35,750 nucleotides of DNA, taken from assembly GCA_022703155.1 (NCBI GenBank), contig JAKLEH010000010.1:1-35750 (forward strand), written 5' to 3'. This stretch comes from Patescibacteria group bacterium. GTDB taxonomy: Bacteria > Patescibacteriota > Patescibacteriia > 2-12-FULL-60-25. Positions 1-35,750 of the stretch are shown in pieces. The position numbers and the translations under genes are program-made. Below the pieces are notes generated by a model. The model ran no database searches. It was not told the DNA's origin and saw only the letters and a program-made list of their open reading frames with translations. Numbering within the stretch: the first letter of the stretch is position 1; each line of letters begins with the position of its first letter.

Positions 1-183
1 CTGCTTTCCACGGCCGGCAACCAGCTTTCCTGGTGGTGGGGCGGTCTGACGGGCAAGCGCCGCGAATTGACCGAGGATGAGAAGCGCGAAATCCAAGCCC
101 AGGCCGCCGCCGAATTCGAGGCGACCAAGGATTTGCCGCCACGTCCGGGCCTAGAACATCCCGATGTCTCGTGGCACGATTGA
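1..183 (+). CDS. C-terminal end of an unrecognised protein (partial)
   Basis: An open frame enters from the left edge and ends at TGA 181-183, giving the last 60 residues. The visible part has a Trp-rich stretch (SWWWGGLTGKRREL) followed by a charged helical segment and ends in VSWHD. No family is recognised. A good intrinsic terminator follows directly, which supports this as a real gene end. The start and the bulk of the protein lie outside the window. Confidence 0.7.
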   Translation: MLSTAGNQLSWWWGGLTGKRRELTEDEKREIQAQAAAEFEATKDLPPRPGLEHPDVSWHD

Positions 184-197
184 AAGACACGCTTCTC

Positions 198-233
198 AAA
201 CCGTTCAACCTATGCTTGGTTGAGCGGTTTTTT
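198..233 (+). terminator. intrinsic terminator of the upstream partial gene
   Basis: A 13-bp stem (198-210 with 218-230, one T-G pair) with a 7-base loop is followed by a T run. It lies 14 bases after the stop codon. Confidence 0.85.
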
Positions 234-244
234 CATAGTCCTCG

Positions 245-268
245 GACTTCCGACTTCCGACTTCCGAC
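245..268. repeat. GACTTCC heptad microrepeat
   Basis: Three tandem copies of GACTTCC plus a partial fourth lie between a terminator and the next gene. Related words recur at 3906-4002, 15880-15915 and 28485-28516. Confidence 0.8.
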
Positions 269-368
269 GCATGCCTCAGTCTTGACAAAACCCCATTTTT
301 TTGCGAAGGTTGGCCTACGAATCATGAAACGAACCCCAAACCAAAACCGCTCCATCTAGGGAGGAAAG

Positions 369-1205
369 ATGCTGATCAATAAGACGCTCTCTCACAGCAA
401 AAAGAATCTGTCCGACGAGGAGTTGGCCAAGGAAGCGGCGAGCTTTTTTGGCCAGAACGTTTACTGCCAATTCCAGGCAGAGATCTTCGTGGAAGTCAGG
501 CCGTGGCTTCCGAGCCAGGATTTGAACCGACTCTTCCCGGTCATCGACGTGATGAAGGCCTTGTCCGAAAGGCCGGACCTGCGCCAGGCCATGGCCACGA
601 CCCTGGCCGGCACCAAGCCCAACCGGGCGCGCATCCAGGATCCGGAGAAGCAGGCCAAGGACATCGACGAATCGTTGGCCAGCAAGGACATCGGCCTCGA
701 CGACATCGAGAACGCCATCACGCCACAGACGTGGTCCGTGTACATCTTTGGCGACAAATTCTGGCAGGCGTTCTCCAAGGAACTCCTGGCCAAGATCGTG
801 GAGGCCAACGGCGAGAAGGAGAAGAAATTCATCTCCTTCTTCCTGGACATGGCGCTCAAGGAACGCCGCTACGAAACGCGCGAGCTCAAGCCCGTCCTGA
901 CCCATCTGGACGTGGTCGAAGCCATCGACGGCACGCTCTGGCAACAGCGCATACCGATCGACAAGCGCGTGGAAGTGGACAAGGCGCGGCGCGCCCAGGA
1001 GCGCAAGAATCCCCGCCTGCCGTTCACGGCCAAGCAGGAGTTGACCATCGTGGGCATCAAGACCGTGGTGGATTCGTTCGACCTTACGGACTTCGTGGAC
1101 GTGGTCAGGGCCGCAGGCAACGCGCTGGGATTCGGCGAAGAGGAACCGTTCGCCGACCTCACCCCGGCCGACGGCGCAACCAAAGGGCCAAGCCCAAAAG
1201 CGTAG
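369..1205 (+). CDS. unrecognised protein, zero-frame product (278 aa)
   Basis: The ATG is preceded by a strong Shine-Dalgarno sequence (GGGAGG, spacing about 6), which decides the start. The 278-residue product is mostly helical and charged, without signal peptide or membrane segment. No family is recognised. The frame closes at TAG 1203-1205, but the natural-looking, acidic sequence continues without interruption in the -1 frame to 1957. The zero frame ends one codon after a C_CCA_AAA heptamer. This may be a short product of a frameshifted gene, or a gene broken by an indel or assembly error. A TTGACA lies at 282-287 but no convincing -10 box follows it. Confidence 0.75.
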   Translation: MLINKTLSHSKKNLSDEELAKEAASFFGQNVYCQFQAEIFVEVRPWLPSQDLNRLFPVIDVMKALSERPDLRQAMATTLAGTKPNRARIQDPEKQAKDIDESLASKDIGLDDIENAITPQTWSVYIFGDKFWQAFSKELLAKIVEANGEKEKKFISFFLDMALKERRYETRELKPVLTHLDVVEAIDGTLWQQRIPIDKRVEVDKARRAQERKNPRLPFTAKQELTIVGIKTVVDSFDLTDFVDVVRAAGNALGFGEEEPFADLTPADGATKGPSPKA

Positions 1206-1218
1206 AGGCGTCTGCGCC
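1193..1218 (+). promoter_or_regulatory. candidate -1 ribosomal frameshift site with hairpin
   Basis: The heptamer C_CCA_AAA (1193-1199) has the X_XXY_YYZ form in the correct register for the zero frame, one codon before the TAG stop. Seven bases downstream is a small hairpin, GGCG-TCTG-CGCC (1207-1218), which AGA/TCT can extend past a bulge. Shifting back one base joins the frame that stays open to 1957. Programmed shifting is an inference; an indel in the A or C run would look identical. Confidence 0.4.
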
Positions 1219-1957
1219 ATCTGCCGTCGCGGCCGACACGCCCGACGAGTCATGGCCTGACGCCAAAGACGAAGACAAGCCTACGCACCGGCCCGGTCCC
1301 GTCGACAGCGACGGCCCGGAAATCACCACCGATGGTTTTGCCAGTCCGGCTTTGGATGGCGAAGCTACCGGCGTTCCGGAACAGCCGTCAGAGACCATCG
1401 AAATCCTGGACGTCGACGACGCTGATGCCGTGGTTGCGGCCGCTGCCGAAGACCCAGAAATCGAAAAAGCCGTGGACAGCATCGCCCCGGTCGAAGGCGG
1501 TCCACCGGTGGGTACGGAAATCGAACTTCCCAAGCCCGAAAACTACATCCCCGACAGGATGTTCGAAGAGGCCGGAGGCGCACCATCCAATCCCAGCAAG
1601 GAAACTCGAGAGAAGACGCTGGATGAAATCCGCAAGGTCCACGGCCTGCGGTTCAAGGACCCGGAAAGACTGGCCGACTCGGTGGTCACCAGCTTTCGTT
1701 GCGTGCTCCTCGACGGCATACCCATTGCCGATGACGAAGCCCTCAAAAACGCGTTGCTGATCATCCTGCCCGCCATCAATCCGCACAAGTTCACGCTGGA
1801 CGAATCCATGCGTGCAACGCCCACCAAAACCCTCTACGGGATCTACAGGCGAGAAATGCGCAACCGCGGCAAAAAGGATCTGGTCGACAGGCTGGAATCC
1901 GGTTCGGCTGGCCGCGCTTCTCCCCAGCCCCTTACTCCCCCGTCCACCAAGAAGTGA
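1199..1957 (+). CDS. -1 frame continuation of the preceding gene (about 252 aa)
   Basis: This frame has no start codon with a ribosome site near the preceding stop, so it is best read as the second half of the gene at 369. If joined, the protein is about 528 residues. The continuation begins with an Ala/Pro/Asp/Glu-rich linker of about 140 residues, then has a folded-looking C-terminal domain (DEIRKVHGLRF, FRCVLLDGIPI, LLIILPAINPHKF, YGIYRREMRNRG). No family is recognised. The stop is TGA and an intrinsic terminator follows within ten bases, marking the true end of the transcription unit. The frame is also open upstream, back past 503, but there the translation is Arg/Gly-rich noise. Confidence 0.65.
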   Translation, partial: SVEASAPSAVAADTPDESWPDAKDEDKPTHRPGPVDSDGPEITTDGFASPALDGEATGVPEQPSETIEILDVDDADAVVAAAAEDPEIEKAVDSIAPVEGGPPVGTEIELPKPENYIPDRMFEEAGGAPSNPSKETREKTLDEIRKVHGLRFKDPERLADSVVTSFRCVLLDGIPIADDEALKNALLIILPAINPHKFTLDESMRATPTKTLYGIYRREMRNRGKKDLVDRLESGSAGRASPQPLTPPSTKK

Positions 1958-1965
1958 TTCAAAAA

Positions 1966-2004
1966 ACCCCGACCAGCAACTCTGGAAGGGGTCTTTTATT
2001 TTTT
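1966..2004 (+). terminator. intrinsic terminator
   Basis: ACCCC/GGGGT plus CCAG/CTGG separated by a small internal loop form a stem at 1966-1992, followed by CTTTTATTTTTT. Confidence 0.75.
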
Positions 2005-2018
2005 CCCATTTGGCCACC

Positions 2019-2086
2019 CGTCATCCTGAATTCATTTCAGGATCTGAATTGTCAACTTAGATGCTGAAACGAGTTCAGCATGACGG
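2019..2086. repeat. REP-like palindromic repeat pair
   Basis: CGTCATCCTGAA...TTCAGGATCTGAA is followed by an inverted companion GATGCTGAAA...TTCAGCATGACGG. The same family recurs at 5803-5880 and 35622-35750. Confidence 0.8.
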
Positions 2087-2117
2087 ATTGTTGTATACGC
2101 TTTAAAACCGTCTCCCG

Positions 2118-3854
2118 CTACCAACTCCCGCCACCGCCTCCGCCGCCTCCGCCGCCCGAGCCGCCGCCGGAAAAACCCGAGCCGCCGGAACCGGCCGTGC
2201 TGGCAGGCGGGCTATAGACCGAAGCGGCAGAGGCCGAGTTCATGGCCGTCATGGCCGTGGCCATGCTTATGGCGTTCCAAGTGCCGACGTTGCCCTCGGC
2301 CCAATCGGGGGGCGCCAACTGCAAATCCTTGAACTGTTCTGCCCATTCGCGTTCCACGCCCAAAGCGATGGCCGCGGGCAGCAATTCCATAAACTGTTCG
2401 GGCGTGCGCGCGGGTGCGTTGTGGAATTTGAGACGTTCCTCTTCGGTCACGGACATGAACCATTTGAAACCTTTGACCTCGGCGACCAAATTCACGCCGT
2501 CGCGCGTACGCCGCGGCATGAACCAACCGAAGACGGCCACGACCAAAGCCGTGGCGAAGGCGGCGAGGCCTCCGGCCGGCGAGGCGGCGCCCGCAATGGA
2601 TACGATCGCGAAGGCGGCGATGGCCACGGCGAAGTATATGGCGCGCACCAAATACGGATTGCGATCGAATATCTTGAGCGCGGTCAATTGTTTGGTAGCC
2701 GCGGAAGTGGCTTTGGCCACGTCGTTATAGAATTTGTCTCCCTTGAGGTCGTCGAACGTGGAACGGTCGCGCGCGCCGTCCAAGAACAATCCGTTCCACA
2801 AGATTTTTTCCCAAGCCAAAGCCTGCTCGCCGGGTTGGTTCTTTTTGATGAAGGTGAACGTTTGCGAATCGCTGAACAATCCCTTTTTGGTCCCGTATTC
2901 AATATGCAGAAAGCCTTGCCGCGCCATGTCGATGATGGTGGCCGTGATGCCGCGCTGCGGAATGGCCCCGTTGCCCATGGCCCCGGAGAGCACGAGCGGC
3001 GAGAGGCCGTGCGGCGATTCGTACTGCGGAACCACGGTCTGGTCGGGCAAATCCTTGCCGCGTTTGCGCCACCACCAGAACATGAAGGCGAAAGCGAGCA
3101 GCGGCACGAGCAGGATCAGATTGTCGCGTACGGCCTCCCAGACGTTGTCCGCGGCCGTGGGCTGTTTGATCATGCCGGTCGGGAACGCGAACACCACGGT
3201 CATGCCTTCGCCGTCCTCGAAACCGCGGTTGGCCGTGACCAACAGCGAATTGCCGTCGGCCTTGATGGCACACGCCTGCTCGACCGACCCCAGGTGGCCA
3301 GTGTAACACAAGAATTGCTGGGGTTTTTCGCCCTTAAGCGGCGATTCCAATCGGAAAGACGCCTTTTCGATAGGAACCTTCCACTCGTTGCCCGTGACGT
3401 TCCAATACAACTCCGAATGGTCGGAAAAAAAATTGATGGCTTTGCCCGTGTCGTACTCGATGACGTACGTATGCTTGCCAGTGATGGTCCTGTCCGCGCT
3501 TCCGATCTTCACGGTCATGATATCCGCGGCCCGGCTCGTCTGGTACGGTTCGTCCTGCCCGTCGCGCAACACGCGCTTGACCGTGTAACGGTAATTGTAG
3601 GACAAATTGTCACGCTCGTAGGATTCAGGTATGTCGCGGAATATGCCGTGCCGGTCCGCGGTGCCGAAATCATAGACGATTTCTTCGCGAACGGTCAGGT
3701 TGCGGTCCGCATCCAGCTTGGCCGTGACGTCGAAACTGCGGATGCGCTCGCCGCCTGCGCTGGCTTGGGCCGTATCCAAAGCGCCTTGCGCTACGGCCGG
3801 CGCTGACATGGCCAAACCCAGCCAAACCATCAATAAAACAAGGGTCTTTTGCAT
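2118..3854 (-). CDS. DUF2207 family membrane protein (578 aa)
   Basis: The protein starts with a signal peptide (about residues 1-22, ending APAVAQG). An extracytoplasmic beta-rich domain follows (about 30-240), containing VREEIVYDFG, HGIFRDIP and ITGKHTYVIEY, typical of DUF2207. Next come a transmembrane segment with a WWWRKRGKD stop-transfer (about 245-265), a cytoplasmic domain with IPQRGITATIIDMARQGFL, a pair of membrane segments (about 399-446) and a Gly-rich tail ending SW. The tail of Ser/Gly repeats is characteristic of the family. Function is not established for the family; a role at the envelope is inferred. A longer reading frame upstream overlaps the divergent methyltransferase and is rejected. 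ATG 3854 has no Shine-Dalgarno; a TACTAT box lies 8 bases before it. Confidence 0.9.
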   Translation of the reverse strand: MQKTLVLLMVWLGLAMSAPAVAQGALDTAQASAGGERIRSFDVTAKLDADRNLTVREEIVYDFGTADRHGIFRDIPESYERDNLSYNYRYTVKRVLRDGQDEPYQTSRAADIMTVKIGSADRTITGKHTYVIEYDTGKAINFFSDHSELYWNVTGNEWKVPIEKASFRLESPLKGEKPQQFLCYTGHLGSVEQACAIKADGNSLLVTANRGFEDGEGMTVVFAFPTGMIKQPTAADNVWEAVRDNLILLVPLLAFAFMFWWWRKRGKDLPDQTVVPQYESPHGLSPLVLSGAMGNGAIPQRGITATIIDMARQGFLHIEYGTKKGLFSDSQTFTFIKKNQPGEQALAWEKILWNGLFLDGARDRSTFDDLKGDKFYNDVAKATSAATKQLTALKIFDRNPYLVRAIYFAVAIAAFAIVSIAGAASPAGGLAAFATALVVAVFGWFMPRRTRDGVNLVAEVKGFKWFMSVTEEERLKFHNAPARTPEQFMELLPAAIALGVEREWAEQFKDLQLAPPDWAEGNVGTWNAISMATAMTAMNSASAASVYSPPASTAGSGGSGFSGGGSGGGGGGGGGGSW

Positions 3855-3905
3855 ATGGGGGTATAGTAAACCATGGGAAAAGAAGTCGGAAGCCGAGGGG
3901 TTTAT

Positions 3906-4002
3906 TCGACGGTCGAAGGTCGATGGTCGGAGACGGAGGATGATAGTCGAAGGTCGATGGTCAGTGGTCAGTAATCCAACGTCCGACTTCCGCCCTCCGA
4001 CT
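3906..4002. repeat. GGTCGAAGGTCG / TCCGACTTCCG low-complexity repeat
   Basis: Degenerate short words (GGTCGAAGGTCGATGGTC, then GTCCGACTTCCGCCCTCCGAC) fill the space between the divergent DUF2207 and methyltransferase genes. The two ends are partly complementary, so the tract can fold back. Confidence 0.75.
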
Positions 4003-4050
4003 GTAGCTAGGATTGGACACGCCAGCAGGCGTCCTGCTACATTACCCGCC

Positions 4051-4581
4051 ATGCAAAATTGGCTCATAAAATTCTTCAGAAACCCGGTGGGCATCGGTTC
4101 GGTGGCCGCGAGTTCGCGTTCCCTGGGCCGGCTCGTAGCCCGCGACATAACGCCGGAAATGGCAGTTCTGGAACTAGGTCCGGGTTCGGGCGCGCTCACC
4201 TCGCACGTCTTGGCCAAACTCAAAACCCCGCAACAATTGACTTTGGTTGAATCGGACGAAGAGTTTGTTCGCGTTTGCACAGAAAGGTTCCCGGATTCGG
4301 ACGTGCGCCACATGGACGCGGAAATACTGCTTAAAAATTCCCCTGGAAGGTACGACGCCATCGTCTCCGGAATACCGTTCGCGGCACTGCCGGCCAAAAC
4401 GCGTCAGCGCATGTTCCAAGAGGTAAAAAACGCGCTCAAACCCGGCGGCATCTTCGTCATGTTCCAATATTCGCTGACTTCAAAGAACGAACTCAAGGAA
4501 CTGTTCGGCAACGTCACGACCCGGTTCACGCCCTGGAACATCCCGCCGGCTTTCGCGTATACGTGCGAAAAACAGGATTAA
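4051..4581 (+). CDS. SAM-dependent methyltransferase, phospholipid N-methyltransferase-like (176 aa)
   Basis: The N-terminus FFRNPVGIGSVAASSRSLGRL matches the opening of the small methyltransferases grouped with phospholipid N-methyltransferases and rRNA adenine dimethylase-like enzymes. The SAM-binding motif VLELGPGSG is at residues 39-47, an acidic ribose-binding region follows (VESDEEF), and ALKPGGIFVMFQYS lies near the C-terminus. At 176 residues the length fits the family. The substrate is not visible: lipid head group is the family precedent, small molecule or RNA is possible. The start is the first ATG after an intergenic hairpin (AGCAGG-CGT-CCTGCT at 4024-4038). No Shine-Dalgarno is evident. 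The gene is divergent from the DUF2207 gene. Confidence 0.8.
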   Translation: MQNWLIKFFRNPVGIGSVAASSRSLGRLVARDITPEMAVLELGPGSGALTSHVLAKLKTPQQLTLVESDEEFVRVCTERFPDSDVRHMDAEILLKNSPGRYDAIVSGIPFAALPAKTRQRMFQEVKNALKPGGIFVMFQYSLTSKNELKELFGNVTTRFTPWNIPPAFAYTCEKQD

Positions 4582-4586
4582 GACTT

Positions 4587-4665
4587 CTGTCATTGCGAGG
4601 TCGCTGCAGCGACCGTGGCAAACCATAGATTGCTTCGGCTTTGACTTATCGCCTCGCAATGACAG
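4587..4665. repeat. REP-like palindrome (GTCATTGCGAGG family)
   Basis: A perfect 14-bp inverted repeat (CTGTCATTGCGAGG with CCTCGCAATGACAG) bounds the unit, and TCGCTGCAGCGA forms an inner palindrome. It sits right after the methyltransferase stop. The same family is at 13191-13349. Confidence 0.85.
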
Positions 4666-4670
4666 ATGAA

Positions 4671-4782
4671 CCGTCATCCCGGGCCAATTGTCTTGCGTTA
4701 CGCTTACGATGTTAAACCGGGATCCAGAGCCTTTTTGTTTTTGTTTTGTATTTTCTGGATTCCTGCCTTCGCAGGAATGACG
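4671..4782. repeat. REP-like palindromes (GTCATCCCGG and TTCCTGCGAAGGCAGGAA types)
   Basis: CCGTCATCCCGGG pairs with CCGGGATCCAGAG, and TTCCTGCCTTCGCAGGAA forms a perfect hairpin ending in TGACG. The unit abuts the promoter of the sugar kinase gene. Confidence 0.75.
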
Positions 4783-4797
4783 AAAAGGTTGTATAAT
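4768..4797 (+). promoter_or_regulatory. promoter of the PfkB-type kinase gene
   Basis: A perfect -10 TATAAT (4792-4797) has a half-matching -35 TTCGCA (4768-4773) at 18-base spacing. The -35 falls inside the flanking palindromic repeat. Predicted start of transcription is about 4804. Confidence 0.65.
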
Positions 4798-4821
4798 GTC
4801 CGCATGTTTTGGAGGGTAAAA

Positions 4822-5796
4822 GTGCTGACCGTCGGCGCGGGCACGCGCGACGTGTTCGTCAAAAGCCAAAGGTTCGAACAACGGACGGACGTCCATGCGC
4901 CGGACGGTTTTGACGCGTGTTTTCCCATGGGCGCGAAAATCCCCCTGGACGACGTGATACTGGAAACCGGCGGCGGCGCCACCAACGCGGCCGTGACCTT
5001 CAGCCGCTTTGGCATCAAAACGGCTTGCGCGTGCCGCGTGGGCGATGACGACAACGGCAAATCCGTCTTAGCCGCGCTTAAAAACAACCGCGTCGGCCTA
5101 AAGGCGGTGCAGCTGGATAAAGGCGCCAAGACTTCATATTCGGTAATCCTGCTTTCCGGCACCGGGCACCGCAGCATCCTGGCCTACCGCGGCGCTTCCA
5201 ACAACCTTGATCCGCAATCCATACCTTGGAAAAAACTCCAACCCAAATGGGTTTATCTGACCTCCATGGGCGGGGACATGAAAAAGAACCGCGCCATCGT
5301 CTCGCAATCCAAAGGCCAAGGAGCGCGCATCGCTTGGAACCCGGGCAACGGAGAATTGCATCATGGGCTTAAGAAGCTTGAACCGCTGATCGAACAGACC
5401 GACATCCTCATCGTCAACCGCGAAGAGGCAGCCATGCTGACCGGCCAGCCGCCGCGCATGCTGGACCGAATAGCCGCTGACTTGGCCGGCATGACGCGCA
5501 CCGCGCTCGTCATAACCGACGGCCCGCACGGCGCATACGCCTACGAAACCGTATCCGGCCGCGGATTTTTCGCGCCCGCCGTGCCCGGCAAACGCATCAA
5601 CACCACGGGCGCGGGCGACGCTTTTGGCAGCGCCTTGACCGCGGCCTTCATCAAAACCGGAAATCTCCAAACCGCGCTCAAAGCCGCGGCGCTCAACAGC
5701 AATGGGGTGATCACGCACATGGGCGCCAAAGCGGGCATACTCAAACGTTTCCCCACGGAAAAGGAATTGGAACGTGTGAAAATTAAAATGCTGTAA
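4822..5796 (+). CDS. PfkB family carbohydrate kinase (324 aa)
   Basis: This is a ribokinase/PfkB-superfamily ATP-dependent sugar kinase of usual length. Signature 1 (GGGATNAAVTFSRFG) is at about residue 50, and signature 2 (NTTGAGDAFGSALTAAF) carries the catalytic-base Asp at residue 266. The sugar cannot be read from sequence. GTG 4822 is chosen because GGAGGG lies 5 bases upstream and the promoter would start transcription near 4804. An in-frame ATG at 4804 is the alternative and would be leaderless, adding six residues. A BASS-type transporter lies 90 bases downstream on the same strand, but a palindromic repeat separates them, so co-transcription is uncertain. Confidence 0.9.
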   Translation: MLTVGAGTRDVFVKSQRFEQRTDVHAPDGFDACFPMGAKIPLDDVILETGGGATNAAVTFSRFGIKTACACRVGDDDNGKSVLAALKNNRVGLKAVQLDKGAKTSYSVILLSGTGHRSILAYRGASNNLDPQSIPWKKLQPKWVYLTSMGGDMKKNRAIVSQSKGQGARIAWNPGNGELHHGLKKLEPLIEQTDILIVNREEAAMLTGQPPRMLDRIAADLAGMTRTALVITDGPHGAYAYETVSGRGFFAPAVPGKRINTTGAGDAFGSALTAAFIKTGNLQTALKAAALNSNGVITHMGAKAGILKRFPTEKELERVKIKML

Positions 5797-5802
5797 GCCC
5801 CA

Positions 5803-5880
5803 TGTCATGCCGAACTTGTTTCGGCATCTCGATTCGTTGCCGGTTTCCAATATAAATCCTGAAACGAGTTCAGGATGGCG
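5803..5880. repeat. REP-like palindromic repeat overlapping a translation start region
   Basis: TGTCATGCCGAAC...TTCGGCATCTCG is followed by AATCCTGAAACGAGTTCAGGAT. The second half ends six bases before the ATG of the next gene, so the repeat supplies its ribosome-binding region (AGGATGG). Confidence 0.75.
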
Positions 5881-5885
5881 AAAGT

Positions 5886-6881
5886 ATGAAAATCCTCTCC
5901 CGCCTCAAGCAAATCTTTTCCGAAAACCAAATCATGGTCGTGCTTTTGGGCATCGTGGCCGGTTTGGTTTTCCCGAAATACTTCCGGCCCATTGCGCCCT
6001 ACGGCACGTATCTGCTCATACTGATTTTTTTCGTTTCCAGCCTGCGCCTGAACATCAATGAAATTATTGCCTACGGCAAGGATTGGAAGATGCTCCTGCT
6101 TTCCAACTCTTTCATGTTGGTGTTCTTGCCCTTGCTGCTATGGGCGCCCTGCGCGGCTTTCGCGCCCGATTGGGCCATGGCATTCCTGATCATGGGCGCC
6201 ATGCCGACCGGCATGACCATCGCGCTCATCGCCGATCTGTTCGGAGGCAAGACCACGCTGGCCTTGGTCATTACGGCCACCACTTCCCTACTCGCGCCGT
6301 TCACCATACCCGCGGTCTTTTGGGTGGTCATGGGACGCGCCGTGCCCGTGCCGGTATTTTCCATGTTCTTTAACCTAATCGTCACTATCGTCCTGCCGTT
6401 CGCGGTCGCGACCCTGGTGCAACGCAAAGCGCCGAAAATAGTGAAACGTTACGACTTCTGGTGGCGCGAGATATCCATCGTGGCTTTTGGTGTGCTTATC
6501 GCAGCCATCGTGGGCGACACCACCGGCAATGGGCCCATCGTTTTGACCGTGCGCGACGTGGGCCTAGTCGTCGTCATGCTGATTTATACGGCCGGTTTGA
6601 CCGCGGTTTCGTACTTCATGACGTTTTGGCGCACGAATTCGGAAAAGGCAACCATCGCCTTATGCATGGTCTACCTCAATAATACCTTGGCGTTGTTCAT
6701 CGCCAACCGTTACTTCCCGGATCCCAAGCTCATGACCCAGTTGGTGATATTGTTGCTCGTCATCAACGTGCTGCTTCCGCCTTTCCGCTGGATAGCGGCG
6801 TATGCGGTGCAACTGGACGCCAAAAAGAACCTCAAGTCGATCAGGTCCGTCAGGTCTATCAGGTCGAAGAAGGCTAAATGA
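5886..6881 (+). CDS. BASS (bile acid:sodium symporter) family transporter (331 aa)
   Basis: The protein has about nine to ten hydrophobic segments over its whole length. The first half carries LIMGAMPTGMTIALIADLFGGKTTLALVITATTS, resembling the conserved core of BASS/SBF and related arsenite or organic-anion transporters, and the second half repeats the fold with ATIALCMVYLNNTLALFIA. It probably moves an organic or inorganic anion with a cation; the substrate is not visible. ATG 5886 follows a weak AGGATGG site donated by a palindromic repeat. The last residues (KSIRSVRSIRSKKAK) are encoded by a short tandem DNA repeat (TCAGGTC words), so the natural C-terminus has probably been extended by repeat growth. 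Confidence 0.85.
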   Translation: MKILSRLKQIFSENQIMVVLLGIVAGLVFPKYFRPIAPYGTYLLILIFFVSSLRLNINEIIAYGKDWKMLLLSNSFMLVFLPLLLWAPCAAFAPDWAMAFLIMGAMPTGMTIALIADLFGGKTTLALVITATTSLLAPFTIPAVFWVVMGRAVPVPVFSMFFNLIVTIVLPFAVATLVQRKAPKIVKRYDFWWREISIVAFGVLIAAIVGDTTGNGPIVLTVRDVGLVVVMLIYTAGLTAVSYFMTFWRTNSEKATIALCMVYLNNTLALFIANRYFPDPKLMTQLVILLLVINVLLPPFRWIAAYAVQLDAKKNLKSIRSVRSIRSKKAK

Positions 6882-6933
6882 TTGAAACCGTACGGACTTG
6901 GCGGACCATATGGACCTGAAAGACCTGACGGAC
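6845..6933. repeat. 21-bp inverted repeat across the transporter stop codon
   Basis: GTCCGTCAGGTC-TATCAGGTC (6845-6865) is complementary to 6913-6933 with one mismatch, leaving a 47-base loop that contains the TGA stop at 6879-6881. There is no T run, so a normal intrinsic terminator is unlikely. Confidence 0.8.
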
Positions 6934-6938
6934 TAAAA

Positions 6939-6968
6939 TTTACACATTAATCGCATTTTTGTTATTAG
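6939..6968 (+). promoter_or_regulatory. promoter of the 2-hydroxyacid dehydrogenase gene
   Basis: TTTACA (6939-6944) and TATTAG (6963-6968) are separated by 18 bases. Six bases after the -10 comes the ATG at 6975, so the transcript is predicted to be leaderless. Confidence 0.65.
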
Positions 6969-6974
6969 ACATCT

Positions 6975-7964
6975 ATGAAATCCGTGTTTGTCACGCGCCG
7001 CATCCATGAATCCGGCATCGCTTTGCTCAAGAAGGCCGGCTACAAAGTCGACGTTTACGCCAAAGACCAAATCATCGAGCGCAAAGAACTGTTGCGCGGG
7101 GTCAAAGGCCGCGACGCGGTGCTCTCCCTACTCACGGACCGCATCGACGCCGAAGTCTTGGATGCGGCCGGGCCGCAGCTCAAAATCGTGGCCAACTTCG
7201 CCGTGGGTTTCGACAACATGGACCTCAAAGCCGCGGCCGAACGCAAAATCGTCGTCACCAACACGCCCAGCGACAAGGTCAACGAATCCGTGGCCGAACA
7301 CACCTTCGCCCTGATGCTCTCGTTGGCCCGGCGCATTCCGGAAGCCGACCATTTTTCCAAACGCGGAATGTACAAAGGCTGGTCGCCCTCGCTCCTGAAC
7401 GGCGCGGATCTGTACGGCAAGACCTTGGGACTGATCGGCGCGGGCCGCATCGGCAGCATGGTGGCGCGCCGTGCCGTCAAAGGTTTCGACATGAAACTCG
7501 TCTATTCCGACATGCGTCCCAATGAGGCGTTGGAAAAAGAATATGGCGCCAAGAAATTGACGCAGGACGCGCTGCTTAAAAAAGCGGATTTCATTTCGTT
7601 GCACGTTCCCCTGCTGCCCTCCACGCGCCACATGATTTCCGCCAAGCAATTCGCGCTCATGAAGCCTACGGCGTTTTTGGTGAATACGGCGCGCGGTCCG
7701 GTGGTGGACGAAAAGGCGTTGCTCAAGGCGCTTAAAGCCAAGAAAATCGCGGGCGCGGGTTTGGACGTATTCGAATGCGAACCGGCCATCGATTGCGATT
7801 TGCGCGACAACTTGGAGCTCAAGGCTTTTGAAAACGTGATTTTGACCCCGCATATCGCCAGCGCCACGGAAGAGGCGCGGCGCGACATGTCGGAAATCGC
7901 GGCCAAAAACATCATCGCCGTGCTCAAGGGCAAAGCGCCGCTCACGCCGGCCAAGGTCGGATAA
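6975..7964 (+). CDS. D-2-hydroxyacid dehydrogenase, glyoxylate/hydroxypyruvate reductase-like (329 aa)
   Basis: This is a cytoplasmic NAD(P)-dependent reductase of the D-isomer-specific 2-hydroxyacid dehydrogenase family. The Rossmann motif is GLIGAGRIGS (GxGxxG at residues 155-160). The catalytic triad is Arg240 (NTARGPVVDE), Glu269 (VFECEP) and His293 (TPHIASAT). Substrate-loop and dimer elements (NFAVGFDNMDL, NTPSDKVNESVAEHTFALML) resemble glyoxylate/glycerate reductases more than phosphoglycerate dehydrogenase, and there is no ACT domain. A short insertion (AIDCDLRDNLELKAF) precedes the His motif. No Shine-Dalgarno is present; the -10 box is six bases before ATG. A bidirectional terminator follows. 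Confidence 0.92.
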   Translation: MKSVFVTRRIHESGIALLKKAGYKVDVYAKDQIIERKELLRGVKGRDAVLSLLTDRIDAEVLDAAGPQLKIVANFAVGFDNMDLKAAAERKIVVTNTPSDKVNESVAEHTFALMLSLARRIPEADHFSKRGMYKGWSPSLLNGADLYGKTLGLIGAGRIGSMVARRAVKGFDMKLVYSDMRPNEALEKEYGAKKLTQDALLKKADFISLHVPLLPSTRHMISAKQFALMKPTAFLVNTARGPVVDEKALLKALKAKKIAGAGLDVFECEPAIDCDLRDNLELKAFENVILTPHIASATEEARRDMSEIAAKNIIAVLKGKAPLTPAKVG

Positions 7965-7981
7965 ATTTTCTTGGATACAAT

Positions 7982-8007
7982 AAAGTCCCGCGAATGCGGG
8001 ACTTTTT
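7982..8007. terminator. bidirectional intrinsic terminator
   Basis: A 10-bp stem AAAGTCCCGC/GCGGGACTTT with loop GAAT separates the plus-strand dehydrogenase from the minus-strand unit. The TGA of the minus-strand gene (8007-8009) touches its edge. Confidence 0.9.
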
Positions 8008-8810
8008 CATTTACGCGAAGGAGCGTGGTTCAGGGCGTCTTCAAAGGCGAATTCGAATCCCTCGCCATCGTCCAACCCGACGGCTTCTCCGACCTCGAGC
8101 GTAGGCGCTTCCGGATCGTCCACGGCCTCGTCGGGCAACAAGCCAAAACTTTCGAGCGATGGCGCCGGGCTTTTGGGAACGCGGTCAACGACTGGGTCCG
8201 CTTTTTCCGGCGGCGGATTTATGGCGCGGAATTCGCCCGAGGGCATGGCGGTCATGGCTTCCATGGATTTGCTGATCCTGGCCTCGAGTCGCACAAGCTC
8301 CACGCCGTCCGGCACGGATTCACGTTGGCTCATGAGTTCCAACGCGTCCGCATCGTATTGCACCGGGCTCGTGGGATAAATATCCGGCCTGATAGTCGGC
8401 ATGTCTGCGGCGCCAGATGCGGGCGCGGATTCGTCCCGTGCCGCTTCGTCCTCAGTGCGCATCATGATTTTTTGGACCATGCGCACGCTGCCGCGCGCCA
8501 AAGCCTGCAGTTCCAAAAACCTGCGACTGACTTCGACCTCGTCCAATTCCTCATCGGACGTGGCGAAAAGGTTGAGGCCAAGCGTCTTGCGCAATTCGCG
8601 CTCGCGGCTGATTCGCCATTCGATGAGCCGCTTAAGCATATCGCGCTCAAGACCCTCTGCGGGAACATGGGCTTCCAACAGCGCGATGAAAATCGGCTTT
8701 TCCGCCGGGTCGAAACCCTTAAGAACGCCCTGACCGTCCGTGCTTTCAAGGAACGTATGGACCGCGTCGTGCCAGTTGGCCACGACCAGGTCCAAAATGG
8801 GATCTGCCAT
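8007..8810 (-). CDS. unrecognised protein, third gene of a minus-strand unit (267 aa)
   Basis: The start ATG (8808-8810) has a clear Shine-Dalgarno (GGAGG, spacing 7 bases). The N-terminal half (residues 1-115) is a compact helical domain (DPILDLVVANWHDAVHTF, LERDMLKRLIEWRISRERELRK). The second half is a Pro/Glu/Asp-rich, probably disordered segment. There is no signal peptide or membrane segment, and no family is recognised. It lies 60 bases after the preceding gene of the unit, and an internal promoter in that gap could express it alone. Confidence 0.75.
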   Translation of the reverse strand: MADPILDLVVANWHDAVHTFLESTDGQGVLKGFDPAEKPIFIALLEAHVPAEGLERDMLKRLIEWRISRERELRKTLGLNLFATSDEELDEVEVSRRFLELQALARGSVRMVQKIMMRTEDEAARDESAPASGAADMPTIRPDIYPTSPVQYDADALELMSQRESVPDGVELVRLEARISKSMEAMTAMPSGEFRAINPPPEKADPVVDRVPKSPAPSLESFGLLPDEAVDDPEAPTLEVGEAVGLDDGEGFEFAFEDALNHAPSRK

Positions 8811-8830
8811 GGCTCAACCTCCGACGGGTC

Positions 8831-8859
8831 ATTCGATACTGATATTTTGGCTTTGTCAA
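8831..8859 (-). promoter_or_regulatory. internal promoter of the 267-aa gene
   Basis: On the minus strand TTGACA (8859-8854) and TCGAAT (8836-8831) are 17 bases apart. The -35 is perfect and the -10 matches four of six positions. The -35 overlaps a small hairpin (GGCTT/AAGCC). Confidence 0.5.
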
Positions 8860-8870
8860 GCCTTTTGCCT

Positions 8871-9116
8871 TCAATAATGGTAGGCAAATCGGTCCAAATC
8901 GCGCACGAATTGGATTTCTTCGGCCAAAATACGCTGAAAAGTGGCCAAATCCTTTTTGGCGAACGCGGCCCTTTTTTGGACGTAAAATTCCTGCAACTTG
9001 GGCAGGGATTGGATGATTTTGGGTTCGGACTCGGGCTTTGAATCCGGAATGCGCTCAAGCACTTTGACGAAACCCGGATCCGGATTGGGGAGCGTGTCGA
9101 TTATCTCCCGTCGCAT
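8871..9116 (-). CDS. small unrecognised protein, second gene of a minus-strand unit (81 aa)
   Basis: The ATG at 9116 lies one base after the TGA of the preceding gene (TGA-T-ATG), a strong sign of translational coupling. The 81-residue product begins MRREIIDTLPNPDPG and is otherwise a predicted helical hairpin rich in charged residues (LQEFYVQKRAAFAKKDLATF). No family is recognised. A longer upstream reading frame overlaps the preceding gene and is rejected. Confidence 0.7.
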   Translation of the reverse strand: MRREIIDTLPNPDPGFVKVLERIPDSKPESEPKIIQSLPKLQEFYVQKRAAFAKKDLATFQRILAEEIQFVRDLDRFAYHY

Positions 9117-9117
9117 A

Positions 9118-9342
9118 TCACTCGGCCTTATCCTCGCCGCGGATGATGCGCAACGTGCCTTGGGCGATGGCCCGCGCGGCTTCCACGGCCGCCTCGTCCT
9201 TGATTTCTCCGGATTCAACCATGCCCTTCAGGGTTCGGGCTTGGTCCTCGCCGGACTCGGTGAACTCCTTCATTTCCCGTTCTTTGGAAGCATCCGCCTG
9301 CTCATTGGACACGGGCGCGGCTTTTTCGAAGAGATTATCCAT
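9118..9342 (-). CDS. small unrecognised acidic protein, first gene of a minus-strand unit (74 aa)
   Basis: The 74-residue product is acidic and helical (MDNLFEKAAPVSNEQ, then DQARTLKGMVESGEIKDEAA), without membrane segments. It is the promoter-proximal gene: a good promoter ends about ten bases before the ATG. No Shine-Dalgarno is seen. Its stop overlaps the coupling junction with the next gene. The upstream extension of the frame runs through the promoter and is rejected. No family is recognised. Confidence 0.7.
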   Translation of the reverse strand: MDNLFEKAAPVSNEQADASKEREMKEFTESGEDQARTLKGMVESGEIKDEAAVEAARAIAQGTLRIIRGEDKAE

Positions 9343-9352
9343 ATAAAAGGTA

Positions 9353-9381
9353 ATGATAAACGGGACGCCGAAGGCTGACAA
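9353..9381 (-). promoter_or_regulatory. promoter of the three-gene minus-strand unit
   Basis: On the minus strand TTGTCA (9381-9376) and TATCAT (9358-9353), each matching five of six consensus bases, are exactly 17 bases apart. Predicted transcription start is only a few bases before the ATG at 9342. Confidence 0.75.
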
Positions 9382-9477
9382 GCCATTGCCACACCCTTTA
9401 CAAAAGACCAAAAATGCCGTAAGTTAGCCAATCGTTTGCTTGCTGGATTCGCACCTTCCACATTCAAATGGTGAAGC

Positions 9478-10710
9478 ATGAAACAGTTGATTTTGCTCCT
9501 GGCGGCAATTTCACTCGTCCTGGCTTTGGCCGCGTGCGGCAAGTCGAGCAAATCGTCTCCGACGCCGTCGCCTAGCGTCGTACCAGAACCGCCGTCGCCC
9601 ACGGCGAAACCTACGGCGTCGGCGCACCAGCCACCGGAAAACCCCTACGGCTTCGACGTGTTGGCCGCCATCGACCAAGGCCGCGACCTGTTGGAAAAGG
9701 GCGAACCGTCCGGATTCAACACGTGCAAAGTCACGCGCACCGTCTGGTCGGGCAAGGGCAAGAAGCGCAAGGGCCGCCTGATGGAGTTCATGCGCCTCTG
9801 CGAAGCGAACACCAAGCTTGCCGTGCGCCACGTCAAGGAAGACCGCATCCAGGTGATTACCGTGCGTTCCGACGGCACGTCCACGCCCGCCGGATTCCAG
9901 GTGTCATACACGCCGAGCCGGAGCGTGAACACCGAATTCGACGTGACCCATCCGCCGGGCTACCTGGTGCTGGCCATCCGCCGAGCCATTCCCATCCGCG
10001 ACAAGGGGCCGACCGAAGTGGTTTACACACCGTACAGCAACGAGCTGGACATCCCGCTCGTGCGCAACGCGGGCACACGTTACTTGCGCGACCACGTGTA
10101 CAACGCCGACCGGCGTCTGAACCGCACGTCTTGGCGTTCGTCATGCTTGAACGCGTATCCAAAAATGCGCGACATGCTTTCGTCCATCTCCATCACTCTG
10201 GCCGTGGTTGAACACGTGGACCCGGACCGGTTCACGGGCGGCGTGCCGGCCCTGCAATTGCTCCGTGAAACGCTGACCACGATCGGCGCCAACCGCCCGT
10301 TGGCCTACCGTTACGCGGTCTCGCCCTTGGGCGCTCGCGGCCTGTTCCAATTCATGCCAGAGACTTACGCGGGCCTGACCAGGAATTATTCCAAGACCGG
10401 ACTGATCGCGGACTTCATGGCCGGCGTGAACGACCACGCCAACGCGGCCACGGCCTCGCTCCTTTTGTTCGACGACATCCTGAACGCGTTCACGCCGCAG
10501 GAATGCGAAGTCCTGAACGACGACCATGAAGAGCTGGGACGCGCGCTGGCCGCAGGCTACAACTACGGCCCGGCCCGCGTGCGGCGCAAGATGCTGGCCT
10601 ACGACGATTGGGTCGCGCATTTGCCCGAAGAGACGCAAACCTACATCGCAAAATACGAAACCTTCCGCTCCATGCTCTTTCCGGCCGAAGTCACGGTCAC
10701 CGACCTCTGA
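9478..10710 (+). CDS. lipoprotein with lytic-transglycosylase-like domain (410 aa)
   Basis: A lipoprotein signal peptide ends in LALAAC with the lipobox Cys at residue 20, followed by a Ser/Pro/Thr-rich linker (21-60). A domain of unclear type spans about 60-230. The C-terminal part has the hallmarks of SLT-type lytic transglycosylases: LAVVEHVDPDRF with a probable catalytic Glu245, SPLGARGLFQFMPETY at 282-297, AAGYNYGPARV, and LPEETQTYIAKYE. It should sit on the outer face of the membrane and cleave peptidoglycan glycan strands. The Glu motif is less canonical than usual (E-H-V rather than E-S-x-F), so activity is probable but not certain. A weak GGTG site precedes the ATG. Tandem terminators follow. 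Confidence 0.85.
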   Translation: MKQLILLLAAISLVLALAACGKSSKSSPTPSPSVVPEPPSPTAKPTASAHQPPENPYGFDVLAAIDQGRDLLEKGEPSGFNTCKVTRTVWSGKGKKRKGRLMEFMRLCEANTKLAVRHVKEDRIQVITVRSDGTSTPAGFQVSYTPSRSVNTEFDVTHPPGYLVLAIRRAIPIRDKGPTEVVYTPYSNELDIPLVRNAGTRYLRDHVYNADRRLNRTSWRSSCLNAYPKMRDMLSSISITLAVVEHVDPDRFTGGVPALQLLRETLTTIGANRPLAYRYAVSPLGARGLFQFMPETYAGLTRNYSKTGLIADFMAGVNDHANAATASLLLFDDILNAFTPQECEVLNDDHEELGRALAAGYNYGPARVRRKMLAYDDWVAHLPEETQTYIAKYETFRSMLFPAEVTVTDL

Positions 10711-10717
10711 ACGGCTT

Positions 10718-10746
10718 AAACGCAGATGAAAAATCTGCGTTTTTTA
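10718..10746 (+). terminator. intrinsic terminator of the lipoprotein gene
   Basis: AAACGCAGAT/ATCTGCGTTT (10 bp) with loop GAAAA is followed by a T run, starting seven bases after the stop codon. Confidence 0.9.
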
Positions 10747-10754
10747 AATATGGA

Positions 10755-10778
10755 AAAACGCGACAAAAGACGCGTTTT
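10755..10778 (+). terminator. second tandem terminator-like hairpin
   Basis: AAAACGCG/CGCGTTTT (8 bp) with an 8-base A-rich loop lies directly after the first terminator. It may act as a backup in either direction. Confidence 0.55.
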
Positions 10779-10800
10779 ATCCTTAGGGCATCAAGACTCT

Positions 10801-10843
10801 AAAAAAACATCGGGCATGCGCCGACCCGCGTCTGCAAATGCCC
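10801..10843 (-). terminator. intrinsic terminator of the MazG-like gene
   Basis: Minus-strand stem GGGCAT/ATGCCC (10843-10838 with 10817-10812), with inner pairing, is followed by GATGTTTTTTT. It directly adjoins the gene stop. Confidence 0.75.
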
Positions 10844-11140
10844 TTAAAAACCTTGACCATGACGCAGGATGATTTTTTTGCACTTTTTTACGGCCGCGGA
10901 CAAATCGACATTGCAGTTATTGGCCAAGGTAGCAAGCGCAATCAATACATCGCCCATTTCGCCCTCCAAATCGACTTCCACGTTTTTACGCGCCTTGTTG
11001 CCGCCGATTTTCCTGATGGCTTCGGCCATCTCGCCCAATTCTTCGAATAAATATATGAGCTGCAAATGGGGATCCGGCTTCTTCTTAGACCTTTTGTTCC
11101 AATCCTCGCACACCCACTTTTGTAAAGCTTTTAAATTCAT
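10844..11140 (-). CDS. MazG-like nucleotide pyrophosphohydrolase (98 aa)
   Basis: The 98-residue protein carries the all-alpha NTP pyrophosphohydrolase metal-binding signature: Glu33, Glu34, Glu37 (FEELGEMAEA) and Glu61, Asp64 (LEGEMGDVLIAL). Single-domain MazG-like enzymes hydrolyse non-canonical or excess nucleoside triphosphates to monophosphate and pyrophosphate. A cytoplasmic house-cleaning role is inferred from family knowledge. There is no Shine-Dalgarno; a TTTAAT box lies 8 bases before ATG, so a leaderless message is likely. It is flanked by its own terminator and by the terminator of the upstream tRNA gene. Confidence 0.85.
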   Translation of the reverse strand: MNLKALQKWVCEDWNKRSKKKPDPHLQLIYLFEELGEMAEAIRKIGGNKARKNVEVDLEGEMGDVLIALATLANNCNVDLSAAVKKCKKIILRHGQGF

Positions 11141-11148
11141 ATGCGGGT

Positions 11149-11176
11149 ATTAAATTTACGGTCGCGGGCACGGCAA
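11149..11176 (-). promoter_or_regulatory. promoter of the MazG-like gene
   Basis: Minus strand TTGCCG (11176-11171) and TTTAAT (11154-11149) are 16 bases apart. ATG follows eight bases after the -10. The leader ACCCGCATATG closely resembles that of the DUF2207 gene (ACCCCCATATG). Confidence 0.55.
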
Positions 11177-11179
11177 ACA

Positions 11180-11201
11180 AAAAATCCCTCACGGGATTTT
11201 T
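11180..11201 (-). terminator. terminator downstream of tRNA-Ala
   Basis: AAAATCCC/GGGATTTT with loop TCAC; on the minus strand it is followed by a T-rich run (TTTTTTGTTTG). It lies 22 bases past the tRNA 3' end. Confidence 0.8.
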
Positions 11202-11222
11202 GTATGATCGCGTACAACGCGA

Positions 11223-11298
11223 TGGTGGACCCTATCGGATTCGAACCGATGACCTCTGCCTTGCAAAGGCAGCGCTCTACCAACTAAGCTAAGGGCCC
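11223..11298 (-). tRNA. tRNA-Ala (anticodon TGC)
   Basis: The minus strand gives a complete cloverleaf. The acceptor stem is GGGCCCT/AGGGTCC with one G-U pair, the D-arm is AGCTTAGTTGGTAGAGCG, and the anticodon loop CTTTGCAAG holds TGC. The T-loop is GGTTCGAATCC, and an A discriminator is followed by an encoded CCA. The anticodon identifies alanine. Confidence 0.98.
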
Positions 11299-11422
11299 AG
11301 TCTTGCCAAAATTCGGTTAACATCCATCTGACGGCCGTATATTATGGTCTTTGATGGCCTGCGTCAATCCCGACGTGGTTTAGACACGTGGTTTAAGGGT
11401 TGGCGGCAAAATCCTATTTTTT

Positions 11423-12016
11423 ATGCCCGTCAAACTCCCTCCCAACGCGGAACTCAAATACAAAGGCGTCATCTACGACGTTTACCAAGCGCCCATAAAA
11501 ATGTTCGACGGTTCGGAAAAGACCTTCGAATACGTGGTGCGCGCGGATTGCGTCACGATTTTCGCTTTTCCCACGCCGCACGAAATCCTGCTCACCCGCC
11601 AAGAACAGCCGGCGCGGCCCGCGTTTTTCGACTTTCCGGGCGGACGCGTCAACCCAGGCGAGACGCACGAACAAGCGGCGTTGCGCGAGTTGGAGGAAGA
11701 GACCGGTCTGCGCGCCCGGCGCCTCAAACCGTTTTGGAATTTGACGTTGGAGGGCGCCACGCGGTTTGAAAAAACATTTTATTTGGCCACGGACCTTGAA
11801 CCCGTGACGGATTGGAAAAATCCGGACCACGGCGAGCGCATCCAAACCCTGCGCCTGCCTTTTGAGGACGTAGTGGCGCGTTGCCAGCGCCGCGAATTGC
11901 GCCAAGCCGAGGCCATGCTGTGCATTTTGAACATGGAATTCGATCCTGCCGCACAGGCTGAACTGCAGGTATGGTTGAATGAAAAAAATCAAACAGCAAA
12001 CAGCAAAACTGAATAA
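11423..12016 (+). CDS. NUDIX hydrolase, ADP-ribose pyrophosphatase-like (197 aa)
   Basis: A complete Nudix box (GX5EX7REUXEEXGU) spans residues 74-96 (GRVNPGETHEQAALRELEEETGL). The preceding strand FEYVVRADCVTIFAF and the overall length suggest the ADP-ribose/nucleotide-sugar branch, hydrolysing X-diphosphate linkages with Mg2+. The exact substrate is an inference. ATG 11423 comes right after a T run without Shine-Dalgarno. The last residues (NQTANSKTE) are encoded by AACAGCAAACAGCAAA microrepeats that continue in the intergenic region, so the C-terminus has probably been rewritten by repeat expansion. The gene is divergent from tRNA-Ala. Confidence 0.88.
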   Translation: MPVKLPPNAELKYKGVIYDVYQAPIKMFDGSEKTFEYVVRADCVTIFAFPTPHEILLTRQEQPARPAFFDFPGGRVNPGETHEQAALRELEEETGLRARRLKPFWNLTLEGATRFEKTFYLATDLEPVTDWKNPDHGERIQTLRLPFEDVVARCQRRELRQAEAMLCILNMEFDPAAQAELQVWLNEKNQTANSKTE

Positions 12017-12083
12017 ACCTTAGACGTCTGCCATGCGTCAATGTACGAGTTTGTTGTTTGCTGTTTGGAATTTGCTGTTTGCC
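11990..12083. repeat. AACAGCAAACAG / CTGTTTGCTG inverted microrepeat
   Basis: AAACAGCAAACAGCAAA (11991-12007) inside the NUDIX C-terminus is opposed by TTTGCTGTTTGGAATTTGCTGTTT words at 12057-12080. The downstream arm overlaps the promoter of the next gene. Confidence 0.8.
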
Positions 12084-12100
12084 GTTTATCCGCTTATACT
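12072..12100 (+). promoter_or_regulatory. promoter of the coiled-coil membrane protein gene
   Basis: TATACT (12095-12100) is preceded at 17 bases by TTGCTG (12072-12077), which belongs to the microrepeat. The -10 is good; the -35 matches only three of six bases. Confidence 0.5.
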
Positions 12101-12111
12101 CAGCTCGAGAT

Positions 12112-12861
12112 ATGAAAAAGTCTTGGTCCATCCTGTTATCCGTGCTTTTAGGCGCCGCGGTTGTCGGCTTGGGAACAGGCTATTTTTTGCACTTGGCCAA
12201 CCAAGACCGCGAACGTTTGGCGTATGAGGCGCAACAGGCCAAATCCGCGGCCGAGCAAGCGTTGGCCGACCGGCAAAAAGCCGTGGACGAAGCCAACCAA
12301 AAATTGGCCCAAGCCAACCAAGAGGTCAGCAAGGCGCAAAGCACCCTGCTGGACCTGCAACGCGAGCGCGAACTGTTGGCCAAAGCCCGTCCCCTGTCCA
12401 TGGCCGGCCGCAGCCAATCCTGGCCGTCCGTGGTCTCGACCGGCATGGGCCTCTCGTTGCGCATCCCGAACGGCAGCCGCGTTTCGGCCAATGACATTTA
12501 CGGCTTGTCAATCTCCGCATCCGGCACGTCGGCTACCGCGTCCGCCTCCAGCAGCGAACCGTGGCTCTCCATCACGCCTTACGACGCGCTCATGAAGCAA
12601 CAATTCGAAGCGCGTTTGGCGTCCACCACCCAAGCCGTCTTCTTCGTCAACGGCAAACTCATATCCGGCGTTTCCGGCAACGTCATTAAAGCCAATTCCA
12701 CCTATCCGGTCGCCGGCGCCTGCCTCTCGCTCATCACCGAAGGCACGAGTACGCAACTCGTTTGGATTCAAGATCCGCCGCGCGCCGAAGGAAAACCGAA
12801 AAAAAATTCGGTTCTCGATTCATGGTTGGACGTGTTAGCCACGTTGGATTTCAAAAAATAA
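12112..12861 (+). CDS. membrane-anchored coiled-coil protein of unknown function (249 aa)
   Basis: An N-terminal membrane segment (about residues 5-30, WSILLSVLLGAAVVGLGTGYF) is followed by an Ala/Gln/Glu-rich coiled coil (about 30-95). A Ser/Thr-rich C-terminal domain comes last (LSLRIPNGSRVSANDIYGL, TYPVAGACLSLITEG, LVWIQDPPRAEGKPKKNSV). It is most simply an extracytoplasmic domain held off the membrane by a stalk. No family is recognised. There is no Shine-Dalgarno, and the leader is only a few bases. An intrinsic terminator follows the stop. Confidence 0.75.
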   Translation: MKKSWSILLSVLLGAAVVGLGTGYFLHLANQDRERLAYEAQQAKSAAEQALADRQKAVDEANQKLAQANQEVSKAQSTLLDLQRERELLAKARPLSMAGRSQSWPSVVSTGMGLSLRIPNGSRVSANDIYGLSISASGTSATASASSSEPWLSITPYDALMKQQFEARLASTTQAVFFVNGKLISGVSGNVIKANSTYPVAGACLSLITEGTSTQLVWIQDPPRAEGKPKKNSVLDSWLDVLATLDFKK

Positions 12862-12865
12862 TTTT

Positions 12866-12890
12866 TCGCGGCACTGGCCGCGATTTTTTT
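12866..12890 (+). terminator. intrinsic terminator
   Basis: TCGCGGC/GCCGCGA (7 bp) with loop ACTG is followed by seven T, starting four bases after the stop. Confidence 0.9.
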
Positions 12891-12948
12891 AAAAAATATT
12901 TTTTGTTTTTCATCAAAATTATCCACACCTGACTTGCGCGATTCGTAC

Positions 12949-12977
12949 TTGACGCACCCAAGGTGTGATATACTAAT
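12949..12977 (+). promoter_or_regulatory. promoter of the lysine-rich peptide gene
   Basis: TTGACG (12949-12954) and ACTAAT (12972-12977) are 17 bases apart; an overlapping TATACT and TAATAAT add -10-like choices. This implies a leader of roughly 75 bases. Confidence 0.55.
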
Positions 12978-13060
12978 AATGATCGCAGAATACAAAACCA
13001 AACTGCGCATCTCACTCCGATTTAAAATCGGAAATAATAATTGAAAGGGAGGTGATTCAC

Positions 13061-13135
13061 ATGGCAGCCAAGAAGAAGGCCAAGAAGACCACCAAGAAGG
13101 TGGCCAAGAAGAAGGCAACAAAGAAGAAGAAGTAA
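13061..13135 (+). CDS. 24-residue lysine-rich (histone H1-tail-like) peptide
   Basis: The ATG is preceded by GGGAGGTGATT, close to the full complement of the 16S rRNA 3' end, at about 6 bases. The 24-residue product consists almost only of Lys, Ala and Thr (AAKKKAKKTTKKVAKKK). This resembles the repetitive tail of bacterial histone H1-like proteins, which bind DNA or RNA through charge. The strong ribosome site, a promoter and a terminator all frame this tiny gene, which makes it real despite its size. Nucleoid or ribosome binding is inferred. Confidence 0.8.
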   Translation: MAAKKKAKKTTKKVAKKKATKKKK

Positions 13136-13153
13136 TTTCTTCTTTCAAGGAGG

Positions 13154-13191
13154 AATCCCGTTGATGAACTCGACGGGATTTTTTTATTTTT
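13154..13191 (+). terminator. intrinsic terminator of the lysine-rich peptide gene
   Basis: AATCCCGT/ACGGGATT extended by TGA/TCG-type pairs (13154-13180) is followed by TTTTTATTTTTT. Confidence 0.9.
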
Positions 13192-13349
13192 TGTCATTGC
13201 GGGACGATAAATGAATGCCGAAGCCATCCTCCCGTTATTTGTCATCGCGAGGAGTTTCGCGCGACGTGGCGATCTTATGGATTGCTTCGCCGAGCCTCGC
13301 AATGACAAATGGTTGGGCAGTGTGTTTTTTTATCGCTCGCAATGACAAT
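13191..13349. repeat. REP-like cluster (GTCATTGCGAGG family)
   Basis: Four copies of the GTCAT(T/C)GCG end-word in both orientations (13193, 13240, about 13297, about 13338) enclose GAGGAGTTTCGCGCGACGTGG. This is the same family as 4587-4665. Confidence 0.8.
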
Positions 13350-13354
13350 TCGGC

Positions 13355-14596
13355 TTACAACATCGCCTGTTGCGCGGCGCGTTTGGAAATTCCTTTGACG
13401 CGCACTTCTCCGAACACGCCGTCGTAACCTGGCCGGATGTCCACTTCGCCGCGGCGCACGCGCAAAATGGCGTCCGCGATTTCCGGCAGCGTCAGGTCGC
13501 GCAACGCCGCTTCTTGGACATTCAAAAGCACATCGAATTCGCTGGCGTGTTCCAATATTTTATCCGCCGTTTGTTTGACGATTTTGCTGGTTTTTCCTTT
13601 ACCGAGCGCGTCGGCCACCAACTCGGCCAACGGCACCAGGCTGCGGTACGGCACGGCGCCTTTGGGCTGCGGCGGACGCGGTTCGCGGTCGGCCAAATCG
13701 GCCACGCGCGAGAGCACGCCCACGGTCAGCGCCTTGCCGCATTTGGGGCATAGGCCTTTCATTTTTTTGGTCTGTTCGGGTTCGCACCAATACCCGCACG
13801 TCGCGTGCCCGTCCACGTGGTACTTCCCCTCTTCCGGAAAAAACTCCAACGTCTCGACGAACTTTGACGTGTCGCGTTCGATCAAGATGCGGCGCAATTC
13901 CATGAAGTCAGGCCTTTCCATTTCGAACACGTTGGCTTCGCGCCCCAAATTGGCGCACGAATGCGCGTCGCTGTTGCTTACCAGCATGACCGCATCGAGC
14001 GCGCTTACCCGCCAATTCATGGGCGGGTCGGAAGACAGGCCGGTTTCGATGGCATGGATATGTTCAGACAAGTCGCCAAAACATTCCTGGATTGAATCAA
14101 AACCCGATTTGGAGCCGAAAATCGCGAACCACGGCGTCCAGGCGTGCGCGGGTATGAACATTATGCGCTCGTCTATTTCCAACAAAATTTTGAGCAGGTT
14201 TTCCGAATCCAAGCCCATGATGGGGCGCCCGTCGCTTTTCAAATTGACTTTGCGTTCTTCGAGCGCGCGGATTGACGCGTCCACGGCCGCCAAATCCGGA
14301 AACAGGATGACGTGATGCAAGCGCCGAGTCTTCCCTCCCCTTTTGTAGATGCACGAGACTTCGGTGGACAGGCAAAACGCGCTTTTCGACGAGCCGTCCT
14401 TAAGATAGTACGCGCCGTCTCGCGGCTCCAACGATTCGCCGATTTCCTTGCGCCATGCTGGATGCAGCGCGTCGCCCGTAGCCACCCATTGAATGCCTTT
14501 GCGCTCGCACGCCTTGGCGATGTTGGGCAGGGTCAAATCCTGAGAACAGGAACGCGAAAACCGAGAATGGATGTGCAAATCGGAGATGAGGCGCAT
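13355..14596 (-). CDS. endonuclease Q-type PHP-domain nuclease (413 aa)
   Basis: The PHP motif at the N-terminus is ISDLHIHSRFS (Asp6, His8, His10). Further metal ligands lie in TGDALHP, IPAHAWTPWF and VSNSDAHS. A four-Cys zinc ribbon follows (CGYWC near residue 266 and CPKCG near 282-285), then a helical C-terminal region. This order matches endonuclease Q, which nicks DNA 5' of deaminated bases (uracil, hypoxanthine, xanthine) and AP sites. ATG 14596 is chosen because upstream in-frame sequence is microrepeat (AACAGCAAA) rather than protein, and TATAAG lies 12 bases before it. Confidence 0.88.
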   Translation of the reverse strand: MRLISDLHIHSRFSRSCSQDLTLPNIAKACERKGIQWVATGDALHPAWRKEIGESLEPRDGAYYLKDGSSKSAFCLSTEVSCIYKRGGKTRRLHHVILFPDLAAVDASIRALEERKVNLKSDGRPIMGLDSENLLKILLEIDERIMFIPAHAWTPWFAIFGSKSGFDSIQECFGDLSEHIHAIETGLSSDPPMNWRVSALDAVMLVSNSDAHSCANLGREANVFEMERPDFMELRRILIERDTSKFVETLEFFPEEGKYHVDGHATCGYWCEPEQTKKMKGLCPKCGKALTVGVLSRVADLADREPRPPQPKGAVPYRSLVPLAELVADALGKGKTSKIVKQTADKILEHASEFDVLLNVQEAALRDLTLPEIADAILRVRRGEVDIRPGYDGVFGEVRVKGISKRAAQQAML

Positions 14597-14744
14597 AACA
14601 GGCACAATCTTATAGCAAACCACGGATAATTGCCATGACATTTGGCCATAAAACAGCAAACAGCAAATCCCAAACAACAAAATCCTCCGACTTTGCTGTT
14701 TGCTGTTTGAAAATCGCTGTTTCATCTGCCAATCAGGCTACGTT
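14597..14744. repeat. intergenic region with inverted AACAGCAAA microrepeats
   Basis: AAACAGCAAACAGCAAA (14651-14667) faces TTTGCTGTTTGCTGTTTGA (14692-14710), able to form a long stem. The word is the same as at 11990-12083. No gene is seen here. Confidence 0.75.
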
Positions 14745-14955
14745 AAAAGCGCCCTCATGGTGCGCCTTTAACGTGAAGTCGGGTGACAGGTTCCGACCCC
14801 CGGATCGCTCCCGTATAAGCCGTCAACACCCAATGGTTAGGTGCCGGCGGCATGCGCACCGCCATGCGTATACGGAAGCGGTCTGGAGGCTGGATCATGT
14901 AACGCGTAACGCGCATAGCGTATCGTCAGACGTTTCGCGTTACACGTTACGCGTT
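14745..14955 (-). other. multi-hairpin region after the surface protein gene
   Basis: On the minus strand, right after the stop at 14956, four structures follow. First is a long stem of CGTAACGCG / CGCGTTACACG words. Next is a three-way-junction-like unit closed by CCGTATA/TATACGG holding GGCGG/CCGCC and CACC/GGTG hairpins. Then come GTCGG/CCGAC, and finally ACGTTAAA/TTTAACGT with an inner GCGC stem. There is no T-run terminator and no open frame of note. It may be a structured 3' UTR, a small RNA or a miniature mobile element. Confidence 0.5.
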
Positions 14956-17900
14956 TCACGGCGCTCCACCTCCTTCCGTGGTTGTGGTCGTGATTTCGGG
15001 CATTGCGGTCGTATCGGTTTGTGTCGACATATTCGTGTCGGTTACTGGTTCGGTTATGGGCTCGGTTGAAGTGGGCGTGACGCCGGAACCGTCCAAAGGC
15101 TGTTCAACGGTCGTTTCTGGCGCAACGCTCGTAGTTGTCGGGGTTTCGCTGGGAGTGACGGCCGGCGCTTCAACCGTTGCCGGTTCAGCGTTGCCGGAAG
15201 TGCCCGATTCGGTCGTGGTCGCGGTTTCAACGGACGGAGTCGTGGTCGGAGCGGCACCGATGAGCGGCACTGTGCCCGTGGCCGCAGTTTGTGACTGCAA
15301 ACCCACGGCCATCCAGTTGAACTTCATGGTGCGTCCGCAATTGGTCGGGTCCACGCACGCGCCTTCGTCCACGTAAATGCGGAAGCCGTTGATCGTCTTG
15401 TTGCCCACGCGGAACCTGCCCATCCACGGTTGGAAGTATTCCTGCGCGTCGGATTCGGGAGTCACGACCACGACCGGAACGGCGTCGTAAGGCTTCACGA
15501 ATTTGACCTCCACGTACTGTTCTCCGGGCTTCAAATCCACCACGCCGGCCGTATCGTCGGACACGACCACGTGGCCCATGAGCCGCGTAGTGCCGCCCAC
15601 GGTCAAATCGCCGGCCACCAAAGCCGCGGTGCGCACAATAAGCGTTCCGACGTTCGCGGCATCGACGCCGCTCAACGCCGAACCGTCAGCCACCTGCGGG
15701 TTCACCAAACCACCAGCCACCTGTTGGATGGCGTAAGCGTCGCCTTGGAAAGCCTGTTGGATGACTTGCGTGGTCGTGGATTGGCCCAGATACGCCGCCA
15801 ATTGACCTACTGGGGTCGAATTGTCACCGAAGTAATAGCCTGTTTGGACGACCATCATGATGGTGCCTGTTGGCGCGTCGGAGGTCGGAGGTCGGAGGTC
15901 GGAGGTCGAGGAGGAGAATGATTCGAGGGCATGGCCGATGATCATGCCGGGTTGCGTGGCTTTCATGGCATGACCGGGCAATGAAGCCGAAGTCAACGGA
16001 TCGCCCACGGCAACATCGCCGTTTTCTGAACTGATTTTTACCGGAACGCGACCGACCAAGGCCACGGGGCGCGAATCGCCGTCCTTGGGGCCAGAAAGCG
16101 TGAAGCCAGCTTTGGTGGAAACCACGCCTAATACGTTCTTGTCGTTGGCGCCATTGGATTTGCGGATGAAACCTGGATTAAACTCGTCTAGAGCGACCAC
16201 GTCTCCGGCGCGCAGCGACGCGTCTTGCGTGGGATATTGCTCCGCCAAGTCATAAGCTCCCGCATCCGTGACAATGCCGTGCGAAAAATTGAACGCGCCG
16301 ATTTGATATTCGTATGGCGTGCCCTCGCCCTGATAATTATAGGATTCGTTCGAGAACCACATGGAACCCGTGGACGAGCCGGCTTGCATCAAAAGATCGT
16401 AAGACGCGGTACGGGCTTTTTGGTAAGACCAAACTTGGCCATGGCCCGTGGCGTTACCGCGACCGGCATACAACCTTCCATTGAACGTCGCAAAGGCGTA
16501 AGTGGCTTCGAAGCCTGCACCGTTGGCCGTGGAGGTAGTGAAGGATTCACGATATTCCACGATATCGCCGTCACCCGTGGCGCCTTCGTACCCAAAGAAG
16601 AGCGCACCATCGTAAACCGTCATGGACGGAACGCGGGTGATGGTGCCGCCATTATTCACTACCGTGGTGAAATCTGCGGTGTTATCGCACAAAGTGTCGT
16701 CACCGGCGGCTTGGGGTTCGCAACGTACAACGTCTCCATCCGTTGCCCCTTTACCCTTGCCCGTATACAAGTATCCGTTATAGACGGACGAACTCTCGAA
16801 GGATTCATAAACATATCCGCCGCCCGCGTTGTTCAAGACGCGCGTCCAGTCGTTGGCATTATCGCAACGTTCGGGATCGCCGGCGACCGATGGAGTGCAG
16901 GCGAAAACGTCATCATCGGCATTGGAACTGCCAGTCAAAGCGTACAAACGGTTGAGGTACACCACCAAAGTCGGAACCTCTTCATAGGTGGTTCCTCCCT
17001 GGAGGGCGATATTGGTCCAGTCGGCCGCGTTGTCGCAGTCGTTGGCGTTGCCGCCGCCCGCCGGGTTACAGACGCCCACGGACGCGCCGCCCGCCACACC
17101 CGTATCGTTGGCCGCATACAGATAACCGTTGTAAACCACCAATTGCCTTATCTGTTGCGGACCCGCGGGAAAATTGGCCGTGGCCCAATCGGCGGCGTCG
17201 CACAGTGTCGCCGTGCCATTCTGTTCCGGGCGGCAATAACGGACAATGCCCAAACCAGCTCCGTTGCCTTCACCTTCGTATAAACGACCGCGGAATGCCG
17301 TGATGGTGTTAACGCGCGTCGCGGCCGCGTTGTCCAACGAAGTCGACCAGTCGGCCGCGTTGTCGCAGTCGTTGGCGTTGCCGCCGCCCGCCGGGTTACA
17401 GACTTTGACGTCACCATCGCCGGCGTTGTCGCCTTGGCCGGCATACAAATAGCCGTTATATGCATATAAGGAACGGACGGATTCAATGCCGACGGCGCTT
17501 AAATTAGTATTTGACCAATTGGCCAAACTCTTGTCAGGCGCGCCTTGGATGGAAACACGCCCGTTGACCGTAAGTTTGGACGTGGGCAAAGTCGTGCCGA
17601 TGCCCACGTTGCCGGAGGACGTTATGCGCATGACCTCCGTGGCCGCCGTCGTATCACCCGCATTTGCGCGGACCGTAAACGATAGGCCGCTAGCTTCCGC
17701 GCCGTTGGTCGCGTTTTCCCAAATGGCGCTCAAACGCCCTAAGAATTCTTTTTGGCCCGCCGAGTCGCTGGCGAAGAACAGATAAGACGGCCCGGAACCA
17801 GCCGTAGCCGGATTGCCCATGATGCCAATCTGCATGGCCGCCTGCACGCCGCCCACACCCAGAACATTGCGTGCCATGATACCCGCGGAAGTGCTGGACA

Positions 17901-19587
17901 CGTGGATCGGACCCAACGGATTGCTGGTGCCTATGCCCACATAACCGTTGGTGCTGATGCGCATTCTTTCCGAACCGGCGCGCGAAATCGTGAAGGCCTC
18001 ATTGGCGGACTTCGCGAGATCCCAACTCGAAGTGGCGCCCACATGCGTATTGTACGACCAAACATCGGACCAACGATACGCACTGGACCCCAAAGCATAC
18101 AAATTGTTTGACGACGGGACAAGATTGCCGCTCGATGTCGCACCCGCGAAATTTATCCATTTGTCGGTCGTCGCGCCCTTGATCGTGACCTGTTGGAGCG
18201 TGGGTACGCTCGTAGTCACGGATCTGCCATTGATGTAAATCGCGGAGGAAGAGACGTAACCAGAAGCGTATATATTGGTGGTGGTCGCATTTTTTACTAC
18301 GAGTCCCAACCAACGGTAAGTCGCGCTGCCCAAACTATAAGAATCCGTAGTCATGGGCAACAAACTCGAATTGACGCGACCCAACAAGGCCAAATTGGTG
18401 CCGGTCGCGTTGATGAAAAGAGCCATGTCCGTATCCAACAACCCCTGGATTTTGACGTTAGAGGTTGAAGTCGCACCCGCGAATTGGACGCGGCGGTTGG
18501 TCGTGGCGCCTTGGTACGTAACCTGTTGCCAAGTCGGGACCGAAGTCGTGACCGATTGGCCGTTGACGATCAAATTGGTGGTGGAGACCGTGCCCGCATT
18601 GACCGTCGTAGCCGAAACGTTGGTCGATGTCACGCTGACCGCGTATACGCCCTTCCAACGGTAACTCGCATTGCCCAATACGTAATTATTGTCGATGCGT
18701 GGCAAAAGATTAGAATTGACATAACCCAAGACGGCCAGATTCGTACCCGTGGCGTTAACAAACAACAAGCGACTGGTCGAAGCCGTGCCCAACACATATA
18801 AATTGTTGGACAAGGTTGCGTTTGTGGCCGAGGCGTTGGACAAAGTCGTTTTACCGACGACGTTCAGCGTTCCGCCTACGTAAACATCGCCTTGTCGGTT
18901 GACGTTGAAGACGTCCGCAGCGCCGTTCGAGAGGCGCATCAGATAATCGTAAACATTGGACGTGCCTTTGGTCTCCACATATAAAGCCGTGCGTGTGGCG
19001 TTGGCCGCATCGGACGAGGCTTGGCGCAAACCAAACAGGTCGCCGCCCGTGTTGGCCACGGTGTGCGACGCGTATTGCCCCTGCAACGTCTCTGAATTGA
19101 AGGCGTACGGCACGGCCGAGAGGCGCTTGCGCGGAGCCATTTCGCTATCCGCGCCCACGGTCACGCCCAGATACAAAGTATCGTTATTGAAAAAGTTTTC
19201 TGGGAAAGCCACCTGGCCCGCGGCCACGTCTCCCAACAGCAGGCTGAAAAGGCCGTTTTTGATTTGGACGGATACGGCGGCCGGGGTGCCGGTGGGCAAA
19301 CCGTTGGTCGTACTCGCTGACCAGAGTTGGAAACCGCCCGAAGTCTGGGAGTATAAGCGGAACTTGATTTGGTACGTGCCGTCAGTTACCGGATTGCCCG
19401 ACGAATCCATGAGCTTGCCCTGGTAGTTCACCGCACGGTTGATTCCAGTGGCCGCGTCAACTTCCGGGACCGCCATCCCAAAAGCCGACGTAGCCGCCAA
19501 AATCAACGCACAAACAACAAAAAGCACTTTGCTTAAGACAAGTTGCTTTTTTTCCGTCTGCGGGGAATGTTGGCGGACATTCTCCAT
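14956..19587 (-). CDS. giant secreted surface protein with propeller and tail-fibre-like modules (1543 aa)
   Basis: A signal peptide occupies about residues 18-46. The N-terminal domain (NYQGKLMDSSGNPVTDGTY ... RKRLSAVPYAFN, about 50-170) is a module common in secreted CPR proteins. Residues 170-690 are Ser/Thr/Asn-rich beta repeats with tail-fibre signatures (VGIGTSNP, NVGIGTTLPTSKLTVNG). Residues about 700-1060 hold seven repeats of YNGYLYAGxG...GDGDV...C...CDNAADW, suggesting a seven-bladed propeller with paired cysteines. A region like the IMC/Peptidase_G2 tail domain follows (YDLAEQY, LRAGDVVALD, about 1085-1245), then a beta domain (1325-1420) and a Thr/Pro/Glu-rich tail. No LPXTG motif is visible. 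An adhesin or fibre role is inferred. No Shine-Dalgarno precedes ATG 19587. Confidence 0.9.
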   Translation of the reverse strand: MENVRQHSPQTEKKQLVLSKVLFVVCALILAATSAFGMAVPEVDAATGINRAVNYQGKLMDSSGNPVTDGTYQIKFRLYSQTSGGFQLWSASTTNGLPTGTPAAVSVQIKNGLFSLLLGDVAAGQVAFPENFFNNDTLYLGVTVGADSEMAPRKRLSAVPYAFNSETLQGQYASHTVANTGGDLFGLRQASSDAANATRTALYVETKGTSNVYDYLMRLSNGAADVFNVNRQGDVYVGGTLNVVGKTTLSNASATNATLSNNLYVLGTASTSRLLFVNATGTNLAVLGYVNSNLLPRIDNNYVLGNASYRWKGVYAVSVTSTNVSATTVNAGTVSTTNLIVNGQSVTTSVPTWQQVTYQGATTNRRVQFAGATSTSNVKIQGLLDTDMALFINATGTNLALLGRVNSSLLPMTTDSYSLGSATYRWLGLVVKNATTTNIYASGYVSSSAIYINGRSVTTSVPTLQQVTIKGATTDKWINFAGATSSGNLVPSSNNLYALGSSAYRWSDVWSYNTHVGATSSWDLAKSANEAFTISRAGSERMRISTNGYVGIGTSNPLGPIHVSSTSAGIMARNVLGVGGVQAAMQIGIMGNPATAGSGPSYLFFASDSAGQKEFLGRLSAIWENATNGAEASGLSFTVRANAGDTTAATEVMRITSSGNVGIGTTLPTSKLTVNGRVSIQGAPDKSLANWSNTNLSAVGIESVRSLYAYNGYLYAGQGDNAGDGDVKVCNPAGGGNANDCDNAADWSTSLDNAAATRVNTITAFRGRLYEGEGNGAGLGIVRYCRPEQNGTATLCDAADWATANFPAGPQQIRQLVVYNGYLYAANDTGVAGGASVGVCNPAGGGNANDCDNAADWTNIALQGGTTYEEVPTLVVYLNRLYALTGSSNADDDVFACTPSVAGDPERCDNANDWTRVLNNAGGGYVYESFESSSVYNGYLYTGKGKGATDGDVVRCEPQAAGDDTLCDNTADFTTVVNNGGTITRVPSMTVYDGALFFGYEGATGDGDIVEYRESFTTSTANGAGFEATYAFATFNGRLYAGRGNATGHGQVWSYQKARTASYDLLMQAGSSTGSMWFSNESYNYQGEGTPYEYQIGAFNFSHGIVTDAGAYDLAEQYPTQDASLRAGDVVALDEFNPGFIRKSNGANDKNVLGVVSTKAGFTLSGPKDGDSRPVALVGRVPVKISSENGDVAVGDPLTSASLPGHAMKATQPGMIIGHALESFSSSTSDLRPPTSDAPTGTIMMVVQTGYYFGDNSTPVGQLAAYLGQSTTTQVIQQAFQGDAYAIQQVAGGLVNPQVADGSALSGVDAANVGTLIVRTAALVAGDLTVGGTTRLMGHVVVSDDTAGVVDLKPGEQYVEVKFVKPYDAVPVVVVTPESDAQEYFQPWMGRFRVGNKTINGFRIYVDEGACVDPTNCGRTMKFNWMAVGLQSQTAATGTVPLIGAAPTTTPSVETATTTESGTSGNAEPATVEAPAVTPSETPTTTSVAPETTVEQPLDGSGVTPTSTEPITEPVTDTNMSTQTDTTAMPEITTTTTEGGGAP
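15880..15915. repeat. GGTCGGA heptad repeat inside a coding region
   Basis: About four tandem copies of GGTCGGA stay in frame in the surface protein and encode STSDLRPPTSD. The same word is otherwise intergenic in this window. Confidence 0.85.
17017..17403. repeat. 57-bp identical direct repeat in the propeller region
   Basis: Positions 17017-17073 and 17347-17403 are identical over 57 bases and encode CNPAGGGNANDCDNAADW in blades 1 and 3. Identity at the DNA level points to recent duplication or gene conversion. Confidence 0.9.
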
Positions 19588-19884
19588 AATTCAACTATTT
19601 GTTTTAGGACTGACTTTTGTTTAACAAAAGCCGCACGCAACCCCAATCATCGCGTGCAGCCCTTCGACTTGAATCCAAGCATGGAGGATGCAAGTCAAAA
19701 AACGAATTTTGTATGTCGGTTGTGTTTATATTTGCGTCCACGGCCTTGAGGCAGTGGATCTTTTTGGCCTATCAAAGTGCTATATATAATATATATGCAA
19801 TCGTAATTAATAAAAAAACAAACATAACCCAGCGAAAAAAATCGTTTGGTTTGAACTAAATCTACTGTGGAAGGATTGTTGATT
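19588..19884 (-). promoter_or_regulatory. structured 5' region of the surface protein gene
   Basis: No gene is seen in this stretch. Reading toward the gene on the minus strand it holds an AT-rich possible promoter near 19775-19800. Four hairpins follow: CCAC-GCC/GGC-GTGG, GACTTG..ATCC / GGAT..CAAGTC (bounded near 19666-19697), GCACGC/GCGTGC, and CTTTTGT/ACAAAAG (19630-19614) 27 bases before the ATG. A cis-acting leader RNA is inferred. Confidence 0.45.
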
Positions 19885-19912
19885 AAAAAATCCACGATAA
19901 CGTGGATTTTTT
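19885..19912 (-). terminator. intrinsic terminator of the LytR_C-type gene
   Basis: AAAAAATCCACG/CGTGGATTTTTT (12 bp) with loop ATAA, 17 bases beyond the stop; symmetrical and usable in both directions. Confidence 0.92.
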
Positions 19913-19929
19913 AATGGGCTACAAGAAAT

Positions 19930-20745
19930 TTATTGGAAGTTCTGACCGACAACCACTAAAACGTCACCCTTGGCTCCGGTCTCTGCCGGCAATGAATCCA
20001 CTACTTTAGCGTTGACGGCTTTGACGATGGCCTGGACCGTGGCGTCCAACGGTTTGTCCGTAAGCTTGTAAACCACGGTTTCCGTGTAGTCCTTCTTTTT
20101 GGCGTCGGTCACGTATTGCACGTCCAGTTTTTGGTCTTTTAGCATGGTTGAGAGCTTTTTGGCCAAACCTGCGGTCATGGTGCCGTTGCGCACCTCGATT
20201 GCCGCCTTTTCCGATTCAACCGTACTGGCCGCGACTTGCGTACTGGTCGCCGCTTCCGGGGCGTTGGCGGTCGTACCGGTCGCCTGTTGGTTCATGGCAA
20301 TGGGCATGACAGCCAACAATTTATCCTGCTTCGTGCTGTACAAAACGGCCTTATCCGACCATACCAGCAAACGGTCGCCGTTTTCCGCGTCTTTGTAGAA
20401 CAACGGATTGCCTTGGCGCAACAAATCCGCGTCCTGGACCGTGGCTACGGTCGGTTGTTCGTCGTTTTTGGTGAGAATCAATTGAGACACGCGGCTGACC
20501 ACGTTTTCCACGTCGGTTGCCGCGGCCTGAGGAATCTTATTGTTTTGCGTAACGGCAGGCGTATTCGCCGCCGGACCCTTGCCTTTGCCTTTTATGGCGT
20601 TGACCGCCATAAGCGCGAAAGCCGTCAACACCACGACCACGATTACGGCCAAAAACGCGAAAGTCTTAGGCGGAGTACGCTTTGGCGGTTCGGAGATTGG
20701 CGCCGCGGTTTTGGGCAAAGTCTTGCCCGTTGTCTTTTTGATCAT
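19930..20745 (-). CDS. membrane protein with LytR C-terminal-like domain (271 aa)
   Basis: A short Lys/Pro-rich cytoplasmic N-terminus leads into a membrane segment (about residues 28-50, FAFLAVIVVVVLTAFALMAV). An extracytoplasmic region with Ala/Thr linkers follows. The C-terminal domain (about 180-270) begins with IEVRNGTMTAGLAKKLS and includes YVTDAKKKDYTETVVYKL, typical of the LytR_C domain found in or beside LytR-CpsA-Psr cell wall proteins. The catalytic LCP domain is absent. A role in cell envelope assembly is inferred. ATG 20745 is used; an in-frame TTG nine bases upstream is possible. No Shine-Dalgarno. Confidence 0.8.
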   Translation of the reverse strand: MIKKTTGKTLPKTAAPISEPPKRTPPKTFAFLAVIVVVVLTAFALMAVNAIKGKGKGPAANTPAVTQNNKIPQAAATDVENVVSRVSQLILTKNDEQPTVATVQDADLLRQGNPLFYKDAENGDRLLVWSDKAVLYSTKQDKLLAVMPIAMNQQATGTTANAPEAATSTQVAASTVESEKAAIEVRNGTMTAGLAKKLSTMLKDQKLDVQYVTDAKKKDYTETVVYKLTDKPLDATVQAIVKAVNAKVVDSLPAETGAKGDVLVVVGQNFQ

Positions 20746-20777
20746 AAGAAACAAAAAATATTTGCTTGATTGAAAGG

Positions 20778-20786
20778 ATTATACCA
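20778..20786 (-). promoter_or_regulatory. extended -10 promoter of the LytR_C-type gene
   Basis: Minus strand TGGTATAAT is an extended -10 (TGnTATAAT). No clear -35 is present, as expected for this promoter class. The leader is about 26 bases. Confidence 0.75.
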
Positions 20787-20827
20787 CGACATTCGGCAAA
20801 AAAAATTCTTGCATGTGAACAATTTTA

Positions 20828-20860
20828 AACGACGGTCCGCCATAGAACCGTCGTTCTTTT
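20828..20860. terminator. terminator-like hairpin upstream of the LytR_C-type gene
   Basis: AACGACGGT/ACCGTCGTT (9 bp, 20828-20836 with 20847-20855) is followed on the plus strand by CTTTTTG. No plus-strand gene ends here, so it may block readthrough into or out of the non-coding region. Confidence 0.6.
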
Positions 20861-20924
20861 TGTTTATTTAAATATCTTTAGTTTTCGCCCACCACAAAAT
20901 ATATCATAAAATATTTTTCACGAT

Positions 20925-20933
20925 TGATATAAT
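20925..20933 (+). promoter_or_regulatory. extended -10 promoter into a non-coding region
   Basis: TGATATAAT is an extended -10 on the plus strand. Predicted start is about 20940. No protein gene follows for more than 700 bases on this strand. Confidence 0.5.
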
Positions 20934-20939
20934 CTGGCT

Positions 20940-21668
20940 CAATGCAGTAAAAAAACGCCATCCATCGAATGTGCATAAGGTGTTGGATTATGATGCAATT
21001 AAATTTTTTGAAATAATTATATTTTTATAGGTTTTGTCATCGCAAATACGGATACGGGCAATCCGCAAAACCAAAGCATCACATACGGATATATGCGGAT
21101 TTCAAATCTGACGGACGGCATGGCCAAGCGTTGGCGACGCACGCCTATAACTTTCGTTAGTAACCAACAGTCTTTTGCCAAACGACTGACAGAAATATAC
21201 CTCCGTAGCTTCGCAGATTCGTAAAAAGTACCGTATACAGATCGAGCCCATAGCGCCCAATAGAAGCCGGGGATGAAAAAGACAATCTCGGATTCAAACA
21301 GATAGTTTATGTTTTGAAATCAAGTTTCTTTTAACCCAGATAGCGCGCAAGACGACCGCGCCTAGAATCGGGCGACCCATGACCCGGACCCCGAATCTCC
21401 GACCATGGTTCTGGGAGCCGTCACGGCCAGAACCGCCGAGTCAAAAATCGACCCCAGTCCTCTTCCCGACCCCAATCGCTTCTCGGGTCATGGTTCAGAC
21501 CAACCGACCGACTTGATGTATCGACTGTCCGACCCGAACACGAATAACCGAAGACTTAAACCGGCCGACGACCGGCCATGTCCGGTATCAGCGAGCGGGG
21601 TCAAAAAACGTGACCGGACGTCAAGAAAATACCGGGCGTTTTCAGGTGGCGTTTCAAAGGTATTTTTT
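20940..21668 (+). ncRNA. candidate long structured non-coding RNA (about 730 nt)
   Basis: This tract has a promoter at its left end and a terminator hairpin at its right end, and no convincing reading frame. It contains many hairpins: AATCCGCA/TGCGGATT, GCCAA-GCG-TTGGC, CAGTC/GACTG, GGTTCTG..GCCG-TCA-CGGC-CAGAACC (21407-21434), GACCC/GGGTC, and GGCCG-ACGAC-CGGCC. The right part is dominated by CGACC/GACCC words. It does not show the signatures of RNase P RNA, tmRNA or SRP RNA that I can recognise. Transcription is inferred only. Confidence 0.35.
21626..21668 (+). terminator. terminator at the end of the candidate long ncRNA
   Basis: AAAATACC/GGTATTTT (8 bp, 21626-21633 with 21659-21666) with a 25-base loop runs into TT. 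The large loop lowers confidence. Confidence 0.5.
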
Positions 21669-21685
21669 AGCGCCCAAAACCCACC

Positions 21686-21720
21686 CAAAATAAAACCGCC
21701 CCGACGTGTTGTCGGGGCGG
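21686..21720 (-). terminator. strong intrinsic terminator on the minus strand
   Basis: CCGCCCCGAC/GTCGGGGCGG (10 bp) with a 5-base loop is followed on the minus strand by TTTTATTTT. Confidence 0.85.
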
Positions 21721-21862
21721 GGGGTCCGATGCAATTTTGGCATCGGTTTTTGTTTTGGTTGTTCCCGAACGCTGTCGGGATTTGGGTTTTGATTTCGCCG
21801 TTTTGTTTTTAGTGGGTGGTGGGATTGGAAGGTGCACCGGCGAAGATCGCTTTTGAAACCCG
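21686..21862 (-). ncRNA. candidate small RNA with three hairpins (about 175 nt)
   Basis: A -10 box TACAAT (minus, 21873-21868) begins this unit and a strong terminator ends it. In between on the minus strand are a long-range pairing TTCGCCG/CGGCGAA, then CCCGA-CAGCGT-TCGGG, then CCGATGC-CAAAATT-GCATCGG. These are joined by unpaired A/C-rich stretches (CAAAACAAAAACC). No start codon with a ribosome site leads a sensible protein. It does not resemble 6S, SRP, tmRNA or RNase P RNA as far as can be judged by eye. Confidence 0.45.
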
Positions 21863-21867
21863 TAATC

Positions 21868-21873
21868 ATTGTA
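21868..21873 (-). promoter_or_regulatory. -10 element of the candidate small RNA
   Basis: TACAAT on the minus strand. A mirror-image TACAAT on the plus strand (21885-21890) makes the interval a palindromic ATTGTA...TACAAT. No strong -35 is visible. Confidence 0.4.
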
Positions 21874-21892
21874 TCCAATAATTGTACAATCT

Positions 21893-21929
21893 AAAAATAA
21901 CCGCTAACGCCAGTGCAAATACGGTTATT
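21893..21929 (-). terminator. terminator of the YvcK-like gene
   Basis: AATAACCG/CGGTTATT (8 bp) is followed on the minus strand by TTTTAG. It lies about 200 bases beyond the stop codon; the interval (21930-22127) holds GC-rich GAGCGAG words and a GGGCGT/ACGCCC hairpin but no gene. Confidence 0.6.
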
Positions 21930-22127
21930 GGCGGCATGGGGATATATTTTTGATAACTGGAGATAACTTTGATTTTCGTCTTGTGCGGCATTTGGTCAGA
22001 AACCGCCGCGCTCGCTCGAACCGTCGCGCTCGGCAACGCCTCGCTCGACTGTCGGCAGATGAAAATCCATGACTCGAACGGGTTGGATTTGGGGCGTGCG
22101 GACGCCCGAAAAATCCAGCAAAAATTT

Positions 22128-23114
22128 TCACGTTTTTGGATGCAGAATTTTGATGATCGCGGCGGCCAATTTTTCCGGGTCGTGGCGGATCAAGCTGCGG
22201 GTCAAGGAATCGCCTTGAACCGGCTCCGGCGTCGCGGCCGCCAAACAGTCCACGCGGTGCACTTGGGGTTCCTGCCAACTCCCCAAATCGTCGGACACGA
22301 ACAGCTCCCCGACCGACCGGTAACGGTCCAAGACCGGCTCCTGCGGCACGCCTACATTGACCAGCACGTCGGTCAAAGAACCGGGCAAAAGATACTGGTT
22401 GATGACGGATACGAAAGCCGAGGCTTGGGGGGTTTGGATTTGGCCAGGCTTAGTCACCAAATTGACCACGTAGCAGGTTTTGCCCGTCCTGGCGGCCAAG
22501 GTTTCTTTGACGCCTCCGACCAACAAGACGGGTATGAGGCTGGTGTACAAATCCCCCGGACCTATGACCACCAAATCGGCTTGTCGGATGGCATCCAAGG
22601 CTTCGGGGTTGGCCTGGACCGTGGGCGACAGGAAACACCGCCGGATAGCCGGCTGGTCGGGCTGTTTGTCATCTACGGCCCGCTCCCCTTCCAAAACCGT
22701 CCCGTTAGAGAGTTCGGCGTACAGGTTGGCCGGAACGGCCGAAGCCGGAATGACCGTGCCTTTGACGTTCAGGATCCTTTGGGCGGCTTGGACGGCGGAG
22801 ATTGGGTCGCCCGTCACCTTCTCAAGAACAGACAAGAATAAGTTGCCGAAGTTATGCCCAGAGAGGCTTCCTTCGTGAAAACGGTATGTGAATAACTGAC
22901 GTAACAGCTTATCCCCAGTAGCTAACGCAACCAAACATTGCCGGATATCCCCAGGCGGTAAAACGCCTAATTCATCGCGTAAAATGCCTGTTGACCCACC
23001 GTTGTCCGCAATTGATACCACTGAGGATAACTCAACATCTTGGTTCTTCAAACCAGACAAAACCATGAACTGACCGGTCCCTCCACCCAGGCAAACAACG
23101 TGTGGTTTTTTCAT
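22128..23114 (-). CDS. yvcK: YvcK/CofD-like family protein (328 aa)
   Basis: The N-terminal glycine-rich motif VVCLGGGTGQFMVL is the family signature. Other conserved blocks are SIADNGGSTGILRDELGVLPPGDIRQCLVALA, HNFGNLFL, VVIGPGDLYTSLIPVLLVGGV and YVVNLVTKPGQ. YvcK proteins bind UDP-sugars and are needed for cell shape and growth on gluconeogenic carbon sources, linking central metabolism to peptidoglycan synthesis. The enzyme branch (CofD) makes coenzyme F420, but the sequence is closer to YvcK. The usual neighbours RapZ (nucleotide-binding) and WhiA are not in the window. A -10 box TATACT lies 18 bases before ATG. No Shine-Dalgarno. Confidence 0.93.
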   Translation of the reverse strand: MKKPHVVCLGGGTGQFMVLSGLKNQDVELSSVVSIADNGGSTGILRDELGVLPPGDIRQCLVALATGDKLLRQLFTYRFHEGSLSGHNFGNLFLSVLEKVTGDPISAVQAAQRILNVKGTVIPASAVPANLYAELSNGTVLEGERAVDDKQPDQPAIRRCFLSPTVQANPEALDAIRQADLVVIGPGDLYTSLIPVLLVGGVKETLAARTGKTCYVVNLVTKPGQIQTPQASAFVSVINQYLLPGSLTDVLVNVGVPQEPVLDRYRSVGELFVSDDLGSWQEPQVHRVDCLAAATPEPVQGDSLTRSLIRHDPEKLAAAIIKILHPKT

Positions 23115-23132
23115 ATGTCATTTAGCTGACAA

Positions 23133-23138
23133 AGTATA
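23133..23138 (-). promoter_or_regulatory. -10 element of the YvcK-like gene
   Basis: TATACT on the minus strand, followed by a TGTCA-GCTAAA-TGACA hairpin that ends two bases before the ATG. The hairpin could affect start-codon access. Confidence 0.5.
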
Positions 23139-23176
23139 ACACGATCGATTATTTGAAACACCAACTCCCCGGCTAT

Positions 23177-23296
23177 CGTCATTCTGAATCGCCTCAGAAG
23201 CGATGAAGAATCTCGTATACGGAAGGTTGATTGCCCATTATGATTCTGTCATTAAATTGACAACGATAGAGATTCTTCACTGCGTTCAGAATGACG
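23177..23296. repeat. REP-like inverted repeat (GTCATTCTGAA family)
   Basis: CGTCATTCTGAA at the left is the exact complement of TTCAGAATGACG at the right. GAAGAATCTC and GAGATTCTTC form an inner inverted pair. No gene is seen between the two neighbours here. Confidence 0.85.
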
Positions 23297-23310
23297 GTTT
23301 TGCGATCAAA

Positions 23311-23334
23311 ATAAAAACGACCCAACCGGTCGTT
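23311..23334 (-). terminator. terminator of the small membrane protein gene
   Basis: AACGACC/GGTCGTT (7 bp) is followed on the minus strand by TTTATTTT. Confidence 0.8.
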
Positions 23335-23354
23335 AATGAATTTTCCAAAAAATG

Positions 23355-23564
23355 TCAGTTTGGAAACACTATTTGCGCCAAAGCCACGGAGTTATGGTCG
23401 AACAACAGATAGGCGTAAGTTAAAACCACAACCAGGGTAAAGAAAAACAAATACCAATGCATGGCGTGCTCGACCCAAAACCAAACGCCGCGTTCCACCG
23501 GTCCATAATCCTTATCGATTTGCGCCAATCTGCGCTTGAATTCATTGTGTTTGGCTTTTGGCAT
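23355..23564 (-). CDS. small single-pass membrane protein (69 aa)
   Basis: The 69-residue protein has a charged N-terminus (MPKAKHNEFKRRLAQIDKDYG), an aromatic amphipathic stretch (GVWFWVEHAMHWY) and one membrane segment (LFFFTLVVVLTYAYLLF). No family is recognised. Its ATG lies 27 bases after the stop of the giant nucleotidyltransferase-fusion gene on the same strand, and a perfect TATAAT sits in the gap six bases before ATG. It can thus be made from its own leaderless message or by readthrough. The upstream in-frame ATG lies at or before the -10 box and is rejected. Confidence 0.7.
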   Translation of the reverse strand: MPKAKHNEFKRRLAQIDKDYGPVERGVWFWVEHAMHWYLFFFTLVVVLTYAYLLFDHNSVALAQIVFPN

Positions 23565-23570
23565 ATCCGT

Positions 23571-23576
23571 ATTATA
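23571..23576 (-). promoter_or_regulatory. -10 element of the small membrane protein gene
   Basis: Perfect TATAAT on the minus strand, six bases before the ATG at 23564. No good -35 is visible. Confidence 0.6.
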
Positions 23577-23590
23577 ACACATTCTTTTCC

Positions 23591-26500
23591 TCAAGCCGTT
23601 TCTTTTAACGCAGCCGGACTGGTCTTCTTCAGATAATCGTCTATGGTTTGCGCAATTTTGGCATAACCCGACTCATCCACGTTCTGTTCGATGAAGTTGT
23701 CATGATTTTTGAATTTGGCGTTCAATCCTGGATCGATGATTTTGAAATTTTGCTTAAATTCGCCAAAAGGCATCAATGCGCCGCCCTTAAAAGCGGAGTC
23801 ATGGAAATTCTTGAACGCGACCAACACATTGCCGCCGTTTTGCAGGATGAAGTTCTCCACGCCCAAACCGCCCAAACCCTTTTCGAGCTTTTTATAGGCT
23901 CCGGCCTCTTTGAAGATCTTCTTGGCCAAGACTATATTGGCCTGAACTTCTGACCTGGTGGCTTCATCCATACCGTCCAAACGTTCTTTGACCGCGTCGT
24001 GCGATTCATAAACCGCCAAATCGGATTTGGACACGAATGCCACGTCGATCTCTAAATTTTGTTGACCATTTGGCAATTTCCCATCCTTAAGCCTCAATTG
24101 TCCTTCATGGCTGCCGTTATCCGTGCCGTCAAAAGACTTCATGATGGCGTTTTGGATATTCACGGCCTTGGACATGTCCTTAGGATTGAGTTTGAGCACC
24201 AAATCAAAATCATAAGCGCCCGGCACGTTGGTCCCGCGTCCCGTGGAACCCGTATCCACCAACTCCGGACGCACCACGATGTCCTGGTCGCCTCCGTAAG
24301 TTTCTATGCCCGCTTCGGCCAAGGCTTGGAATATCCGGCGGTTGATATCACGGCTGATTTCGGCGATGGATTCCCTTTCCGCCACTTGCCCCTGCTTAAT
24401 TTTATCCAATTCCTTGACATGACCTGGCGACACTTCAAAATTCGGCTGTTGGAGTTCAAAGGCCTTGCCGCCCAAGCGTTCCAATCCCGCATTATACTTT
24501 TCCAAATAGCGCTGGTAATCCTCTGGAGTGAACAGGATTTTGCCGCTGCGGTCCGCGACCGGAATGTAAAATCCGTTCTGCACCACGTCCATGCACATGC
24601 TATCAAACGCCCTTGTGTCGGCGGTTATCTTATCGCCGACGATCAAGGCATCCACTTCGGTCATGGGAAAGCCGGTCCGGATGCCGTAATGCCGCGCCTG
24701 GTCCACGGTTCCGGAATGGAAAATCTCCAAAACCGGTTTGCGGTCGCGGGCTTTTTTGCGCAACTCTTCGAGATCGCTGGACGACGACGTTTCTTGGAAC
24801 TGCCCCCTGTTCCTGACCAAGAGAGCGACCTCGCCGTACTCTTTTGCCGGCATCAATTGGAAAGCTTGCGCAAAGCCCAAAGCTCCGTCTTCCGCGGTCA
24901 CGCGGCCCATGTCCGTATCCAGCGGCGTGGCGTCAGAATCCGAGCTGGCGCCTAAAAACTCCTTGGCCACCGAACCGTTTTGCATGATGTGTCTCAAATA
25001 TCTGTCATTCACGCCCTTGAACAAATCTCCTTCGTGCAGTTCCAATTGTCCGGAAGCGGCCAATTGAGCGTTGCGCGTGCCGGCTTCGGCTTTGGCCTCG
25101 TCCATGCGGTCCAAAACCTGCTGCATATTCTCGTATCCTAACGGCCGCAAAAACATTTCGGCCAAACGCTGATTGACGGATTGGTCTGGCGTTACGCCCA
25201 AATTCTCGCGCCACGCTTCATATTCCTGTTTCAAATCCTCGCTCGATGCCGTTTCGCCGCCTTGGGCGCGCCCCAATAATGAGTTTTCGTACAGCAATTT
25301 AACTTTGTTCAAAAACGACCTTAGGGTTTTCTTTTGGCCTTCGTCCAAATGTTCCACGCCCTTTTCGTCGGCTTGGGCCATGATGCCTTCGCCTTGCTGT
25401 AAAATCTCGATGTATTGCTTCAAGGACGGATTGCCCGAATCGATGTGCGCATGCAACAAATCCTTGTAGATGGTCAGCATGCGCCCGCGGTGCCGCTCGG
25501 CGCGCAAAGTCGGGCTCAAGTTTGTTTGCGACAGCTTGGCGTCCAGGGTTTTTTGCGGATGCAACAATTCGAAAACCTTGAAAACCTTGCCCACGGACGG
25601 CAGATTGTTGCGTAAAAATATCGCCTCGACCTTGGCATATGTGCCTTCCGGGTCTTCGCTGGCGGAAACCTGGTCGGCCAGCTGTTCGGACATCTTTTGG
25701 ATCTCTTGGGACGGCGAATTTACGATTTTTTTGAAGACCGACAAAAAAGCCAAGGCACGCTTCTCGTCGTAACCAAAAATCTTTTCGAACGAAGTGGACG
25801 CCAATTTTTGGAACAGGTATCCGGCGAATTCGCGGGCCTGCTTATACCTTTGCATGAAATTTTGCCGTTCTTCGGAAGTACCCTCGAGCAATTTTTTGGC
25901 CATGGCCGGAGCCTTGTCGTTCACCATGGTGAACGCAAACGGTTCGCGGTCCGTTATCTCCCGCACCCGCGAAGCGAAGTTTTTGGCCGTAGCCACCGGG
26001 TCCTCACTGGCGAACGCTTGGCCAATCCAATCTGCGGCCATGGATTCGGAAATCGGCACTTCGCGGATCGCGGCGTACGCTTGGCGGAAAGCGTCGATTT
26101 TTTCTGGTCCGCCATCCATCACCATACCCATCAAATCGTGTTTATTGGTCCATATCCGACTAAGCGCGAGCACCAAATCCACATTGCTCCGCATCCGCGA
26201 CAAAACCTCGGGCGCCTTGAGCTTATGCGCACCAAAAAGTTTTTCAATTTGGTCGCGTCCGCGATTCAAGCGGTCGGCAAACGTATCAAGAAGTTTGTCT
26301 TTAAGACGTAACGCCTGGTCTTCCGTTAACATCAAGCTGTCCAAATTTTCCAAAAGCGTAAACGGCCGCTCTTGGAGCGCCTGATTGAAAATTTCGGCCT
26401 GCTGTTCAGCGTCCAACGGAAAATGTTCAGCGTTGTTGCCCGCCAACAAAGCCACGGGGTTGTCTTTCATCAGCGTGGCGATCAAAGCGTCGCCCGAACG

Positions 26501-28207
26501 CCCCATGCCTTGTTCGAATTTTGCGAATTCCTCCGCGTTCAAAGGCACGTATTGGAGGCGGTGGTACAGGTACCCCAAATGCCTATGCGAATCGTCCAAA
26601 AACGCGGCCTTTATCCTGGCTTGTTCCCGCTGCGGCAGGGCGGCATAATCATCTTTAAAAAACCCTGCGTTCTGGATGATTTTTTGCGGCTCTTGTTGCT
26701 TGTAGGCGCCGAACAACATTTTCCTGACGCCTTCATGCATGGATTCGGGAAAGTCATTTACGTCAAAACGCGCGGCCGCGGACAAGTGTCCGTTTCGTTC
26801 GACGATGGAGCTAAGCAGCTCAAAACGCTCCTCCGCGTTCCAAGCGTGGCGCGTGTAAATGCCGCTCGCCTGGTCCACCAAAGCCTCCGGGGCATGGGCC
26901 AGCGCCAACTTGATGCGGTGCCGCCTTTCCTCAAAATCGACCGTGTCGGATGCGTCCTTTTCCGCCTTTTGATAAAGCAGGTTTTGCAGTTGGCGCAAAT
27001 TCGGGGCGCCTTCAGGCAATTGGCGGTAGAGTGCGATCCCAGACTCCAAACTGACGTCCAACAACTCCTTGGTTTTCGCGACCAACAATTCGCCGAAATA
27101 TTTTCCTCCGGGATAAAAGAAAGTTTTTTCCAAAGCCGGGTTACTGACGCATAAGCGAGCGGCTTCGGCATAATCGTCTTTGGCCATGGATTCGGCCATC
27201 CGCCGTTCTCCGCGGCGATTGCGCGCGTATTCCAACCCGTTATCGAACCACGTCAGCCTTTCGGCCATGGCTTGTGGCGAAAAACTGCGCGTTTTCAAAA
27301 ACTCCTCAAACCGTTTGCGCCCCTGCCCCGGCATGTCGAGTTCGAGTTCGGTCGTTGCTTCCGCTGCCATATCCGCGGCCATCTCGTCCAACTTCACTTT
27401 TCCGGCCACTTCCAAAGACAAAGCCGGGTCGGACTTCAGAGAGTCGAGCGTTTCCCGTTGTTGTCGAAATCTCAACCATTCGCTTTCCGAAACCACATCA
27501 CGCAAATCCTTGCCCGACCGAAATTCTTCAGCGTGCCTCTCGAAAGCGTCATTCAATTCGTATACGCACTGTTCCGCGGCGTCGGCCAAATCCTCTTGGT
27601 TGGGGGCTTTGGGCGCGTATTCTTCCTTGCTGTGATCCCATTCTAATTTGTGAGCCACGTAAGCCAACCTCATGCCGATGCGTTTGGCTTTAGCCCGCAG
27701 CCAATTGGCCTTGGCCCGCGTGGCGCCGGCCGCAACCGCCTCTTTGACTTCGGCCATGGCTTGGTTGTATTCGGCTTCGATGTTTTTATGTTCGCTTTCC
27801 AAAGCGCCAACTTCCATGGAATCGTAACGAGAAAAATCCTCGCCCTCGTCAACGGCTTTCCGTTGGTCATGCCCCTGTCCCTGGAGCTCCGCTTGGGCGT
27901 GACGGATTTCGGCCGCGGCTTGTTTGGCCTGATTTTCCAAGGCCGCGACCTCCTCCGGCGCGGCGCCGGCTTGTGCCGCCTGCCCGATGGCCGCTTCGGT
28001 TTCGTTCAATTCGGCCTTGGCCTGTTCCAAATCCCGTTCGACCATAACCTCGGCCGCGGTTTCCGCGTTCTCGGCCGCGCCGCTTTCGGGCTTGATTTTG
28101 AGCGTGCCGCGGGCCGTGTATTCCGGGCCTTCAGACACGATCTTCAAGGACCCGCGCGTTCCATACGGAGGCGTAGGAGGCGGGCCAACGAATCTATTTT
28201 CGTCCAT
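23591..28207 (-). CDS. giant helical protein with C-terminal nucleotidyltransferase domain (1538 aa)
   Basis: Residues 1-200 are Ala/Glu-rich coiled coil; about 200-1080 are helical and unrecognised. About 1160-1240 is a distinct block (HYGIRTGFPMTEVDALIVGD, NGFYIPVADRSGKILFTPED) whose family I do not know. About 1290-1480 is a Pol-beta-type nucleotidyltransferase: GSTGRGT (1320 on), metal Asp pair in YDFDLVL (about 1333/1335), third Asp in LEIDVAFV (about 1388), and a helical partner with KIFKEAGAYKKLEKGLGGLG. This arrangement is nearest to archaeal CCA-adding/OAS-type enzymes. Nucleotide transfer is probable; the acceptor is unknown. No signal peptide or membrane segment is seen. ATG 28207 is chosen because the earlier ATG (28231) abuts the -10 box and would precede transcription start. 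Confidence 0.85.
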   Translation of the reverse strand: MDENRFVGPPPTPPYGTRGSLKIVSEGPEYTARGTLKIKPESGAAENAETAAEVMVERDLEQAKAELNETEAAIGQAAQAGAAPEEVAALENQAKQAAAEIRHAQAELQGQGHDQRKAVDEGEDFSRYDSMEVGALESEHKNIEAEYNQAMAEVKEAVAAGATRAKANWLRAKAKRIGMRLAYVAHKLEWDHSKEEYAPKAPNQEDLADAAEQCVYELNDAFERHAEEFRSGKDLRDVVSESEWLRFRQQRETLDSLKSDPALSLEVAGKVKLDEMAADMAAEATTELELDMPGQGRKRFEEFLKTRSFSPQAMAERLTWFDNGLEYARNRRGERRMAESMAKDDYAEAARLCVSNPALEKTFFYPGGKYFGELLVAKTKELLDVSLESGIALYRQLPEGAPNLRQLQNLLYQKAEKDASDTVDFEERRHRIKLALAHAPEALVDQASGIYTRHAWNAEERFELLSSIVERNGHLSAAARFDVNDFPESMHEGVRKMLFGAYKQQEPQKIIQNAGFFKDDYAALPQREQARIKAAFLDDSHRHLGYLYHRLQYVPLNAEEFAKFEQGMGRSGDALIATLMKDNPVALLAGNNAEHFPLDAEQQAEIFNQALQERPFTLLENLDSLMLTEDQALRLKDKLLDTFADRLNRGRDQIEKLFGAHKLKAPEVLSRMRSNVDLVLALSRIWTNKHDLMGMVMDGGPEKIDAFRQAYAAIREVPISESMAADWIGQAFASEDPVATAKNFASRVREITDREPFAFTMVNDKAPAMAKKLLEGTSEERQNFMQRYKQAREFAGYLFQKLASTSFEKIFGYDEKRALAFLSVFKKIVNSPSQEIQKMSEQLADQVSASEDPEGTYAKVEAIFLRNNLPSVGKVFKVFELLHPQKTLDAKLSQTNLSPTLRAERHRGRMLTIYKDLLHAHIDSGNPSLKQYIEILQQGEGIMAQADEKGVEHLDEGQKKTLRSFLNKVKLLYENSLLGRAQGGETASSEDLKQEYEAWRENLGVTPDQSVNQRLAEMFLRPLGYENMQQVLDRMDEAKAEAGTRNAQLAASGQLELHEGDLFKGVNDRYLRHIMQNGSVAKEFLGASSDSDATPLDTDMGRVTAEDGALGFAQAFQLMPAKEYGEVALLVRNRGQFQETSSSSDLEELRKKARDRKPVLEIFHSGTVDQARHYGIRTGFPMTEVDALIVGDKITADTRAFDSMCMDVVQNGFYIPVADRSGKILFTPEDYQRYLEKYNAGLERLGGKAFELQQPNFEVSPGHVKELDKIKQGQVAERESIAEISRDINRRIFQALAEAGIETYGGDQDIVVRPELVDTGSTGRGTNVPGAYDFDLVLKLNPKDMSKAVNIQNAIMKSFDGTDNGSHEGQLRLKDGKLPNGQQNLEIDVAFVSKSDLAVYESHDAVKERLDGMDEATRSEVQANIVLAKKIFKEAGAYKKLEKGLGGLGVENFILQNGGNVLVAFKNFHDSAFKGGALMPFGEFKQNFKIIDPGLNAKFKNHDNFIEQNVDESGYAKIAQTIDDYLKKTSPAALKETA

Positions 28208-28231
28208 AAGTTTGTCGAGGTTATGGCACAT

Positions 28232-28239
28232 AGTATAAG
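28232..28239. promoter_or_regulatory. overlapping divergent -10 elements
   Basis: The minus strand reads TATACT (28237-28232) for the giant gene and the plus strand reads TATAAG (28234-28239) for the 71-aa gene. The two -10 boxes share four base pairs. A TCGTCA at 18-base spacing could be the minus-strand -35. Confidence 0.5.
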
Positions 28240-28260
28240 CTATGCGGCAAAGGATGACGA

Positions 28261-28476
28261 ATGGTCCATCCTATGCGATTTATGCCCAAAGCCGCATCCA
28301 AAAACAACCCTAAACGCACCGGACTTAAAGAAATCCGAACGGAAATCCAAGACGCGCGCGCCAAACTCAAAGATGTCAAAAAACGCGCCCAAATTTTGTG
28401 GCGTAAATCCTTGAAATCCCAAGATGACCAACGCCAATCTGAAATTTTGTCGAAAATAAAAAAATCGGGCTCCTGA
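28261..28476 (+). CDS. small basic helical protein (71 aa)
   Basis: AAAGGA six bases before ATG 28261 supports the start. The product is Lys/Arg-rich with one long predicted helix (LKEIRTEIQDARAKLKDVKKRAQ, continuing to KIKKSGS). No family is recognised; nucleic-acid binding is only a guess from charge. It is divergent from the giant nucleotidyltransferase-fusion gene with an overlapping promoter, which suggests joint control. An ATG 18 bases downstream is an alternative start. Confidence 0.6.
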   Translation: MVHPMRFMPKAASKNNPKRTGLKEIRTEIQDARAKLKDVKKRAQILWRKSLKSQDDQRQSEILSKIKKSGS

Positions 28477-28481
28477 TCCCG
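28457..28481 (-). terminator. probable terminator of the 175-aa gene
   Basis: Minus-strand CGGG/CCCG (4 bp, 8-base loop) is followed by ATTTTTTTATTTTC. The stem is short but the T run is long. It overlaps the 3' end of the plus-strand 71-aa gene. Confidence 0.45.
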
Positions 28482-28484
28482 CGT

Positions 28485-28516
28485 GCTTCCGACATCCGAC
28501 CGTCCGACTTCCGACT
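28485..28516. repeat. TTCCGAC/TCCGAC microrepeat
   Basis: CTTCCGACATCCGACCGTCCGACTTCC-type words fill the gap between convergent genes; the same word family as at 245-268 and 3906-4002. Confidence 0.8.
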
Positions 28517-29044
28517 TTATTCCCCCAAAAATATTTTCCACGACCGGAGGTAAATCACGAACTGCGCTTGTTCGTCCTGCGAGAGCAAATTGCCGCTCTC
28601 GATTTTTTTTAACAAACCGGCAGCTCCCGGCAAGCGGTACTGCTCCATTTTAGCCAGCTCGTCCAAATACACTAAGACCGCAGTCCGCTGTTCCTTGGCC
28701 AAATAATCCAAAGGATTCAAGAACGCGTCTTCATGTCCGACCGGACTGGCTTCGATGGCCTCCGCGGCCGAGGCCAAATCCGCCTTGTTCAAACCGTCTT
28801 CCGGACGCTCCTTGGGTTTATGGTTGTCGGGTGCCGTTGCCCGCAGTTGTTCGGGCGTAGGTACGGCGTCCGGATCGCGCAAAGCATCCGGATTGAAAGT
28901 CAAAAGGTCCTTAAAATCCTCGTCCTCGTTGGACGCGAATTCGCGGATGCCTTCGAAACCCGGATAGTTGGGTTCGCGTTTCGCGTAAGGCAACGTGCGC
29001 TTAAGCTGGTCCTGGGCCAGAGGGCGGAAAGGATTGAAAGCCAT
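28517..29044 (-). CDS. unrecognised cytoplasmic protein (175 aa)
   Basis: The product begins MAFNPFRPLAQDQLKRTLPY and has a disordered, Pro/Asp-rich middle. Its helical C-terminal domain (NPLDYLAKEQRTAVLVYLDE ... QAQFVIYLRSWKIFLGE) looks folded. No signal peptide, membrane segment or known family is seen. TATTCT lies seven bases before the chosen ATG, another candidate leaderless start. The upstream in-frame extension (MRQIERFLTRF...) overlaps this -10 and is rejected. Confidence 0.7.
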   Translation of the reverse strand: MAFNPFRPLAQDQLKRTLPYAKREPNYPGFEGIREFASNEDEDFKDLLTFNPDALRDPDAVPTPEQLRATAPDNHKPKERPEDGLNKADLASAAEAIEASPVGHEDAFLNPLDYLAKEQRTAVLVYLDELAKMEQYRLPGAAGLLKKIESGNLLSQDEQAQFVIYLRSWKIFLGE

Positions 29045-29154
29045 CGCGCATAGAATACCACGCCAAGCCCAAACAAAAAAACCCGACGCGAATCGAGTGA
29101 GAAAACGTTCAATTTGCCGCATGTGACGTGGGCGCCGTCCCTACATACGCGCCA

Positions 29155-29307
29155 ATGAAGATGATGAGGAGGAAATTAAACGGCGAACGCGCGAGAAAAA
29201 TCGAATGGGAGCGTTCTCTCATCTCGCACACGCTCGGCGTACCCGTGGCCCCGCACAACACGTTCGTAGCCGTAGCCGAGAGGCTGCGCCAGCGCGAAAG
29301 CCACTGA
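29155..29307 (+). CDS. small basic protein (50 aa)
   Basis: ATG 29155 opens a 50-residue frame (MKMMRRKLNGERARKIEWER, then SLISHTLGVPVAPHNTFVAV, ending RLRQRESH) with an amphipathic, Arg-rich pattern. A strong terminator starts 16 bases after its TGA, which is the best evidence that it is a gene. There is no clear Shine-Dalgarno before the ATG, and GAGGAGG occurs just inside the frame. No family is recognised. Confidence 0.5.
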   Translation: MKMMRRKLNGERARKIEWERSLISHTLGVPVAPHNTFVAVAERLRQRESH

Positions 29308-29322
29308 GTCCCCCACCTTTCC

Positions 29323-29347
29323 AAGTGACCGTTCTGGTCGCTTTTTT
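29323..29347 (+). terminator. intrinsic terminator
   Basis: AAGTGACC/GGTCGCTT (8 bp with one T-G pair) with loop GTTCT is followed by a T run. Confidence 0.85.
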
Positions 29348-29372
29348 CATTTTTCAAAAACGCATCCTACCA

Positions 29373-29401
29373 TTGACTTTTCTTAAAAAAAAAGGTATTT
29401 T
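29373..29401 (+). promoter_or_regulatory. promoter of the 192-aa membrane protein gene
   Basis: TTGACT (29373-29378) and TATTTT (29396-29401) are exactly 17 bases apart. A GGTATTT-TGCATC-AAATACC hairpin overlaps the -10 and predicted start (29394-29413) and could act as an operator or leader structure. Confidence 0.65.
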
Positions 29402-29459
29402 GCATCAAATACCTGATCCTTGAAAGACTTAAGGAACGAAAATCGAAAGGCGGCATACC

Positions 29460-30038
29460 TTGAAGAACACTCTGTCTGTGATAGCTGGCGTGTTGTTCAT
29501 AGTCGGCTTCATCCCCTATATCGTGGCCATTCTCCAGAAAAGAACGCGGCCATCGAGATCTTCATGGATTGTTTGGACCGCGCTTGATGGCTTGACCCTG
29601 GCCGGCATGCTGGCCAAACACAGCGTGAACGGACAGATTCTCGGTGCGTTCGCAGGTTCATGCGTGACTGTCGGGCTGGCCCTGAAGTACGGCGCACCCG
29701 GCTGGACCTGGCTCGATAAGGTGAGCTTGGGCGGAGGTTTGCTGGGCATCATCCTCTGGAAGGTTTTTGACGACGCGAACTTCGGTATCGTGGCCAGCAT
29801 GTCCGTGATCACGCTCGGTTCGTTCCCCACGTTCGTCTCGGCCTGGAAGAATCCGGCCAACGAAGACCGGTTGGCCTGGACCATATTTTTCTCATCTTGC
29901 GTTTGTGCCGTAATCGCCATCCCGGGTTGGACTTTGGCCCACGCGCTCCAACCCATCACGTACCTCGCCATCGAGTTCACAATGATCCTCATCCTCTACG
30001 TCAGACCCGTGTTCATGGCGCGGACAAGGGTCGCCTGA
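29460..30038 (+). CDS. polytopic membrane protein (192 aa)
   Basis: The frame starts with TTG at 29460, preceded by AAAGGCGG. About six hydrophobic segments cover the protein, arranged as two similar halves: FIVGFIPYIVAILQKRTRPSRSSWIVW and VITLGSFPTFVSAWKNPANEDRLAW. The repeated pattern of a helix with Pro, a basic loop and a Trp-rich next helix loosely recalls PQ-loop/SWEET-type transporters, but this is a weak resemblance. No substrate can be named. The gene has its own promoter and terminator. Confidence 0.75.
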   Translation: MKNTLSVIAGVLFIVGFIPYIVAILQKRTRPSRSSWIVWTALDGLTLAGMLAKHSVNGQILGAFAGSCVTVGLALKYGAPGWTWLDKVSLGGGLLGIILWKVFDDANFGIVASMSVITLGSFPTFVSAWKNPANEDRLAWTIFFSSCVCAVIAIPGWTLAHALQPITYLAIEFTMILILYVRPVFMARTRVA

Positions 30039-30052
30039 GATCGCATATTCTG

Positions 30053-30078
30053 CCGTTCCGCTGGGAACGGTTTTTTTT
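30053..30078 (+). terminator. intrinsic terminator of the 192-aa gene
   Basis: CCGTTCC/GGAACGG (7 bp) with loop GCTG is followed by eight T. Confidence 0.93.
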
Positions 30079-30147
30079 AACGCTGATAAAACCTATTTCA
30101 AACAAATAAAATCTGCAATTTTTCCAACAAATTTGACCATAAATCCA

Positions 30148-30176
30148 TTGACAAAATGGCAAAAATGTGCTAATCT
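30148..30176 (+). promoter_or_regulatory. promoter of the AT-rich two-gene unit
   Basis: A perfect -35 TTGACA (30148-30153) is 17 bases from TAATCT (30171-30176), which is preceded by TGC as in an extended -10. Predicted start is about 30183, nine bases before ATG 30192. Confidence 0.7.
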
Positions 30177-30191
30177 GGATGATTACATTCT

Positions 30192-30824
30192 ATGATTACA
30201 TTAGAAACCACCTTAATAACGCTAAGTGCTCGAGAAGTAGAGCTGAAAAAAATATTGAAACCTGGTTGGCTAGTGCTTGGAATGATTGTGGTTGGTGGAA
30301 TCTTATCAATCCAAACTATTATTTTGCCAATTATTTTTTTGGTAGCTTTTATCAAATACTATAATTTGATGCTGCCTGAAATGCGTGAATTAAGTGATGT
30401 TCGCAGAGAAAAAAAACAAATTGCTCAATTAATAAATATTCAAAAACAACAGCAACGTCAGCAACAGATTGAACAAGAGCGTCAGCAAATACAGGAAGCG
30501 AAAATTAATAAATATAAACAATTAAGGAAGGACATTGAAGCTATGCCCCAATATAGCCACTGGAGACAAGATGTTCTTCGTAGATTTGGTGATAAATGTG
30601 CCGTTTGCGGATCAACCGACAACATAGAGGTTGATCACCGCTATAAATCATTTTATGCCATCGTAAAAGAATGCAGCATAACGAACACAATACAAGCATA
30701 CGAATGCGCCCCTCTTTGGGATATTAATAATGGAGCGCCATTATGCAAAATGCACCATGATCAGACAAGGAGCAGTATATACTACAGAGAGCACAACCAT
30801 GACAATATTTTCCAAACCGCCTAA
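30192..30824 (+). CDS. membrane-anchored HNH-type endonuclease-like protein (210 aa)
   Basis: Two closely spaced hydrophobic segments (about residues 25-58) form a membrane hairpin. A Gln-rich coiled coil follows (about 65-120). The C-terminal domain is HNH-like: Cys136 and Cys139 (CAVCG), Asp148-His149 (VDHRYKSF), Asn-rich NNGAPLC and Cys185-x-x-His188 (CKMHH). The Cys/His set would bind zinc and His149 is the expected catalytic residue. HNH domains cut DNA or RNA with a metal ion; a membrane-tethered one suggests action on incoming or envelope-associated nucleic acid, which is inference. The gene is visibly AT-rich compared with its neighbours, suggesting acquisition by transfer. No Shine-Dalgarno. 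Confidence 0.8.
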   Translation: MITLETTLITLSAREVELKKILKPGWLVLGMIVVGGILSIQTIILPIIFLVAFIKYYNLMLPEMRELSDVRREKKQIAQLINIQKQQQRQQQIEQERQQIQEAKINKYKQLRKDIEAMPQYSHWRQDVLRRFGDKCAVCGSTDNIEVDHRYKSFYAIVKECSITNTIQAYECAPLWDINNGAPLCKMHHDQTRSSIYYREHNHDNIFQTA

Positions 30825-30858
30825 TAATGATTAGTACTGTAAATAATCTTTAAAGCTT

Positions 30859-31212
30859 ATGGGAAACTCAAACCCACCGAAAATGACCATAGGCGCCATA
30901 GGAAAAATGCTTGTTCAATTGCGATTAATGGAATATGGTATTGAATCCGTAAAACCATTGATTGATAGTGGCACAGATCTGATCGCTATTAAAAATGGAC
31001 GCGTTAAGTTCATTCAAGTGAAAACAAACAGCAGCCATGTTAATACGAGCCGGCAATATGACCTGATGGCACACGTAAAATTCAAATATATTTCTAGTCA
31101 TTGCGGCGGAAATTCTATTTCATTGGATGATTCAGTAATCGAGTTAAAGAGAAAGAACGACGGTAACTGGCAAATCATGTCAACAGAAAACCTTGAACAG
31201 CTTTGGCAATAA
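30859..31212 (+). CDS. PD-(D/E)XK nuclease-like protein (117 aa)
   Basis: The N-terminal helix (TIGAIGKMLVQLRLMEYGI) followed by Asp36, Asp40 (IDSGTDLIAI) and IQVKT (Gln53, Lys55) matches the core of small PD-(D/E)XK-fold proteins, in which the acidic residue before Lys can be Gln. The fold is used by restriction and repair nucleases. The usual Glu of the first helix is not obvious, so activity is uncertain. It lies 34 bases after the HNH gene and shares its AT-rich composition and probably its transcript. A strong terminator closes the unit. No Shine-Dalgarno. Confidence 0.7.
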   Translation: MGNSNPPKMTIGAIGKMLVQLRLMEYGIESVKPLIDSGTDLIAIKNGRVKFIQVKTNSSHVNTSRQYDLMAHVKFKYISSHCGGNSISLDDSVIELKRKNDGNWQIMSTENLEQLWQ

Positions 31213-31235
31213 AGTCAGTATATTTATTACAATTG

Positions 31236-31261
31236 AAAAAACCCTCTTTCGAGGGTTTTTT
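31236..31261. terminator. bidirectional terminator between the nuclease-like genes and 5S rRNA
   Basis: AAAAAACCCTC/GAGGGTTTTTT (11 bp) with loop TTTC. It serves the plus-strand pair and, on the minus strand, ends the rRNA transcript just past 5S. Confidence 0.93.
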
Positions 31262-31267
31262 CATTAG

Positions 31268-31385
31268 TCCGGCAACGGGCTACTCTTCCAGGACCGGGTT
31301 GGGTCCAAGTACCATCGCTGCTGAAGGGCTTAACTTCTGTGTTCGGGATGGGAACAGGTGTGACCCCTTCGCTTGAGTCACCGGC
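31268..31385 (-). rRNA. rrf: 5S ribosomal RNA
   Basis: The minus strand contains the conserved core CCCATCCCGAACACAGAAG and CGATGGTACTTGG, closed by CCGGTGA/TTGCCGG. Length is about 118 bases. It is the last gene of the 23S-5S unit. Confidence 0.95.
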
Positions 31386-31617
31386 TTCTCGTCACGAACT
31401 CGTTCGCGGGGAAAAGTCGATGCTCACTCGTCGTAGTTTCGAGCGACGAGTTACGAGTTTCAAGACTGACGCCTCACTCGCAACTCGAAACTAGAAACTC
31501 TAAACTGTAATAAGATCACACGTACAAGGCATTGTTAGCCATACGCAACTTTCTTTGAGCCATCCGACGTACGATGTTACATGATCAATGATACATGTTA
31601 CATGTCCCACGTCGGAA
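31386..31617 (-). other. 23S-5S spacer with processing stem arm and microrepeats
   Basis: Positions 31510-31554 are largely complementary in the transcript to 34695-34737 in the 23S leader, forming the long stem that RNase III-type enzymes cut. The rest is low-complexity words (ACGAGTTACGAG, CTCGAAACTAGAAACTC at 31426-31507; ATGTTACATG at 31573-31606). Confidence 0.75.
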
Positions 31618-34653
<3,036 letters not shown>

Positions 34654-35077
34654 ATCCGACGCTCCAACGCTTTCGTTGGTGCGGATGGCAGTTTAGAAAT
34701 TGCATTTGCTTACAATGCCTTGTACGTATGATCTTATGTTCCCTTGCCGCTGATCTTGGGCAAGGGACAGAATCTTTTGTTGTCGAATGTGGGAGTGCTT
34801 TCCGGAACCTCTTGAGACGGGCACAGGTCGGTCCTTCCACCATCCTGTAACCACCTCTTATAAAAACCGCTTGGCCGAGGCCAAGCGTACACATCACCGG
34901 TATGGAGATGCTTGGGCTTCAGCCTCGATGCGCGATAGACGCGTGAGAAATCGTGATACGCATTGCAGTCTCCATTGCTCCGCTTGTAGGTACATGGTGC
35001 CTGGTACTTGGTACTGGTTGAAACCAGAACGTTGTACCTCGTACCCAGTACCGATGCGGAGTTGGTTTTTTTGACGT
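34654..35077 (-). promoter_or_regulatory. 23S leader region
   Basis: This gene-free leader of about 420 bases lies between the rRNA promoter and 23S. In transcript order it holds a GGTACTGGGTAC/GTACCAAGTACC inverted microrepeat (34989-35053), a terminator-like hairpin (34860-34887), CCCTTGCC/GGCAAGGG, and the 5' arm of the 23S processing stem (34695-34737). Confidence 0.75.
34860..34887 (-). terminator. terminator-like hairpin inside the 23S leader
   Basis: On the minus strand CGCTTGGCC-TC-GGCCAAGCG (9 bp) is followed by GTTTTTAT. It lies about 190 bases after the promoter and 200 before 23S. It could be an attenuator or mark a short leader RNA. Confidence 0.6.
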
Positions 35078-35082
35078 GCCAG

Positions 35083-35088
35083 TATAAT
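35083..35088 (+). promoter_or_regulatory. -10 element of rlmH overlapping the rRNA -10
   Basis: TATAAT on the plus strand shares five base pairs with the TATTAT of the divergent rRNA promoter. No good plus-strand -35 is visible. The predicted leader of rlmH is about 40 bases. Confidence 0.55.
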
Positions 35089-35112
35089 AATGAAACCAAT
35101 TAAGAATGTCAA
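35084..35112 (-). promoter_or_regulatory. rRNA promoter
   Basis: Minus strand TTGACA (35112-35107) and TATTAT (35089-35084) are exactly 17 bases apart, a near-consensus promoter as expected for rRNA. Confidence 0.85.
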
Positions 35113-35135
35113 GAGCCGTATTTTAGCCAAAATCT

Positions 35136-35612
35136 ATGAAAATGAAAGTCCAAATACGCTGCGTAGGCCGGGTTCAGGAGCCTTGGCACAAAGAAGCTAT
35201 CCACATGTACGCCACACGTTGTGAACCTTTTGGCGGTTTTGAGGTCATGGAGGCCAAAGAAGGCCAGTCCGGAGCCCAGAACCCGGATGTGCCACGGGCC
35301 ATGAAAACCGAAGCCGAACACCTTCTCAAAAACCTACCCGACCATACGTACACCATCGCCCTGGACCAAGGCGGCAAAACCCTGACCTCGGAAGAGCTCT
35401 CCCGCACCTTGGCCGACCAAGCCCGCGCCGGAAGGTCTGTCGCGTTCTTCATAGGCGGCTCGTGGGGTTTGGACAAAACAGTCCTGGACCGTGCGGACAT
35501 GACCTTGTCTTTAGGCCGCATCACCTTGCCGCATTCGCTTGCCCGGGTCGTGCTCGCCGAACAGGTATACCGGGCGAATATGATTATCGAAGGCAGGAAA
35601 TACCATAAATAA
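35136..35612 (+). CDS. rlmH: 23S rRNA pseudouridine(1915)-N3 methyltransferase RlmH (158 aa)
   Basis: The SPOUT-fold signature FFIGGSWGL (Gly107-Gly108 in the SAM-binding knot) and the C-terminal block LSLGRITLPHSLARVVLAEQVYRA ... GRKYHK are those of RlmH. The length of 158 residues is usual. The enzyme methylates pseudouridine 1915 in helix 69 of 23S rRNA within the 70S ribosome. The gene is divergent from the 23S gene that encodes its substrate, and the two promoters overlap at their -10 boxes. ATG 35136 and ATG 35142 are both possible starts; neither has a strong Shine-Dalgarno. Confidence 0.95.
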   Translation: MKMKVQIRCVGRVQEPWHKEAIHMYATRCEPFGGFEVMEAKEGQSGAQNPDVPRAMKTEAEHLLKNLPDHTYTIALDQGGKTLTSEELSRTLADQARAGRSVAFFIGGSWGLDKTVLDRADMTLSLGRITLPHSLARVVLAEQVYRANMIIEGRKYHK

Positions 35613-35621
35613 TCCCACGCC

Positions 35622-35750
35622 GTCATCCTGAACTCGTTTCAGGATCTCGATGGCTTGTCGGTTGCCGAATCCAGATGCCGAACTGAATTCGGCATGACGA
35701 ACCACTCGGAAGCCCACCCTTCCGTCATCCTGAACTCGCCTGCCCGCCGC
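35622..35750. repeat. REP-like repeat cluster at the window edge
   Basis: CGTCATCCTGAACTCGTTTC-AGGATCTCG, then GATGCCGAACTGAATTCGGCATGACG, then a new CGTCATCCTGAACTCG unit cut by the window end. Same family as 2019-2086 and 5803-5880. Confidence 0.85.

What the first reader, a model, noticed from the sequence alone, without database searches (positions are those of the whole stretch)
23591..28207. 1538-residue protein with a CCA-adding/OAS-like nucleotidyltransferase at its C-terminus
A Pol-beta-type catalytic core (GSTGRGT, DFD, third Asp in LEIDVAF) with a GLGGLG-type helical partner caps some 1100 residues of helical sequence and a second conserved-looking block (HYGIRTGFPMTEVDALIV, GFYIPVADRSGK). 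I know no described family with this architecture. The nucleotidyltransferase could modify RNA ends, AMPylate proteins or make a nucleotide signal. A single-pass membrane protein is encoded directly downstream and a small basic protein divergently, making a candidate three-gene system.
Basis: partly seen in the sequence, partly recalled or inferred. Interest (0 to 1): 0.75.

Follow-up and report, generated by a model that had tools for sequence, protein, structure and literature searches.

The report
Large protein pairing two RNA-enzyme folds
A 1546-residue protein of an ultra-small bacterium joins two predicted enzyme folds, one like the ADP-ribosyltransferases that act on RNA and DNA and one like the archaeal enzyme that adds CCA to tRNA, in a scattered family that no database describes and that probably modifies RNA ends.

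Summary
ORF 23591-28231 (-), 1546 aa, is a real gene with about 40 relatives in Patescibacteria and in Saccharibacteria, Bacilli and Clostridia, several of them from gut samples. No Pfam or NCBIfam family covers it. The conserved part is the last 720 residues; the first ~820 diverge about twice as fast. The three catalytic Asp are kept in 39, 40 and 39 of 40 members. In the ART-fold domain the usual His is Lys in 34 of 39, but another polar set (E1091, D1100, T1102, D1105, D1107, R1185) is invariant.

The three-gene system is not supported: neither small neighbour recurs, and neighbours are mostly housekeeping genes. The genome has its own class II CCA enzyme, so this is not the housekeeping one. 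In gut Bacilli the module sits in giant proteins beside ADP-ribosylating-toxin and peptidase-like domains. Best guess: a dual RNA-modifying effector used in conflict or host interaction. Folds are well supported; substrate and role are inferred.

The parts
23591..28231 (-). whole gene, 1546 aa (or 1538 aa from the in-frame ATG at 28207)
   Evidence: ORF; relatives of 1368-1895 aa with aligned C-termini; gene-like codon-position GC
25760..28231 (-). variable N-terminal region, residues 1-824; no known domain
   Evidence: 9% mean column identity across 36 relatives; no Pfam match for this protein; no TM segment in the 39 fetched relatives; diverges about twice as fast as the C-terminus
25043..25759 (-). 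conserved all-helical module, residues 825-1063 (SPSxEIQR..NNLPxxGKV..DLLxxH)
   Evidence: alignments A2 and A4; helices in the model
24482..25036 (-). ADP-ribosyltransferase-fold domain, residues 1066-1250
   Evidence: domain modelled alone at pLDDT 88.2; best PDB matches S. cerevisiae Tpt1 (VIA Z 8.8, 108 aligned of 120, 3.0 A) and DarT (Z 7.1), other leading rows almost all ARTs; weak profile match of the KG..IMQNG stretch to E. coli KptA HGT..IKKQG
25016..25018 (-). K1072, at the place of the ART motif-I His (K 34, R 3, H 2 of 39)
24911..24961 (-). E1091 to D1107 (E..SDxTPxDxD); E1091, D1100, T1102, D1105 and D1107 invariant in 39 of 39
24677..24679 (-). R1185 (GIRTG), invariant in 39 of 39
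23618..24436 (-). class I CCA-adding-like nucleotidyltransferase: catalytic plus central domains, about residues 1266-1538
   Evidence: VIA Z 17.6, 224 residues, 3.1 A, 19% identity to A. fulgidus CCA-adding enzyme 4x4o residues 2-250; Foldseek E 6.7e-6 to 1r89
24203..24250 (-). catalytic motif GSTGR..DFD (G1328-D1343)
24044..24046 (-). third catalytic Asp, D1396
   Evidence: 39 of 40 members
23804..23923 (-). helical-partner signature K1437..Y1446KK..GGxGGxGVENWIL..A..F1476
   Evidence: mostly invariant in 40 members

Best explanation
The gene encodes a large, probably soluble protein with an enzymatic C-terminus of two parts: an ART-fold domain related to the RNA/DNA-acting branch (Tpt1/KptA, DarT), and a template-independent nucleotidyltransferase related to the catalytic and central domains of archaeal class I CCA-adding enzymes. 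I think the nucleotidyltransferase is active, with metals on D1341, D1343 and D1396, and adds nucleotides to the 3' end of an RNA, most likely tRNA or a tRNA fragment, while the ART-fold domain binds or modifies the same RNA or its end, possibly with NAD. The fast-diverging N-terminal part selects the partner or trigger. The likeliest role is an effector in biological conflict or host interaction, either released into a partner cell or kept inside as a stand-alone response protein. Supported here by sequence and prediction: ORF, family, folds, conserved catalytic residues, joint occurrence of the two domains. Inferred: activity, RNA substrate, NAD use, role.
For: Confident model of residues 825-1546 (pLDDT 88.5, pTM 0.86). 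Nucleotidyltransferase fold closest to class I CCA-adding enzymes, backed by sequence: TIGR03671 in 19/40 members, best 2.2e-4; PADLOC oligonucleotide-cyclase models in 15/40, best 8e-6; OAS2 in the PDB by profile, E 0.0084. Catalytic Asp kept across two very divergent clades. ART fold nearest Tpt1 and DarT, with ART-only relatives that keep the motif-I His. In 380 sampled genomes of the phylum the nucleotidyltransferase was found in 7, each time in a long frame also carrying the ART-fold domain. Effector-like company in gut Bacilli: the module lies in one frame with a PF03496 ADP-ribosyltransferase exoenzyme domain and C39- and transglutaminase-like domains (>=6816 aa, L073/L074), and with PF03496 in a 3021-aa protein (L053). 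Patchy distribution, fast N-terminus, sheep-ileum Saccharibacteria nested within the Bacillota clade. Both kinds of chemistry occur in toxins and defences: MenT extends tRNA acceptor ends (PMC10435456, PMC11541572); CmdT ADP-ribosylates mRNA (PMC11618068).
Against: No activity data. The ART-fold domain lacks the usual motif: Lys for His in 34/39, and the only candidate Glu (E1192) in 26/39, so it may not use NAD. No signal peptide, transmembrane segment or secretion gene was found, so export is a guess. Immediate neighbours are mostly housekeeping and show no shared defence genes. No relative in phages, plasmids or IMG/VR. The tRNA-gripping body and tail domains of CCA enzymes are absent, so a tRNA substrate is not implied by the fold.
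Confidence: 0.4

Rival explanations
1. RNA repair enzyme: the ART-fold domain clears terminal phosphates as KptA does, and the nucleotidyltransferase rebuilds the damaged 3' end, for example of tRNAs cut by ribotoxins.
For: The two folds are those of two tRNA end-processing enzymes, Tpt1 and CCA-adding enzyme. No Tpt1/KptA (PF01885) match was found in this genome.
Against: KptA's His is replaced by Lys in most members; no RNA ligase or other repair gene recurs next to the gene; present in few genomes per clade; a class II CCA enzyme is already present; the fast-diverging N-terminus is unlike a repair enzyme.
Confidence: 0.2
2. Nucleotide second-messenger synthase in the manner of CBASS CD-NTases or OAS, switched on by the large N-terminal sensor.
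For: PADLOC cyclase models match 15 of 40 members, best 8e-6; OAS2 and cGAS are the top PDB profile hits; CdnE and cGAS are among the Foldseek hits.
Against: No effector or accessory gene of CBASS type recurs next to it; class I CCA enzymes are the closer fold, Z 17.6 against 14.9 for DwCdnB.
Confidence: 0.17
3. Protein-modifying enzyme: AMPylation by the nucleotidyltransferase and ADP-ribosylation by the ART-fold domain, of a target bound by the N-terminal region.
For: Both superfamilies include protein modifiers; CteC, which modifies ubiquitin, is among the ART matches, Z 6.5; the module is joined to other effector-like domains in Bacilli.
Against: The nearest nucleotidyltransferase and ART relatives act on nucleic acids.
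Confidence: 0.13
4. Housekeeping tRNA CCA-adding enzyme of the organism.
For: Class I CCA fold with intact triad.
Against: The genome has a class II CCA enzyme (PF01743, E 7.5e-16, over cut-off); the one tRNA gene in the window encodes CCA; the eight same-genus genomes searched have no match to it; body and tail domains missing.
Confidence: 0.02

Closest known systems
Archaeal class I CCA-adding enzyme (A. fulgidus, PDB 4x4o/1r89; TIGR03671)
   Same: Catalytic plus central domain fold over 224 residues (Z 17.6); GS..DxD..D carboxylates; conserved helical partner.
   Different: No body or tail domain; joined to an ART-fold domain and a long variable N-terminus; first carboxylate is Asp where AfCCA has Glu59 (PMC3925840); all TIGR03671 hits far below cut-off; found in bacteria, and this genome has its own class II enzyme.
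tRNA 2'-phosphotransferase Tpt1/KptA (PF01885)
   Same: ART-fold NAD lobe: 108 of 120 residues of the solved yeast Tpt1 chain aligned, Z 8.8; short profile match HGT..IKKQG against KGV..IMQNG.
   Different: Motif-I His is Lys or Arg in most members; an invariant E..D.T..D.D..R set of its own; no PF01885 match; a helical module precedes it instead of a recognised winged-helix RNA lobe.
DarT and other nucleic-acid ARTs (CmdT, RhsP2)
   Same: ART fold (DarT Z 7.1); nucleic-acid-acting members occur in toxins and defences.
   Different: No antitoxin gene recurs beside it; fused to a nucleotidyltransferase; unusual motif residues.
CBASS CD-NTase / OAS / cGAS
   Same: Pol-beta-type nucleotidyltransferase with helical partner; weak profile hits.
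   Different: No CBASS operon; CCA-like rather than CD-NTase-like in fold ranking.
MenT nucleotidyltransferase toxins
   Same: Proposed chemistry: adding nucleotides to tRNA acceptor ends to stop translation (PMC10435456, PMC11541572).
   Different: Small toxins with an antitoxin gene; direct homology not tested here.

Membership tests
Class I CCA-adding enzyme | Nucleotidyltransferase and central domain fold | tested here: met
   VIA Z 17.6, 224 residues aligned to AfCCA 2-250
Class I CCA-adding enzyme | Three catalytic carboxylates | tested here: met
   D1341 39/40, D1343 40/40, D1396 39/40
Class I CCA-adding enzyme | Body and tail domains that bind the tRNA acceptor and elbow | tested here: not met
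   The protein ends at the equivalent of AfCCA residue ~250 of about 440
Class I CCA-adding enzyme | TIGR03671 score over the curated cut-off | tested here: not met
   11.3 bits for the window protein against a cut-off of 281.3; best E 2.2e-4 among members
Class I CCA-adding enzyme | Adds C, C and A to tRNA | not testable with these tools
   needs an enzyme assay
ART superfamily | ART fold | tested here: met
   Leading VIA rows are almost all ARTs, best Z 8.8; Foldseek best E 0.0099
ART superfamily | Catalytic H-Y-E or R-S-E motif | tested here: inconclusive
   Motif-I position is K 34, R 3, H 2 of 39; candidate Glu E1192 in 26/39; positions inferred from sequence, not from superposed coordinates
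Tpt1/KptA | PF01885 match and motif-I His | tested here: not met
   No PF01885 hit for the window protein in Pfam scans; Lys at the aligned position
CBASS | CD-NTase beside an effector gene, often with accessory genes | tested here: not met
   No recurring effector or accessory gene
CBASS | CD-NTase family match | tested here: inconclusive
   PADLOC cyclase models hit 15/40 members, best 8e-6; NF041117 hits one member
Polymorphic toxin or secreted effector | Secretion signal or trafficking domain | tested here: inconclusive
   No TM segment by a simple hydropathy scan of the relatives; dedicated secretion predictors were not available
Polymorphic toxin or secreted effector | Immunity gene next door | tested here: inconclusive
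   None recurs in Patescibacteria; six gut Clostridia loci share a small gene just downstream with no Pfam match in the two scanned
MenT toxin family | MenT-type nucleotidyltransferase with MenA antitoxin gene | not tested
   only the chemistry is compared

The most novel reading that the evidence does not exclude
A new class of bifunctional RNA-modifying protein in which a divergent ADP-ribosyltransferase and a CCA-type nucleotidyltransferase act on the same RNA end, used by episymbiotic and genome-reduced gut bacteria as an effector against their partner cells, with a diversifying N-terminal recognition arm.
Probability: 0.2. Interest if true: 0.85.

Novelty: new variant of a known kind. Interest (0 to 1): 0.62.

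Why it matters
How Patescibacteria and Saccharibacteria act on their partner cells is largely unknown. A conserved two-domain enzyme with an intact nucleotidyltransferase site gives a concrete, testable candidate. It would also be the first ART fold joined to a class I CCA-type nucleotidyltransferase that I found in the databases and literature searched here, and an occurrence of an archaeal-type CCA fold in bacteria outside housekeeping.

Tried and rejected
Relatives sought with the single C-terminal sequence in genome contigs: none confirmed; the alignment found 39. Relatives L006 and L007 match only a weak N-terminal stretch; L007 (as L022) does not align in the C-terminus; both were dropped. 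Phage, plasmid and IMG/VR searches: nothing. PHROGs: only weak single-member hits. Three-gene system: rejected, no match for either small neighbour in the relatives' loci. Housekeeping CCA enzyme: rejected. Defence-island context: PADLOC hits among 134 neighbours are single hits or general families (mad, PD-T4-6, DndA/SspA-like), not a recurring system. Viral fold library: best row 2.4e-4 to an uncharacterised Caudovirales protein with rmsd 26 A, not informative. Internal-repeat scan of N-termini by self-BLAST printed nothing, although N-terminal BLAST between L049 and L068 shows off-register matches that suggest repeats. A KptA set for a better profile comparison could not be gathered from viral contigs.

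Full report
1. Observation. Shuffled windows give stop-free runs of at most 279 codons, and the ORF's codon positions have gene-like GC. A TATACT sequence lies directly before the ATG at 28231, so either start is possible. Pfam and NCBIfam have no significant match.

2. Relatives. BLAST of whole genomes found real relatives in 5 of 144 near genomes including its own (G000, G022, G023, G051, G100; two further weak matches were dropped) and in 8 of 380 genomes spread over the phylum. A profile scan of GTDB contigs gave 39 loci: many Patescibacteria lineages, two sheep-ileum Saccharibacteria, and Bacilli and Clostridia, several from gut samples. The Bacillota assignment is supported by Bacillota-type neighbours: two YunB matches among the neighbours (L049 and L054 share one neighbour family), PolC beside L049, EzrA beside L068. 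A tree puts 11 Bacillota and the two gut Saccharibacteria on one side (100/100) and the other Patescibacteria on the other; L050 (Saccharibacteria) pairs with L049 (Erysipelotrichaceae) at 93/83 and L052 also lies inside, which suggests transfer between them, though the rooting is for drawing only.

3. Anatomy. The last ~720 residues align across the family; the first ~820 do not. In close pairs the C-terminus is 63, 62 and 59% identical while the N-terminus is 32, 33 and 24%. No transmembrane segment was found in the relatives. AlphaFold of residues 825-1546 with 40 sequences gave pLDDT 88.5 and pTM 0.86: a helical module (825-1063), an alpha/beta domain (1066-1250), and a nucleotidyltransferase with helical partner (1266-1538).

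4. Nucleotidyltransferase. Foldseek's best PDB hit is the archaeal class I CCA-adding enzyme (1r89, E 6.7e-6); VIA-align gives Z 17.6 over 224 residues, 3.1 A, 19% identity, above poly(A)/poly(U) polymerases (16.6 and less) and CD-NTase DwCdnB (14.9). Independent sequence support: TIGR03671 in 19 of 40 members, PADLOC cyclases in 15 of 40, OAS2 by profile at E 0.0084. Catalytic residues are essentially invariant. AfCCA uses Glu59, Asp61 and Asp110 (PMC3925840); here all three are Asp. The CCA enzyme's body and tail are absent.

5. Middle domain. Folded alone (pLDDT 88.2) it matches ART-fold proteins: yeast Tpt1 Z 8.8 (108 of 120 residues), DarT 7.1, archaeal Tpt1 6.9, CteC 6.5; Foldseek's best E is only 0.0099, so the relation is remote and rests on the consistency of the list. 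hhalign aligned 29 residues with E. coli KptA (P-value 0.025): KGVNDRYLRHIMQNG with HGTASRFLDEIKKQG, which puts K1072 at the motif-I His. K is found in 34, R in 3 and H in 2 of 39. Two ART-only relatives, in G219 (L029, 710 aa) and G625 (L075, 536 aa), have His there and keep the Glu of TE[IV]. E1091, D1100, T1102, D1105, D1107 and R1185 are invariant, so the domain has a conserved site of some kind.

6. Association of the two domains. In 380 genomes of the phylum the nucleotidyltransferase profile hits 7, each in a long frame also hit by the ART-fold profile; the ART-fold profile hits one more.

7. Context. Neither small neighbour of the window gene has a match in the relatives' loci, and no neighbour family recurs in more than three Patescibacteria loci. 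Neighbours are largely housekeeping (tRNA synthetases, CTP synthase, ribosomal L9, SecDF). In six Clostridia loci a small protein of 118-164 aa recurs just downstream; two of these were scanned and have no Pfam match. In a genome of the same family as L049, the module lies in a frame of at least 6816 aa together with C39-peptidase-like, transglutaminase-like and PF03496 ADP-ribosyltransferase exoenzyme domains; L053, 3021 aa, also carries PF03496 after the module. This is the main ground for an effector-like role.

8. Function. The genome has a class II CCA enzyme and the window's tRNA-Ala gene encodes CCA, so a housekeeping CCA role is very unlikely. The nucleic-acid leaning of both nearest relatives, the conserved triad, patchy distribution, fast N-terminus and effector company make an RNA-modifying conflict or host-interaction protein the best guess (0.4). 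Precedents for each chemistry apart exist: MenT on tRNA ends (PMC10435456, PMC11541572), CmdT on mRNA (PMC11618068), Tpt1/KptA-like enzymes on RNA 5'-phosphates (PMC11833690). Repair, signalling and protein modification remain open.

9. Novelty. The domains belong to known superfamilies; the combination was not found in Pfam, NCBIfam, PADLOC, PHROGs or the literature searched. The literature library holds open-licence papers only, so absence there is weak. I rate it a new variant of a known kind.

Noticed in passing
window 31617-34652 (-) and 31267-31385 (-): Bacterial 23S and 5S rRNA genes; the ORFs listed over them are not genes.
   Followed up: no
window 14956-19587 (-): A 1543-aa protein of nearly the same size as the target, with weak fibre/adhesin-like matches (mosaic adhesive trimer N-terminus E 0.0022, H_lectin 0.094).
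   Followed up: no
L073:1-20000 and L074:1-451: Open frame of at least 6816 aa in a gut Bacilli relative, with repeated C39-peptidase-like units, a transglutaminase-like domain, the ART/nucleotidyltransferase module, an HExxH motif and an ADP-ribosyltransferase exoenzyme domain; it starts beyond the contig end.
   Followed up: partly
L043:1-5277: A frame with a second nucleotidyltransferase domain (residues 6-273) ahead of the full module; it begins at the contig edge.
   Followed up: no
L062:9102-11521 and L064:7752-11641: The module is split into two ORFs, helical part and ART/nucleotidyltransferase part; either two subunits or a frameshift or stop.
   Followed up: no
L056:3525-3947, L057:12258-12614, L058:12218-12712, L060:12261-12635, L062:11527-11919, L064:11668-12126: Gut Clostridia loci share a 118-164 aa gene just downstream of the module, with no Pfam match in the two scanned; a candidate partner or immunity protein.
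   Followed up: partly
L046:12277-16371: A 1365-aa protein with a Ser/Thr kinase domain directly downstream of the module gene in a Roizmanbacteria genome.
   Followed up: no
L068:6320-9985: The N-terminal region shows recurring stretches like 'FKEKYPxLFLKxDAPxELKxxFY', seen by eye; BLAST to L049 gives off-register matches.
   Followed up: no
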